The position numbers were made by a program, and so were the translations under genes. Shown in pieces: positions 1 to 64,000 of a DNA stretch of 64,000 bases; positions within the stretch are counted from its first letter, which is position 1; every line of letters begins with the position of its first letter. Source of the DNA: Rippkaea orientalis PCC 8801 (GTDB taxonomy: Bacteria > Cyanobacteriota > Cyanobacteriia > Cyanobacteriales > Microcystaceae). The DNA lies in assembly GCF_000021805.1 (NCBI RefSeq), contig NC_011726.1:4000097-4064096 (forward strand), read 5' to 3'. Under the pieces are notes generated by a model. It saw only the letters and a program-made list of their open reading frames with translations, did no database searches and was not told where the DNA came from.

Positions 1-455
1 TCCGACTCTCCTAAACGAGAAGCAGAACGAACTTCAATCACCTTTTTGTTATCATTAAGATAAAATTCTACATCATCGACAAATCCTAACCAGCGGCTAC
101 TAAATTGAGCGTAAAGATACTGATCATTAACTGTAATAATTTTAGTCTGTTCTTGTTGGTTAATAATCTCTTGAAGAGAAGCGATCGCAGTTTTTGGACT
201 TCCTTGATAAACAATAGGATCAATATAGTGTTCCGTATCTTGACTTTGAGAACTCACGCAATTAGGAGTCAGGGGACACAACGCTAACTTGTCCTGACTA
301 ACCCCTAAATTACTCGGTTGTGTTCCAGCAAAAATCGTCGGACTATCGGGAAAAATCACTCGAACAGCGATAAAGACAATAAAGACTCCCAGAATAATCA
401 TAACCCGCAATAAGCGTCGATTGGTGGGCGTTGCTTCCTGATTGGTGGTAGACAT
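1..455 (-). CDS. DUF1499 domain protein, 3' part cut by window edge
   Basis: The reading frame starts with an ATG at 455 and is open for 151 codons to the window edge, so the C-terminus is missing. One hydrophobic segment lies at about residues 15-35. The motif CPLTPNCVSSQ at residues 60-70 is the cysteine-containing signature I associate with the DUF1499 family, whose biochemical role is unknown. The rest of the visible part is mixed and soluble-looking, which suggests a membrane-anchored protein facing the periplasm or lumen. It is divergent from the small gene at 587 across a 131-bp gap. The family call is fairly firm; no function can be given. Confidence 0.75.
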   Translation of the reverse strand, partial: MSTTNQEATPTNRRLLRVMIILGVFIVFIAVRVIFPDSPTIFAGTQPSNLGVSQDKLALCPLTPNCVSSQSQDTEHYIDPIVYQGSPKTAIASLQEIINQQEQTKIITVNDQYLYAQFSSRWLGFVDDVEFYLNDNKKVIEVRSASRLGES

Positions 456-586
456 CCTGAAAATTCCTCTAACAAAAAGTACCGTCTTAACTTAAATTAA
501 CTTAACATTGATAGGAGGGATAGTTAACAATAGTTATACAACAACTGCCCTAATAGCAAATTTTAGCAAATCTAGAGAGGTTTTCG

Positions 587-796
587 ATGTTCCTCGATGA
601 ATTACAGCCAATTGTCAAAGAATTTCTCCAACAACCTCTAGCTTTTACCGGAGGACTGGTTTCTGGTACGTTACGACTCAAACTCTCGGAAGATCCCCTA
701 AAAAGCTGGTTAGAAAAACAGGGACTGACTGATTTTTCCTACACCGATAATACCTCTGATAATGGCAGTGGTCCTCAATCGATTTCTATCGAATAA
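587..796 (+). CDS. small conserved-looking protein, 69 aa, function unknown
   Basis: An ATG at 587 opens a 69-codon frame encoding an amphipathic, acidic protein without a signal peptide or membrane segment. It reads like one of the short proteins conserved only in cyanobacteria, but I do not recognise a named family. The C-terminal 20 residues are rich in Ser, Asp, Asn and Gly and are probably disordered. It stands alone between the divergent DUF1499 gene and the convergent PEP-CTERM gene. Codon use matches the neighbours, which supports it being real. Confidence 0.6.
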   Translation: MFLDELQPIVKEFLQQPLAFTGGLVSGTLRLKLSEDPLKSWLEKQGLTDFSYTDNTSDNGSGPQSISIE

Positions 797-849
797 GTTA
801 GGTATAAAAATTGAGAATCTCCTAATTGATAATTGGGAGATTTCTAAAA

Positions 850-1524
850 CTAATTCGATAATTTTTGTTTAAAGAATGTACCAAATCCAATGGCAGTGAC
901 TACCCCTAAAATCGTCAGTGGTTCAGGAACAACAGCGATCGCTGTTACTGTGAGTTTACTATTTTCTAAAATAGTCGGAAAATTGTTAGTGCCAATGGGA
1001 TCAACAACAAACCCAATAAAATCTACTTCATTATCGGTAAAATTTTGTAAGATATTGGTTATATTAAAGTTATAAGATTGCTGACTCTGTGGGAGAGATA
1101 GACTGATTCGAGGAGTTAATGCAAGATTAGTTGCGGAAAAATCACTTAACTCTACGCCACCATTTCCAGCATAGACATAAACATCAAATTGACGAACTTG
1201 AGATCCTCCCGAATTGTTAACTCTAAGATCAAAATCCAACATAGCATTTAATATAGATGCGTTTTGGAATGAGCTTATATCAAATTCTATAATAGCCCTG
1301 TTTTCTATGGATGTTGTATTTCTGAGAAACCCTGGAGAACTAAAGAAATCTCCCTGTCCGTTAGCATTTCCGTATGATATAATTCCAGATCTACCTCCAT
1401 CTTGTATGCTAGTATTTACAACAGGTGTAAGTACCATCGCATTTGTATCTTTGATACCAATCAATATTGATAATATGGGTATTATTAAACCTAAAAATTT
1501 GACTGTTAAAGGCTGATCAATCAT
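850..1524 (-). CDS. PEP-CTERM sorting-domain exported protein
   Basis: The 224-residue protein has an N-terminal hydrophobic signal segment at about residues 9-29. Its C-terminus has VPEP at 199-202, then a hydrophobic helix and a short basic tail. That tripartite ending is the PEP-CTERM signal, which in known systems is recognised by an exosortase for export and surface sorting. The middle region, with a repeated beta-strand character and a phrase like RAIIEFDIS, resembles DNRLRE-type beta-sandwich modules of surface proteins; that sub-call is tentative. It is a single gene, convergent with the 587 gene and upstream of gcvT. A second PEP-CTERM protein is encoded at 47794. Confidence 0.8.
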   Translation of the reverse strand: MIDQPLTVKFLGLIIPILSILIGIKDTNAMVLTPVVNTSIQDGGRSGIISYGNANGQGDFFSSPGFLRNTTSIENRAIIEFDISSFQNASILNAMLDFDLRVNNSGGSQVRQFDVYVYAGNGGVELSDFSATNLALTPRISLSLPQSQQSYNFNITNILQNFTDNEVDFIGFVVDPIGTNNFPTILENSKLTVTAIAVVPEPLTILGVVTAIGFGTFFKQKLSN

Positions 1525-1602
1525 AATTCAATTCTAAAAAACAATGATTTTAATAGATCTATTGACATAGATCCAATTAAAAAAAATAATTTAAACTCTG
1601 TT

Positions 1603-2712
1603 TTAAAAACGGTTAGGAGAACGATAAAAAGGCTTTTTAACGACAATTGCTTGGCAATTTTGACCGCGAATTTCTACCTCAAGGGGTGTTCCGACTTTCC
1701 CTAAACTGCGAGGAACGTACGCTAGGGCGATCGCTTTACCCACGGTTGGAGGTAAGGTTCCACTGGTCACTTCCCCCACTATTTTACCCTCATACAGCAC
1801 AGGATAGCCATGACGAGCAATATGACGGCCTTCCATTTGCAACCCCACTAAACGACGTTCTACCCCCTGCGCTTTCTGTTTTTCGAGGATATCGCGTCCG
1901 ATAAAGTCTCCTTTGCTATCGAGATGGACTAACCAATTTAATCCCGCTTCTAAGGGGGTGGTATTATCATCAATATCCTGGCTATAGAGACACATAGCTG
2001 CTTCTAAGCGTAGGGTATCCCGTGCCCCTAACCCACAGGGAGTTACCCCTGCTTGGAATAGCGATCGCCAGAGGTCTTGTCCTACTTCGGGATCAACCAT
2101 CACTTCAAATCCATCTTCCCCAGTATAGCCCGTGCGGGCAATAAAAGCGGGTTTGGTTAGCACAGTTCCTTCAAAATGTCCAAAAAATCCTACTTGACTG
2201 AGATCTTCTTGGACAAAAGCTTGCAGTTTAGCCACGCTTTGGGGTCCTTGAACCGCAATAAGGACTTTTTCCCCAGATAAATCCTTAAAAGTAATCTTTT
2301 GTGTGTCTAAATGGGATAATAGCCACGTTTTATCTTTTTCCGTTGTCCCCGCATTAACAATGATATTAGCCCGTTGTTCTCCTGTTTCCGTAATTCCTTG
2401 GTAATAAACGATGATATCATCAATAATGCCCCCTTGAGGGTTGAGGAGTACGGTATATTGCGCTTGTCCCGGTTGTAAGCGTTCTAAGTCTGAGGGAACG
2501 AGAAATTGTAAGCTTTTGAGTAATTCAGTCCCTTGAAGCGCAAATTTTCCCATGTGGGAGATATCAAACATTCCCACATCGGTACGGACTGCTTGATGTT
2601 CGTCTTTAAGTTTACTAAATTGAACGGGCATTTCCCAACCCGAAAACTCAGTCAATTTAGCTTTTTGTTGAACAATTAGATCAAATAAAGGGGTACGCAA
2701 TAGATTACTCAT
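1603..2712 (-). CDS. gcvT: aminomethyltransferase, glycine cleavage system T protein
   Basis: The 369-residue protein is the normal size for GcvT, the tetrahydrofolate-dependent aminomethyltransferase that releases ammonia from the aminomethyl group carried on the H protein. Family signatures are visible: MFDISHMGKF near residue 48, a YTGEDGFEV segment in the folate-binding core, and RDTLRLEA. In cyanobacteria the glycine cleavage complex contributes to photorespiratory 2-phosphoglycolate recycling. No gcvH or gcvP lies in the window, so the complex is encoded at separate loci. The ATG at 2712 is followed directly by the conserved N-terminus. The identification is secure. Confidence 0.96.
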   Translation of the reverse strand: MSNLLRTPLFDLIVQQKAKLTEFSGWEMPVQFSKLKDEHQAVRTDVGMFDISHMGKFALQGTELLKSLQFLVPSDLERLQPGQAQYTVLLNPQGGIIDDIIVYYQGITETGEQRANIIVNAGTTEKDKTWLLSHLDTQKITFKDLSGEKVLIAVQGPQSVAKLQAFVQEDLSQVGFFGHFEGTVLTKPAFIARTGYTGEDGFEVMVDPEVGQDLWRSLFQAGVTPCGLGARDTLRLEAAMCLYSQDIDDNTTPLEAGLNWLVHLDSKGDFIGRDILEKQKAQGVERRLVGLQMEGRHIARHGYPVLYEGKIVGEVTSGTLPPTVGKAIALAYVPRSLGKVGTPLEVEIRGQNCQAIVVKKPFYRSPNRF

Positions 2713-2850
2713 TTTAGTGATATTATGTTTTAACTAATTATTATTAACATAATAGGGTTGAAAGAGCCAACAAGCAACAGGCAAGGTAACAGGAATACCG
2801 CAATTTTTCAGACCCTTCCTTAATTACCTTGTATTTTTGTCTACATTGTG

Positions 2851-3492
2851 CTAAGTTTTTTTGAGTAATAAGCGATAAACGGGTTGACCTTTATTGAGGG
2901 TAGCGATTTCTCGTTCGGTAGCAATAGGAAAGGGATTTTCGGCTAACCAAAGGTCTAAATGTTGTTTTTTAAAGCTAGGATGAGATAAAAAGCGATCGCC
3001 CATTTCTTTTGCGACTTCCTCAACATCGGATTGTAAAAAGATCTTTCCTCCTTCTGCTAAATATTGAGCCAAAATATTGACTAATTCTGGTTGAACAACC
3101 CGTCGTTTTAGATGACGATTTTTGAACCAAGGATCGGGAAATTGAATCGTTACCCCTTGCAAAACACCTGGAGGTAAAGAGTCAAGTAATGTTACTAAAA
3201 ATAGATTGATATTGCAAAACACAAAATGAAGGTTATTGAGTCCCAAAGAATCGCGGTTTTGATTGGCTTCTATCACCAAAGGTTCTCGAATTTCAATCCC
3301 TAAAAAATTGATGTCCGGATGAAGGGGAGCCATATTTAACAAGAATTTTCCCCGAGCACAACCAATATCTAAATGAAGCGGTTGAGTAACCTTACTATAG
3401 ACTTTTTCCCAATCTGGTAATATAATAGATTGGCGATATTTATGACTTAATGGATTAACGTGCTGACGAACACGAACTCGTGCCAAAATCAA
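2851..3492 (-). CDS. trmB: tRNA (guanine-N7-)-methyltransferase
   Basis: The 213-residue protein has the Rossmann AdoMet site DIGCARGKF at about residues 42-50 and the TrmB hallmark FPDPWFKNRH around residues 117-126. TrmB methylates N7 of guanosine 46 in the variable loop of tRNAs. Length and motif order are typical. It is divergent from the phosphoesterase gene, with only 41 bp between the starts, so the two promoters must overlap or be very compact. It is cytoplasmic, with no unusual features. Confidence 0.95.
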   Translation of the reverse strand: MILARVRVRQHVNPLSHKYRQSIILPDWEKVYSKVTQPLHLDIGCARGKFLLNMAPLHPDINFLGIEIREPLVIEANQNRDSLGLNNLHFVFCNINLFLVTLLDSLPPGVLQGVTIQFPDPWFKNRHLKRRVVQPELVNILAQYLAEGGKIFLQSDVEEVAKEMGDRFLSHPSFKKQHLDLWLAENPFPIATEREIATLNKGQPVYRLLLKKT

Positions 3493-3533
3493 TTCCTCCT
3501 TACTAATAGAACGACCTAATCAAACTGACTGTC

Positions 3534-4634
3534 ATGAACTTTCGCTTTGCTATTATTAGTGACCCCCATGTAGCGGTTCCTCAGACAATTGACCTTCATT
3601 CTACTCGTTTTTCTGTAGTAGAAATCAGTCTTTTAGCTTTAGAGCAAGTTTTTAGCCATTTAGAACAGCTTGATATTGATTTTCTGCTACTACCAGGGGA
3701 CTTAACCCAAGATGGAGAACTGGATAACCATCGCTGGTTACAGCAGCGTTTAGCAGCCTTACCTTTTCCGGTTTATGTGGTTCCGGGGAACCATGATATT
3801 CCTAGTTTACAGCCTAATCAACAGACGCTCGGTTTTCATCAGTTTCCGGATTATTATTATCACCAAAGTTATCGGAATCTTAATCAATTGTACTACACTT
3901 GTGAAGTTTTGCCCGGGGTACAACTGATTGGGCTCAATTCAACGCAATTTAATCAACAGGGAAAACAAATAGGATGCTTAGATGAAAACCAATTAGCCTG
4001 GTTAGAACAATTATTACCTCAACTCAAAGATCAATTTATTTTCGTAATGGTTCACCATAATGTGATTGAACATTTACCTGGACAAGCGAACCATGAATTA
4101 GGCAAACGGTATATGTTAGATAACGCTAATCTCTTATTAAACTTGTTAAAAGAGAGTGGTTGTCAGCTAATTTTCACCGGCCATTTGCACGTTCAAGATA
4201 TTGCCTATTCTAACAATATTTATGAAATTACAACAGGATCTTTAGTCAGTTATCCCCATCCCTATCGTATTATTGAAGTTGAACACAAACAACACAAAAA
4301 TATTCGTCTTAATGTTACCTCCCATCGCGTTAATGAAGTCCCTGGATGGGATAATTTAGCCAAAATTTCCCGTGAAAGATTAGGCGATCGCTCCTTTGGG
4401 TTTATGATGAAGTTATTGACCTCATCTCCCTTAAATGTTCCTGTCACAGAAGCCGAAAAATTAGCCCCCCATTTACGGTATTTTTGGGCAGATATTGCCC
4501 ATGGGGATAGTTTATTTGATTTCCCCCATTTTCCCGCTTCAATTCGCCATTATTTTCAACAATTTGGCGCAATTAAACCCGATGGAACACCCCACCTGAT
4601 TGATAATCATACGACACTTTACTTATCGGATTAA
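3534..4634 (+). CDS. metallophosphoesterase, CpdA/3',5'-cNMP phosphodiesterase-like
   Basis: The 366-residue protein carries the calcineurin-like metallophosphoesterase signature in order: SDPHV near residue 9, GDLTQDGE near residue 56, GNHD near residue 85, a VMVHHN segment near residue 172 and GHLHVQD near residue 216. These supply the dinuclear metal ligands. Cyclic nucleotide phosphodiesterases of the CpdA type share this arrangement, but the substrate cannot be read from the motifs. The extra C-terminal 90 residues are longer than in minimal CpdA proteins. No signal peptide is seen. It is divergent from trmB. Confidence 0.85.
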   Translation: MNFRFAIISDPHVAVPQTIDLHSTRFSVVEISLLALEQVFSHLEQLDIDFLLLPGDLTQDGELDNHRWLQQRLAALPFPVYVVPGNHDIPSLQPNQQTLGFHQFPDYYYHQSYRNLNQLYYTCEVLPGVQLIGLNSTQFNQQGKQIGCLDENQLAWLEQLLPQLKDQFIFVMVHHNVIEHLPGQANHELGKRYMLDNANLLLNLLKESGCQLIFTGHLHVQDIAYSNNIYEITTGSLVSYPHPYRIIEVEHKQHKNIRLNVTSHRVNEVPGWDNLAKISRERLGDRSFGFMMKLLTSSPLNVPVTEAEKLAPHLRYFWADIAHGDSLFDFPHFPASIRHYFQQFGAIKPDGTPHLIDNHTTLYLSD

Positions 4635-4653
4635 GCTAAAATAGGGCATTAGG

Positions 4654-4718
4654 TAGGATGCGTTAGACGGCTATCATCTTTGCTATGACTAGGATTTAAC
4701 AATCTGTCGTAACGCACC
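4654..4718. repeat. imperfect inverted repeat with TGCGTTA core
   Basis: A segment beginning GGATGCGTTAGACGG near 4656 is answered on the other strand by GGTGCGTTACGACAG near 4718. The shared core is TGCGTTA, with roughly 35 bp between arms. It lies just after the phosphoesterase stop. A related palindrome with GATGCGTT arms occurs at 28005-28023, so this looks like a dispersed intergenic element rather than a gene-specific signal. Confidence 0.5.
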
Positions 4719-4749
4719 AGATCACTGTGTCAACCCACTAACCCACTAT

Positions 4750-4786
4750 ATTAAAATAAAAAAACCCACTCTAAGAAGAATGGGTT
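4750..4786 (-). terminator. rho-independent terminator of psbU
   Basis: Read on the minus strand, AACCCATTCT and AGAGTGGGTT form a 10-bp stem with one G-T pair and a four-base loop. A run of seven T and further T-rich sequence follows. The hairpin starts 28 bp beyond the psbU stop, the expected place for an intrinsic terminator. Confidence 0.8.
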
Positions 4787-4814
4787 GAGGATACAGTATA
4801 AATTCGAGGAATAT

Positions 4815-5186
4815 TTAGTAAACACCAGGGTTTAAGCGATCATCCCCTTCAATGAGTTCAGCAGAGGGAGGAGTCACCACAAATTTGTCTAAATTAGCCT
4901 CTAGACGCTGTTTTTGACTTTCACTTAGTCCAGGGATCTCTAAAACATCCTCTACATTCTCATAGGGAGAATTAAGGATAATTTTACTGGCTAAATTGGG
5001 GTAAAAGCCTTTTAAATCACGAAATTTACGAATATGAGCGTTGTTTAAATCTATTTTTTGACCATATTCTGTGGTCAACTTAGCATCGACAGGGTTGAGA
5101 TTTTCCGCAGCTAACACTTGTCCGGTAAACCCAAAACAACTGATAACCAGTAACAGTACCGCTACAATACGAACTAACGTTTTCAT
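4815..5186 (-). CDS. psbU: photosystem II extrinsic 12 kDa protein PsbU
   Basis: PsbU binds the lumenal face of cyanobacterial photosystem II and stabilises the oxygen-evolving centre. The protein begins with a cleavable export signal (hydrophobic residues 5-20, cleavage expected after VLAAE). The mature region of about 95 residues contains helix-hairpin-helix-like segments (FRDLKGFYPNLASKI and DVLEIPGLSESQKQ), as in known PsbU. I place the start at 5186 because an AGGAG lies upstream of it and the longer frame would put the signal too far in. It is monocistronic, with its own terminator. The identification is secure. Confidence 0.93.
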   Translation of the reverse strand: MKTLVRIVAVLLLVISCFGFTGQVLAAENLNPVDAKLTTEYGQKIDLNNAHIRKFRDLKGFYPNLASKIILNSPYENVEDVLEIPGLSESQKQRLEANLDKFVVTPPSAELIEGDDRLNPGVY

Positions 5187-5851
5187 CAATTTGATTACTC
5201 CTAACAAAATGAAAGATGTCTGACTTCGCTTGAGTCAAGGGAATGACAGCAGATAAGATTCTAAAGAAGTTATATCATGGCGCGTATATTTTTGAGGACT
5301 CTAATTTTCCCTCAGATCAAGGCCAGTCCAAAACGGATGGATTAACCTAGGGATTGAGCCGCAATGATGAGGCAAAAGTTAAAAACAATCTTAAGCTGCT
5401 TCGTTCCCTATCATAGCTTAGTTTGGCCATTGTGGTAACACCAGCAGCGATAACAGAGGTATACCTGAGTTATTAATTTTTTAAGCTTAGGCTCTTGACA
5501 AAGGTGCTAAAATAGTGTCTGGAAAATCAAAAATAACTTTAAGTCTGACAAAACTTTGACTTAGGTTGTTCTTAAAAATTGCAAGCATATAGGTACGAAG
5601 TTAACATAAAAAAATGATCAATCAACGAACAAGCTGAGTTTTAGCAAACAACTCTCAAAATCTTTATCTAAAAATTTAGTGGTTTAGTGATTTGTGCAAA
5701 AGTCTTCAGACTAAAAGATTAAAATTCTGTAATGAATTTCCATACATAGTCTTAGAAGTGTATTCTGTCAATATTAATCATTATTCTTAGGGATATACTC
5801 CCAAAATTATTTAAAAATCATTCAATTTTTATTTTTTCTAGATTGAAATTT
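5187..5851. other. 665-bp gap between divergent psbU and antiporter genes
   Basis: No convincing open frame of useful length is seen on either strand. The region is strongly AT-rich near the antiporter start. It must hold the psbU promoter at its left and the antiporter promoter or long leader at its right. A TTGACA and a TAAAAT occur near 5495-5515, but their spacing is too short for a standard promoter. Confidence 0.5.
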
Positions 5852-7999
5852 ATGCCCATTGTTGTTTTAGTCTTAATTCAAATCTTAACGGTCATTATAC
5901 TTTCCCGTATTATGGGCTTAGGATGCCGTGCCATCAGGCAACCATTAGTCATCGGGGAAATTATCGCAGGTATTATGTTAGGTCCTTCTTTATTGGGACT
6001 AATTGCACCTGATTTAATGACAACGATGTTTCCCCCTGAAACCTTACCCATTTTAAATATTTTATCCCAAATTGGGTTAATTTTCTTCATGTTCTTAATA
6101 GGCTTAGAGCTTAATCCTTCCTACCTAAAAGAACAACTTGATACTGCCATTTTAACCTCTCATGTCAGTATTTTAGTGCCGTTTTCTTTAGGCAGTGTAT
6201 TAGCTCTATTGCTCTATCCTTTGGTGTCTAACGACGGGGTTTCATTTACGGCTTTTGCGCTATTTTTAGGCTCAGCAATGTCCATTACAGCCTTTCCTGT
6301 TTTAGCTAGAATTATTACTGAAAATAACCTACAAAAAAGTCATTTAGGAACCCTTGCTTTAACCTGTGCAGCCGTTGATGATGTGACCGCTTGGTGTCTA
6401 TTAGCCTTAGCCATTACCGTTATTAGAACCAACAGTGTTATTGGAGCCATTCCCACTATTATTGAGTCAATTGTTTACATTACTTTTATGTTAACAGCCG
6501 TTCGATGGCTATTAGAAAAACTAGCGATTCATTATCAACGGACTCAGAAACTAAGTCAATTAGTTTTAGCCTTAATTTATATCGGAGTTGTGGTTTCAGC
6601 GTTAATTACTGAATTGATAGGCATTCACTTAATTTTTGGTGCTTTCCTGTTGGGAGCAGCAATGCCTAAAGACCCCAAGCTAGTTAAAGAAATCGCTGAA
6701 AAAACAGAAGATTTCGTCTTAATTTTTTTACTACCTATCTTCTTTGCTTACAGTGGATTAAGGACGCAAATTGGATTACTAAACCGTCCTGAATTATGGC
6801 TGTTATGTGCTGCCGTTGTTGCCGTAGCAATTAGTGGAAAATACATTGGAACCTATTATGCAGCGAGATTTTGTGGAGTCAATAAAAGAGAAGCATCTGC
6901 CTTAGGATGGTTGATGAATACTCGCGGACTGACTGAATTAATTGTTTTAAATATTGGCTTGAGTTTTGGGGTAATTTCTCCCCTATTATTTACCATGTTA
7001 GTCATCATGGCGTTAGTGACAACCTTTATGACATCACCTCTGTTAGAATGGACTTTCCCTAAAGCCAAAATTCGCCTAGAGGCTTTAGCTGAAGAAGTGC
7101 CTAAAGTGGTTGCTCCAAACTATGGAATTTTAGTTGCCGTTGCTAACCCAAATACCCAAAAAGGGTTACTAGAAATAGCCATAATTATTGCCGGAAATGC
7201 CTCTTCGATTATTTATCCCCTCAGTTTAATTCAATTAGATGAAGATTATCTTTATCAGAGTACCCCAGAAGAAGCTAATCGTCTAATTAATGAAAAAGAA
7301 AAACAACTGAAGCGTTTAGTTAATACCTTAGAACCCGTAGAATTAAGAGAAATTGTTCATCCGATTGTTCGTATTGCTAATGATGTCTCTAAAGAAACGG
7401 CTCAAATCGCTGTCAGTGAACAAATTAACTTAATTATTGTCGGTTGGCATCGTCCCGCTTTTAGTGATAACCGATTAGGGGGAAGAGTTGGACAAATTCT
7501 CAATACTTCTCCCGTTGATGCAGCAGTATTAGTTGACAAAAATCTTAAAAAAGTTAAATCCATTTTAGTTGCCTATGCTGAAAATATTCATGATGACTTA
7601 GCCTTATCTTTGGCATTAAGGATGCTAGGAAACGATCCTTCTATTACCCTCAAAGTATTTCGCTTTGCCAGTGCAGAATCTTTGCCAGATAATGCTTTGA
7701 GTTATGAATTTATGAATATGCTTGATATTTGTCCAACTGAAGTTAAATCGCGTGTTGAGGTTATTTATTTAGAAGATTTAGATCCCATGAACAAAGTAAT
7801 TGAAACTTCAAAAGAAGTAGATTTAACGATTGCTGGAACCAGTAGAACTTGGGGAATTGAACGTCAAACATTAGGAATTTATACAGATAAATTAGCAAGA
7901 GAATGTCATTCTTCTTTATTAATTACTCGTCGTTATTCTCCCATGATGAGTCACATGGCTACCTTTTTGGGAACAAGTAACCTACAAACCAATCAATAA
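5852..7999 (+). CDS. CPA2-family cation/proton antiporter with C-terminal UspA-like domains
   Basis: The N-terminal 400 residues contain about twelve membrane helices of the Na+(K+)/H+ exchanger type, including a GEIIAGIMLGPS segment near the start and a conserved acidic pair in TCAAVDDVTAW. The remaining 300 residues are soluble and resemble two tandem universal-stress-like domains (for example LIIVGWHRPAF), a layout known from cyanobacterial NapA/NhaS-type exchangers. It probably exchanges monovalent cations for protons in the plasma or thylakoid membrane. The open frame extends to a TTG at 5843; the ATG at 5852 fits the first helix better. A small exported protein begins 2 bp after the stop, so they form an operon. 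Confidence 0.88.
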   Translation: MPIVVLVLIQILTVIILSRIMGLGCRAIRQPLVIGEIIAGIMLGPSLLGLIAPDLMTTMFPPETLPILNILSQIGLIFFMFLIGLELNPSYLKEQLDTAILTSHVSILVPFSLGSVLALLLYPLVSNDGVSFTAFALFLGSAMSITAFPVLARIITENNLQKSHLGTLALTCAAVDDVTAWCLLALAITVIRTNSVIGAIPTIIESIVYITFMLTAVRWLLEKLAIHYQRTQKLSQLVLALIYIGVVVSALITELIGIHLIFGAFLLGAAMPKDPKLVKEIAEKTEDFVLIFLLPIFFAYSGLRTQIGLLNRPELWLLCAAVVAVAISGKYIGTYYAARFCGVNKREASALGWLMNTRGLTELIVLNIGLSFGVISPLLFTMLVIMALVTTFMTSPLLEWTFPKAKIRLEALAEEVPKVVAPNYGILVAVANPNTQKGLLEIAIIIAGNASSIIYPLSLIQLDEDYLYQSTPEEANRLINEKEKQLKRLVNTLEPVELREIVHPIVRIANDVSKETAQIAVSEQINLIIVGWHRPAFSDNRLGGRVGQILNTSPVDAAVLVDKNLKKVKSILVAYAENIHDDLALSLALRMLGNDPSITLKVFRFASAESLPDNALSYEFMNMLDICPTEVKSRVEVIYLEDLDPMNKVIETSKEVDLTIAGTSRTWGIERQTLGIYTDKLARECHSSLLITRRYSPMMSHMATFLGTSNLQTNQ

Positions 8000-8001
8000 T
8001 T

Positions 8002-8511
8002 ATGAGTCATTTTAACACTAAGTCTTTAATCTTTTACGGCACTATGATCGGATCAGTTTTGATTTTTTTTAAAGTGGTGAGTGCCTACGGAGAAACCCAA
8101 CTGAAAGCACCAACAAAAATGGGCGGAACCTACCCGATTGTAGCTAAAACCTTACCACAATGTCTATCTAGCGATCAAGTTCAGTTAACCATCAATCAAT
8201 CAGGAATTTATTTATTTGGACAATTAACACTATCTTCTGCAAACAGTCCTGAAGCAAAAGCGACTATCATTCCTTTAGATGGGTTAATGCACAAAAATCA
8301 CTTTTCTTTAAGCGGACATTTTAAAATCGCTCAAAATTGTCCAGAATTAGCTGGACAAAAATTAGTAATAGAAGGAGAAAAGTTAATAAAAGAGGGTCAA
8401 AAGAAAGCTCAAGTGATTGCTGGTTCTTTGGCGTGGGGCAATAGTTCCCCTGTATCCAATTTTGTTGCAACAGCAAACCCTGTCAAAACAGACAATAATC
8501 ATCACCATTAA
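8002..8511 (+). CDS. exported or membrane-anchored protein in operon with antiporter
   Basis: The 169-residue protein has an uncleaved or cleaved N-terminal hydrophobic segment at about residues 9-27. Its soluble body is likely beta-rich, with two cysteines near LPQCLSS and AQNCPEL that could pair in an oxidising compartment. It ends in a short histidine run. I do not recognise a family. It starts 2 bp after the antiporter stop, so it is translationally coupled and probably acts with or is co-regulated with the exchanger. A role as an accessory subunit is only inference. Confidence 0.7.
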   Translation: MSHFNTKSLIFYGTMIGSVLIFFKVVSAYGETQLKAPTKMGGTYPIVAKTLPQCLSSDQVQLTINQSGIYLFGQLTLSSANSPEAKATIIPLDGLMHKNHFSLSGHFKIAQNCPELAGQKLVIEGEKLIKEGQKKAQVIAGSLAWGNSSPVSNFVATANPVKTDNNHHH

Positions 8512-8893
8512 TGACCTGATGAAGTGATTTACCTGACTTTTTGACCCGATAAAGTTGGCTTCTGGGTAAGTTTGCGCAAGAAGCGATCGCACTTATTCAA
8601 ACCACGACTCACGGAAACAATACCACCTTAGCCGTTGAATTAAAGAATGTTCTCAGTAACATCAACAATACGGTTGATACCCTCCGTCATATTTGTGGAT
8701 TCTTTAGTTGTTAAAAAAAACTGTTGTTTTTGATACAGTTTTCTGAAGACTTTGTTATCGTTGAAGCAATTGTTATTTTTGGGCAAGTTGAACAAGTTAT
8801 ACATTGTTGCTAACATTAATACTTTAGACTAAAGTCTATAGAAGTTAAACAAATTTCCAAAACGTCAGCCCAAATCGATTAGAGGAAAAAAGC
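8512..8893. other. 382-bp region between the antiporter operon and a small gene
   Basis: Apart from the possible coding remnant at 8553-8714, the stretch is AT-rich without a recognisable gene. Runs such as eight A near 8713 followed by T-rich sequence could help termination, but no strong stem precedes them. Confidence 0.4.
8553..8714 (+). pseudogene. possible coding remnant without a start codon
   Basis: After an in-frame stop at 8550 the frame stays open for 54 codons to a TAA at 8712. There is no ATG, and no plausible start with a ribosome binding site. The peptide has normal-looking composition (for example VELKNVLSNINNTVDTL), like the C-terminus of a helical protein. It could be the tail of a decayed gene. 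The family is not recognisable and chance openness cannot be excluded. Confidence 0.25.
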
Positions 8894-9064
8894 ATGAAAT
8901 GTAACAAACTTCAGCAATCTTATCAAGAACACCTAGTTAAAGCCGGGGTTTCTCGACAAAAAGCAGAACAGGCAGCCAGAACCTTAAGTTTACAAGAATT
9001 GCAGTTAATTAGCGAAATTTGGGAAGATTGGGGGAATGTCGTCGCCCGTGCCTCTGGTAACTAA
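8894..9064 (+). CDS. small hypothetical protein, 56 aa
   Basis: An ATG at 8894 is preceded by AGAGGAAAAAAGC, a good purine-rich ribosome binding site (AGAGG), and opens 56 codons ending in TAA at 9062. The peptide is soluble and predicted mostly helical, with many Gln, Glu and Leu residues and a tryptophan pair (EIWEDWGN). I do not recognise a family. The good ribosome binding site, codon use like the neighbours and absence of competing frames support a real gene. Confidence 0.6.
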   Translation: MKCNKLQQSYQEHLVKAGVSRQKAEQAARTLSLQELQLISEIWEDWGNVVARASGN

Positions 9065-9144
9065 ATCTGTGACCTATTATCTGTATAAAAATCCCTTTAT
9101 TACTTGCACTGTTTTTATTCCCCACCTCCCATACTAGAAAAAAA

Positions 9145-9891
9145 CTATCTTCGATGAGGTATTCTTGCCTGACGTTCGCATTTAAACCCTTGTTGATACC
9201 AAGCTGCCATATTGATTTGATCTAAAGCCTTAACTTGAAAACACGGAGGCTGTAACAATGGCGTAAAAGCTGACCAAATTAGGCTACGAGTCACATCTAA
9301 TAGGGTTTTAAGCGGTGATTCTTGATTACCGGGTATTCCTATTTCTGGGACAGTAACAACCTGTAGGGCGATTCCCTGAACCCCTAGGTGAATTTGTGCC
9401 ATCCATTTAGCCCGAGGCAGATGGCTATCAGAGGTGATTAATTTAACTTTATGCACTCTTAACCGACGCAATAGCGGTACACTAAAAAAGAAATTCTCAA
9501 AGGTAGAATTGGCACAGTTTTCTAGCCAGACCCGTTGTAAAGGGGCTTGATAACGCTGAAAAATCAGGAAAATACAAGGATCTTCTGACCCTTGAGAAAT
9601 AATAATCGGTATTTCAGGCAATTGATGTCTTAATTGAGCCGCATATATTTCTCGCGTAACACTACCCCCTAACACTAAAATTCCATCAACGGGTTTCGTT
9701 GAATTGATAGGTAATTTAACCGTTACATTCCAGAATAAAATAGACAAAAGTAACCCTAAAAACGTCAAAAGTAATAGTTTAAGGAAGCGCTTTTGCCGTT
9801 TGTTTAGTAAACGACTTGTTAAATTAAGTTTTGATTTGTTCACGGACGCAAAAACGGATAATCGCTCAACTAGATGATTAGTAGTAATCAA
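9145..9891 (-). CDS. YdcF/SanA-like DUF218 family membrane protein
   Basis: The 248-residue protein has one N-terminal membrane helix at about residues 36-56 after a basic stretch. A DUF218 domain follows, with the conserved GILVLGGSVTREIYAAQL segment near residue 84, NSTFENFFF near residue 129 and TSDSHLPRA near residue 155. The family (YdcF, SanA, ElyC) is tied to envelope integrity in other bacteria, but its reaction is not settled. The neighbouring divergent gene is a glycosyltransferase, which fits an envelope context. The precise role is unknown. Confidence 0.8.
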   Translation of the reverse strand: MITTNHLVERLSVFASVNKSKLNLTSRLLNKRQKRFLKLLLLTFLGLLLSILFWNVTVKLPINSTKPVDGILVLGGSVTREIYAAQLRHQLPEIPIIISQGSEDPCIFLIFQRYQAPLQRVWLENCANSTFENFFFSVPLLRRLRVHKVKLITSDSHLPRAKWMAQIHLGVQGIALQVVTVPEIGIPGNQESPLKTLLDVTRSLIWSAFTPLLQPPCFQVKALDQINMAAWYQQGFKCERQARIPHRR

Positions 9892-10229
9892 AGATCCTGA
9901 TGGAAGATTTCACTATATTTTAGTATGGTAAATTTAGCTAAAATTTCCAGAACTTTTTGAGAAAATCATGCTAAAGTGACAATAAAGCCACAAATAATCT
10001 GTCAGATCATTCCTGAGATTTTGTCTATCTCCTTTACAAAATCTTTATAAAATTGAGAAATATAGCGAATTTTTGGCTTTTTAGATCAAAATCATTTAAA
10101 ATCAAGATAAACCTTAGAGCTATTGTTCACATTACTTAGGAACAAAATGTATCTCCAAGTTTGTTTGTCAAAAATTGCTCTATTTATCCATTTTTTTTAG
10201 TTCAATTTGTATTACCGATTAAACTGTTA

Positions 10230-11117
10230 ATGATTTCCATTTATATCTTAACCTATAACGAAGAAGTTGATATCGCTGATTGCATCGAGTCGGTGATTAG
10301 ACTATCTGATGATGTCATTATTGTGGATTCTTTTAGTAGTGACAAAACCATTGAAATTGCCTCACGCTATCCGGTTCAGATTGTTCAACATAAATTTGAA
10401 AGCCATGGTCAACAACGCACCTGGATGCTCAAAACAATTCCAACAAAAAATCAATGGGTGTATATTTTAGAAGCTGATGAAAGAATGACCCCTGAGTTAT
10501 TTGCTGAATGTATCGCTGCAAGTCAACGCCAACAGGCCATCGGCTACTATGTTGCTGAACGAGTGATGTTTATGGGGCAATGGATTCGTCGCAGTACCCA
10601 ATACCCTCGCTATCAAATGCGCTTGTTCGACAAAGATAAAGTTTGGTTTACTGATTATGGTCACACAGAACGGGAAGTTTGCTCCGGTTCTGTGGATTTT
10701 TTAAAAGAGACCTATCCCCATTATACCTGTAGTAAAGGGTTGAGTCGGTGGATTGAAAAACATAATCGTTATTCCACTGATGAAGCCAAAGAAACGCTCC
10801 GTCAATTAGAAAAAGGAGCCGTCAGTTGGCAACAACTATTATGGGGTAAATCTGAAGTAGAAAGGCGACGGGCTCTTAAAGATTTGTCTTTACGGATTCC
10901 TTTAAGACCTCTGGTACGCTGGTTTTATATGTATTTTATTCTAGGGGGGATTCTTGATGGAAAAGCAGGATTTGCTTGGTGTACTCTTCAAGCATTTTAT
11001 GAGTATTTGATTTTACTGAAAGTCGAAGAATTTAAAACCCATCCAACCTTGACCATGTCTGTGTCTAATACGATTGAATCTAAGGAACTAAATAAATTAC
11101 CCCAGAAATTAACGTAA
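10230..11117 (+). CDS. family 2 glycosyltransferase
   Basis: From the ATG at 10230 the protein begins directly with the GT2 fold: ISIYILTYNEE, then VIIVDSFSSDKT (nucleotide-sugar site) and EADERM, the DxD-like acidic motif. A membrane-associated helix lies near the C-terminus (WFYMYFILGGILDG). Such proteins transfer a sugar from a nucleotide donor onto a lipid or polysaccharide acceptor at the cytoplasmic membrane; LpcC/WaaE-like lipopolysaccharide enzymes are similar. The open frame extends upstream to a TTG at 10161, but this would add a non-homologous hydrophobic leader. The 3' end overlaps the convergent pgsA gene by 38 bp. Confidence 0.82.
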   Translation: MISIYILTYNEEVDIADCIESVIRLSDDVIIVDSFSSDKTIEIASRYPVQIVQHKFESHGQQRTWMLKTIPTKNQWVYILEADERMTPELFAECIAASQRQQAIGYYVAERVMFMGQWIRRSTQYPRYQMRLFDKDKVWFTDYGHTEREVCSGSVDFLKETYPHYTCSKGLSRWIEKHNRYSTDEAKETLRQLEKGAVSWQQLLWGKSEVERRRALKDLSLRIPLRPLVRWFYMYFILGGILDGKAGFAWCTLQAFYEYLILLKVEEFKTHPTLTMSVSNTIESKELNKLPQKLT

Positions 11118-11592
11118 GCATTACTGATAACCAAAAGACAATTAGAGACGGGATAGTCCAAGTTGAAGGAAGGGGAGCCATTAATAGGGCGATCGCTATA
11201 ATTTGGCTAACCGTTTTCAATTTTCCCCACCAATTAGCCCCTTGAATGCTTGCCTTTCCCGTTAAATTCGGATTGACTCGCCATCCCGCGATCGCTAACT
11301 CCCGACTCAAAATTAAGAACACTCCCCAAGGGGGAACTTCTCCTAAGTCAATTAAATTTAATAAAGGACCCAGGACTAACAATTTATCCACTAAAGGATC
11401 AAGAAATTTTCCTAATTCTGTGACTTGATTGAGTTTTCTCGCTAAGTAACCATCGAGCCAATCTGTCCCGGCTGCGACGACGAAAATAATCACACTAATC
11501 CAACGATAGGATGGTGTAGGATTATTTAAAAAATAAAAGAGAAAAGGTAGTCCTAAGAGGCGAGAAATTGTAATCCAAGTTGGCAGATTCAT
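11080..11592 (-). CDS. pgsA: CDP-diacylglycerol-glycerol-3-phosphate 3-phosphatidyltransferase
   Basis: The 170-residue membrane protein carries the full CDP-alcohol phosphatidyltransferase signature DxxDGxxAR(x8)GxxxDxxxD, beginning at DWLDGYLAR near residue 44 and ending at DPLVDK. PgsA makes phosphatidylglycerol phosphate, the precursor of phosphatidylglycerol, an essential thylakoid lipid needed in both photosystems. About four to five hydrophobic helices are visible. It converges with and overlaps the glycosyltransferase gene. The assignment within the CDP-alcohol family rests on length and on the usual single copy in cyanobacteria. Confidence 0.9.
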   Translation of the reverse strand: MNLPTWITISRLLGLPFLFYFLNNPTPSYRWISVIIFVVAAGTDWLDGYLARKLNQVTELGKFLDPLVDKLLVLGPLLNLIDLGEVPPWGVFLILSRELAIAGWRVNPNLTGKASIQGANWWGKLKTVSQIIAIALLMAPLPSTWTIPSLIVFWLSVMLTLISGVIYLVP

Positions 11593-11812
11593 GGTTAATA
11601 AGTAGATCGGCAGAATTAAAGGTAAAATCGTGAAAGGGAACAGGGAACGGGGAAGGGGGAACAGGCAAGAAATTGCAGCATTTTTAATACCTAATGGATT
11701 GTTCGCTTATTTATACCGACCTACTTAATTATGAATACATAGAGTTTTTAGAGCTTATTGTTATTAGTTGTGATAAAATAGTTTATTAAAGGCTTATCTA
11801 GGGAAAATTATC

Positions 11813-12610
11813 ATGATACAGACAACCATTCCCAACCCTTTTAATATAACAGTTTCTGACCAAATTACTTGGGAAAAATTACCCGATGATTTTGTTTTAC
11901 CCGATGATCCCGTGGATAACATTAATCAACCGACTTTAGCCGCAGCCCTCACAGAAAGCCTAGAATTAGCTGGTAGACTAGGAGATAAGGCCATCACAAC
12001 GACCAATTATGGTATTTGCTCCCGATTAAACGACAAATTTGTGGTTAAAGCCCCAGATTGGTCTTATATTCCCCAGATTACCGTCCCTAGAGAAGAAGTC
12101 ATCCGTAGCTATACCCCCCATCTTCAAGGAGAAATTCCCGCGATCGTCATGGAATTTCTCTCGGATACAGAAGGCACTGAATATTCAAGTAAACCAACGT
12201 TTCCCCCTGGAAAATGGTTTTTTTACGAAAAAATCCTCAAAGTTCCTAACTATGTCATCTTTGAACCCAATCAAGGATTGCTCGAATTATATCAACTCGA
12301 TGAGTCAGGGGAATACCAATTAAAATCAGCTAATGAAGTTGGACGGCACTGGATTCCTCAACTTGATTTATATTTAGGAGTCTGGCAGGGAATCAGAGAA
12401 AAACGCCCCGGATATTGGTTACGATGGTGGACAGCCGAAGGAGACTTGTTATTGTGGGGTTCAGAATTAGCTAATCAAGAACGCCAACGCGCTGAAACCG
12501 AACGTCAACGCGCTGAAACCGAATATCAACGCGCTGAAACCGAACGTCAACGCGCTGAAAAGTTAGCAGCGTTTTTGCGAGAACAGGGAATTGATCCTGA
12601 TACCCTGTGA
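11813..12610 (+). CDS. Uma2 family endonuclease-like protein with repeat tail
   Basis: The 265-residue protein is a Uma2-type protein, a PD-(D/E)xK-nuclease-related family greatly expanded in cyanobacteria with unknown function. The core shows EIPAIVMEFLSDTEGTEYS, with PGKWFFYEKILKVPNYVIFEP following, as in the family. The last 45 residues are a charged coiled-coil made of four near-identical seven-residue units (QRAETER), encoded by a 21-bp tandem repeat at about 12479-12560. Convergent with the TIGR03790-like gene, 11 bp apart. Two other Uma2 sequences lie in this window (21037, fragment; 30638). Confidence 0.85.
   Translation: MIQTTIPNPFNITVSDQITWEKLPDDFVLPDDPVDNINQPTLAAALTESLELAGRLGDKAITTTNYGICSRLNDKFVVKAPDWSYIPQITVPREEVIRSYTPHLQGEIPAIVMEFLSDTEGTEYSSKPTFPPGKWFFYEKILKVPNYVIFEPNQGLLELYQLDESGEYQLKSANEVGRHWIPQLDLYLGVWQGIREKRPGYWLRWWTAEGDLLLWGSELANQERQRAETERQRAETEYQRAETERQRAEKLAAFLREQGIDPDTL
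12479..12560 (+). repeat. four 21-bp tandem coding repeats in Uma2 gene
   Basis: The unit CGTCAACGCGCTGAAACCGAA and close variants repeat four times, giving heptads QRAETER/QRAETEY. Such slippage-prone repeats lengthen the coiled-coil tail and may vary in number between strains. Confidence 0.85.
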
Positions 12611-12621
12611 ACTGCTGATTG

Positions 12622-13644
12622 TTAAAGGGAGGAACGACCAAAAGGACGGGCTAACGGTTCCCCGATAAATAGACCTTGCCCTACCCAGGCAACACTTTTC
12701 CAATAAGCATTGATTAGGGTATCTCCGTGTAAATAATAGTACATTACCAAGCCAGGATGGGGGAATTTTTGAGGAAAATTGCAAGGTTCTACTACCGTTC
12801 CATAACTTCCTGTTGCGCCAGCTTCTAGCCACCGTAGACTACTCATTTGACGACTATCGGTGAGTTGACCCCCAAAGGACGTAAGATGATCGCCAATCGC
12901 CCCTGAAACAAAGCGATTCGTTTCAAGATTAGGAATATTAGCTAGTCCCGTAAAGTAAAATAAAACATCCGACTGATTAGTGAGGCTATTAGCTTTGATG
13001 ACCTTAATGGGTAAGCGTTTGCCCAGATTTTCCTTAATATTATTATAGAGTGCAGCACGAACATTCCGAGCTTTGTCTGTCGTATCCATCAAGTAAGCGG
13101 TTCCTTGAGGGTAAGTTGCATCAGAGGCTACCCCTCGATCAATCAGTTGTTTCGCTTGCTCAAAATTAGTAGCTGCGATCGCCATAGTCGTTCGTATTCC
13201 AAAATCGGTGTAGGGTTGGGAACTATGGCTATGGAAATAGGGGTTAGGTTTAGTTGGAGTACATCCCTTCGCGCAGTAAGTCGCATCGAAACCCAAAGCA
13301 AACGCACTGGTAATGGACATACACCCCACCCGATAGGGACGAGCCCAAGTTAAAGCATAGCTTTGAATATTAGCAGGAGTTCGAGATTGAACTTGAGCTT
13401 GAATTTTCTGAAATTCTTGGGGAGACAGAACAGAACGGTGGGGAGCAAATTTGACCTCAATTAACAATCTCTTGGGAATATGGTGTTTTTGTCGGTAGTA
13501 GTGACCAATTTTAACACTGAGGGGATCAGCTTGATTAACAATGATAGCAAGGGTCTGATTTTGAGATTTTTCTGAAGTTAAATTACAACTATTTAAACTG
13601 ATGGCCAACAAAAAAATTAGGAATATTTTAATGAGATAGACCAT
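12622..13644 (-). CDS. TIGR03790-like lipoprotein
   Basis: The 340-residue protein starts with a lipoprotein-type signal (hydrophobic residues 5-16, then LNSC with a lipidation cysteine at about residue 20). The mature part opens with the pattern IIVNQADPLSVKIGHYYRQKHHIP, which I associate with the TIGR03790 family. This family is of unknown function and is seen in cyanobacteria and other phyla. A WARPYRVGCMSITSAFALG stretch follows. It is presumably anchored at the outer face of the plasma membrane or in the outer membrane. Standalone gene, divergent from ndhD. Confidence 0.75.
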   Translation of the reverse strand: MVYLIKIFLIFLLAISLNSCNLTSEKSQNQTLAIIVNQADPLSVKIGHYYRQKHHIPKRLLIEVKFAPHRSVLSPQEFQKIQAQVQSRTPANIQSYALTWARPYRVGCMSITSAFALGFDATYCAKGCTPTKPNPYFHSHSSQPYTDFGIRTTMAIAATNFEQAKQLIDRGVASDATYPQGTAYLMDTTDKARNVRAALYNNIKENLGKRLPIKVIKANSLTNQSDVLFYFTGLANIPNLETNRFVSGAIGDHLTSFGGQLTDSRQMSSLRWLEAGATGSYGTVVEPCNFPQKFPHPGLVMYYYLHGDTLINAYWKSVAWVGQGLFIGEPLARPFGRSSL

Positions 13645-13739
13645 ATTAGTTAAAAAAGAGAATCAAGAATTTGTCTAATCAGAAGAAACCCAACCACTTC
13701 ATTACTATTCTTGCTATTGACGATTTTTTAGGCTATCTA

Positions 13740-13766
13740 TTGACAATGCTCTATTCTATGTATATT
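13740..13766 (+). promoter_or_regulatory. candidate promoter upstream of ndhD
   Basis: TTGACA at 13740 and TATATT at 13761 are separated by 15 bp, about 170 bp before the ndhD start. The spacing is two bases shorter than ideal, so this is only a candidate. The 288-bp gap holds no gene. Confidence 0.3.
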
Positions 13767-13932
13767 CACCATGATCAACTGTAACATCCCTAACAAAATC
13801 AGCACACTTGATCAAGATTAAAATTTAATTTTGTCTGGTTAATTCACCTATCAGAAAAAATTATTAACAAAACTTTACACAGTCTGATACAATAACATCA
13901 ACAATCTAAAAATAGGTTTTTGATATAAAAAC

Positions 13933-15615
13933 ATGATAATCAATCAATTCCCTTGGTTGACGGCAATGATCCTGCTACCACTTGTAGCTGCTTGTGGTAT
14001 TCCCTTATTGCCTGATAAAGATGGTAAATTAGTCCGTTGGTACGCCCTAGGGGTAGGTCTTGCGGATTTTATCCTAATGTGCTATGTCTTTTGGAATAAT
14101 TATGATATCAGTAACCCCACCTTTCAACTAACAGAAAAATACGCTTGGTTGCCCCAAATTGGACTAAGTTGGGCGGTTTCCGTCGATGGAATCTCGATGC
14201 CTTTGGTCTTATTAGCGGGACTTGTTACTACCCTTTCTATCTTTGCAGCTTGGCAAGTTGATCGCAAGCCAAAACTTTTTTACTTCTTGATGCTGCTATT
14301 ATATTCAGCCCAAATCGGCGTATTTGTGGCTCAGGACTTACTGTTACTCTTTATTATGTGGGAACTGGAATTAGTTCCCGTTTATCTTTTGGTTTCTATC
14401 TGGGGAGGACAAAAACGCCGTTATGCAGCAATGAAGTTCCTTCTCTACACCGCAGCAGCTTCTATCTTTATCTTAATAGCAGCCTTAGCCATGGGAATCT
14501 ATGGTGGCGGTCAAATGACCTTTGATATAGTAGAACTCGCGGCTAAAAATTATCCTCTTGCCTTAGAATTACCTCTGTATGCTGGATTATTGATTGCCTT
14601 TGGTGTCAAGTTAGCCATTTTCCCTCTACATACTTGGTTGCCTGATGCCCACGGTGAAGCATCGTCTCCTGTATCCATGATTTTAGCCGGAGTTCTCCTA
14701 AAAATGGGAGCCTATGGCTTAATTCGCCTGAACTTAGAAATGCTTTCCGATGCCCATGTCTATTTTGCCCCGATTTTAGTAGTTTTAGGGGTGATTAACA
14801 TTGTTTACGGCGGTTTTGCTTCTTTTGCTCAATCGAACATGAAACGCCGTTTAGCCTATTCCTCCGTGTCTCACATGGGGTTTGTTTTAATCGGTATTGC
14901 CTCCTTTAGCGATATTGGCATCAGTGGGGCAATGTTACAGTTAATTTCCCACGGGTTAATCGCTGCGGTGTTGTTCTTCCTCGCGGGGGTTACTTACGAT
15001 CGCACCCATACTATGCTGTTAGACGAAATGGGAGATATTGGTCAAGTAATACCCAAAGTTTTCGCCCTATTTACTATCGGTGCGATGGCTTCTTTAGCTC
15101 TCCCTGGAATGAGTGGGTTTGCCAGTGAAATTTCGGTTTTTGTCGGTGTAACGAGTGGTGATGTCTATAGCTCTGTTTTCCGCACTGTAACGGTGTTTTT
15201 AGCAGCAGTAGGGCTGATTTTAACCCCCATCTACTTACTATCCATGCTACGGCAACTTTTCTACGGGTCTGATAAGGTATTAACCTGTGGGTTGACCAAT
15301 ACTCAATCCCTCAATCCAGGTGAAGAAAAAGCCGTCTGTTTCGGAAATAGTTGTGTTTTACCAAGTGAGGCACATTTTAGCGATGCTAAACCCCGTGAAC
15401 TGTTAATTGCCTTGAGTTTCTTGGTCTTAATTATTGGGATTGGCTTCTATCCTAAGCTATTTACCCAAATGTATGACGTGAAGACCGTGGCCATTAATAC
15501 TCAAGTCCGTCAATCCTATCAACAAATCGCCGAAATCAATCCTGACGTTTATGCCTTTGCTTCCTCCACTAAAAAAGTAACTGAAGTGGCATCAGGGTTA
15601 GGGATTTCTCGTTAA
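13933..15615 (+). CDS. ndhD: NAD(P)H-quinone oxidoreductase chain 4 (NDH-1 subunit D)
   Basis: The 560-residue protein has about fourteen membrane helices and the proton-pumping antiporter-like core of NDH-1 chain 4. It includes [13 protein letters not shown] near residue 141 (conserved glutamate), [14 protein letters not shown] near residue 235 (conserved in all ND4 homologues) and [12 protein letters not shown]-terminal [20 protein letters not shown] segment is typical of the cyanobacterial D1/D2 respiratory and cyclic electron-flow forms rather than the CO2-uptake forms. It sits in the thylakoid membrane. No other ndh genes are nearby, as usual for dispersed ndhD copies. Confidence 0.94.
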
Positions 15616-15641
15616 TACATAATGGATAATCGATTACTATG

Positions 15642-15669
15642 TCTCTTCTGTCACTCTAGGCAGGAGAGA
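15642..15669 (+). terminator. possible weak terminator after ndhD
   Basis: TCTCTTCTG and CAGGAGAGA pair over nine positions with one G-T pair around a ten-base loop, 27 bp after the ndhD stop. Only a short T-rich stretch follows, so termination strength is doubtful. Confidence 0.4.
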
Positions 15670-15711
15670 TATATTTTGCAAGAGAGTTATTAATAATTGC
15701 TGAGGGAGTCA

Positions 15712-15740
15712 TAAGCTGTTCGCCATTTAATTTAGTCGTT
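15712..15740 (+). repeat. 29-bp dispersed repeat, copy 1
   Basis: The sequence starting TAAGCTGTTC and ending TCGTT matches 25 of 29 bases at 52671-52699. Both copies lie in non-coding DNA downstream of plus-strand genes (ndhD and vipp1). The rest of the 15616-15916 gap holds no gene; a GGCAATGCCCACC-type motif follows at about 15749. Confidence 0.6.
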
Positions 15741-15916
15741 TTTTACTTGGCAATGCCCACCGTGCCATTAATTTTATTTAGACACTTATATGAAATAGTC
15801 AAAAGAATGCTACAGATAGTTAATTTATCACTAATAATAAATAATAAGCTAAAGTCCTTAGCTAATCTAACTTAGTCAACGTCTAAAAAATTACTTCTGA
15901 CTTTAGCGAAGCGATA

Positions 15917-17278
15917 TTAATCCTCCGACGATGGATTCTTTCCCATCGCCTCCCGTAAAGAATCAGAGAGTTTATCGGCCGTCCGCGCGGCTATCAATCC
16001 CGAAAGAGTAGCAACCCCAACCGTCGCGAGGCAAGTTAGCGTCGCACCTGTCGGACCACCGACCCCTAGCACCATCGCCATGGCTGTCAGAGGTAGCCGA
16101 TAGCCACCGGCGATACCTGCCGCCGCTCCGGCCGCCCCTGCCAGATCCGATGGTACCCCGAAAGCCGCCGCGAACACCCGGCCACCCAAGTCACCGATCG
16201 CTAGGAAAGGGACAAACACTCCACCACACCCCCCCGCTACGACTGCCGCCGTGGTGAATGCCGCTCGGAGCAAGGATACAGCCAGCAAGTGGTAAGGGGA
16301 TGGATCAACGGTTTCGGCCCAGACAATGGCTGCTCCACCCGGACCGAAAGCCGCCCCCGGAGAAGCGATTTGTGCTATCACGAGTGCCAGCACCACCATG
16401 GCCAGACCCCCCAACAGCAGACGAACGGCCGGACGGGTCTGTAAGCCTCTAGCCCAGTAGATCGCCTCACCCGATAGCGATGTAATAACACCCGCGAGGG
16501 CTCCGATGAACAACGCCGCCGTCACCGCCTCCCACAAGTCAGCAGGGGGAACCCTAGGTACGACCAGCCGGATCAGACTGAGGTTGAAGACAACGTTTAC
16601 CCCCCAACCCATCAGTCCCCCCGTTAACATCGCTGCTGCCCGTTCCGGGGTAAGGGGAATTTTTCGCCGCCGACCCAACTCGAACATGAAGAAGCTACCC
16701 ACCAGAGGAATACCCATTAAGGCTGACACCGCCGCCGCACCACCACCGATTGCGGCGGGACGTACCAGCCAGCCTAGTGCTGGATTTCGGCTACTTAACC
16801 AGACTCCTGTCGCTACGCCGATATGGGCTGCCGGGGATTCGGTTCCCATCGCCGCTCCCAACCCGACCGTAGACAAGATAGCGAGGGCGCGCAACGGTGC
16901 ACGCTTCCAAGGAAACCGCTCCTCCGCTCCGGCCGTATTTACCACGTCACCCGTCAGATCGGCTCGAGCGACATCATGAGGGAAAGTGTACCAGGTCAGT
17001 TTAGGAGGCCGATCAAGATTTTCGTCCTGAAGCGGAGCTAATGTTTGTACGGGCACGCCCTTACCGATGACATTCAGTACCAGTACCGCTAACGTAATGC
17101 CGAACAGTGGCAAGAGCAGCATCCAGAGAGTACCTAGGCCGGAGACGAAATCGAGAACTTGCTTGATCGCCTGAGTTAGCATCACCGCCGTCAGGGAGCC
17201 GACCAACCCTCCAAGCGAACCACCGATCGCCCATCTGCCGATTCCTGTAAACAGACGTAGTAAATTGCTATTTGCCAT
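15917..17278 (-). CDS. ClC-family chloride channel/transporter
   Basis: The protein of 453 residues (from 17278) has about ten hydrophobic helices and the ClC fingerprints. GTESPAAHIG corresponds to the gating-glutamate motif GxExP, and GGVFVPFLAIG corresponds to GxFxP. These channels or H+/Cl- exchangers pass chloride across the plasma membrane. I choose the ATG at 17278 because an AAGGA lies nine bases upstream; the open frame reaches 17347. Base composition is strikingly GC-rich: row 16081-16140 has 43 G/C of 60, while the flanking genes are AT-rich. With the MscS gene it appears to be an acquired pair. Confidence 0.88.
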   Translation of the reverse strand: MANSNLLRLFTGIGRWAIGGSLGGLVGSLTAVMLTQAIKQVLDFVSGLGTLWMLLLPLFGITLAVLVLNVIGKGVPVQTLAPLQDENLDRPPKLTWYTFPHDVARADLTGDVVNTAGAEERFPWKRAPLRALAILSTVGLGAAMGTESPAAHIGVATGVWLSSRNPALGWLVRPAAIGGGAAAVSALMGIPLVGSFFMFELGRRRKIPLTPERAAAMLTGGLMGWGVNVVFNLSLIRLVVPRVPPADLWEAVTAALFIGALAGVITSLSGEAIYWARGLQTRPAVRLLLGGLAMVVLALVIAQIASPGAAFGPGGAAIVWAETVDPSPYHLLAVSLLRAAFTTAAVVAGGCGGVFVPFLAIGDLGGRVFAAAFGVPSDLAGAAGAAAGIAGGYRLPLTAMAMVLGVGGPTGATLTCLATVGVATLSGLIAARTADKLSDSLREAMGKNPSSED

Positions 17279-17424
17279 CGTGTTGAATCCTTCTATTAGA
17301 ATCGGTTTGAAAAGTCCGGGTGTGAGGCTCGGATAGGGTATTGTCAACTTAACGATTGTTAAAACCTAAAATACAGTATTCTGAGCGTAATACTCGCTTA
17401 TTTCCTTCGATTGCATTGAAAAAC

Positions 17425-19116
17425 TTATCCGTTCGGATTCCCCGAATTAATGCCAAAGGTCGGCGTTTGATAATCCGTTGGGAGATAATTTTCGGGCATG
17501 GTTGAATGATTACCATCACGAAGGGCGAAATAATTGGGAGAGAGAATTTCGATTCCCGCTTCGTTACATTTATCCTGCATATTCTGGTGTAGTTCCGAAT
17601 AGATAATCGGAAATAATTGCGGGTGATCGGTATAAGCGTTCACCTGATAAGCCACCGAGAAATCATCGAGACTCGCTTGTAGGACGAAAGGCGCGGGATC
17701 GCGGAGGATATGTTCGGTTTTTAAGGCCGCTTCGATGAGGACGGCGTGAACTTTTCGCCAGGGTAGATCGTAGCCTAACGTGATTGTGGTTTGTAGGATG
17801 AGAGGGCGATCAAATTCCCTCTGGGAGACGCTAAAATTAACGACATTCGTATTTAAAAGAGCCGAATTGGGAATTGTAACGATGCGATTCGTGGGGGTGC
17901 GAATTCGCGTAACTAATAAGGTTTTCTCGATCACGTCTCCCGTCACATCGCCAATCGAGATAACATCCCGCAGTTGAAACGCGCGGGTATAGATTAAAAT
18001 CACTCCCCCGACGATATTGGCGATCACCGAAGTAGAACCGAGGGAGAATAAAATGCCTAAAAAGACCGATACTCCTTGAAACGCGGGAGAATCAAACCCC
18101 GGCAGGTAGGGAAACGCGAGTACCGCGGCCAGCGCGATAATGAGGAACTTTAAAATAAAATAGGTCGGTTGCGCCCAATCGGGATAAAACCCCTGAAATC
18201 TCAGATTTCCCCGCTCGATCGCCGTAAAAAACGGTCGGATCGTTTTCAGAACATAGTAGGTGATCGCGGTGATGATAGCGACGACGAGAAGATTCGGCAG
18301 ATAAATGGCGATCTGTTTAGCGACCAGATCCAGCGTATTGAGAAAAGTCGTGAGAAAGTTATCGCCGAATTGTCTCGTCCACGGGAATAACCGTAGTACG
18401 AAAGTTAAATAGAAACACACTAAGGTTAAAATTACCAGAAGGCGAAGGAATTTCAGAATCTGCAGCACAATATTCCCGATTTTCTCCGGTGACAGGATTT
18501 CAAAATTCTGAATCCGCCATCCCGGAACTAGGGAGATGATCGTTCGTCGGATCGCGGGAAAAATTCGCCCCGATAGGAATAGAATCGCGGTGATCAATAG
18601 GTATAACACCCCCGTGGCGATCGCTGTGTGGATCGCGCCCCGTAATAAATGATCGGCTTGACGAGCGATCCGGTAGCGTTCGATCGCGGTTTTCACTTCC
18701 CCTAGCGCGCGGTTTGCGATTTTTGTCTGGGTTTCCTGATACAGTTTGGCATCTTGGGGGGTAACGGTGAGGATCACCTTATCCCCTAAAATAATCGAGG
18801 GGGAGTTATCGGCCGGATCAACTCGAATCGTCAGATCATTCGGAGAAAGACTGTCATCCGAGGCAATTCTCTCGATCCGTCGCGAGAGAGCGCGCGCTCT
18901 CTCTTCCGCGTTCAACGAACCAGTCCCATGATGTACTTGAAAAAGGGTATAACCGTCTAGGATTACGGGAAAACCTTCCCCAAGGGTTTCTAGGGTAGTC
19001 TGTGGTGACGGGCTAGGATTCGGGGTTTGTTGTCGAGCGTATCCCGTTATCGAAAAACCCAGTACAAGGAACAAAGCAAGACAAAAACCGACAAGAATGT
19101 TGCGGAATCTTTTCAT
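17425..19116 (-). CDS. MscS-family mechanosensitive ion channel
   Basis: The 563-residue protein begins with a signal-like segment (residues 8-27) and has a periplasmic region of about 130 residues. Four to five membrane helices follow, then the MscS pore-lining helix and beta domain: FSLGSTSVIANIVGGVIL near residue 354, DVISIGDVTGDV and TIPNSALLNTNVVNFS. MscS channels open under membrane tension and release osmolytes during hypo-osmotic shock. The gene is GC-richer than its neighbours and shares strand with the ClC gene, 146 bp apart. The two could work together in osmotic and ionic adjustment, which is inference. Confidence 0.9.
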   Translation of the reverse strand: MKRFRNILVGFCLALFLVLGFSITGYARQQTPNPSPSPQTTLETLGEGFPVILDGYTLFQVHHGTGSLNAEERARALSRRIERIASDDSLSPNDLTIRVDPADNSPSIILGDKVILTVTPQDAKLYQETQTKIANRALGEVKTAIERYRIARQADHLLRGAIHTAIATGVLYLLITAILFLSGRIFPAIRRTIISLVPGWRIQNFEILSPEKIGNIVLQILKFLRLLVILTLVCFYLTFVLRLFPWTRQFGDNFLTTFLNTLDLVAKQIAIYLPNLLVVAIITAITYYVLKTIRPFFTAIERGNLRFQGFYPDWAQPTYFILKFLIIALAAVLAFPYLPGFDSPAFQGVSVFLGILFSLGSTSVIANIVGGVILIYTRAFQLRDVISIGDVTGDVIEKTLLVTRIRTPTNRIVTIPNSALLNTNVVNFSVSQREFDRPLILQTTITLGYDLPWRKVHAVLIEAALKTEHILRDPAPFVLQASLDDFSVAYQVNAYTDHPQLFPIIYSELHQNMQDKCNEAGIEILSPNYFALRDGNHSTMPENYLPTDYQTPTFGINSGNPNG

Positions 19117-19205
19117 GGCCTAGTGAAGTACGATGTGGCGATCGCTCGACAGGAAGGACAACAAGGCAAAAAGCGACCTTATTGTAGTTGACGATAATTT
19201 GATCA

Positions 19206-19454
19206 CTATTTTTCTTCTTTGGATAATTCAGGAGGAACGACTTTTTCTAGATACTGACTTTCTAATAAAAAAACCCCTCTAGCAAAGCGAACCCGCCAAT
19301 AATTCCCTGGGCGGCGATCAACAATCGTTCCTTCTTCCCCGATCGCTAAAATGTCAGGAGGACGTAACATCGGCATGGGATCAGCCGTTTTTAGATAGGG
19401 AGGACGATTGATTAACCGTACTTGACAACCCGCAGTAATTTCTGAAGCATCCAT
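19206..19454 (-). CDS. sipA: SipA/DUF3148 regulator of histidine kinase NblS
   Basis: The 82-residue protein matches the DUF3148 pattern: GCQVRLINRPPYLKTADP near the start, MLRPPDILAIGEEGTIVDRR, then WRVRFARGVFLLESQYLE. This is the SipA family, small SH3-like beta-barrel proteins that bind the sensor kinase NblS (Hik33) and modulate its autokinase activity in light and nutrient stress. It starts 15 bp after the chelatase gene ends on the same strand, so they are probably co-transcribed. Sequence and length agree with the family; the assignment is from memory of its conserved core. Confidence 0.82.
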   Translation of the reverse strand: MDASEITAGCQVRLINRPPYLKTADPMPMLRPPDILAIGEEGTIVDRRPGNYWRVRFARGVFLLESQYLEKVVPPELSKEEK

Positions 19455-19469
19455 ATTAACTATTCACTA

Positions 19470-20471
19470 TCAAGGTGTTTGCCAGATACGACGATGATAA
19501 TCTTCCACCTTAGCATAGGGATCAGGACTCGAATGGTGATGATGATGACCATGGTGATCATGGTGGTGATCATGAGGGTGAGAGTGATGATGATCCGCGA
19601 TCGCCGCTAAGCGAAATTTACACATTTCACAGTTCATCTGTACCTGACCTTGCTGAGTTTCAATTTCCCGTTCCCTGACTATCTGTAACAGTTGAGGATG
19701 AATCCCCATTTCTGGTAAACAAGTGATCTCAATTTCAGGGAATTGGGTTTGCTGTTCGGCGGAAATTTGGAAAATTTTCTTAACTAATGCCCCCGTAAAC
19801 AGAAAATAAGGGATTACAATAATGCGTCTAGGATGATACAGTCTTGCGCGACGAAACCCTTCCTCTAAACGGGGATGGGTAATCCCAATAAAACAGGTTT
19901 CTACCGTCAGATAGCCGCTACCTTCCCATAACATTCGGGATAGTTTATAGACATCGCTATTAGCATCAGGATCACTAGAACCCCGTCCTACAAATAATAA
20001 TACCGTCTCAAGGCGAGGAATTTGATGGGGGTTCGCTTCAGGGGTGTCTAATTCGGCTAACCGTTCGTTCCACAAATTCAGCAGGCCAGGAGTAATCCCA
20101 AAATGACGGCCATAATGAAATGTTAGTTGAGGGTAACGTTGACGAGTGCGATCGAGTTCGTTGGTGACATCAAATTTATTATGACGTGCCGCAAACAGTA
20201 AAATGGGTAAAGCTGAAATTTCGTTATAACCTTGGGATACACAATAGTCTACCCCTTGAGCGATCGAAGGTTCTGTCAATTCTAAAAAACAGGGAACCAC
20301 AGGACGGGAAAGATCTAACCCTTGGTATGCGTCCACAAAATCGAGAAAGGTTTGTCGTCCATCGGTGTCTCTGGTTCCATGGCCGATCATTAACAACGGA
20401 CGTTGCAGGGGAAGAGGAGGGAAATGAAGGGAAGTAAGGGAGAGGCGATCGTTGACCTGAACTGTCGGCAT
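19470..20471 (-). CDS. sirohydrochlorin chelatase (CbiX/SirB type) with His-rich tail
   Basis: The 333-residue protein has two tandem CbiX-like halves. The first begins [16 protein letters not shown] near residue 27, and the second begins [15 protein letters not shown] near residue 159. Each has the catalytic-site style of class II chelatases. Enzymes of this type insert Fe2+ or Co2+ into sirohydrochlorin for siroheme (nitrite and sulfite reductases) or cobalamin. The C-terminus has a histidine-rich segment of about 25 residues around 288-315, and a nearby CEMC motif, both plausible for metal storage or delivery. Which metal is inserted cannot be read from sequence. It is cotranscribed with sipA. 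Confidence 0.86.
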
Positions 20472-20702
20472 GAATGGGTTAAAATTGCTGAAGGTTGTTT
20501 AATGATTGAATGCTCTGTTATGGTAGCGAATTTTGGTGATTCTCGAAATAGGGGGAGGGGGGATTGAAACTGTTAAACTTTTAAATTGATGGTCGAGACT
20601 AAGAGGAAGAGGGCGTGAGAAGTGCTATAAAATACGTCATTTAGAGGTTTAACAGGTTAGTCAAAATTACAAAAGGGTATTATCAACAATTAAAGGGAAA
20701 AT

Positions 20703-21044
20703 ATGTTAAACAAATTACTTTTATTGGCTTTGTCTATTTTAATCGGATTCATGATTATTAGTCAAGTTCCTGTGTGGGCAGTTGATCTTAATCATGGGGA
20801 AGAAATTTTTAGTATTCACTGTGCGGGTTGTCATCCCAATGGTAGTAATATTATTAGACGCGGTAAAAATTTAAAACTCAAAGCTTTACAAAAAAATAAG
20901 GTTGATTCCTTAGAGGCGATCGCGGCTTTAGTTACCAATGGGAAAAACAATATGTCTGCTTATAGTGATCGTCTAACACCAGAAGAAATTCAAGCGGTTT
21001 CTGTGTATGTTCTTGAACAAGCACAAAATAATTGGACTAAGTAA
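20703..21044 (+). CDS. petJ: cytochrome c6-like protein
   Basis: The 113-residue precursor has a signal peptide (residues 3-26, cleavage near AVD). A single heme-binding CAGCH follows at residues 40-44, and the likely axial methionine is in NNMSAYSDRL. The rest (LKALQKNKVDSLEAIAALVTNGKNNM and LTPEEIQAVSVYVLEQA) follows the cytochrome c6 pattern. Such lumenal carriers take electrons from cytochrome b6f to photosystem I or a terminal oxidase. Cyanobacteria often have several c6-like paralogues, so calling it the main PetJ is uncertain. Monocistronic. Confidence 0.82.
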   Translation: MLNKLLLLALSILIGFMIISQVPVWAVDLNHGEEIFSIHCAGCHPNGSNIIRRGKNLKLKALQKNKVDSLEAIAALVTNGKNNMSAYSDRLTPEEIQAVSVYVLEQAQNNWTK

Positions 21045-21264
21045 AGTTCATCTCTACAGCAACATAAAATCGGCACGTTTTCTCTTTTTGAGCGTCAATT
21101 TCTGTAAATAGTCCAAGGGCAATTAAATTATGTGCTTTACTTCCCCCTGTCATAGCCACGATATGACCATTAATTAACTCGTATTTACGATGAGTCAATT
21201 CCTCCAATTCTAGTAATTCCTCAAAGCAATAAATCGCTTTTGGATTAGGTAATATAATGCTCAT
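21037..21264 (-). pseudogene. Uma2-family gene fragment (N-terminal part only)
   Basis: The 75-residue frame starts like many Uma2 proteins (a short leader, then FEELLELEELTHRKYELINGHIVAMTGGSKAHNLI). It ends after VAVEMNFT, where intact proteins of about 190 residues or more continue. The last 8 bp overlap the convergent cytochrome gene, so the 3' part has been lost. It is probably a decayed remnant and not functional. Confidence 0.7.
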
Positions 21265-21400
21265 GGCCAGCTATCAGCACAGTTTTAATTGAACTAATCC
21301 CAGCGTAAAGGGACAAGAATTATTTTGCCGTTAGAACAATATTAAGGATTGTTAAGTTAAGATAGTAGATTGAATAAGACTGCCCTTTTTTGAATCATTT

Positions 21401-24274
21401 ATGTCTGATCCTAATACTATCCGCATTCGTGGCGCAAGACAGCATAATTTAAAGAATATTGACCTGGATCTCCCCCGCGATCGCCTCATCGTTTTTACTG
21501 GGGTTTCTGGTTCGGGTAAGTCGTCTTTGGCCTTTGATACCATTTTTGCCGAAGGACAAAGACGCTATGTTGAGTCCCTTAGTGCCTATGCGCGGCAGTT
21601 TTTGGGACAATTAGATAAACCCGATGTAGACGCGATCGAGGGGTTAAGTCCGGCTATTTCCATCGATCAAAAGTCCACCTCCCATAACCCCCGTTCGACG
21701 GTGGGGACGGTGACGGAAATTTATGACTATTTGCGGTTATTGTTTGGACGGGCCGGAGAACCCCACTGTCCGATCTGCGATCGCAGTATCAGTCCCCAAA
21801 ATATTGATCAGATGTGCGATCGCGTGATGGAACTGCCTGATCGCACTAAATTTCAGATTCTTTCTCCGGTGGTTCGCGGCAAAAAGGGAACCCATAAACA
21901 ACTGTTATCAAGTTTAGCATCTCAAGGATTTGTTCGGGTCAGAATTAATGGAGAAGTTCGAGAACTTTCTGATGCAATTGACTTAAATAAAAATCATCAC
22001 CATAACATTGAAATTGTGATTGATCGCCTCATTAAAAAGCCAGGAATTGAAGAAAGATTAGTCGATTCTTTAACTACCTGTTTAAAGCAATCAGAGGGGT
22101 TGGCAGTTATTGATATTTTAGACGATGAAGATAAGGATAATCAAGAGGAAAAAGTCCCTTCAGAAATTACCTTTTCAGAAAACTTTGCTTGTCCTGAACA
22201 TGGTGCAGTGATAGAGGAATTGTCCCCTCGTTTGTTTTCCTTTAATTCTCCCTATGGTGCTTGCCCTCATTGTCATGGATTAGGCAGTTTACGGCAATTT
22301 TCGGCTGACTTAGTGATTCCTGATCCCAGTGCTTCTTTATATGCGGCGATCGCCCCTTGGTCAGATAAAGACAATTCCTATTATCTTTCCTTACTCTATA
22401 GTGTCGGTCAAACTTGTGGGTTTGATATTCAAACTCCCTGGAATAAATTAACCAAAGAACAACAAAATATCCTCCTTTATGGTCAAGAAGAACCCATCTG
22501 GTTTGAGGATGATTCTCGCTCAAAAAATAGTGAAGGATACTATCGAAAATTTGGTGGTATTCTGGCAATGTTAGAACGCAGTTATCAAGAAACTAGCTCA
22601 GAAATTATTAAACAGAAATTAGAAAAATATATTGTTGATCGAACCTGTGAGGTTTGCCAAGGAAAACGACTGAAACCCGAAGCTTTATCAGTTCGCTTAG
22701 GACAATATAAAATTGATCAATTGACCAGTGTTTCTATTGATAAATGCTTAGAAAGAGTCAATCAATTGGAATTAACCCCTAGACAAGCTTTAATTGGAGA
22801 ATTAGCCCTCAAAGAAATCAAAAACCGTCTACAATTTCTCCTAGACGTTGGGTTAGATTATTTAACCCTAGATAGAGGAACCATGACCCTATCAGGAGGA
22901 GAAGCACAACGCATCCGTTTAGCCACACAAATTGGCTCAGGACTCACGGGGGTATTATATGTTTTAGATGAGCCGAGTATTGGATTACATCAACGAGATA
23001 ATCAACGCTTATTAAATACCCTGAGAAAACTCAGAGATCTCGGCAATACTTTAATAGTCGTAGAACACGATCAAGAAACCATAGAATGCGCCGATCATTT
23101 AGTTGATATTGGTCCCTTAGCAGGAGTTCACGGAGGTAAGATTGTTTGTCAAGGAAATTTAGAGACGCTACTCAGCGATCAAACCTCTCTAACTGGGGCT
23201 TATTTATCGGGCAGAAAAGTTATAGAAACTCCTGAAAAACGTCGCAAAGGAAATGGGTCTTCATTACAGCTAAAAAATTGTTGTCAAAATAATCTTAAAA
23301 ACATCAATGTTGAGATTCCATTAGGTAAATTAGTTTGTATTACTGGTCTTTCTGGTTCAGGAAAGTCTACCCTAGTTAATGAGTTATTATATCCTGCTTT
23401 ACAGCATCATCTAACCCGTCAAGTCCCTTTTCCTAAAAATTTAGAGCAAATAAAAGGACTGAAAGCAGTTGATAAAGTGATTGTTATTGATCAGTCTCCC
23501 ATTGGCAGAACTCCTCGGTCTAATCCCGCTACCTACACAGGAGTTTTTGATACAATTAGAGAACTATTTTCTCAAACTATCGAAGCAAAAGCAAGAGGAT
23601 ATAAACAAGGTCAATTTTCCTTTAATGTAAAAGGGGGAAGATGTGAAGTTTGTAATGGTCAGGGAGTGAATATCATTGAAATGAATTTTCTCCCAGATGT
23701 TTATGTACAATGTGACGTTTGTAAAGGCGCAAGATACAACCGAGAAACCCTGCAAGTGAAGTATAAAGATTATTCTATTGCTGATGTTTTGAACATGACT
23801 GTTGAGGAAGCATTAGACGTATTTCAGAATATTCCTAAAGCCGTTAAACGGTTACAAACCTTAGTAGATGTTGGTCTAGGTTATATCAAATTAGGACAGT
23901 CTGCCCCCACCTTATCAGGAGGAGAAGCACAACGACTGAAATTAGCCTCAGAATTGTCAAAAAGAGCAACAGGAAAAACCCTTTATTTAATTGATGAACC
24001 AACCACCGGACTCTCTTTTTATGATGTCCATCACTTATTAAATGTTCTACAAAGATTAGTCGATAAAGGCAATTCTATTTTAGTGATTGAACACAATTTA
24101 GATGTCATTCGTTGTGCAGATTGGATCATTGATTTAGGACCTGAAGGAGGAGATAAAGGGGGAGAAATTATCGCGTTAGGAACTCCTGAAGAAGTGGCTA
24201 ATAATTCTAATTCTTATACAGGAAAATATTTAAAACAAGCCTTACAACAACATCCAACAGCCAAGCAAATTTAG
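21401..24274 (+). CDS. uvrA: excinuclease ABC subunit A
   Basis: The 957-residue protein is a full-length UvrA, the DNA-damage sensing ATPase of nucleotide excision repair. Two ABC ATPase units are visible: Walker [10 protein letters not shown] at residues 34-42 and GLSGSGKST near residue 650. Signature [12 protein letters not shown] and [12 protein letters not shown] segments and Walker B motifs ([13 protein letters not shown] and [13 protein letters not shown]) are also present. Zinc-finger cysteines include CEVCQGKR and CEVCNGQG with CDVCKGAR. UvrA dimers load UvrB at lesions. The gene stands alone, as is usual in cyanobacteria. Confidence 0.97.
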
Positions 24275-24312
24275 TAGTAATACCAAAAATGTTTTTGATT
24301 GAATTAGGATGT

Positions 24313-24888
24313 TTAGTCATACCAATCATCTTTATTTTGACGACTTTTTAATTTATCTTGAATAATAAACCATAGCTTTTTTAGTCGTAAATCTAAAGAA
24401 AACCCCCGACGACTTTGGATAACAATTGTACCAGCAATGCGGTCATGAAACGCCCGATTTAAGTCTGGATCTCCTACCGCCATTCCACAGTCAATTAATA
24501 AGGGAGTTATAAACAATATCATAGACAGTGCATTACGAAAATTAATACTTAATCCCACCATGGCTAATAACGCAGCACTTCCTAAAATTCCTTCCCGCTT
24601 TCCTAACTCTTTTAAACCCGGAATTTTAGTAAACTGAGGATCAATTACCTTCATATCAAACGCCCAACTTCCTAAGCTTTGACCCTTATTTTTTTCGACA
24701 ATAATAATTCTTGCTATGCTCCAAAGAATGATAAAGACAAATTCTTTTAAAAGTCCTGTAAAAAAAGAACTAACAAACCAAACACTCAGAAAATCTAACA
24801 AAAAAGCATAGGCTCTTCTATCTAAAGGAACTTTAGGAAACCTTTGATAAATCGCGGACTCGTTACTAGAATAATCATCAGAATACAT
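24313..24888 (-). CDS. RDD family membrane protein
   Basis: The 191-residue protein has three to four hydrophobic segments and the RDD-like opening VPLDRRAYAFLLDFLSVWFVSSF near residue 20, followed by GQSLGSWAFDMKVID, a hallmark phrase of the family. RDD proteins are small membrane proteins, mostly of unknown function; a few are implicated in ion exchange. It converges with uvrA 38 bp away. Nothing indicates a specific partner. Confidence 0.82.
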   Translation of the reverse strand: MYSDDYSSNESAIYQRFPKVPLDRRAYAFLLDFLSVWFVSSFFTGLLKEFVFIILWSIARIIIVEKNKGQSLGSWAFDMKVIDPQFTKIPGLKELGKREGILGSAALLAMVGLSINFRNALSMILFITPLLIDCGMAVGDPDLNRAFHDRIAGTIVIQSRRGFSLDLRLKKLWFIIQDKLKSRQNKDDWYD

Positions 24889-24969
24889 AAGCGGTTTGTT
24901 ATCTAAATTACTTATTAATATGAAATCGCGTTTAGGTTTGCTAGGAATAGGTACAAGTTAAGAGTCATA

Positions 24970-24994
24970 GGGGTTTGATATTATTAAACCCTTA
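24970..24994. repeat. palindromic repeat GGGTTT-ATATTATT-AAACCC, copy 1
   Basis: Arms GGGTTT and AAACCC flank an AT-rich centre. A closely related palindrome with the same AATATTATTAAACCC right half occurs at about 48738-48765, so this is a dispersed intergenic repeat. Confidence 0.55.
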
Positions 24995-25115
24995 AAAAAT
25001 CCTCACGCTTTATTTGTACCATTCTTTTGTTCATTTCATCTAAAGACTGAGGAGCAGACGAGAGATATCCTAAGAGCAAAATATAGCATTAAATAGTATA
25101 AAAATGCACAACAGG

Positions 25116-25787
25116 TTAGTTAAGAAATACCGAATTAAAGGCTTTGACTTTTAAATCAATCCCTGTAATGGCTGTTCCAACAACAACAGAATAGGCTCCG
25201 TATTCTAAGGCTTTTTTTGCTTCTTGGGGGGTACTAATTCCTCCTTCACAAATAACAGGAACTTGTAATTTTTTGACCATTTCTTGTAGTAAACCGTAAC
25301 CTGGAGGAGATAGATTTTCAGTTATTTTGGTATAGCCATAAAGGGTGGTTCCTACGAAATCAGCCCCTGCTTTTTCAGCCGCGATCGCACTTTCAATAGT
25401 ATCTACATCCGCCATTACTAATAACCCCAATTCCTGATGAATACGGTTAATTAAATAAGTTACCGTTTCCCCTTGGGGACGTTCTCTAATTGTAGCATCA
25501 ATAGCAATAATATTGGCTCCTGCTTCAGCAATTTTAACCGCATCAGCAAAACACGGGGTAATATACACCTCATAGCCTGGATAGATTCTTTTCCAGAGTC
25601 CAATAATCAAACTATCGGGTAATTCTTGACGGACTTGTGCCACATGATCAGGTGTATCAATTCTAACCCCTTTTGCTCCTTGATTGATGGCTGCTTTGGC
25701 CATTGCTGCTATCATTTTGGGGTTATGTAAGGGAGACTCAACGGGAGCTTGACACGAAACAATTAAACTAGACTGAGGAATTGTCAT
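25116..25787 (-). CDS. nanE: N-acetylmannosamine-6-phosphate 2-epimerase
   Basis: The 223-residue TIM-barrel protein fits NanE in length and motifs: SCQAPVESPLHNP at the start, GANIIAIDATIRERPQGE near residue 88, DVDTIESAIAAEKAGADFVGTTL, and VICEGGISTPQEA. NanE interconverts ManNAc-6-P and GlcNAc-6-P. No other sialic-acid catabolism gene is near, so in this organism it may serve amino-sugar recycling or surface polysaccharide precursors; that is inference. The IS element lies just downstream of its start side intergenic gap. Confidence 0.9.
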   Translation of the reverse strand: MTIPQSSLIVSCQAPVESPLHNPKMIAAMAKAAINQGAKGVRIDTPDHVAQVRQELPDSLIIGLWKRIYPGYEVYITPCFADAVKIAEAGANIIAIDATIRERPQGETVTYLINRIHQELGLLVMADVDTIESAIAAEKAGADFVGTTLYGYTKITENLSPPGYGLLQEMVKKLQVPVICEGGISTPQEAKKALEYGAYSVVVGTAITGIDLKVKAFNSVFLN

Positions 25788-25818
25788 AATTAATTTTATA
25801 GTAAACAGTTATCAGTTA

Positions 25819-25825
25819 TAGCAAG
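25819..25825. repeat. 7-bp target-site duplication, left copy
   Basis: TAGCAAG here directly abuts the left IS end, and an identical TAGCAAG abuts the right end at 27004-27010. Confidence 0.85.
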
Positions 25826-27003
25826 TCAGAAATGTTGAATGTCGTAATAAAACTTTACATATTGAATCACACTAACCCTATAATAGCCATTTTTCATCTT
25901 AACCAAATTAGTTTTCTGAACCAATGTACATAGCTGATTTCCTGACACATATAGGACTGAAGATAACGAAGTTTATCTAATATAGTTTTGCCAAATTCTT
26001 GAGGTATTTCTATTAGCTGTAAAATTAGATAAGCGATTAAGCAACAATAAATTTGAATGCGAATGCCATTTTCATTCTTGGTCATTAATCTGTCTAGTTT
26101 TAAGTGCATCTTTAAAAACTTCCAGAGTAACTCTATCTGCCATCTTTGTACATAAATCTCTGCTATTTCTTCATTACTTACTACGGCTTCTTCATCCACA
26201 GGTAAATTCGTAGCTAATCGAAATTCTGTTCTCTTTTCTAAGTCACAAAATGCTACTACTCTAATTTCTACCTCCCTTCCATCTTTTCCCACTTTACTCT
26301 TACCATTCTCTAGCATTTCTAAGGTAACATTATTTTTTATTCTCAGGACAAATGTTTGATTTTTGTTCTCTTTTAGCTTTTTGATTCTTTCACAAGATGC
26401 AAAACCTCTATCCATTATCCCTACTCCATTTTCAGGAATTTCTTCTAGCGTTTTCTGACCATATTTATGATCATGTCCCTGACCAAAATAAATCACTATG
26501 CCCCCTGGTTCTGATGTCCAACTATCCAACCCACAAAATAATTTTACTTGGTGATATCCTTGACTCCATAATAGTTTACTTGTTAAACTGATCATTGTTG
26601 AATCAATAGGAAAATAAGAACGAGCGTTTCTTTCACCCTTCTTTCGCCGTAGTTGTTCTTTTAGTTGATTAATGATGTCAAGAAATACTTGAGGATCTCT
26701 TCTTTTACTTGCCTTAGAAAAGTTAGATATTTTTAAATCTATTCCTTGAGTATTTAATCTTTTAAATAAATCCTGCATACTGACCACACTTTTATCCATT
26801 ACATACTCTAACCAACAGCAGACAAATGAAAAGGTATTGAGAACTGGATAATCATTTCTGGGTAACGGCTTTAAGATAGATTTAATGACTTTGGGAAAAC
26901 TTTGTACAATCAAAGGAGTTATTTTACTTTTCTACATTTTTGCTAATTTTATCATTCTCAACAAATTTTTTCAAGACTTTTTTCTAACATTCAACATTTC
27001 TGA
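25826..27003 (-). mobile_element. complete IS4-type insertion sequence, 1178 bp
   Basis: Perfect 17-bp terminal inverted repeats, TCAGAAATGTTGAATGT at 25826-25842 and its complement at 26987-27003, enclose one intact transposase gene. A 7-bp direct repeat, TAGCAAG, flanks the element on both sides (25819-25825 and 27004-27010), as expected of a target duplication. The intact ends and gene suggest a fairly recent, possibly active insertion between nanE and gloA. IS4-family target duplications vary by subgroup; 7 bp fits only some of them. Confidence 0.93.
25894..26913 (-). CDS. IS4-family DDE transposase
   Basis: The 339-residue protein has the DDE catalytic arrangement: D in PIDSTMISL near residue 104, D in GIMDRGFAS near residue 167, and the IS4 family YREK signature (Y-2-R-3-E-6-K) in YVQRWQIELLWKFLK near residue 253. 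It spans most of the IS between the terminal repeats and shows no frameshift or stop, so it is probably functional. Confidence 0.93.
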   Translation of the reverse strand: MIVQSFPKVIKSILKPLPRNDYPVLNTFSFVCCWLEYVMDKSVVSMQDLFKRLNTQGIDLKISNFSKASKRRDPQVFLDIINQLKEQLRRKKGERNARSYFPIDSTMISLTSKLLWSQGYHQVKLFCGLDSWTSEPGGIVIYFGQGHDHKYGQKTLEEIPENGVGIMDRGFASCERIKKLKENKNQTFVLRIKNNVTLEMLENGKSKVGKDGREVEIRVVAFCDLEKRTEFRLATNLPVDEEAVVSNEEIAEIYVQRWQIELLWKFLKMHLKLDRLMTKNENGIRIQIYCCLIAYLILQLIEIPQEFGKTILDKLRYLQSYMCQEISYVHWFRKLIWLR

Positions 27004-27010
27004 TAGCAAG
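27004..27010. repeat. 7-bp target-site duplication, right copy
   Basis: Second TAGCAAG, immediately outside the right IS end. Confidence 0.85.
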
Positions 27011-27119
27011 TCTCTTTGAATTGTGAAACCCAATCCCTTAGTTTTACTAAACACAGAACACCCAATTTAGTAACACATCAAGCTTTTTTGTCTTGGTTAA
27101 ACCCCTGGTGTTTGTTACT

Positions 27120-27147
27120 GTTTACTGATAACTGTTTACTGATAACT
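27120..27147. repeat. two 14-bp tandem repeats GTTTACTGATAACT
   Basis: Two exact copies in tandem plus the start of a third, just beyond the gloA stop. The inverse motif (AAACAGTTATCAGTTAT) occurs at 25803-25819, on the other side of the IS. Such short repeats are common in cyanobacterial intergenic DNA. Confidence 0.7.
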
Positions 27148-27149
27148 GT

Positions 27150-27581
27150 TTAGGAAGGAGTTCCTGCAATAGCAACTTCTTTTTTGACTGATTCTTGTTT
27201 TTTTAATTGAATTAATTCAATTTTATAACCATTGGGATCTTCCACAAAGGCAATCACCGTAGAACCGTGTTTCATCGGACCGGGTTCGCGGGTAATCTTG
27301 CCCCCAAGTGACCGAATTTTCTCACAGGTTGCGTAAATGTCATCAACTCCCAAGGCAATGTGTCCGTAGGCATTTCCCAACTCGTAGGAATCTACCCCCC
27401 AATTATAGGTTAATTCGATCACTGCCGTTTCGGACTCATCCGCGTACCCAACAAACGCGAGGGTAAATTCTCCCCCTGGGTAGTCTTTTTGGCGCAATAA
27501 TTTCATCCCCAACACATCGCAATAGAATTTGAGGGATTCTTCTAGGTTATTAACCCGTAGCATGGTGTGTAGCATCCGCAT
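27150..27581 (-). CDS. gloA: lactoylglutathione lyase (glyoxalase I)
   Basis: From the ATG at 27581 the protein is 143 residues, the standard bacterial GloA length. It begins [20 protein letters not shown], then [42 protein letters not shown] and [14 protein letters not shown], giving the metal ligands His, Glu, His and Glu. GloA converts the methylglyoxal-glutathione hemithioacetal to S-lactoylglutathione in the cytoplasm. AGGAG lies about 12 bp upstream of the chosen start. The longer frame to 27662 adds a non-conserved leader. Confidence 0.93.
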
Positions 27582-27680
27582 GGGTAACTTGTACTCCTGT
27601 TGGTGGTGTTTCCTCGTTTCTATTTTACTGCGATACTCGATCAGAATTGGTAGGGTGGGCATTGCCCACCTTGATGATGT

Positions 27681-27926
27681 TCAAGCGACACAAAATTGTT
27701 CTATATTCAGCATAGATTCGCCATGATCCGGAATCCAAGCTATCCATTCAATTTCCGAAAGTTGGCAAAGTAATATTGCCTCATCATAACAAAAAAGGCT
27801 TAAGGGCTCTAACAATCTGACCCACATATTCGATTCTAGTGGGGGAATTGTTGCACGATCGCTATTGAGAATAGGAGAACACCAACGAACCTCTCTAGTG
27901 ACTGAATCTGCGTTTATCTGGACCAT
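27681..27926 (-). CDS. small conserved-looking protein, 81 aa, function unknown
   Basis: An ATG at 27926 is preceded by AGAGG five bases away, a strong ribosome binding site, and encodes about 81 residues. The frame continues upstream to 28022, but that part overlaps a palindromic repeat and is unlikely to be translated. The protein is acidic, with tryptophans (VRLLEPLSLFCYDEAILLCQ and IEWIAWIPDHGES) and no membrane segment. I do not recognise the family. Confidence 0.6.
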   Translation of the reverse strand: MVQINADSVTREVRWCSPILNSDRATIPPLESNMWVRLLEPLSLFCYDEAILLCQLSEIEWIAWIPDHGESMLNIEQFCVA

Positions 27927-28004
27927 TTTTACCTCTTCGTAACATGAAGTGACTATCTCAAGGGATGCTTTGCGATGGATGACCAAGTGATGAATAGATG
28001 CTGT

Positions 28005-28023
28005 GATGCGTTGGGAACGCATC
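28005..28023. repeat. palindrome GATGCGTT / AACGCATC
   Basis: Perfect 8-bp arms with a GGG loop. The arm shares its TGCGTT core with the element at 4654-4718. A dispersed intergenic repeat is likely. Confidence 0.55.
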
Positions 28024-28212
28024 CTACTTGGTTAACTTGAGCAGAAAGTTGAATACAAAAAATCCTAAGAGTTTCTGTATCTAAAGTTACAAAATACTGA
28101 GATAAACCGTCAAGTCAATGTTTCATAACTTAATGTCAGAGGAAAGATAGTGTAGGGGAGAACAGCCGTTCGCCCCTAGGATTGAAAAAATGTTTTTCAC
28201 CTAAAAATCAGA

Positions 28213-28253
28213 AAGAGAGCCGACGACTTGCCATGTTTCGTCTCGGCTCTCTT
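28213..28253 (-). terminator. strong hairpin downstream of DALR-protein gene
   Basis: AAGAGAGCCGA pairs perfectly with TCGGCTCTCTT over 11 bp, extendable by GAC/GTC past a bulged base. Read on the minus strand it lies about 95 bp beyond the stop of the 28347-29225 gene and is followed by T-rich sequence, so it may terminate that transcript. The long loop makes it atypical. Confidence 0.45.
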
Positions 28254-28346
28254 GCTGGTTCGCTCCTCACACTTGACTTTAGTATACATACCTTGAAATC
28301 ATTTGTCACTATCCTTTATAAAAATTTTCGATTTGTTACTAGAGGG

Positions 28347-29225
28347 TTACAAGTGCGATCGCGGAAAAGTCCCCATCTGGCTATACCACAGCCATTGTAG
28401 TAGGCGTTGACTCACAGCGACTAATCCTAGTCTTCCTTGGGCTAAAGCGGGATACTCTTGAGCCACTTCTCCAAAAATACGACAAAATCGCTCAAAATTC
28501 CAGAAAAAGTGGCTTAACCTGCTGGTTAACTGATTACCACTCCAGGTAGAATCATTTTTTATTCGATCTACCGTGGTGATAATCTGACTAATCAAGGCTA
28601 ATTCTGTAGGATGAGTTAAGCGGCAGGTTTTACCCCCTATTAACCAAGGAATAGGAGAGCCAAAAGGATAAAGCTGAACTAAATCGTTAAAATTCGGGTT
28701 GTTAAGCTTGATTAATCCTTGTTGCTCTCCCAAACGGAGTAAGGAACACGAACGCGCATAAGCAGATTGAATTGAAAATAGATGATCGGGATCAATTGAC
28801 TGATTTTTTGGAGAGAGTTGGGGTAATTCTGCTTGTAGGCAATAGTCTAACCAAATTGCTAAAGCGCGATCGCATAATTGAAAATCTAACCAACCGGGTT
28901 CAACTAACTTCAGGCTGAAGGTTAACTGGGGGAACTGCTGATACTCATCGCGATGAATAACCAGGCTAGAGACTATTTGTTCAGCTAAATCAAGAGGAGA
29001 GACAGAAGACTGACGCGATAGTTGCATAGCGATCGCCCATCGATAGATAATGGGTGTTACCTGAGATAAACGAGAGAGCGATCGAGAATTTTGCTTCAAA
29101 GAAGATAAGGCAACTTTACACAATTCTGAATTAATTAATAGATTTAGTAATTTTTGTTCTAATTGTTCTTGAATTGATAGGCTTTTTATAGGAATTTTAA
29201 GCAAAATTTTATCGGTATTCATCAA
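28347..29225 (-). CDS. DALR anticodon-binding domain protein (ArgRS-like, no catalytic core)
   Basis: The 292-residue protein ends with a DALR-type helical domain, including AQGRLGLVAVSQRLLQWLW, which resembles the C-terminus of arginyl-tRNA synthetase. There is no HIGH or KMSKS motif and the protein is half the size of ArgRS, so it cannot aminoacylate. Cyanobacteria carry such stand-alone proteins; their role is unknown, and tRNA or RNA binding is a reasonable inference. It is divergent from the psbA variant, with 235 bp shared upstream DNA. Confidence 0.78.
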   Translation of the reverse strand: MMNTDKILLKIPIKSLSIQEQLEQKLLNLLINSELCKVALSSLKQNSRSLSRLSQVTPIIYRWAIAMQLSRQSSVSPLDLAEQIVSSLVIHRDEYQQFPQLTFSLKLVEPGWLDFQLCDRALAIWLDYCLQAELPQLSPKNQSIDPDHLFSIQSAYARSCSLLRLGEQQGLIKLNNPNFNDLVQLYPFGSPIPWLIGGKTCRLTHPTELALISQIITTVDRIKNDSTWSGNQLTSRLSHFFWNFERFCRIFGEVAQEYPALAQGRLGLVAVSQRLLQWLWYSQMGTFPRSHL

Positions 29226-29460
29226 TAAAAAATGTTCCTTTTTTTTATGTAGTTTCTTTGAGTTTTAACAATAAAAGTAAATTCAATCAGGGATTGCCCT
29301 CACTATTGTTAACAATTTGATAAGAATTACCCAGATCATGGAGATTGAGCAAACTCTAAAAGTATAATAAAAATAGGTTCAATTAAACTACTAAAGGTTA
29401 GGGAAATTTTGACTATCGACACATCTTTAATTGACCTTTAAGAATCTAGGAGAATAAACT

Positions 29461-30531
29461 ATGACTCATGTTATCCAACGTCGCCGAGAATGGGATATAG
29501 GTAGCAGTTGGGACAAGTTTTGCCAATGGGTAACGAGTACCGATAATCGGATTTATATCGGTTGGTTTGGCCTGTTGATGATTCCCACCTTAATCGCTGC
29601 TATCACTTGCTTTATTATCGCCTTTATTACCGCTCCTGCTGTGGATATGGAAGGCATTCGGGAACCCATTTTAGGCTCAATTTTGAGTGGTAATAACGTC
29701 ATTTCCGCCGCCGTCGTTCCCACTTCCGCCGCCATTGGCCTACACTTCTATCCTATCTGGGATGCTGCCTCGATGGATGAATGGCTCTACAATGGAGGCC
29801 CCTATCAACTGATCATTTTCCATTTCTTAATTGGAATTTGGTGTTATTTAGGTCGTTTGTGGGAATTGAGCTACCGTTTAGGTATGCGTCCTTGGATTTC
29901 CGTTGCTTTTTCTGCCCCTGTTGCAGCAGCGACTTCTATCTTTCTGATTTATCCTATTGGACAAGGAAGCTTTTCTGAAGGAATGCCCCTCGGTATTAGC
30001 GGCACATTCCACTTTATGTTAGCCTTCCAAGCGGCTCATAACATCCTGATGCACCCCTTACATATGTTAGCCGTTTCAGGAGTGTTTGCGGGAGCGTTAC
30101 TGGCTGCTTTACACGGTTCTTTAGTGACTTCTAGCCTCATTCGGGAAACCACCATCGAAGAATCAGTTAATGAAGGGTATCACTTCGGTCAGGAGGAAAC
30201 CACCTATAATTTAGTCGCTGGCCACGCGGGTTATTTAGGTCGTTTGTTAATTCCCAGTTTGGGATGGCAAAATAGCCGTTCAATTCACTTTATTTTAGGA
30301 GCTATTCCTGTTATTGGAATTTGGTGTGCTGCCTTGGCTATTGGGGTGATGGCTTTTAACCTCAATGGGTTTAATTTTAATCAATCTATTCATGATAGCC
30401 AAGGTCATCCTATCCTCACCGAAGCTGATATGTTAAATCGCGCTAATTTAGGCATTCGTGCCATGCACGCTCCCAATACCCATCATTTTCCCCTTACCTT
30501 AGCTAGTGGAGAAAGTATCCCCCTTAGTTAA
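29461..30531 (+). CDS. psbA: atypical (sentinel/rogue-type) photosystem II D1 protein
   Basis: The 356-residue protein is clearly a D1 with the five-helix core, redox tyrosine (Tyr164, standard 161), its partner His193 (190), chlorophyll ligand His201 (198) and iron ligands His218 (215) and His276 (272). Manganese-cluster ligands are mostly replaced: Asp170 is Glu173, Glu189 is Ala192, Glu333 is Ala337, and Asp342 is Thr346; His332 and Ala344 equivalents remain. The quinone pocket has Gly268 for Ser264 and Leu259 for Phe255. The tail after the processing site is only eight residues. Such D1 forms make inactive photosystem II in Cyanothece during the dark. An AGGAG lies eight bases before the ATG. 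Confidence 0.93.
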
Positions 30532-30566
30532 GGTTTAATTGTTGTTTCCGATTTACTTTGTTTGAG

Positions 30567-30596
30567 CCTTTCCTAATCAGGGAAGGTTATTTTTTT
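30567..30596 (+). terminator. rho-independent terminator of psbA
   Basis: CCTTTCCT and AGGGAAGG form an 8-bp stem with one wobble pair and the loop AATC, followed by TTATTTTTTT. It begins 36 bp after the psbA stop. Confidence 0.88.
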
Positions 30597-30637
30597 AAGT
30601 AAAATATCGATATACAGACACACAGAGGCAAAAGAAG

Positions 30638-31294
30638 ATGGTTACTCAACTGGATACCATTGCCACCCCTGAGATTATTTATCCTGAAAGCGATGGCCAA
30701 CCGATGGCAGATAATACCCTTCAGTTTCGTTGGATTACAACCATTAAAGCGAATTTAGATTGGTTATTTGCCAAGGATAATCAGGTATTTGTCGCCGGGG
30801 ATTTATTATGGTATCCCATAGAAGGGAACAATCAAAAACGACAAGCTCCTGATGTTATGGTAGTCTTTGGACGGCCAAAAGGCGATCGCGGTTCTTATCA
30901 ACAATGGAAAGAAGGCAATATCCCTCCCCAAGTCGTCTTTGAGATTCTCTCTCCTGGCAATACTCGCAAAGAAATGAGCCGCAAACTGCTGTTTTATGAG
31001 CGTCATGGCGTAGAGGAATATTATATCTATGATCCTGATAACAATGAACTGACAGGATTGTTACGGACAGACGAAGGGTTAACCCCCATTGAAGAGATAA
31101 ATCACTGGGTTAGTCCCCGTTTAGGCATTCGTTTTGAAATGGCTGAACCGGAATTATTGTTGTATCATCCTAATGGCGATCGCTTTTCAACTTATACCGA
31201 AGAACGAGAAAAAGCAGAACAGGAACGTCAACGGGCGGACAGACTGGCCGCCAAATTACGGGAATTAGGGATTGATAATTGGGATCAACTCTAA
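30638..31294 (+). CDS. Uma2 family endonuclease-like protein
   Basis: The 218-residue protein is a complete Uma2-type protein. The core has FRWITTIKANLDWLF, then VAGDLLWYPIEGN with APDVMVVFG (the acidic active-site-like residues), PPQVVFEILSPGNTRKEMSRKL and YERHGVEEYYIYDP. This is the PD-(D/E)xK-related fold of unknown role in cyanobacteria. The C-terminal 30 residues are a charged coiled coil (AEQERQRADRLAAKLREL). It follows psbA after a terminator and is likely a separate transcript. Confidence 0.9.
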   Translation: MVTQLDTIATPEIIYPESDGQPMADNTLQFRWITTIKANLDWLFAKDNQVFVAGDLLWYPIEGNNQKRQAPDVMVVFGRPKGDRGSYQQWKEGNIPPQVVFEILSPGNTRKEMSRKLLFYERHGVEEYYIYDPDNNELTGLLRTDEGLTPIEEINHWVSPRLGIRFEMAEPELLLYHPNGDRFSTYTEEREKAEQERQRADRLAAKLRELGIDNWDQL

Positions 31295-31360
31295 GAGACT
31301 GTTTTTTTGACCGTTATACAGTAAGCCTTTTATTGCTTAAGGCCGTTAACCTAACTCCTC

Positions 31361-34300
31361 TTAATTTAAGCTAGTAATAATATACTTGAGAATCAGTTCA
31401 AAATTGGTTCTGATTTCTACAAGTTCTTTCATCCAAACATTAGATTCTATAATACTATTTTCTTGTTGTTGACGGGCTAAAGCAATTTGTTGTTCTATTT
31501 CTCCATAAACTTGTGCTTCAAATTCAGCAAGCTGTAACTTAATTTGATGTTCTAAATTTTTAGCCAAAGATTGAAACTCACTGGTAATATCACGGCGAAC
31601 ATCAGCCATTTGCTTTTCTCTTTTGCGTTCTTCATGAACTTTTCTCACATCATCTACCAGCAAAACTAAAGCTAAGGCTGGACCAAGAAATTTAGCAGCA
31701 TTGCCAATATTTTTCGCAATATTAACAGCCTGCCAGGGTTTGAATTTAAAGCCAACAAATTTACCGATAGTTAAAACTCCTCGATGTAAGCCACTACCAG
31801 CAACATCAATAGAACGCAACAATCCTTGTTTTGATGCAGTTGGTAAAAGACCTCTAGTGGCTAGTTGAGTCAGTTGAATACCTACAACTTCACCAATCTT
31901 TTTTAGGTCAATAACCTGATTTTGTAATTGATCAAAATTCATATTATCATTGACATTATTGGCTGAAATATTTTCGCTTTTTTCCAAGCAAGCAATGAAA
32001 GTTTGAGTCAAATTACCTGTTAATACTTCTTCAACTTCAGACCGAATATCTATAATAGCTGTATCAATAACAGCTTGTAATTCATTTTCTGCTCGTTCAT
32101 AATGTTGTTGAACATTAATTTCAGCCTGGTTATTCAAGCTTTCAAAATCTTCATCACCTCCTACGGCTGCTGCTAAGGGTGAACTTTCTCCAGTAATTGC
32201 AGAGGACATTTTAAAGGCGATATTTTGAACTTTGGTTCGTAAATGACTACGTTCTTTTCTTACTTTGCGAGATAGTTGATTAAGAATTTCAAAAAAAGCA
32301 CTATCTTCTGTTGAATTTCGCATAGCTGTTAATTGAGCTTCTTCAACAAAGCTAAGAGCAATCCTTACAGGAGTATCAAAACGAGCTAAAGCACCACGAT
32401 GATCAACAAATTTATTTAACTCATCAATAAAGGTAGAAAAACGACTCCCCTCTAAAAAAAAATCATCATTGGTATCTACACCTCCACAATAATCTTTAGC
32501 ATCAATAAAGGAGATAGGAAATTCATCAAGTTTATAGGGTTTTAATGCTTCTGCTAAACTCTGACGATAATTAGCTATTTTGATTTTATCTTCTCCAGCT
32601 TCATCGGACATTTTATTGATAACTAGCATCATTTTCCATCGATAACTTTTATCGTATGCTAGTTTTTTAAAATTTTCTACTGTTATAGAATCGAAAAGCA
32701 TATAGGTTAGACAAAAAATTAACAAATCTGCTTTATTAATCGCCTCATAAGTAATTTCATCGTGATCTTGACGATCTGTAAACAGACCTGGAGTATCAAT
32801 TAACTTAATACCATTCCAATCATAATTGGTGGTTTTATCAGTTGCTATATCCGCATCAATTTTAATGTCTCTTTTCCCTGTTAAAGCAGAAATTATGGTT
32901 GATTTACCTCCACTATATTGTCCAACAAAAGCAACCGTAAGAATCCCTTCTTGTTGATATTTATGCAACTCTTTTGCAAAATTTTCGGCAAGACTATTTA
33001 ATTGTTGCTGGTTGCCTTTCTTTAATAAACTTGAAAATTGATCGCAAGTTTTTTGGAATTTTTCAGCAACGATGGCAGGATTAAAGCTTTGTTTTGTTTG
33101 TGTCATGGTTAATATCTCCTGATAATTAAGAGTGATAGATTTGATACAGATGTCTTCTTGAAGAATTTGTTTAATTTCTAATTCAGATTTGTGTAAAGTG
33201 AGTTGAGCTTTGGTATCAATAGTCATAGACTTCCCAAAATCTCTTGTAACTCTAGCAACAGTTGATTTAATTTTTTTATCTGTTAATGGTTCATATTTTC
33301 CTAAACTCCAATCAACAATTCTTTTAGCATAAGCACGGTTTAGATAATTGGTAGCATTACTTAAATGGGATTTAGCATTATTGAGATGTATAGCGATACT
33401 ATCTAATCCTTTAATCAAGTCCTCAAAATAATTTTGTAGATTCTGCTGAACCTCATTACAATATTGATTGAGACTATTTTTTAATTGTTCACGAGTTTTT
33501 ATTTTCTGTTGCTGGAGTTGACTCCTTAAACTACTGGATATTTTTTGCACTGCTTCACGACGTTTTTGATCTCTTGATTTTAAAAAACCTGCTAACATTG
33601 CCATAACACCTCCTACAATCCCGAAAATTGGAGCTATTGGTGTAAATAATGCTGCTATAGCTAATAAACCACCCCCAAATGCCATTAAATTTTTCACTAA
33701 ATCACTGGTATCCTGAACAGTAAATTTAAAGTTATTGCTTTGTAGTTTAGCAATCATTTGTAATTCAGTTCCGACTTCTTCGAGAGATTCTTGTACTTCT
33801 TGATTAACATTATCTTGTGCTTCTTGGAAGGCAGTTTTTAATCTTTCTTCAAAACGAATTGAACTCATTTTGCGTTGCCATCCGTTTTTCATTTCTATCT
33901 CATTAGATTGCCAATGATTTTCTGCAAAATTAGGAATAGCATTAAAAGCGTCTTGGAAAATAGATTCTATTTCTTTTTCTAAAAATTCCCAAGCATTTCT
34001 TTGGGCTTTTTGGAGATCACTTTGAATATATTGGCGTTTATCTTTTAAGGTATCTGTAAGTTTTTGATATATATCAACTTGTTGTTTTACCCATTGTTCA
34101 GGTTTAACAATTTCTCCTACTGTTGAACCTAATAAGGTTTGGGATCTTCTAATTGTTCCATGTTTAATTAATGATTCTCTAATCGAATCAAGAAAATCTT
34201 GAAGCTTACTTACTTTAAATAATTGAGATTTAATTAGTTTGTGTTCTGGTTCAAGTGACATTTGAGCCGCAAGTAACATAACAGGAATAATTGGAAAATA

Positions 34301-35608
34301 ATCGTTATTATAATGTTCTTTAGCATAGCGATAAATTCTATCAAAATGCCCTTTTAATCCACTTTGCCCCGTCTTGGAGAAAAACTTTTCAGAATTGTTC
34401 AAAAAATGTTCTAATCTTCGGGGATCTCGTAAGTTGTGTTTAATATTCAACAGAATAATTAAAGGTTTAGCTTTTTCTTTCAGAAGTTTCATAAACCCAA
34501 ATTCAGTTTCTTGGATACTATCATTAGTAACAACATAACAAATAATATCGCATTGATCGATGACACTTTGAGCAATTTCTTCATCTGTTTTTCCACCAGG
34601 TGCACCAATGCCGGGAGTATCAATAATTCTAATATTTTTCCATTCATAAACACGGTTTTGTCTGGTTGTTCTTTGTTTCCCAACTCCTATAGCATTCCAA
34701 CCTTCATTAGTAAGAATCGCATGAAGTGTACTCTTACCTGCTTTAGTTTTTCCCATAAAAGCGATGCTAAAATGACTTAAAGCCCTTTGTTTTGATTTAA
34801 AGGTATTGTTAACATTTTCTAATTCTTTAACAATTTCTTCTCCTAAAGCTGTTTGACTAGCATTAAGTTGTTTTGCTACTTCTTTAGCTGTATTTGCTTG
34901 ACCTTTACTGGTGGTTTTATTTGATAAGTTTTCTATCGTATTTGATAAGTTTTCTTCTAATTTTTTTAATGTATCGGAAGTTCTGTTGAGGGCTATTTTT
35001 GCATATTTATAATCTTCTTGAGCAATTTTGGCACATTGTTGAATAGCTTCATCATATTCGGGTCCAGATAATAAAATTTCTCTCTCTATTCTCTCAATAG
35101 TCCGTCCAATTGTTTCTGGTGCAAGTTTTCTTGCTATTGGGATAAAAGAACGAGAAAATACAGATGTATATTGATTTTTTAGAAAACGAGCTGCAAAAGA
35201 CAATTCTTCTTGATTATCGTTGTTATCCTTCGATTGAGGATAAAAGCTCTCTGCTTCTTCTAAAATATGCACTAAATCATTCTGTGGCCAGTTCCAAATT
35301 TTGACAATTTCCTCAATCATCTCTTTTTCCAGAGGAGAAAAGAAACCGTCAATATAAGCGAGTGCCAAAACTTGTCTTATCGCTTCATTTTGTTGACCAA
35401 GAGGTATTCTTTGGGCTACAGTTTTTATCTTAAGATGATTTTCCTCTTGATCAAGAATTTTATTCATTTCATCAAGAGTCCTTTGTCCTATATTAGCTTG
35501 AGTAGCTAGTTCATGTAATGCTTGATTTTCTTTCAAGTGAATTTGTTGATCAGCACATAGGATATGTGCGAGCAATAGAAAAAGATAATCTAATTTTTCT
35601 TGGGACAT
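31361..35608 (-). CDS. double dynamin-like GTPase with N-terminal TerB-like domain
   Basis: The 1415-residue protein has, in order, a TerB-like helical region (about 1-115, with ADQQIHLKE and YIDGFFSPLEKE repeats) and a first GTPase with P-loop MGKTKAGKST near 285 and DTPGIG near 329. A long coiled-coil stalk follows, with a hydrophobic segment near 640-675. A second GTPase has P-loop GQYSGGKST near 895, DTPGLF near 937 and NKMSD near 995, then another stalk and hydrophobic segment near 1305. This is two bacterial dynamin-like units, membrane-remodelling GTPases. An internal ATG at residue 835 with its own AGGAG suggests fusion of two genes. Function unknown; envelope maintenance or phage defence are possible. 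Confidence 0.85.
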   Translation of the reverse strand: MSQEKLDYLFLLLAHILCADQQIHLKENQALHELATQANIGQRTLDEMNKILDQEENHLKIKTVAQRIPLGQQNEAIRQVLALAYIDGFFSPLEKEMIEEIVKIWNWPQNDLVHILEEAESFYPQSKDNNDNQEELSFAARFLKNQYTSVFSRSFIPIARKLAPETIGRTIERIEREILLSGPEYDEAIQQCAKIAQEDYKYAKIALNRTSDTLKKLEENLSNTIENLSNKTTSKGQANTAKEVAKQLNASQTALGEEIVKELENVNNTFKSKQRALSHFSIAFMGKTKAGKSTLHAILTNEGWNAIGVGKQRTTRQNRVYEWKNIRIIDTPGIGAPGGKTDEEIAQSVIDQCDIICYVVTNDSIQETEFGFMKLLKEKAKPLIILLNIKHNLRDPRRLEHFLNNSEKFFSKTGQSGLKGHFDRIYRYAKEHYNNDYFPIIPVMLLAAQMSLEPEHKLIKSQLFKVSKLQDFLDSIRESLIKHGTIRRSQTLLGSTVGEIVKPEQWVKQQVDIYQKLTDTLKDKRQYIQSDLQKAQRNAWEFLEKEIESIFQDAFNAIPNFAENHWQSNEIEMKNGWQRKMSSIRFEERLKTAFQEAQDNVNQEVQESLEEVGTELQMIAKLQSNNFKFTVQDTSDLVKNLMAFGGGLLAIAALFTPIAPIFGIVGGVMAMLAGFLKSRDQKRREAVQKISSSLRSQLQQQKIKTREQLKNSLNQYCNEVQQNLQNYFEDLIKGLDSIAIHLNNAKSHLSNATNYLNRAYAKRIVDWSLGKYEPLTDKKIKSTVARVTRDFGKSMTIDTKAQLTLHKSELEIKQILQEDICIKSITLNYQEILTMTQTKQSFNPAIVAEKFQKTCDQFSSLLKKGNQQQLNSLAENFAKELHKYQQEGILTVAFVGQYSGGKSTIISALTGKRDIKIDADIATDKTTNYDWNGIKLIDTPGLFTDRQDHDEITYEAINKADLLIFCLTYMLFDSITVENFKKLAYDKSYRWKMMLVINKMSDEAGEDKIKIANYRQSLAEALKPYKLDEFPISFIDAKDYCGGVDTNDDFFLEGSRFSTFIDELNKFVDHRGALARFDTPVRIALSFVEEAQLTAMRNSTEDSAFFEILNQLSRKVRKERSHLRTKVQNIAFKMSSAITGESSPLAAAVGGDEDFESLNNQAEINVQQHYERAENELQAVIDTAIIDIRSEVEEVLTGNLTQTFIACLEKSENISANNVNDNMNFDQLQNQVIDLKKIGEVVGIQLTQLATRGLLPTASKQGLLRSIDVAGSGLHRGVLTIGKFVGFKFKPWQAVNIAKNIGNAAKFLGPALALVLLVDDVRKVHEERKREKQMADVRRDITSEFQSLAKNLEHQIKLQLAEFEAQVYGEIEQQIALARQQQENSIIESNVWMKELVEIRTNFELILKYIITSLN
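33104..33120 (-). promoter_or_regulatory. buried ribosome binding site and start inside the dynamin gene
   Basis: On the minus strand AGGAG is followed, nine bases later, by an in-frame ATG at 33106, residue 835, exactly at the junction of the two dynamin units. Translation from here would give a 581-residue second-unit protein on its own. Confidence 0.65.
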
Positions 35609-35983
35609 AAGTAGCTAGTGAATCAGATTAAAATGAGAAGTTAAAGTCATGTTAAGTAAGTAATCATCTAGCGTGATTAACTTCGATCTAGGACGAAAGT
35701 ATTTAAACAAAGCTGAAAAGATGATTACAGTTATAGTGTTCCCACATATTTTCGATTTCTAACACTCACTACGAACAAATTTAGCTCAAACTGCTGTAAG
35801 CAGGATATTGCAACAATTCGTGAAAAAGTCTGCTCTTGTAAAATTCTGATCATTTCCAAGACCTTATAAAAAATTAAGCAATTCGACACTAAATAGTTAT
35901 ATTAGAATGCAAAAATAATCAACTTTAGATACTATAAAAAGCAATTTGTCAAGTCCTCAAAAATTGGAAGCATAAAATTACAG
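35609..35983. other. AT-rich upstream region of the dynamin gene
   Basis: Nothing resembling a gene. It presumably holds the dynamin promoter; no clear consensus elements were found. Confidence 0.4.
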
Positions 35984-36063
35984 TAAGTAGGTCGGCATAA
36001 TTAAACGAACAATATCTGTAGGGTGGGCTGCCCACCCTACCTTGATTTATACCCACCTACTTA
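35984..36063. repeat. 80-bp MITE-like element with inverted ends and central palindrome
   Basis: The left end TAAGTAGGTCGGCATAA is matched on the other strand by TAAGTAGGTGGGTATAA at the right end (36046-36063), with two mismatches in the compared positions. At its centre, 36018-36040, GTAGGGTGGGC and GCCCACCCTAC form an 11-bp perfect palindrome around one base. Related end sequences occur near 11711 and 47567. No coding capacity. It ends six bases from the stop of the coiled-coil gene. Confidence 0.65.
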
Positions 36064-36069
36064 TAATAA

Positions 36070-36726
36070 TTACTTAGGAAAGTTGGGAAAAAAGACTTTA
36101 ATTGCTCCCGTTATAATGGTTAAGATTAAACCAACTACCACCGACCGATTGATAAATTCTTGAGTGTCTAAGCGTTTACTCATTCCCTCAACTGTAGCAT
36201 CAAGAATTTTAATTTCTCCCTTAATTTCTGTTCCCATTTTTTCCATTTTACCCGTCAGATCTTTTTCAAGGTTTTCCATCTTGCCCGTGAGATCTTTTTC
36301 GAGGTTTTCCATTTTACCCGTGAGATCTTTTTCAAGGTTTTCCATTTTACCCGTGAGATCTTTTTCGAGGTTTTCCATCTTGCCCGTGAGATCTTTTTCG
36401 AGGTTTTCCATCTTGCCCGTCAGTTCAGTTTCTAATTTTTCCATCTTGCCCGTCAGTTCGGTTTCTAGTCTTTTCATCTCTCCTTCAAGTTTTGTTTGTC
36501 CAATCTTCAGACCGTTAACATCATTTTGAAGGCTATTTAGGGCTGTTTCAAATTTTTCTTCAAGCTTATTGAATTTGCTGTCAAATTTCTCTTCAAGCTT
36601 ATCGAATTTGCTGTCAAATTTCTCTTCAAGCTTGTCAAATTTTTCATCGATCTTATCTAACTTACCGTTGATCTGTTTTAAGATGTCTTCTAAAGAGTAA
36701 CTAATACTGACAGGGGTTTGACTCAT
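36070..36726 (-). CDS. long coiled-coil protein with C-terminal membrane helix
   Basis: The 218-residue protein starts with three KLEEKFDSKFD-type 11-residue repeats, continues with seven LTGKMENLEKD-type 11-residue repeats, and ends with a membrane helix (VVVGLILTIITGAIKVFF, about 195-212). Eleven-residue repeats form a hendecad coiled coil, so the product is a long rod tethered to the membrane, in outline like small XhlA-type proteins. The repeats are nearly identical at DNA level. Function unknown. It is divergent from the RND pump gene. Confidence 0.72.
   Translation of the reverse strand: MSQTPVSISYSLEDILKQINGKLDKIDEKFDKLEEKFDSKFDKLEEKFDSKFNKLEEKFETALNSLQNDVNGLKIGQTKLEGEMKRLETELTGKMEKLETELTGKMENLEKDLTGKMENLEKDLTGKMENLEKDLTGKMENLEKDLTGKMENLEKDLTGKMEKMGTEIKGEIKILDATVEGMSKRLDTQEFINRSVVVGLILTIITGAIKVFFPNFPK
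36240..36475 (-). repeat. 33-bp coding minisatellite, seven units
   Basis: Seven tandem 33-bp units encode LTGKMExLExx. Five are almost identical at DNA level. The number of units could change by slippage without breaking the frame. Confidence 0.85.
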
Positions 36727-36873
36727 GATAAGAGCATTAATGGAACAAAACTGGAGTTGGTTACTATTTTACCATTTCAATTATGCTAAGGTAAATTTCT
36801 TAAAATACCGTTTATACTAAATCAATAATCATACTTGAATTGCTTGCTCCTCCTTAGCCTGTCATCAAGTCCT

Positions 36874-39800
36874 ATGGATTTTTTTATCAAACGCCCCGTT
36901 TTTGCCACTGTTTGCGCTTTAGTTATCCTACTGGTGGGAATAATTTGTTTATTAACCTTACCAGTCGCTCGCTTTCCTGATATTAGTCCGACAACGATTG
37001 AAGTACAAGCCACCTATAGCGGCGCAAGTGCAGAAGTCGTCGAAAATGCCGTAACCAATATTCTAGAACGACAAATTAATGGGGTAGAAGGACTCAGATA
37101 CCTGACATCAAGTAGCAGTAACAACGGAACCAGTACTATTAGTGCTGTCTTTGATGCTTCGCGCAATAAAGACATCGCCGCCGTTGATATTCAAAATCAA
37201 GTCTCTATCGTTGAATCGCAACTGCCCCAAGAGGTACAACAGTCAGGTATCTCTGTGACCAAACAATCGAATAATTTTTTGTTGGGAATCGCCTTATATA
37301 GTGACGATAATCGATACGATAACGTTTTCTTGAGTAATTACGCCGATCGCTACCTCGTTGATAATTTAAAACGTATTAAAGGGGTCAGTAATATTCAGAT
37401 TTTTGGGGAACGTCGCTATGCTATGCGTCTTTGGCTTGATGCCAACCGTTTAGCGAGTCGGGGACTCACCACCCAAGATGTGGTAGATGCCCTGTCTAAA
37501 CAAAATCGACAAGTAGGGGCAGGAAAAATTGGCGGTGAACCTGCCATTGAAGGGCAACAATATCAACTCGATCTTAGGGCAGTCAGTCAATTAACAACCC
37601 CTGAAGAATTTAACAATCTGTTGCTCAAAACCGATGAAAACGGCGCAATAATTCGCTTAAAAGACGTAGGACGCGCAGAATTAGGAGCCCAAGATTATAA
37701 CACCTTCCTGCGGTACCGTGGCCAAGACGCGATCGGGATGGGGGTTTTACAGCTAACGGGCTCAAATGCCCTCGACGTTGCCCACAAAGTCAAAGAGGAA
37801 ATAAAAAAAATCGCCCTTTCCTTTCCCCCTGGACTGAAATACACTATCGCTTTTGATACCACGCAATTTGTTGAAGAATCTCTAGCGGAAGTTGTTAACA
37901 CGATTATCATGTCTGTGGTGTTAGTTGTGTTAGTTATCCTCCTATTTCTGCAAAACTGGCGCACGACTCTGATTCCTTCTTTAACGATTCCCTTTGCCTT
38001 ATTCGGAACCTTTGCTTTTGTTAAATTCTTTGGTTTTTCGATCAATACTTTAACCCTATTTGGCTTGAGTTTAGGGACAGGAATGGTCGTCGATGATGCG
38101 ATTATTGTGGTTGAACAAATCAGTCGCTACATTGAAGATCAGGGGATGTCTCCCTATGAAGCGACTATTCAAGCCATGAGAGAATTATTTAGCGCAGTCA
38201 TTGCGACCTCTTTGGTGTTAATGGCAGTATTTATCCCTGTCGCTTTCTTTCCTGGGACAACAGGGGCATTATATCAACAATTTGCCTTAACTATTGCTTT
38301 TTCCATCACTATCTCCACCTTTCTCGCTGTCACCTTAACCCCTGCCTTGTGTGCTTTAATTCTCAGGAAAGGACAAGGGTTTCCCGGGTGGGTCGGGGTG
38401 ATGTTCCATCGCTTTAATGAGTTTTTAGACTGGGTTAGACGACAATATCGGCGATCGCTTTTAGGGTTAGTCCAGATTAAACGGTTAATGGTGGGAGTCT
38501 TTATTCTTTTACTAGGCCTAACCGCTTGGCTTTATCTGAAAGTTCCTACCGCGTTCCTCCCCGATGAAGATCAAGGCTATTTTCTAACCATTATCAAAGC
38601 TCCTGACGGCGTATCGCTGCAATATACCAATGAGGTGATGCGAAAAGTGGAAACCGCAATTTTAGAAGAACCCGAAATTGACGGAACTTTTGCGATCGCC
38701 GGGTTTAGCGTCACCGGAAGTAGTGCCAATGATGCGGTCATTTTTAGCCCCCTCAAGCCTTTTTCTGAACGCCGCAGTCCCCAAAATTCAGCCCAAGCGG
38801 TTATTGGACGACTTTGGGGAAAATTTCCCCAAATACCTGAAGCCCAAATTTTCCCGGTTAACCCCCCATCTATCCAGGGATTAGGCAGTTTTAGCGGGTT
38901 TAACTTCCAATTACAAGATCGCTCAGGGTCCGAAGATATCAGCACGCTAGTCGAGGCCGCCGGGCAATTATTAGGATTAGCCAATCAAAGTCCCCAATTA
39001 GCCGGAGCTTTTAGTCGGTTTTCTGCTAATACTCCCCAATTATTAATCGAAGTGAACCGCAATAAAGCTCAAGCCCTCCAGGTTTCTATTGATGATATTT
39101 TCAGTACTCTCCAAACCGCGTTAGGGTCACGGTATGTCAATGATTTCACCCTCCAACAACGAACCTATCGGGTTTATGTGCAAGCTGATCGAGAATTTAG
39201 ATCGAACCCCGATGATATTAAAAAGCTCTATGTTCGCTCAGCAACGGGTCAAATGATTCCTCTGTCTAACTTAGTGAAGGTGACTTCTACGGTCGGACCC
39301 CAAACAATTAATCATTATAATCTCTACCGCTCTACTGAAATTAACGGCGATGCAGCCCCTGGAGTTAGTTCTGGACAAGCCATGCAAGCAATGGCAATGG
39401 CAGCCAAACAAGCTCTACCGCAAGGGTTTGGTTATGAATGGTCAGGAATTTCTTTAGAAGAAATCGAATCAGGAGGTTTAGCTCCGATTATTTTCGGATT
39501 AGGCTTAATTTTTGTCTTTTTAGTCCTAGCAGCCCAATATGAAAATTATATCGATCCATTTATTATTCTTTTGGCGGTTCCTTTAGCCATTTTAGGTGCA
39601 TTAATTGCTCAAAGTTTACGCGGATTTCCTAATGATATTTACTGTCAAATTGGGTTAGTTATGTTGATTGGATTAGCTAGTAAAAATTCGATTCTTATTG
39701 TAGAATTTGCTAACCAATTACGGGAAGAAGGTTTACCTATTGTGAAAGCCGCCGTAGAAGCTGCCCAAGAACGACTCAGACCCATTGTTATGACAGCTTT

Positions 39801-39999
39801 TTCAACTTTATTAGGGACTTTACCCTTAATGATTGCAACAGGAGCCGGATCCGGAAGTCGTCAATCTTTAGGAACAGCCGTTTTTGGGGGAATGTTTATC
39901 GCTACTTTTTTAAGTTTATTTCTCGTTCCTATTTTGTATATTATGGTTAAAATAATGACTGAAAAAATCTCAAATTCGAGCCTAGAAAATAGGGAATAA
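36874..39999 (+). CDS. RND-family multidrug efflux transporter (AcrB/HAE1 type)
   Basis: The product of 1041 residues from the ATG at 36874 begins MDFFIKRPVFATVCAL, the invariant start of AcrB-like pumps. It has twelve membrane helices, two large periplasmic loops, the proton-relay aspartates in GMVVDDAIIVVEQI and the partner lysine in LASKNSILIVEFANQL. These trimeric pumps drive export of hydrophobic compounds with proton motive force, usually with a periplasmic adaptor and TolC. No adaptor gene is adjacent here, so partners must be encoded elsewhere. The frame reaches a TTG at 36835, but the conserved start is clear. Confidence 0.94.
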   Translation: MDFFIKRPVFATVCALVILLVGIICLLTLPVARFPDISPTTIEVQATYSGASAEVVENAVTNILERQINGVEGLRYLTSSSSNNGTSTISAVFDASRNKDIAAVDIQNQVSIVESQLPQEVQQSGISVTKQSNNFLLGIALYSDDNRYDNVFLSNYADRYLVDNLKRIKGVSNIQIFGERRYAMRLWLDANRLASRGLTTQDVVDALSKQNRQVGAGKIGGEPAIEGQQYQLDLRAVSQLTTPEEFNNLLLKTDENGAIIRLKDVGRAELGAQDYNTFLRYRGQDAIGMGVLQLTGSNALDVAHKVKEEIKKIALSFPPGLKYTIAFDTTQFVEESLAEVVNTIIMSVVLVVLVILLFLQNWRTTLIPSLTIPFALFGTFAFVKFFGFSINTLTLFGLSLGTGMVVDDAIIVVEQISRYIEDQGMSPYEATIQAMRELFSAVIATSLVLMAVFIPVAFFPGTTGALYQQFALTIAFSITISTFLAVTLTPALCALILRKGQGFPGWVGVMFHRFNEFLDWVRRQYRRSLLGLVQIKRLMVGVFILLLGLTAWLYLKVPTAFLPDEDQGYFLTIIKAPDGVSLQYTNEVMRKVETAILEEPEIDGTFAIAGFSVTGSSANDAVIFSPLKPFSERRSPQNSAQAVIGRLWGKFPQIPEAQIFPVNPPSIQGLGSFSGFNFQLQDRSGSEDISTLVEAAGQLLGLANQSPQLAGAFSRFSANTPQLLIEVNRNKAQALQVSIDDIFSTLQTALGSRYVNDFTLQQRTYRVYVQADREFRSNPDDIKKLYVRSATGQMIPLSNLVKVTSTVGPQTINHYNLYRSTEINGDAAPGVSSGQAMQAMAMAAKQALPQGFGYEWSGISLEEIESGGLAPIIFGLGLIFVFLVLAAQYENYIDPFIILLAVPLAILGALIAQSLRGFPNDIYCQIGLVMLIGLASKNSILIVEFANQLREEGLPIVKAAVEAAQERLRPIVMTAFSTLLGTLPLMIATGAGSGSRQSLGTAVFGGMFIATFLSLFLVPILYIMVKIMTEKISNSSLENRE

Positions 40000-40102
40000 A
40001 GAAGTAGACAACATAAATCCTAAAAATCCATAGGGGCGCGTTTTGAGAACAATTTATGAGTCTCAGCAATAGGTTAAATAAACTCGCCCTGTTGGTTATC
40101 TA

Positions 40103-41269
40103 TTACTGATATTTTGCGACTTCTTGACCGTTAATATAAACTGATTTAATTGCATTGGGCAAATAATTATCAGGAGAAACTAACAAAAAATCAGCTTGAT
40201 AATTAGGAGCAATAGACCCTTTTATATGTCCAATATTAGCTGCTTTAGCGGGATTTTCTGATACAAATTTCCAGGCATTTTCAAAACTTGTTAACCCGAT
40301 TTCTGCCATCTTAAACGGTACATAAAACATAGAAGGATAATGATAGTCAGAACATAAACAGTCTAATACTTCAGCCTTGGTTGCTGCTTCCACACTCATA
40401 TAACCAACGTGAGAACCTCCTCGGACAAAATTGGGAGCCCCCATCAAGACAGAAGCCCCATAATCACGGGATTTTGCCGCTAAATCAATAGTTGCTGGAA
40501 ATTCTGCGATCGCCACTTTTCTCGTCGCACTTAGGTTAACTTTTTCCTCACTATCATCATCATGAGAAGCCAGCGTTACCCCTACTTCATGGGCAAATTT
40601 TACTAATTTTTCTACCTGTTCTAACCCGCGATCTTTATAGGTAATGGCATTGGTAATTAACTCTTGAATTTCATGTTCAGAGAGCTTAGTTCTTTTTTTT
40701 ACCCCTTTAGTATAGCGATCTAAGGCGGTTTCTGTCATGGAATAGGGAACATGATCATTGAGGGATAATAACTGTATTTTTCCGGTTTCTAACCAGTCTA
40801 CCAGTTCTTGATAATGAGCAATATTGCATTGTTCGTGACGAAGATGAATATAACTTTCACAAGTTAAGGCTTTTCGTTCTTCTCCCATAATAAAATTAAT
40901 TAATTGACGCGCCATATCCCGACTACGCAAACCCGGTTCAAAGGAATCGGTAATAGAATAATAAAAAGTCGTAATCCCTGATGCCAGTAAATTGCGATCA
41001 TTTTCTACCATCGCCATTGCTAAGGGAATATTCACCCCAGGACGAGGAACAATTATCCGTTCAAAAGCATCCCCATGAATGTCTACAATACCTGGTAACA
41101 TTAATAATCCAGAAACATCAAGGGCAACATAGCCAGTTGGTTTAGGATCTTGATCGATGCTGATAAATCTGCCATCTTGAACTAACACAGTGGCATCATC
41201 AACCCATCCGTTGGGGGTTAAAACATTGGCTCCTTGAAGAGCTATTTTACTTGTTTTTAATGGTTGCAT
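40103..41269 (-). CDS. phnM: PhnM, alpha-D-ribose 1-methylphosphonate 5-triphosphate diphosphatase
   Basis: The 388-residue amidohydrolase shows PhnM-specific motifs: GIVDIHGDAFERIIVPRPG near residue 58 (metal ligands), VTLASHDDDSEEK near residue 230, MGAPNFVRGGSHVG near residue 277 and LCSDYHYPSMF near residue 307. In C-P lyase pathways PhnM removes pyrophosphate from the phosphonate nucleotide triphosphate. It is the last gene of phnC-phnD-phnE-phnM. None of phnG, H, I, J, K or L is in the window, so it may serve with a remote lyase or have another phosphate-ester role. Confidence 0.9.
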   Translation of the reverse strand: MQPLKTSKIALQGANVLTPNGWVDDATVLVQDGRFISIDQDPKPTGYVALDVSGLLMLPGIVDIHGDAFERIIVPRPGVNIPLAMAMVENDRNLLASGITTFYYSITDSFEPGLRSRDMARQLINFIMGEERKALTCESYIHLRHEQCNIAHYQELVDWLETGKIQLLSLNDHVPYSMTETALDRYTKGVKKRTKLSEHEIQELITNAITYKDRGLEQVEKLVKFAHEVGVTLASHDDDSEEKVNLSATRKVAIAEFPATIDLAAKSRDYGASVLMGAPNFVRGGSHVGYMSVEAATKAEVLDCLCSDYHYPSMFYVPFKMAEIGLTSFENAWKFVSENPAKAANIGHIKGSIAPNYQADFLLVSPDNYLPNAIKSVYINGQEVAKYQ

Positions 41270-41333
41270 TTTTTAATATTTAACCTACTTATTTAATTAA
41301 ATTTCAACACCGAATTATCAGTTCTTTCCTTAT

Positions 41334-42167
41334 TCAAATCAGTTTTTGCCTTAACTTAGCTGATAGGGTATCAATCAAAGCAACAGCGACAATTAAGATA
41401 ATTAGAATAGCACAAACTTCGGGATATTTGAAAGAACGGATATTTTGATACAAAGAAAACCCAATTCCTCCCGCACCAACAATTCCTAAAACCGAGGCTG
41501 AACGGACATTGGCTTCAAAGCGATACAGAGTAAAAGAAATCCACAGAGGCATCACTTGAGGAATGACTCCAAAGATAATCTCCTGTAGTTTACTGGCTCC
41601 CGTGGCTCGAATGCCTTCCACTGGTCCGGGATCGATCGCTTCAATTGCTTCGGAAAACAGTTTACCTAGGATTCCTGCGGTATGAACAAACAGGGCTAAA
41701 ACCCCGGCAAACGGACCCAAACCCACGGCAACGACAAAAATTAGGGCAAAAACCACCTCATTAATGGCTCGCATTCCATCGAGGACGCGACGCACGGGAA
41801 AAACAATCCACTGGGGACAGATATTGTCTGAGGCTAAAATCGAGAGGGGAATGCCTAAAGAAGCGGCTAGAATGGTTCCCCACAGCCCCATGGCAATGGT
41901 TTCTAGGGTTTCTTGGACATAGAGTTGCCAGTCGGAGAAATCAGGGGGGAAATAGCCCCTAATATACTTAGCCATATTACCCGTTCCTTGCAACAACTCA
42001 ACCATATTGATCCCACTGCGATAACCAGCATATATCAACACTGCGATCGCTATGACAAAATACATAATACGCTGCGGCGTGATTCGCTTTTCCTCCCTTT
42101 CTAACATAGCTTGGATGGCGGGAGAAACCGAGTTATTAACTACTACGATGGGGATTTTTTCAGACAT
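41334..42167 (-). CDS. phnE: phosphonate ABC transporter permease
   Basis: The 277-residue protein has about six hydrophobic helices and the inner-membrane ABC permease loop (the EAIEAIDPGPVEGIRATGASKLQEI region) that docks on the ATPase. The overall pattern, with ETIAMGLWGTILAASLGIPLSILAS near residue 88, is that of PhnE. It forms the channel for phosphonate import with PhnC and PhnD. It lies between phnD (62 bp) and phnM (64 bp), all on the minus strand. Confidence 0.92.
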   Translation of the reverse strand: MSEKIPIVVVNNSVSPAIQAMLEREEKRITPQRIMYFVIAIAVLIYAGYRSGINMVELLQGTGNMAKYIRGYFPPDFSDWQLYVQETLETIAMGLWGTILAASLGIPLSILASDNICPQWIVFPVRRVLDGMRAINEVVFALIFVVAVGLGPFAGVLALFVHTAGILGKLFSEAIEAIDPGPVEGIRATGASKLQEIIFGVIPQVMPLWISFTLYRFEANVRSASVLGIVGAGGIGFSLYQNIRSFKYPEVCAILIILIVAVALIDTLSAKLRQKLI

Positions 42168-42229
42168 GGTTAAAATTACGCAAAATGGGCAACAGGCAAC
42201 AGTGAGAATGTCTCCCCCTCTCCCTCTGT

Positions 42230-43276
42230 CTACTTCAGGGTTTCTAATTTTTCATTCAGTTCTTTGAGTTTTTGCTGTTTTTCAGCTTCGGGCAGTTTGG
42301 CATCGTTTTGGACTTCAAGAATTTCTGTGCCTATTTTCAATTCTCGCATGGGATTCCAATCTTTGTCTTCGGCTGCTTCAAACCCTGACCAACCTAACGG
42401 TTCTAAAATGGTTTTATCTTTGTAATTGTAGACAAAGTCTTTAACTTTTTCCTTGAGACAATCGGGGAGATCTTTACGATAGGCAACAGGATCACTAGGG
42501 ATTTCTGGAGAAGTCCAAATGATTTGTATTTTTTTGCGAAGTTCGGGATCAGATGCCTCAACATTGGCTAATACTTCACTACTATTACTTGCTACATCAA
42601 CTTGTTTATTAGCCACAGCTTGAATGGTAGCTTCATGATTACCCGCAAAGATCACTTTTTTAAAGATTTTAGTGGGATCAACGCTATTTTTAGCAAAGAC
42701 ATAATAACTTGGAATTAAATATCCAGAAGTCGAATTAGGATCATTAAAAGCAAAGGTGAGCTCAGGCGCATTCTTAGTAACATACTGATCTCCATCCCCT
42801 TTTTCAATATTAATTTTTCCCAAGATCGGATGATCAACAGTCGTGATTAAATGGGAGTAATAACCTTTAGTTCCGTCTGCATTAACGACCCTAGCAAAAA
42901 CTTCTGCATCGGCTCTATCGGCTGCTTCAATATAGGACTTGCCACCTAACCAAGCTAATTGGACTTTATTAACAGCCATTGCTTCAACCACTGCACCATA
43001 ATCAGTGGCATAAAACGCATTTAATTTTCGTCCTATCGCGGTTTCAATGGCTTTGACAAAGGGGTCCCATTTCGGTTTAAGGGTATCTTGGGATTCTGTT
43101 GATAAAATACCGAAGTCAATTTCGGTGATTTCTGGGGCACAGGCTTCGTCACCATTAGCGGTTGTTTGATTGGTTTGTTGTGCTGTTTCTTGTTGGCCAC
43201 AACTGCTTAATGCGGTTGCTACAATTAGACCTAAACTTAGCCCTAACGTCCATTTCTTGACATGATTAATTAGCAT
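42230..43276 (-). CDS. phnD: phosphonate ABC transporter substrate-binding lipoprotein
   Basis: The product of 348 residues has a lipoprotein signal with LSSC, the cysteine lying about 25 residues after the ATG at 43276. It is a PhnD-type periplasmic binding protein: EITEIDFGILSTESQD, KWDPFVKAIETAIGRKLNAFYATDYGAVVEAM and the pocket segment FAFNDPNSTSGYLIPSYY. PhnD proteins capture phosphonates, or phosphite in PtxB-like members, and deliver them to the PhnE permease. Which substrate is bound cannot be decided from sequence. The C-terminus is a charged helix. The open frame begins at a TTG at 43291. Confidence 0.9.
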   Translation of the reverse strand: MLINHVKKWTLGLSLGLIVATALSSCGQQETAQQTNQTTANGDEACAPEITEIDFGILSTESQDTLKPKWDPFVKAIETAIGRKLNAFYATDYGAVVEAMAVNKVQLAWLGGKSYIEAADRADAEVFARVVNADGTKGYYSHLITTVDHPILGKINIEKGDGDQYVTKNAPELTFAFNDPNSTSGYLIPSYYVFAKNSVDPTKIFKKVIFAGNHEATIQAVANKQVDVASNSSEVLANVEASDPELRKKIQIIWTSPEIPSDPVAYRKDLPDCLKEKVKDFVYNYKDKTILEPLGWSGFEAAEDKDWNPMRELKIGTEILEVQNDAKLPEAEKQQKLKELNEKLETLK

Positions 43277-43384
43277 AAAGATTGCTGCCAACTTTGACAG
43301 AAGTTAATGATTAATTTATGAGCCTATTTTATCTTATCTTACCCATTTTTGATCTAAATTTTTCCCTAAATTGGCTTTGTTAGG

Positions 43385-44188
43385 TTAATGTTCATTATGC
43401 TTAGATAGAATCAATTCTTCAACGGCTGCACCATAGATATGCGCTAAAGAATGGTCGTCTAAGTCCAGGGTTTGTCCATCAAATTTAACCTGACCTTCTC
43501 TGAGGGCGATCGCACGATGGCAATAGCGTCTGACCATGGGCACTTGATGTAAGGATATCATGACGGTGATGCCTTGTTCTTGATTGAGAATGGTCAGTAA
43601 TTCCATGATTTTTCGGGCTGATTCTGGGTCTAAGGAGGCGATCGGTTCATCGGCTAAAATAATCTTGGCTCTTTGCATTAAACAACGGGCGATCGCTACC
43701 CGTTGCTGTTGTCCCCCAGAAAGGGTTGAAGCACGTTTATAAGCTTGTTCGAGAATACCGACTCTTTCTAAGGCTGCAAGGGCTTCTTTTTTTTGTGAAG
43801 GCGTAAAACTCTTAAAAACTGATCGTAAAGGAGAAATTTGAGATAAGTTACCTATTAGCACATTTTCTAAGACTGTTAGACGGTTAACCAGGTTAAATTG
43901 TTGAAAAATAAACCCGATATGACTCCTCAGTTTTCTCACTTTTGAGTGCAATTGTCCTTCAAATTGTAGGGGAGTCCCAAAAATCTCGACCCTTCCGCCA
44001 TCGGCTTGTTGTAACCCGTTAATATTGCGTAAAAGAGTTGATTTTCCTGATCCTGATGCCCCAACTAAGGCGACCATCTCCCCTTGTTGAACCGTTAAAT
44101 TGACCTGATCAATGGCTATTTTTCCTTTAAAGGATTTTGTCAAGTCCTTGACTTCTACTGCAACGGCGTTAACTGGACTTGCAGTCAT
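43385..44188 (-). CDS. phnC: phosphonate ABC transporter ATP-binding protein
   Basis: ATPase of the phosphonate importer: Walker A GASGSGKST near residue 46, Q-loop GFIFQQFNL, signature LSGGQQQRVAIARCL and Walker B IILADEPIASLDPE, followed by the H-loop histidine in SLHQVP. Size (267-270 residues) and PhnC-like spacing agree. I choose the ATG at 44188, preceded by AAGAG eight bases away; a GTG at 44197 is in frame. It is the first gene of the phn operon, whose promoter must lie in 44189-44445; no clear PHO box was seen. Confidence 0.93.
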   Translation of the reverse strand: MTASPVNAVAVEVKDLTKSFKGKIAIDQVNLTVQQGEMVALVGASGSGKSTLLRNINGLQQADGGRVEIFGTPLQFEGQLHSKVRKLRSHIGFIFQQFNLVNRLTVLENVLIGNLSQISPLRSVFKSFTPSQKKEALAALERVGILEQAYKRASTLSGGQQQRVAIARCLMQRAKIILADEPIASLDPESARKIMELLTILNQEQGITVMISLHQVPMVRRYCHRAIALREGQVKFDGQTLDLDDHSLAHIYGAAVEELILSKHNEH

Positions 44189-44445
44189 TACTAACACTCT
44201 TAGTTGTTAATCTTTTTTGCATTATATCATTGAGCCTTGCTATATCAAGATATATGAATTTTTATTAAATCTTATTGACTTTAACCCCATAGACAACACA
44301 GTGGGTTTAAAAATTCTTTAAAATCAAGTTATCAAATTATAACATCTAAGATTCTAATTTGAAGACTTTATTCCTTAAAAAATACTTCCTAGTCATCAAT
44401 TTAGAGACAAATAAAGACAATAATCTCCATTAGGAGGATAACGTA

Positions 44446-44976
44446 ATGCAAGCGAGAGAATTATTTACTCACTATCTCAAAAATCAGCGAGATTTTTCCC
44501 AAGAGAAACTACATCAAGCGAACTTAGAAGGACTCAATTTACAACGGATTAATTTAACCCGTGCTGATCTCAGTGGGGCTAATTTAAAAGAAACGGACTT
44601 AAGTGGAGCCTGTTTAAACCAAGCGAATTTAACCGATGCTGATCTCAGTCATTCCCATTTAGTCGGGGCAAATTTAACTGAAATTAACCTGATTGGAGCC
44701 GATTTAAGCGGTGCTAATTTAATGGGGGTTGACTTAACAAAAGCTGATCTAAGGTGTGCCAATCTGCACAATGCTAACCTATCCTGTGCTCAACTCAAAG
44801 AAGTTAATCTCGATGGGGCTGATCTCAGTGGTGCTAACCTCAGTGGTGCGATGATTGTTAACACTGATTTAAGTGTTGCTGATACCATGGGAGCCTGTTT
44901 AGAAGGCAGTCAAGAATGTCATTTAGAACAGTCCATTTCTGCCACATCTGCCAATTGGGTGAGTTGGGCAGGTTAA
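44446..44976 (+). CDS. pentapeptide repeat protein
   Basis: The 176-residue protein consists mainly of A(D/N)Lxx pentapeptides from residue 26 to about 150, such as RADLSGANLKETDLSGACL, which form a right-handed quadrilateral beta helix. There is no signal peptide, so it is cytoplasmic. An excellent ribosome binding site, TAGGAGG, precedes the ATG. Pentapeptide proteins are abundant in cyanobacteria; their functions are mostly unknown and nothing here indicates a specific target. It is divergent from phnC. Confidence 0.85.
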   Translation: MQARELFTHYLKNQRDFSQEKLHQANLEGLNLQRINLTRADLSGANLKETDLSGACLNQANLTDADLSHSHLVGANLTEINLIGADLSGANLMGVDLTKADLRCANLHNANLSCAQLKEVNLDGADLSGANLSGAMIVNTDLSVADTMGACLEGSQECHLEQSISATSANWVSWAG

Positions 44977-45075
44977 TGTAGAGGTTCGGAAGAGTAGGGA
45001 GAGTAGGAAGGGTGGGAAAATATTTTGCCTTCTGACTTCTGCCTCCGAACCCCTAACTCCTAACTCCTAACGCCG

Positions 45076-46551
45076 CTAAAAACTGAGGACCCAATTAACC
45101 AACGTTCTGACGGGAAACCCTGTTCCGCCTACATTGTTGAGTCCATTTTCCTTTTCTGCCCAAACTGGACCGGCAATATCCAGATGTGCCCAAGGAGTGT
45201 CTTTAATAAATTGCTTCAGGAACAAAGCAGCCGTAATAGACCCTCCGGCGCGAGGCCCTGTATTTTTCATATCCGCAATGGGAGATTTCAGTCCTTCAAA
45301 ATACTTCTCTTCTAAGGGCATTTGCCAGAACTTCTCTCCGGCTGTTTCGGCGGCGGCTTTCAGTTGGTCAGCTAAGGTTTGATCGGTACTCCATAACCCT
45401 GAAATATTATCCCCCAAGGCAATAATACAGGCTCCTGTTAAAGTAGCCAAATCAACGATCGCATCGACTTCTAACTTTTCAGCGAAGACTAGGGCATCGG
45501 CTAGGGTTAACCGTCCTTCTGCGTCGGTATTATTGACCTCGATGGTTTTGCCATTGGAAGCCGTTAAAATATCACCGGGGTGAATGGCTCGTCCACTGAT
45601 CATGTTTTCCGTCGCAGCACAGATAAAATGAACTTCTACGTCTGGTTTTAGCTGTCCAATAACCTTTGCTGCTCCTAGAGTCGCTGCGCCGCCTCCCATG
45701 TCCATTTTCATCATTTCAATACTAGCACCAGCCACTTTTAGGTTAAGTCCTCCACAGTCGAAGGTGAGACTTTTCCCAACAATGGCCAGCTTTTTCTTAG
45801 GCGTTCCTGATGGTTTATAGGTTAAATGGATGAATTTCGGCGGTAAATCTGAGGCTTTAGCGACTCCTAAAAAGGAACCCATGCCTAATTTTTCGCAGTC
45901 TTCTTGTTCTAGAATTTCACAGGTTAACCCACTTGTTTGAGCGATTTCTTGGGCAGTTTCGGCAAAGGTAACGGGGGTAATGGTATTAGCGGGACTATTG
46001 ACTAATTCTCGCGCTAAAATGACTCCAGAAGAGAGCGTCTGAGCGCGATTAATGGCTTCTGTTGCTTCTCCACAGCCTAAAATGTCAACATTTTCTAGTT
46101 TAAGGGCGTTTTCTTGAGGATCTGACTTAAATCGGTTGTCTTGATGCAGAGCAAGAAGGATTCCTTCAGCGATCGCACTAGCGGTTTTTGCCCCATCGTT
46201 ATTGACGACAGGAAGATTAATTCCTAGGGTTTTTACCTTTTCGAGTTTGGCTAAACGGGCGATCGCACCGGCGGCTTCCCTAACACTATTTAACTGGAGA
46301 TCTTCGGCTTTTCCTAAGCCCACTAACATCACTTTCCGAATAGGACTGTTACTACCCACGCGAGTAACGGCTTTAGTTCCCGCTTTGCCTTCAAATTCTG
46401 CTTCTTGAATTAACTCTTGTACAGTTCCTGTTAGTTTCCCATCTAATTGACTTAATTCTCCCGTTATTTGAGTTCCTTCTTCAAAAATGCCTAGGGCTAA
46501 GGCATCTCCTGTCCAGTCTAAGAAGGGCGTATTGATCCCACGAATGTCCAT
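45076..46551 (-). CDS. pepA: leucyl aminopeptidase (M17)
   Basis: The 491-residue protein (from the ATG at 46551) has the M17 catalytic segments in order: [14 protein letters not shown] near residue 260, [14 protein letters not shown], and the family signature [14 protein letters not shown] near residue 341. Two divalent metals are bound by these Asp, Glu and Lys residues. PepA removes N-terminal residues from peptides in the cytoplasm and forms hexamers. The longer open frame to 46584 would start with TTG and lacks conserved sequence. Alone between repeat-rich gaps. Confidence 0.95.
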
Positions 46552-47113
46552 GATTTTCTTGATTGATAGCTGTTCCCTTTGCAATTTTACTCCCTTTGGG
46601 GAAGGGTGGGGAGTGTGGGAACAGGGGGAGAGGGGGGGAGGGGGAGATAATTTTGGCTACTGGCTTCTGACTTCTGACTTCAAAGAGTGGAGAAGATTGT
46701 CTTAGCTTCTGTCTCTTGCCTTTCTTCTCAGCTTAAAATCAGAAATTTGACACAATTCTCTGATAAAAATTAATATTTGACGGTCTTTTCATGATTTTAG
46801 TAGCTTTTTATATTAAGTTTTGTTAAAAATTATTGCAAAAAGTTGCTATTTCTGGCTTGATAGAGATAAATCTTAAAAAATAGAGACAAACATTTTAATG
46901 TACTACCCATTAAGGTTTAGCAGTTAAGGTCAAAACTGAAAACAATTTCCGTCATCCCTTACCTTAAACCTAACCTGTAGTAACAAGATTTCTCTATTAT
47001 TTGTTAGTGATAGATGTTAACTCAAAATCTATCTAACAAAATTCTGCTTTTATTAGCAAAAAATCAAGGTTTTTTGATCAATATTTACACTGTTTTTTGG
47101 GAGATCTCTAAGA
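46552..47113. other. 562-bp gap with G-rich low-complexity stretch
   Basis: Near 46600-46650 the plus strand is very purine-rich with many G runs, followed by short TTCTGACTTC repeats. Similar G-rich low-complexity patches occur near 11640, 45000 and 52705, so this is repetitive intergenic DNA. The right half is AT-rich leader of the 47114 gene. No gene is seen. Confidence 0.5.
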
Positions 47114-47533
47114 ATGTTAAAAAATTTATTTGGTGGCAAAAAACAAGAATTTTTCGTAGAATTAGACGAATCACAAGCTGCTAAAGTGGCTGCTCCTGCT
47201 GAAGCTCAAGAGACTCAACCTCAGCCCGAAGTAGTAGCAGAAGCTGACCCCGGTAAAGTAGTAGCAGAAACACAACCTGAAGAAGTAGCTAACCCCAAAA
47301 AAGGTAAAAAAACATCCATCAAAAAAGCAGCTAAAAAACAAGGGCTAGAACCCCAACCTGTCGCAGTAGCTCCCGCAGCTACTAATGGAAATGTAGCTAA
47401 AAAACAGGACCCTCAAGAAGTTGAATTTGCTACGAAATATTTAATGGTTCCCACGGGAGGTCGTCGTCGTCCTGGTCCTAGTTTAAATTCTTTCAAAAAC
47501 ATGGCTCGTCAGGTTAAAACGCCTCGTTTTTAG
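47114..47533 (+). CDS. conserved-looking cyanobacterial protein with Lys/Ala/Pro-rich middle
   Basis: The 139-residue protein begins MLKNLFGGKKQEFFVELDE and ends with YLMVPTGGRRRPGPSLNSFKNMARQ, both ends looking conserved. The middle is a low-complexity, Ala, Glu, Pro and Lys-rich region, probably disordered. A strongly basic stretch lies at about residues 60-75 (KKGKKTSIKKAAKKQ). I recall proteins of this architecture as cyanobacteria-specific with unknown function. Nucleic-acid or membrane contact through the basic patch is only a guess. GGGAG precedes the ATG. Confidence 0.65.
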   Translation: MLKNLFGGKKQEFFVELDESQAAKVAAPAEAQETQPQPEVVAEADPGKVVAETQPEEVANPKKGKKTSIKKAAKKQGLEPQPVAVAPAATNGNVAKKQDPQEVEFATKYLMVPTGGRRRPGPSLNSFKNMARQVKTPRF

Positions 47534-47630
47534 AAATGAGACTAAATCTGATTTAGTTTAGCCTATTAAGTAAGTAGGCATAAATTAACAAAAGTTTGTA
47601 GTAACATCAAATAGATTTAACTTTGCTATA

Positions 47631-47672
47631 AACTTAGGTAGAGACGTTTGATGAAACGTCTCTACCTAAGTT
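47631..47672. repeat. perfect 19-bp inverted repeat with four-base loop
   Basis: The left arm AACTTAGGTAGAGACGTTT and its exact complement are separated only by GATG. The inner GTAGAGACG...CGTCTCTAC part resembles a palindrome family frequent in cyanobacterial genomes. It lies 97 bp after the 47114 gene stop and could also act as a terminator, though no T-run of note follows. Confidence 0.8.
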
Positions 47673-47793
47673 TTGTATGTAGCAAAAATTTAGCAATTTT
47701 ATATAAACTTTCAAGAGCTTAAAAGTATTATAAAATTAGAGCTAAAGCTCTTACTACAAAACGTTCTCTTTTGATTTTAATGTTGTTAGAAAA

Positions 47794-48480
47794 CTAAGCA
47801 TTATTTTTGCGAGAATTAATACCCGCTAAACCTAAGAGAGTCACTAATCCTAAAATAGTTCCAGGTTCTGGAGTAGATACGGGATTTTGTCCAGGGGGTG
47901 GTGCTAGTGTAATATTTCCTCGAATTTCTCCCGTTCCTACAGTTGTTGTATGAATGTTCCAATAAAGTCCCCCGGCAATTAATTCATCGACATATTCGGA
48001 TAAATACTTAGTGGTATCATTATTACCTTCACAAGTTTGAACACCACCCATTCCAATTACAACATCTGTGTAACAAAAATCTGAATCATCCCAAACACCA
48101 CTAACAGTCACAGAAGTAGAACTAAGATTAGAAAACTCAGCATCTAGATCATCCGCCGGTCCATAGACATTAAGCACATGAAATGGACTTCTTTGATTAG
48201 GAAATCCTGTATGCAAATGAATTCTTGTGACTGTTCCTCCCTCGCTTACTAAACCTAAACCATCAAGCGTTAGTGTATAGGCTAATTCAGTCATATCTTC
48301 GTTTAATTCAAGGGTTGCAAACCCTGTTCCTAATGAGCCTGTGGGCGCAGGATTTCCAGCCGTATCAACAATTTTATCACCATTAAGTTCAGCCTCAAAA
48401 AACATAGAAGCGGCTTGAGCAGAGGTTGCCATACCTAAGCTTGCTATGACAGTGATGGCACTAAGTAACATTTTTTTCAT
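47794..48480 (-). CDS. CHRD-domain exported protein with PEP-CTERM tail
   Basis: The 228-residue product (from the ATG at 48480) has a classic signal peptide, hydrophobic residues 5-20 with AQA cleavage. A CHRD domain follows: FEAELNGDKIVDTAGNPAP with GTGFATLELNEDMTELAYTLT and RIHLHTGFPNQ with IHTTTVGTGEIRGNI. It ends VSTPEPGTILGLVTLLGLAGINSRK, a PEP-CTERM signal. CHRD domains, known from animal chordin and microbial secreted proteins, have unknown biochemical role. It is expected at the cell surface after exosortase processing. Confidence 0.88.
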   Translation of the reverse strand: MKKMLLSAITVIASLGMATSAQAASMFFEAELNGDKIVDTAGNPAPTGSLGTGFATLELNEDMTELAYTLTLDGLGLVSEGGTVTRIHLHTGFPNQRSPFHVLNVYGPADDLDAEFSNLSSTSVTVSGVWDDSDFCYTDVVIGMGGVQTCEGNNDTTKYLSEYVDELIAGGLYWNIHTTTVGTGEIRGNITLAPPPGQNPVSTPEPGTILGLVTLLGLAGINSRKNNA

Positions 48481-48801
48481 GAAACAATCTTTACAATTAA
48501 GTTCACTGTTTAGTCTATCCCTACAAAACAAATAAGGAACTTAAGAGAACATTAAAACGGTCATATTTTGTTCTTGATTGATGACAATTGATAATTTAAT
48601 TTATCTTTTTTTAAGAATAATTTGTTCTGTATCACAAAATACAAAAAATAACAGTCTTTTCAACAATGGATAATTATCGAGATACAGTGTAGGGTGTAGG
48701 GGGTGGGGAAAAATTAGAACACAAAAGGCTAATTTTGTAGGGGCTTAATATTATTAAACCCCTACTGACTTCATTAACAATTATCTATTGTCTATTATCA
48801 A
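48481..48801. other. 321-bp gap with dispersed palindrome
   Basis: It contains the second copy of the AATATTATT palindromic repeat (48738-48765) and a G-rich GTGTAGGG run. No gene was found. Confidence 0.45.
48738..48765. repeat. palindromic repeat TAGGGG...CCCCTA, copy 2
   Basis: TAGGGG and CCCCTA arms surround CTTAATATTATTAAA. It matches the element at 24970-24994 in its centre and right half. Confidence 0.55.
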
Positions 48802-49719
48802 TTAAACCTGTGCGACAATAGTACGATGGCGCGGACTCATAGGAGTAATCTTCGGAGACTTAAATCCGGCATTCACTAAAGCTGTTGACATATCTAAGCT
48901 GAAATATTCATCTAAATAGGGTTCAGTACTTTTGAGTAAAGTCATGACATAGGGAGGCATTTTTTGGTAAGCTTCAGCCCGTGGATTCATATCCATCATG
49001 GTAAAATGACCGCCAGGACGTAATAAACGACGAGCCTCTTTAAAAATATCTTGAGCCGCTTTTTGGGGTAATTCGTGGAAGAGTAAAAAAGCTGAAACTA
49101 AGTCAAAAGAAGCATCAGGTAATCCCGTTGATTCTGCTGCACCATGAACCCAATTAATTTGACTGTTTTTTTGTTGACTGCGATAGTGAGCAACAGCTAA
49201 ATGATAGGGAGATAAATCTAATCCTGTTACTTTAGCTTGGGGATAGATTTCTTGTAAGCTAAAGGTACTCATTCCTACACTACAACCGATGTCTAAAATA
49301 GCTTGAGGAGAGATAACTACTTGTTGTTTCAAGACTTCATGATAATTGTGACGTAGGCGAGAATCACCCTTAATTCCTGTTCCTGGCCAAATATTAGCAT
49401 GAACTGCATAGGCGGCTGATTCTACTTCTAAGGCTGACTGCCAGCTTAAATTTCCGGTTTCATACGCATGGAAAGAACATAGATAATAATCGGGATAAAT
49501 AACGTTAGAGTTTTCTATAATTGCTAATTCTTTTTGCCAGTCATGCTGAGATAATTGATGGACATTTTCTCGCCAAGGAACCCCAATTTTTTCCGCTCTA
49601 TTAATAATCATTTGACGAGCTTGATGTTTAGCAACTTTGGCCAGAGGTTTAATGGCTAAAATACTATTAATTAAGCGAGAAGCTAAGTTAGATTCGGGTG
49701 GTAATGAGGAAACTGTCAT
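48802..49719 (-). CDS. SAM-dependent class I methyltransferase
   Basis: From the ATG at 49719 the protein is 305 residues. After about 140 N-terminal residues specific to this subgroup comes a Rossmann AdoMet domain: ILDIGCSVGMSTFSL near residue 158, VTGLDLSPYHLAVA, then a FDLVSAFLLFHELP segment and LLRPGGHFTMMDMNP. The substrate is unknown; the N-terminal extension and phrases resemble cyanobacterial quinone or lipid methyltransferase-like proteins, but this is weak. It is preceded by the WD40 gene on the same strand, 147 bp away. Confidence 0.82.
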   Translation of the reverse strand: MTVSSLPPESNLASRLINSILAIKPLAKVAKHQARQMIINRAEKIGVPWRENVHQLSQHDWQKELAIIENSNVIYPDYYLCSFHAYETGNLSWQSALEVESAAYAVHANIWPGTGIKGDSRLRHNYHEVLKQQVVISPQAILDIGCSVGMSTFSLQEIYPQAKVTGLDLSPYHLAVAHYRSQQKNSQINWVHGAAESTGLPDASFDLVSAFLLFHELPQKAAQDIFKEARRLLRPGGHFTMMDMNPRAEAYQKMPPYVMTLLKSTEPYLDEYFSLDMSTALVNAGFKSPKITPMSPRHRTIVAQV

Positions 49720-49866
49720 AAGAGTTGTGATTGTTGAGTAGAAAGGCTTAAGCAGCCGTAACACAGTGTCGATGGTTACGGCAATCGATGCTCTTACTTT
49801 CTACAATACAACCTCCGGTAACAACGAATCAAGCTGTCTAGTGGGGTAGGTAATGCTATATTTTTG

Positions 49867-50982
49867 TTAAGCACGGAGTTGCCAAATTTTAATAATTTTA
49901 TCTTCAGCCCCACTATAAAGATAGCGTCCATCGGGACTAAAAACTAAAGAAAGAACCCATCCTTTATGTCCTTCTAAAGTCGTTAATTTACGACCTTTTG
50001 TGAGATCAAAAAGCATAATATTTCCTTCTTTGTTGGCAGTGGCAACTACGCGACTATCTGGGGAAATAGCGATCGCATTAATGTCTAACCTGGGTCCTTT
50101 AATATTTAAGAGTTCTTTCCCCGTGGTTAAGTCCCAAACTTTGATATAGTTTCTCACCGCAGCTACTAATTTTTTGCCATCAGGAGTAATCTTGAGATCG
50201 TTAATATAGCCCGGTTGTTGGGGAGAAGATCGGATCAATTCTAAGGTAGGGAGATCCCAAAATTTTAAGGTGCGATCATCCCCAATAGCTCCGGTGACAA
50301 ACGTCATTCCATCGGGAGTAAACGCGATATTATTCGTCGGTCCAATGTCTACCCCTAAGGTTTCAATTAAATTCCCGGTTGCAAAATCCCAAATCCGAAT
50401 GGTGCGATCGCTAGCACTAACACTAACCAGTATTTTATCATCAGGACTGAGGGCTAAATCACTAATTTTTCCACTATGTCCTTTTAAAAGGTTGACTTTA
50501 CTGCCATCTACTAAACTCAAAACTCTGATGTTTTCATCATCCGCTAACGCTAACATTGGTCCAGTTAATGGAGTCTCATCAGAGGTCGTTTCATCAGAGG
50601 TCGTTTCATTAGAGGTCGTTTCATCCAGAAATGTTGGCTGAGATGTCACCACAATTGATGAATAATCATTGATTTTATGGGTTTTAGAATAAACGACTTG
50701 TTCGAGTTCAAGATCAACCGCATTAAGGGTTGCATCCCCCGAACCAACTAACAAGATTTTGCCATCGGGAGTCATCGTCAGAGCTTTGATAACCCCCTTA
50801 AATCCTTGAATATCTTTAACCATTATTGGCGGTTGAGAACCTTGGGCAATTTCTTCAAGGTAAATCTCTCTGGCAATGGTTGTTGGCGTTAAAATCTCAT
50901 AGACTAATGTTGCTATTAAACTAATATTTGCGACTAAGTAAAATAAATAGATAAATTGAAATTTTTTAACTAATTTGTTCAT
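49867..50982 (-). CDS. membrane-anchored WD40 repeat protein
   Basis: The 371-residue protein has one N-terminal membrane helix (about residues 10-30). Six to seven WD40 blades follow, for example LKGHSGKISDLALSPDDKILVSVSASDRTIRIWD and LEGHKGWVLSLVFSPDGRYLYSGAEDKIIKIW. A low-complexity ETTSNETTSDETTSDET insertion lies at about residues 118-134. A beta propeller held at the membrane is a typical protein-binding scaffold. The partner is unknown. No kinase or other domain is fused, unlike many cyanobacterial WD40 proteins. Confidence 0.85.
   Translation of the reverse strand: MNKLVKKFQFIYLFYLVANISLIATLVYEILTPTTIAREIYLEEIAQGSQPPIMVKDIQGFKGVIKALTMTPDGKILLVGSGDATLNAVDLELEQVVYSKTHKINDYSSIVVTSQPTFLDETTSNETTSDETTSDETPLTGPMLALADDENIRVLSLVDGSKVNLLKGHSGKISDLALSPDDKILVSVSASDRTIRIWDFATGNLIETLGVDIGPTNNIAFTPDGMTFVTGAIGDDRTLKFWDLPTLELIRSSPQQPGYINDLKITPDGKKLVAAVRNYIKVWDLTTGKELLNIKGPRLDINAIAISPDSRVVATANKEGNIMLFDLTKGRKLTTLEGHKGWVLSLVFSPDGRYLYSGAEDKIIKIWQLRA
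50579..50628 (-). repeat. 15-bp tandem coding repeat (ETTSD) in WD40 gene
   Basis: GAGGTCGTTTCATCA and close variants repeat about three times on the plus strand, encoding ETTSD units in the minus-strand gene. The repeat falls in a loop between blades. Confidence 0.75.
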
Positions 50983-51054
50983 AACTCCTCACACACACAT
51001 TTTTTACGAACTTTGAGAAAACACTCCCCACAGTCTCCACACTCCTACCAACAG

Positions 51055-51228
51055 TTAGCTGAAACCTGGTTTTGCGCTGATTTTACATCCGTCATCAGAA
51101 AAAAGCTCTTTTTGGGTGATGGCGTTGTCTTTGAATAGTTCAGTCAATCCTAGGGTCAGTAGCATCATTAGTGTAGCCACAATAATGTGAACAGAAAAGT
51201 TAAGAGTATTTGCGGTCTTGCTGAACAT
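51055..51228 (-). CDS. small single-helix membrane protein, 57 aa
   Basis: An ATG at 51228 opens 57 codons ending at 51055. Residues 12-30 (SVHIIVATLMMLLTLGLTE) form one clear membrane helix. A polar C-terminal part follows with one cysteine (DDGCKISAKPGFS). The size, single helix and location 300 bp from psb34 recall small photosynthetic subunits or assembly factors, but I do not recognise the sequence. No other frame competes. It is divergent from psb34. Confidence 0.55.
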   Translation of the reverse strand: MFSKTANTLNFSVHIIVATLMMLLTLGLTELFKDNAITQKELFSDDGCKISAKPGFS

Positions 51229-51527
51229 TTGAGTTGTCTCTGTGGGATCATGATTTTAATCTTATGCTGTGTCTAGCGGTGATGTCAGTCCCAAAACTCG
51301 GTCAATTCAGGAATTGAGTCCTCTATCTCAGTAGAATTATGTAGAAACAGAAGTCAGCCGTTACTATTATCCTTCTGTTGCGAAGTTCTCCATCGTTCTC
51401 ACCTTTCCCTAGTTAAGATAAGTAAACCTAATGAATACTATGAAAATTCATTTGTCAAGCAAACTTTACAAAACTAAATATTTTTGTTACATTGATTTAC
51501 ATAAGCAAAAAACAAAAGCAGCAAGCG
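51229..51527. other. shared upstream region of the 57-aa gene and psb34
   Basis: Mostly AT-rich non-coding DNA of about 300 bp that must hold two divergent promoters. A small palindrome, TCAATTC-AG-GAATTGA, lies near 51302. Confidence 0.4.
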
Positions 51528-51701
51528 ATGTACACCACCACCCAGCTCGATAACGGAATCCTGAACAATTACGCGGTTGAACCGAACACCTACTACGCCC
51601 AATATCCTGCTCCGTATCAACAACGTCGCTATTTAATCCAAGGAGCGATCGCTGCCTTGTTAGTCACCACATTAGTTTTAATTTCTGCTGCGATTAGCTA
51701 A
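51528..51701 (+). CDS. psb34: photosystem II assembly protein Psb34 (HLIP-like helix)
   Basis: From the ATG at 51528 the protein is 57 residues. The N-terminal LNNYAVEPNTYYAQYP motif and the single membrane helix (LIQGAIAALLVTTLVLISAAI) match the Psb34 pattern (Ssl1498 in Synechocystis). Psb34 binds CP47 in a photosystem II assembly intermediate at the site used by high-light-inducible proteins. The frame extends further upstream to 51492, but only the shorter start fits the family. A terminator follows closely, so it is monocistronic. Confidence 0.82.
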   Translation: MYTTTQLDNGILNNYAVEPNTYYAQYPAPYQQRRYLIQGAIAALLVTTLVLISAAIS

Positions 51702-51749
51702 TATAAAGTTTTCAAACCGTTTCCTATTGACATTGAGTTCTCCTACTTG

Positions 51750-51774
51750 ACCTTGGTTATGCCAAGGTTTTTTT
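51750..51774 (+). terminator. rho-independent terminator of psb34
   Basis: ACCTTGG and CCAAGGT form a perfect 7-bp stem with a five-base loop, followed by seven T. It begins 49 bp after the psb34 stop. Confidence 0.9.
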
Positions 51775-51868
51775 ATTTGTCAATTGTCAATTAACAATTG
51801 ATAACAAAGGAATTTTCAGCTTAAAATTGAACTTAGCCTAGTAAACGCGCCAGAGGATAAACAGCACC

Positions 51869-52636
51869 ATGGGATTATTCGATCGCCTAAGCCGAGTTGT
51901 CCGAGCTAATCTGAACGATCTCGTCAGCAAAGCAGAAGACCCCGAAAAAGTTTTAGAACAAACCATTATGGATATGGGGGAAGATTTGGTGCAAGTGCGC
52001 CAAGCCGTCGCCCGTGCTATTGCAGAACAAAAACGTACTGAACAACGATATAGCCAAGATCTCTCAGAAGCCAACAAATGGGAACAACGAGCCAAACTTG
52101 CCCTGTCCAAAGGAGATGAAAGCTTAGCCAGAGAAGCCCTAGTCCGCAAAAAAACCCATGCTGAAACAGCCGCAACCCTGAAACAACAATTAGATCAGCA
52201 AGCTGTTCAAGTGGAAACCTTACGCCGTAATTTAGTGGCACTAGAAAGCAAAATTTCTGAAGCTAAGACTAAGAAAAATATGCTTATTGCCCGTGCCAAA
52301 GCAGCTAAGGCCAATGAAGAAATTCAGTCAACCCTGGGCGGAATTAATACCAGTGGTTCTATGGCAGCGTTTGAGCGCATGGAGGCTAAAGTGTTGGATA
52401 TGGAAGCCCGTTCCCAAGCCGTAGGAGAATTAGGGAGCTATGGCATTGAACAACAATTTGCCCAATTAGAGTCCGGCAGTGGCGTAGAGGATGAATTAGC
52501 CATGCTCAAAGCACAAATCAGTGGCACTGCTGAACCCGCCAAATTACCTGAAGCATCAAGTCGTTCATCTTCCCCCAAGGATACGGTAGTGGATGCGGAA
52601 TTAGAAGAGTTACGCAAACAACTAGATAATCTCTAG
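51869..52636 (+). CDS. vipp1: PspA/IM30 family membrane protein Vipp1
   Basis: The 255-residue protein begins MGLFDRLSRVVRANLNDLVSKAEDPEKVLEQ, the amphipathic helix and start of the PspA/IM30 fold. It continues as a long coiled coil to about residue 220. A C-terminal extension (EAELEELRKQLDNL-like end) separates Vipp1 from short PspA. Vipp1 polymerises into rings and rods on membranes and is needed for thylakoid biogenesis and protection. It is an ESCRT-III superfamily member. The neighbours are psb34 upstream and a thioredoxin downstream. Confidence 0.92.
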   Translation: MGLFDRLSRVVRANLNDLVSKAEDPEKVLEQTIMDMGEDLVQVRQAVARAIAEQKRTEQRYSQDLSEANKWEQRAKLALSKGDESLAREALVRKKTHAETAATLKQQLDQQAVQVETLRRNLVALESKISEAKTKKNMLIARAKAAKANEEIQSTLGGINTSGSMAAFERMEAKVLDMEARSQAVGELGSYGIEQQFAQLESGSGVEDELAMLKAQISGTAEPAKLPEASSRSSSPKDTVVDAELEELRKQLDNL

Positions 52637-52670
52637 GGTGTCAATCTAAACTCCTGTAGGGGCATAAGAC

Positions 52671-52699
52671 TAAGCTGTTCATCATTTAATTTGCTCGTT
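52671..52699 (+). repeat. 29-bp dispersed repeat, copy 2
   Basis: It matches 25 of 29 bases with 15712-15740. A G-rich low-complexity run follows at about 52706. Confidence 0.6.
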
Positions 52700-52908
52700 G
52701 AGACTGAGGAGGGGGGAGGGGGAGATGGGGAGAGAAATTGGCAATTTTTACTGATTTGCACTCTACCAAGTTTAAATGTACAACAGCTTATTATGCCCTG
52801 TTCTTTTGCGTGAGCAATGTCAGCAATTCCTAGAAGCAAAATAGCGGATCACCCTGTAACCTAATAACTGGTAACTCAATTATGATGATCCCTAAATTAC
52901 TAAAAATT

Positions 52909-53238
52909 ATGAGCACTGTTCTCGAAATTACTGATCCCCAATTTGACAAAGAAGTTTTTAACACTGATAAGCCCGTTTTAGTCTATTTTTGGGCTTCTTG
53001 GTGTGGCCCATGCCAGTTAGTTTCTCCCTCCATTAAAGCCATCGCCCAAACCTACAGCGATCGCCTCAAAGTGGTGAAATTAGAGGTTGATCCTAACCCA
53101 GAAGCCCGATCAAAATGTAAAGTAGAAGGGGTTCCCGCTTTAAGATTGTTTAAAAATAATGAAATTGTTGCTATCCATGAAGGGGCGATCACCAAACAAA
53201 AACTGATAGAGGACATTCTAGAACCCCATCTGAGTTAG
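52909..53238 (+). CDS. thioredoxin
   Basis: The protein of 109 residues (from the ATG at 52909) has the active site WCGPC with preceding PVLVYFWAS, and the cis-proline segment EGVPALRLF. This is a classic single-domain thioredoxin that reduces disulfides of target enzymes in the cytoplasm. The N-terminus MSTVLEITDPQF matches cyanobacterial thioredoxins, which supports the internal start; an ATG at 52882 would add nine residues. A short tandem repeat array follows. Confidence 0.92.
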   Translation: MSTVLEITDPQFDKEVFNTDKPVLVYFWASWCGPCQLVSPSIKAIAQTYSDRLKVVKLEVDPNPEARSKCKVEGVPALRLFKNNEIVAIHEGAITKQKLIEDILEPHLS

Positions 53239-53245
53239 ATAGTAA

Positions 53246-53273
53246 ATAGTGGATAGTGGATAGTGGATAGTGG
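53246..53273 (+). repeat. four tandem ATAGTGG heptamers
   Basis: Four exact 7-bp copies in tandem directly after the thioredoxin gene, of the short-tandem-repeat (STRR) style known in cyanobacteria. A second degenerate array of CCCATTG-type units follows at about 53301-53330. Confidence 0.85.
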
Positions 53274-53340
53274 CTACAATAGTTAATATAGGGTGTCCTA
53301 TTGCCCATTGCCCATTCCCTATTCCCTTACTCTAAAAGCC

Positions 53341-54519
53341 ATGCGCTTTGCTAACCGTCTCCAAGCCTTGTCTAGTAATGTCTTTGCTGATATGGATCGA
53401 GCCAAAACTCAGGCGATATCAGCCGGCAAGACTATTATCGATTTATCCTTAGGATCGTCGGATTTACCCGCCTCAGAGATAGCGATCACAGCTATTGAAG
53501 AATCTTTACACGATCCCACCACCCACGGTTATTTATTACATCACGGAACCTTGCCCTTTAGAGAAGCGGCGGCTCAATGGTACACTCAACGCTTCGGTAT
53601 CCCCATCGATCCCCATACAGAAGTGCTAGCCTTAATTGGTTCCCAAGAAGGAACCGCCCATTTACCCCTAACTATCCTCAATCCAGGAGATTTTGCCCTA
53701 TTACTCGATCCGGGTTATCCTTCCCATGCTGGAGGGGTTTATCTCGCGGGTGGTCAAATTTATGGGATGCCTTTGTTAGCGGAAAATCATTTTTTACCGA
53801 TTTTTAGCGATATTCCTGCTTCTGTTGTGGATCAAGCCCGTTTAATGGTGTTGAGTTATCCCCATAATCCAACCACGGCGATCGCGTCTTTATCCTTTTT
53901 TGAGGAAGCGGTGGCTTTCTGTCAACAACATGATTTAGTTTTAGTTCATGATTTTCCCTACGTTGATATTGTTTTTGAAGGGATAACTTCACCCCCGTCT
54001 ATTTTGCAAGCCGATCTGAATAAATCGGTTTCCATTGAGTTCTTTACGTTCTCTAAATCCTACAATATGGGAGGGTTTCGTATTGGTTATGCCGTTGGTA
54101 ATGCTCAATTAATTAAAGCCTTAAGACAGGTTAAAGCCATGGTGGATTTTAATCAGTATCGAGGCATTTTAAAGGGGGCGATCGCGGCTTTAGAAGGGTC
54201 TCAAGATTCCGTTCAACAAACGGTGATTAAATTTCAACAACGACGCGATGCTTTTATTAAGGCTCTTAATCAGATTAATTGGCCAGTTGATCCTCCCCAA
54301 GCAACGATGTATGTCTGGGCGAAATTACCCGAACCTTGGCAACAAAAATCCGTGGAATTTTGTACCCAATTAGTGTTAGAAACCGGGGTAGCTGTTTCGC
54401 CAGGAGCAGGGTTTGGCAAACAGGGAGAAGGCTATGTTAGATTTGCCTTAGTTCATGATCCTGATGTATTGGAAATAGCCGTTGAGAAAATCGCTAACTT
54501 TTTAAGCATTAAACCATGA
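53341..54519 (+). CDS. class I/II PLP-dependent aminotransferase
   Basis: The 392-residue protein (from the ATG at 53341) is a fold-type I aminotransferase. SHDPTTHGYLLHHGTLPFRE-like substrate-side residues occur early. LSYPHNPTT, DFPYVDI (PLP pyridine Asp) and FTFSKSYNMGGFRIGYAVGN (Schiff-base lysine) follow. It most resembles LL-diaminopimelate- or aspartate-type enzymes, which supply lysine and peptidoglycan precursors, but substrate cannot be read off. It converges with yraN, overlapping by 11 bp. Upstream codons to 53293 lack support. Confidence 0.85.
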   Translation: MRFANRLQALSSNVFADMDRAKTQAISAGKTIIDLSLGSSDLPASEIAITAIEESLHDPTTHGYLLHHGTLPFREAAAQWYTQRFGIPIDPHTEVLALIGSQEGTAHLPLTILNPGDFALLLDPGYPSHAGGVYLAGGQIYGMPLLAENHFLPIFSDIPASVVDQARLMVLSYPHNPTTAIASLSFFEEAVAFCQQHDLVLVHDFPYVDIVFEGITSPPSILQADLNKSVSIEFFTFSKSYNMGGFRIGYAVGNAQLIKALRQVKAMVDFNQYRGILKGAIAALEGSQDSVQQTVIKFQQRRDAFIKALNQINWPVDPPQATMYVWAKLPEPWQQKSVEFCTQLVLETGVAVSPGAGFGKQGEGYVRFALVHDPDVLEIAVEKIANFLSIKP

Positions 54520-54943
54520 AAGCTGCCTCAAGATAATCCGATAAAACCAGTTGATAACCCTGCCACTGTATCGGTTGATGAAGGGCGATCGCTTGATGAA
54601 TGTCGTCTAACCCCCTATCAGGACTCTTTTTATAGTTAACCAAGGCGACATCAAAACGACAAGGAAAGTCGGCTAAATGGGGATATTCTGCGAGAAAATA
54701 GGCGGCTGATTGGGTTAATTTAACCTGTTTTTGAGGCGTAATGGCTAAAAGACCATCAGCATCCCAATTACCACGACTACGGGTTTTTACTTCCACAAAG
54801 GTAATTAAATTAGTTCCTTGAGAGTGAGCAATGAGGTCAATTTCTCCCCCAGGACATCGCCAGCGTTGCTGTAAAATTGTCCACCCTTGGGACTGTAACC
54901 ATCGAGCGACTAAATTTTCTCCCAGTTGACCAATTGAAGTCAT
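54509..54943 (-). CDS. YraN/UPF0102 family protein
   Basis: The 144-residue protein (from the ATG at 54943) has the UPF0102 core: GQLGENLVARWLQSQGWTIL, then CPGGEIDLIAHS and TFVEVKTRS, which together form a PD-(D/E)xK nuclease-like site (E, D, ExK). The family function is unknown; a Holliday-junction-resolvase-like fold is known. Its start codon lies 2 bp from the left copy of the 28-bp direct repeat, so the repeat holds the native upstream region of yraN. Confidence 0.88.
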   Translation of the reverse strand: MTSIGQLGENLVARWLQSQGWTILQQRWRCPGGEIDLIAHSQGTNLITFVEVKTRSRGNWDADGLLAITPQKQVKLTQSAAYFLAEYPHLADFPCRFDVALVNYKKSPDRGLDDIHQAIALHQPIQWQGYQLVLSDYLEAAFMV

Positions 54944-54945
54944 AG

Positions 54946-54973
54946 AAATTGTAGTAAAGTGTAATAGGAGAAT
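54946..54973. repeat. 28-bp direct repeat, left copy, bounding the R-M module
   Basis: Begins AAATTGTAGTAAAGTG and ends TAGGAGAAT, identical over 28 bp to 57404-57431. With one mismatch the match extends to 33 bp (to 54978). It lies between the yraN start and the controller gene. Confidence 0.95.
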
Positions 54974-55052
54974 GTTATCAAAAATCAAAGATATTTATGA
55001 TAGAGTCAGCGAAGTTAACTCATATTACCTTAACAATAGAGAGTTAGCCGTC

Positions 55053-55271
55053 ATGGATGCTAGAGTTAAAGCTTTTGGAATGCGGGTACGTTATTTCAGA
55101 AAACTTTTAGGAATATCCCAAGATGATCTTGCTGAAAAAGCTGGTATGCACAGAACCTACATTGGTGCTATTGAAAGAGGAGAAAGAAATGTTAGCTTAC
55201 TTAATATATTGCGTTTAGCTGATGCACTTGAAATTAAGGTCAAAGAATTATTTAATGTAGATATTGATTGA
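55053..55271 (+). CDS. XRE-family HTH regulator, R-M controller (C) protein
   Basis: The 72-residue product from the ATG at 55053 is a compact helix-turn-helix protein: FRKLLGISQDDLAEKAGMHRTYIGAIERGERNVSL. That is the size and form of C proteins that time nuclease expression in type II R-M systems. The frame stays open to an ATG at 54972, inside the direct repeat, but there AGGAG is only one base from the start, too close for good initiation. It lies 12 bp before the nuclease gene. Confidence 0.85.
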   Translation: MDARVKAFGMRVRYFRKLLGISQDDLAEKAGMHRTYIGAIERGERNVSLLNILRLADALEIKVKELFNVDID

Positions 55272-55283
55272 GAGAAAATTGCA

Positions 55284-55982
55284 ATGATAGATGAAGTTGA
55301 ACTCCTCGATATAGCTATAAGTAATATCAGAAAAGTTTTAGAGTTTGATCCTTACAAAAGCTATTCTGGTGTAAATAATCGAGATGACTTTAAACAACTA
55401 ATAGCAAGCGATCCTGCATTTGGTGTTTTAGGGTTAGATGATGATAGATATGTTATTGCTAGAGTAGGTGGGAACCTTGTAACCTCTTTGCATCGTAAAT
55501 TAGGTGATATGTACGAAGGATTGTTTAGCTATCTTTTACAAAAAAGTTTTTCCCTCAATGACAATGATCTACACTTTAGTGTAGAGGTTCAAATTGGTGA
55601 TCGTATTCAAGTTCGTTCTACTGATGGATTGATCAAAAAAGATAAATTTAATGAACGAATTCCTAGAAATTGGGTTAACTACCAAGGAATAGGATTTGAA
55701 GTTCGTTCTTGCTATCAAATTGGTGACTCTAAAAGAATACAAGCTGATTATGATATGTCATTAGCGTTAAAATCTTGTGAAATTCTTCCTATCATGTTGG
55801 TTTTCTGTAATACATCATTAAAAAATCCTTTATCTAGGTTATCTAAAAGTTGGGAACTTTACGAAGGAATGCAAAGTTTTAACTTAGTCCAATCAATAAC
55901 TGGATTTAACTTATATAACTTCCTTGAGGATAATTCTCACATTCTTAAGCAAGAGATCGATAATATCTTTACTAACTTTTAA
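55284..55982 (+). CDS. type II restriction endonuclease (predicted)
   Basis: The 232-residue protein has no helix-turn-helix or membrane segment and sits 12 bp after the controller gene and tail to tail with the methyltransferase. That layout identifies it as the nuclease. A candidate catalytic region is IGFEVRSCYQIGDSKRIQADYDMS (about residues 135-160), with acidic residues and a lysine suitable for a PD-(D/E)xK site. I suspect an ApaLI-like family, but cannot confirm it. The recognition sequence is unknown. The 3' end overlaps the methyltransferase by 11 bp. Confidence 0.78.
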   Translation: MIDEVELLDIAISNIRKVLEFDPYKSYSGVNNRDDFKQLIASDPAFGVLGLDDDRYVIARVGGNLVTSLHRKLGDMYEGLFSYLLQKSFSLNDNDLHFSVEVQIGDRIQVRSTDGLIKKDKFNERIPRNWVNYQGIGFEVRSCYQIGDSKRIQADYDMSLALKSCEILPIMLVFCNTSLKNPLSRLSKSWELYEGMQSFNLVQSITGFNLYNFLEDNSHILKQEIDNIFTNF

Positions 55983-57291
55983 TATAAATAGCCGTTTCAT
56001 AAAGATTTCTTTTCCCTCCTCTTTTTCTAAACAAAACTATTTTTTCAACTTCAAAACCTTCATGTCTAAAAAGCTTACTTAAAATAGATTCTGTGAATAT
56101 TTCTACCCCGGAAAGTCTAGAATTTCCTACAATATATACCCCACGAAATCGATTCGCTTTAACTTTTTTAAGGGATTTGATGTGTTGCCACATATCGATA
56201 AAGTATTTCGTTGCATAATTACACATCAATATATTTTTTGGTTGTAATTCTTTATAGTAACACAGATATGGTTTGATCTCATTAGGGACAAGAATCAATT
56301 TTTTTTGTAAAATAGAAGTAGCTCTACCCCAGGTTCCTCCAATAGCCTGTAAATCAATTTCTGTAGCTTGTCTAACATTATCTAAAACTTCCATAAAATG
56401 TAGTTGAGGTCTAGTTTGATGAATATAACTATAGCGGTTAGGATAAGGAGGTGAAGTAATAACAAAATCAACAGAACAATTAATTTGATTCTCCAAATTA
56501 TAGATTGAGTTCCCTAGTTTAATTGAACTTAGTTGTGAAAATGATATTTCTTTACTATTAAGATTAATTAAATCCGAAACTATTATTCCTAGATTTTGCT
56601 TAACTTGCCATAAAACATCAATTATACGTTGATGATTGTCATCAAAAGTAATTGTAGGATGATTTCTGTGAATATTAGCACAATCTAAACAAGCTTGACT
56701 TAAAGCAATCCATAAATAGTCTTTAACTGAATAATAGGCTGGATGTAACATTACTTGACGAGAAATAATCAAGTTTTTAAGAACATCCTCTTTCCACCAT
56801 CTAAACACATTATGGATAATGGGAATATTCGTTTTAAAAACTTTGATGACATCTTCCAGAGAAGCATTCTTAAAATTATTAATTAAACTAGAAATTTCGA
56901 TCAGATATTGATCAATAAGATCAAGATTTTCTCTAGTCCAAATAAGAGATTTATTTCCTATTTTTTGTAATAAAGGGTTGATTTCAATCCCTAGAGATTT
57001 AATACCCTGTTTTTGGCACTCTATTGATGTTGTTCCTCTTCCACTAAATGGATCAAGCACAAAATATTCTTCAGTAATTTGCAATTCTTTAATCAAAAAT
57101 CTGACTAATTCTGGGGAATAACTTGGAGTAAGACGATACCATCTATGAACTGATTCAACTTGTCCTGCTTTAAAGGTAATATCTCCTATATCTACTTCCT
57201 CATACTCAAAACCTGAATTTTGGATATTCTGATAAAAAGATGGTTGATTATTGTTAATATCTAATTCAAATAATGATAGCTGTTGAAACAT
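55972..57291 (-). CDS. DNA methyltransferase of type II R-M system
   Basis: From the ATG at 57291 the protein is 439 residues. Motif DPFSGRGTTS near residue 80 (AdoMet binding) precedes the catalytic TSPPYPNRYSY near residue 280. TSPPY is usual for N4-cytosine and some N6-adenine methyltransferases, so modification of an exocyclic amine is expected. It is convergent with the nuclease. The open frame to 57363 starts with an unconserved leader. The base-specific target cannot be decided. Confidence 0.88.
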   Translation of the reverse strand: MFQQLSLFELDINNNQPSFYQNIQNSGFEYEEVDIGDITFKAGQVESVHRWYRLTPSYSPELVRFLIKELQITEEYFVLDPFSGRGTTSIECQKQGIKSLGIEINPLLQKIGNKSLIWTRENLDLIDQYLIEISSLINNFKNASLEDVIKVFKTNIPIIHNVFRWWKEDVLKNLIISRQVMLHPAYYSVKDYLWIALSQACLDCANIHRNHPTITFDDNHQRIIDVLWQVKQNLGIIVSDLINLNSKEISFSQLSSIKLGNSIYNLENQINCSVDFVITSPPYPNRYSYIHQTRPQLHFMEVLDNVRQATEIDLQAIGGTWGRATSILQKKLILVPNEIKPYLCYYKELQPKNILMCNYATKYFIDMWQHIKSLKKVKANRFRGVYIVGNSRLSGVEIFTESILSKLFRHEGFEVEKIVLFRKRGGKRNLYETAIYIKS

Positions 57292-57403
57292 AAATATTAT
57301 TATAAATCTTATTTTTGTTCTTTTATGATACTTAAGAGTAGCATAAAAGAATATACTTTGCAACGCCTTTGAAAAACTTAAGATGGTCGTTAGAGTCTTC
57401 CTT

Positions 57404-57431
57404 AAATTGTAGTAAAGTGTAATAGGAGAAT
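57404..57431. repeat. 28-bp direct repeat, right copy, bounding the R-M module
   Basis: Identical to 54946-54973 and in the same orientation. It lies 113 bp upstream of the methyltransferase start and 43 bp before the pentapeptide gene. Here the AGGAG is followed by a two-codon frame, ATG AGT TAA. Confidence 0.95.
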
Positions 57432-57473
57432 ATTATGAGTTAAACTTTACCAAAAATTAACGAAATTGTGATT

Positions 57474-57989
57474 ATGATGACTCTGAATTACCGAAAATTC
57501 TGGTTAAGATTCGCTGTATTACTAACCTTGATGGCTATTCTTATCTTGAGCAACCCCATTTTACCTGTTAGGGCAGTCGATTACGCTAGGGCAAACTTTG
57601 TTGAAAAGGATTTTTCGGGTCAAGATTTGCGCGATGCGCTGTTTGATCATGCGAATTTACGCGGGAGCAATTTTAGTCATGCGAATTTGCAAGGAGTGCG
57701 GTTTTTTAGTGCCAATTTAGAAGGGGCGAATTTTGAAGGAGCCGATCTCAGGGGAGCCGATTTAGAGTCGGCTCGATTAACCAGGGTTAACTTTACCAAT
57801 GCGCTTTTAGAAGGAGCTTTTGCCACTAATGTTTTAATTAAGGGCGTAATTATTGATGGGGCTGATTTTACCGATGTTTTATTACGTCCTGATGTTGAAA
57901 AACAATTGTGTGCGATCGCACAAGGAACTAATCCCGTTACCGGACGTAATACTAAAGATACCTTATTTTGCCCTTCAGTTGTCAAATGA
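57474..57989 (+). CDS. lumenal pentapeptide repeat protein
   Basis: The 171-residue product has a signal peptide (hydrophobic residues 12-31, then PVRAVDYARA). A run of A(D/N)LxG pentapeptides follows (about 45-120: LRGSNFSHANLQGVRFF and ADLRGADLESARL). It ends with a PDVEKQLCAIAQGTNPVTGRNTKDTLFC segment with two cysteines, as in thylakoid-lumen pentapeptide proteins of plants and cyanobacteria (TL17-like). Their function is unknown. It starts with GTG at 57468 or ATG at 57474 or 57477. Its leader contains the right direct repeat. Confidence 0.82.
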   Translation: MMTLNYRKFWLRFAVLLTLMAILILSNPILPVRAVDYARANFVEKDFSGQDLRDALFDHANLRGSNFSHANLQGVRFFSANLEGANFEGADLRGADLESARLTRVNFTNALLEGAFATNVLIKGVIIDGADFTDVLLRPDVEKQLCAIAQGTNPVTGRNTKDTLFCPSVVK

Positions 57990-58027
57990 GTACGCAAAAC
58001 TTAATTGCACAAACTAATTATAGTGAT

Positions 58028-59029
58028 TTATACTATAGCATTACCCAACAGTCTAGAAATAGCAATACCTTGCTCTCCTTTTACAGTATAGAGCAAATAA
58101 TTGTTACCATCTTCGGTATATATAGCAGGATCTCGAAGTTGTCGTACAGGGAACATTACAGCCCCTGGAGTTGAAGGTATAATTGGCAAATTGACGCCTT
58201 CATATTCCATTTCTGGCTGTAGGATAGAAATTGGCTCAGACGGTCTCCATTCTCGCCATTCTTTTGTCAAATCAATCGTACTTGCCAAAATTTCTTCTGG
58301 TGCATCACCAATTTTTGAGTAAAATACAATAACCTGATTGCTATCTAATAAAATAGCTGTATGTCTCAGATTAGGAATTATCTCTGGACCTTCCTCAAAA
58401 GGAGTTATTCCATCTATAGAACGTAATAAAATACCACCAACATTTTTATTTTTAGCAATGGCATAGTAGATATTTTTATATTTAAAAACTCGAAAATAAA
58501 AGGGACCTAAAACATCTGGTAAAGCAACAAAGTTTAATCCATCTTTTGATGTAGCTAACATGGTTACTTGTCCATAACCTTTATACGGAGTATGGAAATA
58601 CATTCTGATTTCTTGAGTTTCGTTAATCACATGAATATCAGGAGAAGCAATATGATCAAACCCCTTGGTTTGATTAACATTGAGGGTACCAGGATTATAA
58701 ATACGCCAAGGACCTTCAAGATAATCGGCGTAAGCTAAGCGAATATACTTACCTCGATGATGAGCAAAGTAAAGATAGTATTTTCCTAATGGTTTTTTTA
58801 CCCAATCAGGAACTTTAATTAAAGAAGGTCCATTGATATTACTACCAAGACAATTTTCAGCAATTTGCTGTTTAAAACCTTGACTGGTTAACCTCAGCAA
58901 GCGTTTGGTTAAATAAATGGAAATTTTTAGAAAACCAAGAAATCCCAATTTATTGCTAAGACCTGGCATTCCTGGCTTTATGATAGGATTATTAGAGAAC
59001 CGTTGAACACTCATTTTTGTTATACTCAT
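58028..59029 (-). CDS. five-bladed beta-propeller protein, glycoside hydrolase-like
   Basis: The 333-residue protein has no signal peptide. Its pattern (YYLYFAHHRGKYIRLAYADYLEGPWRIY, HIASPDIHVINETQEIRMYFHTPYKG and RDPAIYTEDGNNYLLYTV) is that of GH32/43/117-like five-bladed propellers, in which each blade starts with an aspartate-containing strand. Whether it is an active hydrolase or a sugar-binding or modifying protein is not clear. It is the first-listed member of the minus-strand polysaccharide cluster, 30 bp from the sulfotransferase-like gene, so it may act on the same polymer. Confidence 0.7.
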   Translation of the reverse strand: MSITKMSVQRFSNNPIIKPGMPGLSNKLGFLGFLKISIYLTKRLLRLTSQGFKQQIAENCLGSNINGPSLIKVPDWVKKPLGKYYLYFAHHRGKYIRLAYADYLEGPWRIYNPGTLNVNQTKGFDHIASPDIHVINETQEIRMYFHTPYKGYGQVTMLATSKDGLNFVALPDVLGPFYFRVFKYKNIYYAIAKNKNVGGILLRSIDGITPFEEGPEIIPNLRHTAILLDSNQVIVFYSKIGDAPEEILASTIDLTKEWREWRPSEPISILQPEMEYEGVNLPIIPSTPGAVMFPVRQLRDPAIYTEDGNNYLLYTVKGEQGIAISRLLGNAIV

Positions 59030-59059
59030 CTATAGATTACTATTTGACTCTCTCCCAAT

Positions 59060-59998
59060 TTATTGTATTGATTTATAGAATATTTCTGTTCCTGGAAGAT
59101 AGCCAAATATACGTTCAGAATAGTCAATTAATTCTTTGTTACTGATGAGCTTATGATATGAAGGATTGTCAATAAAATTTTGCCATCTTTCTAGAACTTT
59201 CATCTTGTTTGCTTTACCCTGAAATTGCTTACTATCAAAAGAACTACCTCCACCGTAGTGACTAACAGTATTGACTCCTTTATTAGAAAAGTTAAGCTCA
59301 AGCTGATGGGCAATTTCTCGCCTATATTCTTCTTCACAGAACCATTTATTATAATTGATACAAATTTTACGATTATCTTTTAAGTATTGAGTTTCATTCA
59401 AAAACTCCTTAGCATATTCAATCCATAAGTCTGCCATGGTTTTACCTTGATGTTTAACAGGAATTTTTTCACTTTTTAAACGACTGGCAAATAAATTAAA
59501 AGGATCTCTTAAAATTAACACATCATATCTTTCTAAGCTAGGTCCTAAATACAGATCGTGCTTAGCTTCAAATTGTTCACTAACAACCTTTTCGAGAGAA
59601 TAATCTTCATAGCTGTAAATGATACAGTCTTTTGGAGTAAAATTTCCCCAAGCCTCAGTCCGAAGACTTTGGACTAGAGATGGAGGATCTGACTTTTCTG
59701 GATATTCATATCTATGACGATAGGGATTTTCATTAACTGGAAGATTATTAAGAGTCCAAATAATTCCTGATTGTTGTTGCGCTAACCACTGAATTATTGC
59801 ATGATTTCCAGTTCTTCTTAATCCAATGACTCTGATTTCTTTCTGATTCACAACTGACGAAGAATTATTAATTTGTGTCAGTTCTCTCAAGCTATCTTGT
59901 ATATAGTGAACTAAACTACCTCTTTGAAATCGATGAAAAGCCGTTACTGGATCATATAATAATACTACTAATTTAGATAAAATTGATTTTTGATACAT
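59060..59998 (-). CDS. sulfotransferase-like P-loop protein
   Basis: The 312-residue protein has a P-loop-like IGLRRTGNHAIIQWL segment near residue 55, reminiscent of the 5'-phosphosulfate loop. A second element, LRDPFNLFASRLKSE near residue 163, resembles the 3'-phosphate-binding RDP...SR motif. This is the fold of PAPS-dependent sulfotransferases. In a polysaccharide cluster it could sulfate a surface glycan, as many cyanobacterial exopolysaccharides are sulfated. Activity is inferred; the fold assignment is moderate. Confidence 0.65.
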   Translation of the reverse strand: MYQKSILSKLVVLLYDPVTAFHRFQRGSLVHYIQDSLRELTQINNSSSVVNQKEIRVIGLRRTGNHAIIQWLAQQQSGIIWTLNNLPVNENPYRHRYEYPEKSDPPSLVQSLRTEAWGNFTPKDCIIYSYEDYSLEKVVSEQFEAKHDLYLGPSLERYDVLILRDPFNLFASRLKSEKIPVKHQGKTMADLWIEYAKEFLNETQYLKDNRKICINYNKWFCEEEYRREIAHQLELNFSNKGVNTVSHYGGGSSFDSKQFQGKANKMKVLERWQNFIDNPSYHKLISNKELIDYSERIFGYLPGTEIFYKSIQ

Positions 59999-60028
59999 AA
60001 AAATTACCTCAAAAACTATCTGTATTTG

Positions 60029-61102
60029 TTAATAAATACAATGCTTTATTGTTTGAACAAATTTTGTATTTTCAAAATAATGTTCGTAAACGCGGCGAGC
60101 ATTTTTAATAATTCTTTGTGCCTCATCATTATGCTCTAAATAGTAAAGACATTTTTCGACAACATCTGAAAAATCCCAATTAACAGCGACATAGGTTTCT
60201 CCCTCAATGAAAATATTTGGGTCAGTCTCAAGATGAGCCATAGATGGTTTGATTAATAAACAATCATAACATACGGCTTCAAAATCACGCCAACAACCTT
60301 CTCCCCAACCAAAAGGACTAACCACAATTTTACTGCTCTTAATTTCCCTCTGATATTGACTATTCGGCACTAAACTATCCACAAATGACCCACTTATGGC
60401 CACTCGATAATTAGAATTAGAGGATAAAGGATCAAGGGCATCAATCGCTGACTTACGATATTCATAATACCATTCTTTGTTATCTCGATTACCAAAAGAC
60501 ATCCGACAAAATACATCAATGTTTTTTGGGTGAAGACGAGACCACAACCAACCTTTTGATCTTTGAAGTGCTTTTTTATAGCGTTTAGCTGTTCCTAAGT
60601 TCCATCCTGGCATAATGCGTTCTTCATACCCTTGTGGTACCTCGGAGCCAACATACCACTGTTCAAAGTCTAGATTCCAAGTGTTCGCTAAAAAATGAGT
60701 AAATCTTGAGCCACCAATAAATTTTTGATGATAATCTTGTCGATTTTTATAACATTGACGCTTAAGAAACTTATCAACGTAAGGCAATACCTTAAAATAT
60801 TTGCTACTAGCTTGGGACCAAGGATCAATAAAGATCAACTTACGATCAGGATAGTCAGAGCGAATTTCTCTCAGTATCATTTCAACTTCATCAGGCTTCT
60901 CTCGCCAAAAAGGTTGTATAAATACAATCTCCGAATCATATTTTTGGCATAGTTGTTTGATCTCATTTAAAGTTTCAATATTGAGATATTTAATGGTAAG
61001 ATTGAGTTCATCCAAAAGCTGCTGACGGTAATAGATAAACGGCTCATATTGGGCTTGACTAATTGTGTCTACTCTTTTACCTAAAAAAAGTACTTTTTTC
61101 AT
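60029..61102 (-). CDS. glycosyltransferase, exostosin/GT-B C-terminal type
   Basis: From the ATG at 61102 the protein is 357 residues. The upstream frame overlaps the previous gene and is not conserved. The C-terminal half has VVSPFGWGEGCWRDFEAVCYDCLLIKPSM and a following AVNWDFSDVVEKCLYYLEHNDEAQRI, the pattern of the nucleotide-sugar site in GT-B enzymes such as exostosin- and CgeB-like proteins. Donor and acceptor are unknown. It lies 30 bp upstream of the sulfotransferase-like gene and 43 bp downstream of the Wzy/ligase-like gene, same operon. Confidence 0.72.
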   Translation of the reverse strand: MKKVLFLGKRVDTISQAQYEPFIYYRQQLLDELNLTIKYLNIETLNEIKQLCQKYDSEIVFIQPFWREKPDEVEMILREIRSDYPDRKLIFIDPWSQASSKYFKVLPYVDKFLKRQCYKNRQDYHQKFIGGSRFTHFLANTWNLDFEQWYVGSEVPQGYEERIMPGWNLGTAKRYKKALQRSKGWLWSRLHPKNIDVFCRMSFGNRDNKEWYYEYRKSAIDALDPLSSNSNYRVAISGSFVDSLVPNSQYQREIKSSKIVVSPFGWGEGCWRDFEAVCYDCLLIKPSMAHLETDPNIFIEGETYVAVNWDFSDVVEKCLYYLEHNDEAQRIIKNARRVYEHYFENTKFVQTIKHCIY

Positions 61103-61145
61103 GATCTTTGTTCTGTTTGAGCTAGTTAAGTCTAATGATATTTTA

Positions 61146-62528
61146 TTAGTGAGACTTTTTAAGATGATAAGTCGCTTGGAAGTTTCTGAAATCCTTGTTT
61201 TTTGTTCCAATAACTAACCCAGCGATGCCACCAGATATTACAGTAAAAATTGGGTTGAACATAGCGTTTAGAGTATTATCTAACATATATAGCACAATGA
61301 CCACTGAAAGAACAGCAGCAGGGGCTATTTGGGGATGAAACCATAAGCGGGGAGAATATCCAATGGTAAAAAAACGCCAAACAGGAAGTAAAAAAGAAGC
61401 ATATAAACTAATTAAGCCTATATATCCTTGAACCCCATAAATGATAACCCATAGACTGTCAGTTGTTGACACATCTACTAATTCATCAGCCCAATTATAA
61501 TCATATACACGATTGCGTCCCCAACCGCCCCAACCCAAAATCGGTCTTTCTAAGGCTTTATCGATGAGTAATTTTTCATTATCTAATCGAAATTCTAAAG
61601 AACTAGCTCTTTCTTCCCCAGCAATATTAGTGGCAATAGAAACTATATTTTTTATTTGTTGATCACTTAAATTTCCAGTAGATGCAATACCTAAATATAG
61701 ACAGAGTCCTATAATCAGTAATAAAACAGGAAGAACACTCCGAAACTGCCTAGCACCAAATAAAATAACTATTCCACAGACTAAATACAAATAAGCTCCT
61801 GTTGATTTGATCAATATAAATGTTACAGTTAATCCCATCATTAGCCAAGTAATAGGAATGTTCCAGACTTTTTTAATCACTTTTGCTTGCCACAACCAAA
61901 TGCCGATTAATGTTGCAGCCATCATCCACATTCCTACTTCAAGGCCATGTAACATAAAGACCGTTGGTCTGTATCCTCCTAGGCGCACGGTTTGAGCAAA
62001 ACTATGGGCAAAGTAGCCATATATCATACGATGGAGTTGGGGACTCATCTTAATTTCATATAAACACAAGGGAGCGTAGATTAATCCACTCAGAAAAATG
62101 GCAATGGCCAACTGTCGCAAACTCAACAGATCTTTAAAATAAATTCGACCTAAACAATAGGGTAATCCATAACTAACTGTCCGGTTTAATATAGCTGATA
62201 ATCCATCGTAAGCTCCTAAATCATTACTAATAGAGGAAAAAAATGGAGATATACAGAAAATTGTCATAGGAACATCAAGCCAACCAAACTTGAAGGCTGT
62301 AAATCGTTGAGCATCAAACAAAACAGTAGCTAACAAAATACCGTAGCAAGTTGCTGATATTCTGGTATAATCTGGCAGTCCTGGTAATGCAAACCCTGCT
62401 CTTTGGGGTAAAAATAACCAAGCCACCAATAAGCAGATGATCACTGCTTTCCTTGGAGGAAATTGGGTAAATATAAACAGCAAGATGGGAAACCAGGCTA
62501 ACATAACCAGTTGAGGGGGAAGAATCAT
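61146..62528 (-). CDS. O-antigen ligase/polymerase-like membrane protein
   Basis: The 460-residue protein has about eleven hydrophobic helices and one larger external loop (around residues 290-330, NEKLLIDKALERPILGWGGWGRNRVYD). The phrase with a conserved RPILGWGGWGR is typical of the Wzy/WaaL O-antigen polymerase-ligase superfamily. It presumably joins or polymerises lipid-linked sugar units on the outer side of the inner membrane. Its position between a glycosyltransferase and an epimerase gene supports this. Polymerase or ligase cannot be distinguished. Confidence 0.82.
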   Translation of the reverse strand: MILPPQLVMLAWFPILLFIFTQFPPRKAVIICLLVAWLFLPQRAGFALPGLPDYTRISATCYGILLATVLFDAQRFTAFKFGWLDVPMTIFCISPFFSSISNDLGAYDGLSAILNRTVSYGLPYCLGRIYFKDLLSLRQLAIAIFLSGLIYAPLCLYEIKMSPQLHRMIYGYFAHSFAQTVRLGGYRPTVFMLHGLEVGMWMMAATLIGIWLWQAKVIKKVWNIPITWLMMGLTVTFILIKSTGAYLYLVCGIVILFGARQFRSVLPVLLLIIGLCLYLGIASTGNLSDQQIKNIVSIATNIAGEERASSLEFRLDNEKLLIDKALERPILGWGGWGRNRVYDYNWADELVDVSTTDSLWVIIYGVQGYIGLISLYASFLLPVWRFFTIGYSPRLWFHPQIAPAAVLSVVIVLYMLDNTLNAMFNPIFTVISGGIAGLVIGTKNKDFRNFQATYHLKKSH

Positions 62529-62567
62529 AAATTTGCCTTAGTTATTGAGCTAGATTTCGCAATTTTG

Positions 62568-63551
62568 TCAAGATTGGTAATAAGTTTGATACCAACAGAC
62601 AAACTGTTCAAGCCCTATTTCTAGTGGTGTATCAGGACGAAACCCTACATCTTTCATTAAATCATCAATATCAGCGTAGGTCATCGGTACGTCCCCTGGT
62701 TGCATCGGTAAAAAGTTTTTGATGGCTTTTTTTCCTAAACAGGTTTCTAAAATCTCAATAAATTTGAGTAATTCTACGGGTTGATTATTACCAATATTAT
62801 AAACTTTATAAGGAACTCCTAACTCAGATTCTAGGGGATTAGGAATGCGGTTCATGACTCGAATAATTCCTTCAACAATGTCATCAATATAGGTAAAATC
62901 GCGCTTCATTTTACCGTTATTAAAGACTTTTATGGGTTCACCTGCTAGAATCGCTTTTGTGAACATAAAATAAGCCATATCTGGGCGACCCCAAGGTCCA
63001 TAAACTGTGAAAAACCTTAAACCAGTCGTAGGTAAACGATACAAATGACTATAGGTATAAGCCATCAGTTCATTGGCTTTTTTAGTCGCAGCATATAAAC
63101 TAATTGGATGATCCACATTATCTTCTGTTGAGAAAGGAATTTTCTTATTAGCTCCATACACTGAGCTAGAAGACGCATAGACTAAGTGTTTAATCCGACC
63201 GTGACGACATCCTTCTAAGATGTTAACAAAACCTACTAGATTGCTATCAACGTAAGCATGAGGATTTTCTAAGGAATAGCGAACTCCTGCTTGAGCAGCT
63301 AAATGAATAACGTAATCAAATGTATGCTGAGTAAATAACTCTGAAATGGTTTTTCTGTTAGCAATATCTAATTGATAAAACCTAAAATTTTTGTCTGTTT
63401 CTATCTGTTGAAGACGAGCTTTTTTGAGAGAAACATCATAGTAACTATTAAGGTTATCAATTCCAATAATAGTTGCTCCTTGATGTAATAATTTTTGGCT
63501 TAAATGAAAGCCAATAAATCCAGCCGCACCAGTAATTAGAATGTTAGACAC
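62568..63551 (-). CDS. NAD-dependent epimerase, UDP-glucuronate 4-epimerase-like
   Basis: The 327-residue extended short-chain dehydrogenase has GAAGFIGFH (NAD site, near residue 7), the YAATKKANE catalytic Tyr-Lys (about 152-156) and [20 protein letters not shown] with [13 protein letters not shown], the pattern of the UDP-glucuronate 4-epimerase subgroup. Such enzymes supply UDP-galacturonate for acidic polysaccharides. This fits the neighbouring glycosyltransferases. Start at 63551. Confidence 0.88.
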
Positions 63552-63612
63552 TTGTTTATTGAACTTGTGAGGATTATTTGTAAGATGTATCTTCTATTAT
63601 AGGCGATCGCTT

Positions 63613-64000
63613 TCAACCTAACTCCCCATTTTTTGTTCGTTCTATCGCTTTATGGAATGCTTGTTCACAAAGTTCAGCAGCATCATCCCAAGTATAACTT
63701 TTAGCCGCAATATAGGCAGAATCAGACATTTTTTGCCATTTTTCTTGATTAAGCTGGCTAATTTGAACAATTGCTTCGGCCATATCTTCAGAACTTTCAG
63801 GTTTGACCAATTTTCCTCCTCCTTTGGCAATTAGTTCAGGGGCTGCACCCGCAGGAGTGGCAATCACTGGTGTACGGCAAGCCATAGCTTCAAGAATAGG
63901 TCGTCCAAAGCCTTCAACACGACTGCCAAACAACCAAGCATCACACTGAGCATAAATGTCTTTAATTCTTTCTTGAGGCGGATTACAATGATATAGAGTC
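63613..64000 (-). CDS. family 4 glycosyltransferase, C-terminal part, runs off window
   Basis: The visible 128 residues are the C-terminal domain of a GT-B glycosyltransferase of the group 1 type: QERIKDIYAQCDAWLFGSRVEGFGRPILEAMACRTPVIAT, including the E-x7-E retaining motif (EGFGRPILE). The N-terminus lies beyond 64000; no start is seen inside the window. It ends 62 bp before the epimerase gene, on the same strand, so it belongs to the polysaccharide cluster. Confidence 0.88.
   Translation of the reverse strand, partial: TLYHCNPPQERIKDIYAQCDAWLFGSRVEGFGRPILEAMACRTPVIATPAGAAPELIAKGGGKLVKPESSEDMAEAIVQISQLNQEKWQKMSDSAYIAAKSYTWDDAAELCEQAFHKAIERTKNGELG

Follow-up and report, generated by a model that had tools for sequence, protein, structure and literature searches.

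A restriction-modification cassette between direct repeats in Rippkaea orientalis PCC 8801 and its probable insertion with a 33-bp target duplication

How did a set of restriction-modification (R-M) genes come to lie between two near-identical copies of one short sequence, in the space between two divergent host genes? We addressed this question in a 64,000-nt stretch of the Rippkaea orientalis PCC 8801 genome (hereafter the window). Family matches identify the host genes as yraN (UPF0102; 54512..54943, minus strand) on the left and a pentapeptide-repeat gene (57474..57989, plus strand) on the right.

Repeat search, genome pattern search and empty-site alignments define a direct repeat with a left copy, the putative target duplication, at 54946..54978 and a right copy at 57404..57436 (no strand is assigned to either). 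The repeat, AAATTGTAGTAAAGTGTAATAGGAGAATATTAT or nearly so, is 33 nt long and identical between copies at 32 of 33 positions. The first 28 nt match exactly, the single mismatch is G54974 (left) versus A57432 (right), and the start-to-start distance is 2458. A gap of 2 bp separates the yraN start codon (CAT 54941-54943) from the left copy, and 37 bp lie between the right copy and the pentapeptide ATG (57474). These coordinates agree with the placement in the first-pass annotation of one copy 2 bp from the yraN start and the other in the pentapeptide leader. That annotation had also described the repeat, as 28 exact bp or 33 bp with one mismatch, bounding controller, nuclease and methyltransferase genes; repeat search confirms this description and the repeat is unique in the genome, since a pattern search with up to 3 mismatches found no third site for its 26-mer core in 4.79 Mb. 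Within the window, exact repeats of greater length are confined to tandemly repeated coding sequence at 12.5 kb and 36.3-36.6 kb. The region at 36070-36726 (minus strand) encodes a coiled-coil-like protein of 218 aa that has a hydrophobic C-terminal segment and whose coding sequence contains tandem 33-bp repeats (MENLEKDLTGK).

The inserted cassette (54979..57403, no strand), delimited from the open reading frame list, composition and a terminal repeat test, spans 2425 bp and has a GC content of 30.5% versus 38.8% for the window. It contains three genes only: C (controller), R (type II restriction endonuclease) and M (DNA methyltransferase). No transposase was found in it by the open reading frame list, family searches or PADLOC, which bears out an earlier remark to that effect, and a test for terminal inverted repeats of the cassette was negative (p=0.30-0.97).

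C (55053..55271, plus strand; 72 aa from the conserved start) was assigned by homology and PADLOC. It is a helix-turn-helix (HTH) gene upstream of R, matches a PADLOC control protein (6e-20) and is closest by sequence to C.AhdI (2.5e-16) and C.BclI (2.3e-14). The open frame reaches back to an ATG at 54972 (99 aa), inside the left repeat copy, which is created by the G/A mismatch between the copies and stands just 1 nt from a GGAG motif. C homologues start at an MDAR/MNAR methionine that corresponds to 55053, 27 codons past ATG 54972, and ATG 55053 rather than ATG 54972 is probably the start of C.

R (55284..55982, plus strand; 232 aa) was assigned by PADLOC, homologues and a fold search. It matches REase_II PDLC03406 over 232/233 positions (8e-127) and has no Pfam or NCBIfam match. 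A fold search with its AlphaFold model (pLDDT 89.7) gave just a weak match, to nuclease structures of the Card1/Can2 type (6xl1, E=1.6e-3), which suggests a PD-(D/E)XK-type fold; no specificity was deduced from it. M (55972..57291, minus strand; 439 aa), identified by families and PADLOC, is an N6_N4_Mtase protein with a TSPPY motif (PF01555 at 8e-10; MTase_II at 1.5e-33), convergent with R and overlapping its end. With controller, endonuclease and methyltransferase genes present and endonuclease activity predicted, the cassette classifies from its genes as a C-controlled type II R-M system.

We identified 14 sampled relatives, two of them outside the family, in which yraN and the pentapeptide gene lie near each other in divergent orientation, without R-M genes. 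The empty sites compared are all from other species. In genome G014 the single intergenic sequence is CATAAAATTGGTGTAAAGTAGATTAAGAGACTATTATT; its alignment, the best case, begins at the yraN start codon and covers the entire repeat, TTAT included, with 30/38 positions identical. Genomes G008 and G002 align to the repeat similarly, and the G002 alignment runs on into the right flank. In all three, the empty-site copy is as far from the yraN start codon as the repeat is in the window. Five further relatives (G631, G622, G616, G618 and G629) keep the first half of the repeat. Inside the repeat, 8 sampled genomes have the motif TA[A/G][A/G][A/G]T at 10 nt past the yraN start codon, compared with 11 nt in the window.

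The repeat fits these empty sites above shuffled sequence (summed p=0.0015; G014 p=0.002), a statistic carried mostly by G014, G008 and G002, the match in the other five being limited to the repeat's first part. The left and right cassette ends do not fit the empty sites above shuffles (p=0.13 and 0.74, respectively). The repeat aligns to empty sites and the cassette ends do not, which argues that the repeat derives from ancestral host DNA and was duplicated; judged from these alignments, it is a sequence predicted to have been single-copy before the insertion and double after it. Comparison with relatives lacking the R-M genes, which the first-pass annotation had suggested, thus finds one repeat-like copy between yraN and the pentapeptide gene and supports its reading of insertion with target duplication. 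In G002, whose empty site is the nearest to have both genes, the flanking proteins are only ~69-75% identical, so the endpoints of the duplication are unreadable base by base and we infer them. Among other members of the genus, yraN is absent from four small genomes and from G005, whose contig ends within the pentapeptide gene.

The same comparison refutes an origin of the repeat by chance or assembly artefact, to which we give almost no credence: relatives hold the ancestral single copy, 64 kb of this composition would yield about 1e-7 exact 28-mer pairs by chance, and the genome is assembled in only 4 contigs. At locus L007 (G029), ~0.9 kb with a sulfotransferase-like gene fragment separates yraN from the pentapeptide gene, and the same intergenic region has therefore taken another insert.

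We conclude that a horizontally acquired C-R-M cassette was very probably inserted between divergent host genes, duplicating 33 bp of target. Horizontal acquisition is supported by the low GC content and by the patchy distribution of R relatives, which occur in 16/386 sampled cyanobacterial genomes, the close ones at 75-84% identity. None was found in six other genomes of the genus or in the plasmid and viral collections searched. In genomes G023, G638 and G454, matches to R are only partial.

Insertion of R-M genes with long target duplication is reportedly described in Nobusato et al. 2000 (Helicobacter pylori) and in Furuta et al. 2010. As the first-pass annotation had stated, this type of insertion is on record: such target duplications are long and variable (PMC1643837, PMC3031569), and the first were observed in Helicobacter pylori (Nobusato et al. 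2000). The present case joins that type, and the kind of insertion is not itself new. Like those cases, it combines long direct repeats flanking R-M genes, a target that is single-copy at empty sites in relatives, and no transposase or terminal inverted repeats; unlike them, it concerns a cyanobacterium, 33 bp, and an intergenic site between divergent genes, with empty sites in other species only. For a cyanobacterium, the locus offers a clean filled/empty site pair for transposase-free R-M movement, and with it the joining mechanism becomes testable.

Do related modules elsewhere carry comparable repeats? Flanking direct repeats in 13 other modules amount to chance-level matches only. For a second comparison we read filled loci L056, L058 and L076 against the empty locus L122 of a genome of the same genus (G101). 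The empty site is GGGTAAAGGAAAAATTCATCC, and the junctions of L058 and L076 are GGGTAAAGAAAAATGAGC (left) and CTCAAAAATTCATCC (right). In L058 and L076, then, no more than AAAAAT (6 bp) is shared, and this filled/empty pair may represent either an insertion or a deletion. An empty-site comparison for L054 (genus g25) met a left neighbour that differs in relatives. In G277, which carries L058, R is in fragments while C and M are intact. The 13 modules without flanking repeats and the 6 bp of the other pair indicate that the long duplication characterizes this one event rather than the R-M family, which fits a break-and-join insertion better than a dedicated recombinase. The family's lack of comparable repeats elsewhere argues that the duplication came from a break in the target, not from a dedicated enzyme encoded by the cassette.

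These modules also bear on a different route to the same structure, a Campbell-type reciprocal integration in which circular DNA with the R-M genes and one 33-bp copy recombined with the single copy on the chromosome, with no staggered break. Its end product would be identical, and 33 bp is close to the minimum length that supports homologous recombination. Crossing-over between an R-M plasmid and the chromosome is reported at 1-3 bp of identity (PMC3031569). The 33 bp is, however, host intergenic sequence that the donor must first have picked up, none of the 13 other modules has the repeat, and the collections searched yielded no plasmid or viral contig with an R relative. We consider this route improbable.

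Insertion with target duplication may have proceeded as follows. The target would have suffered a staggered break or paired opposite nicks ~33 bp apart; after fill-in, the broken ends would have been ligated to an incoming R-M fragment, the scheme proposed for long target duplication. We infer this joining step, since to our knowledge no enzyme has been shown to make a 33-bp duplication. Both host genes would thereby retain a 5' region of their own. From then on the cassette would function like any other type II R-M system under C control, with R cutting unmodified DNA and M protecting host DNA. The 28-bp exact repeat would permit precise loss or tandem amplification by recombination; direct repeats from such insertions can support tandem amplification (PMC3031569).

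The duplicated sequence could also matter for expression. A conserved -10-like TAAAGT lies within the left copy (54955-54960) and is retained in the right copy (57413-57418), which also carries a GGAG motif within the pentapeptide leader. A consensus promoter scan gave no site on the repeat, and promoter-like sites were at background level. Because the -10-like element of the repeat is directed toward the pentapeptide gene, the left copy may feed transcription into C-R. A stronger version would make the duplication functional as well as a scar: with the host -10 element and leader copied, C-R would be transcribed from a host promoter captured in the left copy, and the right copy would maintain expression of the pentapeptide gene. 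We hold this version to be unlikely. If true, target duplication at divergent promoters would let R-M genes settle without harm to either neighbour. We also considered the left copy as part of the module's own C-upstream DNA and rejected this, as the C-upstream DNA of homologous modules is unlike the repeat.

The first-pass annotation had offered as an alternative a controller-protein operator at both promoters; we took these to be the C-R promoter and the pentapeptide (or M) promoter. The arrangement would suit such a role, with one copy directly preceding C and the second located upstream of M at the far side of the module, and C proteins bind repeated operators. Several observations weigh against it. 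First, a dyad-symmetry test of the repeat was negative (p=0.92). Second, in homologous modules that have C, the regions upstream of C and of M do not resemble the repeat. Third, relatives without C or R-M genes hold a single copy. Finally, a better operator candidate is present at the M promoter. Repeat listing and module comparison identify a 34-bp palindrome, TTCTTTTATGATACTTAAGAGTAGCATAAAAGAA, upstream of M (57318..57351), and the palindrome ATGCTACTTnnAAGTAGCAT is found shortly upstream of M in 5/5 modules with intact C versus 3/9 modules without, one of which has a C remnant (Fisher p=0.03 for association with C). We therefore disfavour operator repeats as very improbable.

A minus-strand TTGCAA-N17-TACTCT would put the palindrome over the M -10 region. 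Conserved over the M promoter in all five intact-C modules, the palindrome is likely the C operator; no matching site was seen upstream of C. C most likely would repress M via this candidate operator, as C.Kpn2I represses M (PMC6237814). The cassette resembles the C-controlled AhdI, BclI, Esp1396I and Kpn2I systems in its small HTH controller upstream of R. Unlike those systems, M is convergent with R and overlaps the R end, R belongs to no Pfam or NCBIfam family by match, and C is missing from many homologous modules. Two homologous modules (L061 and L062) retain the palindrome upstream of M with no C gene nearby, as if C had been lost recently.
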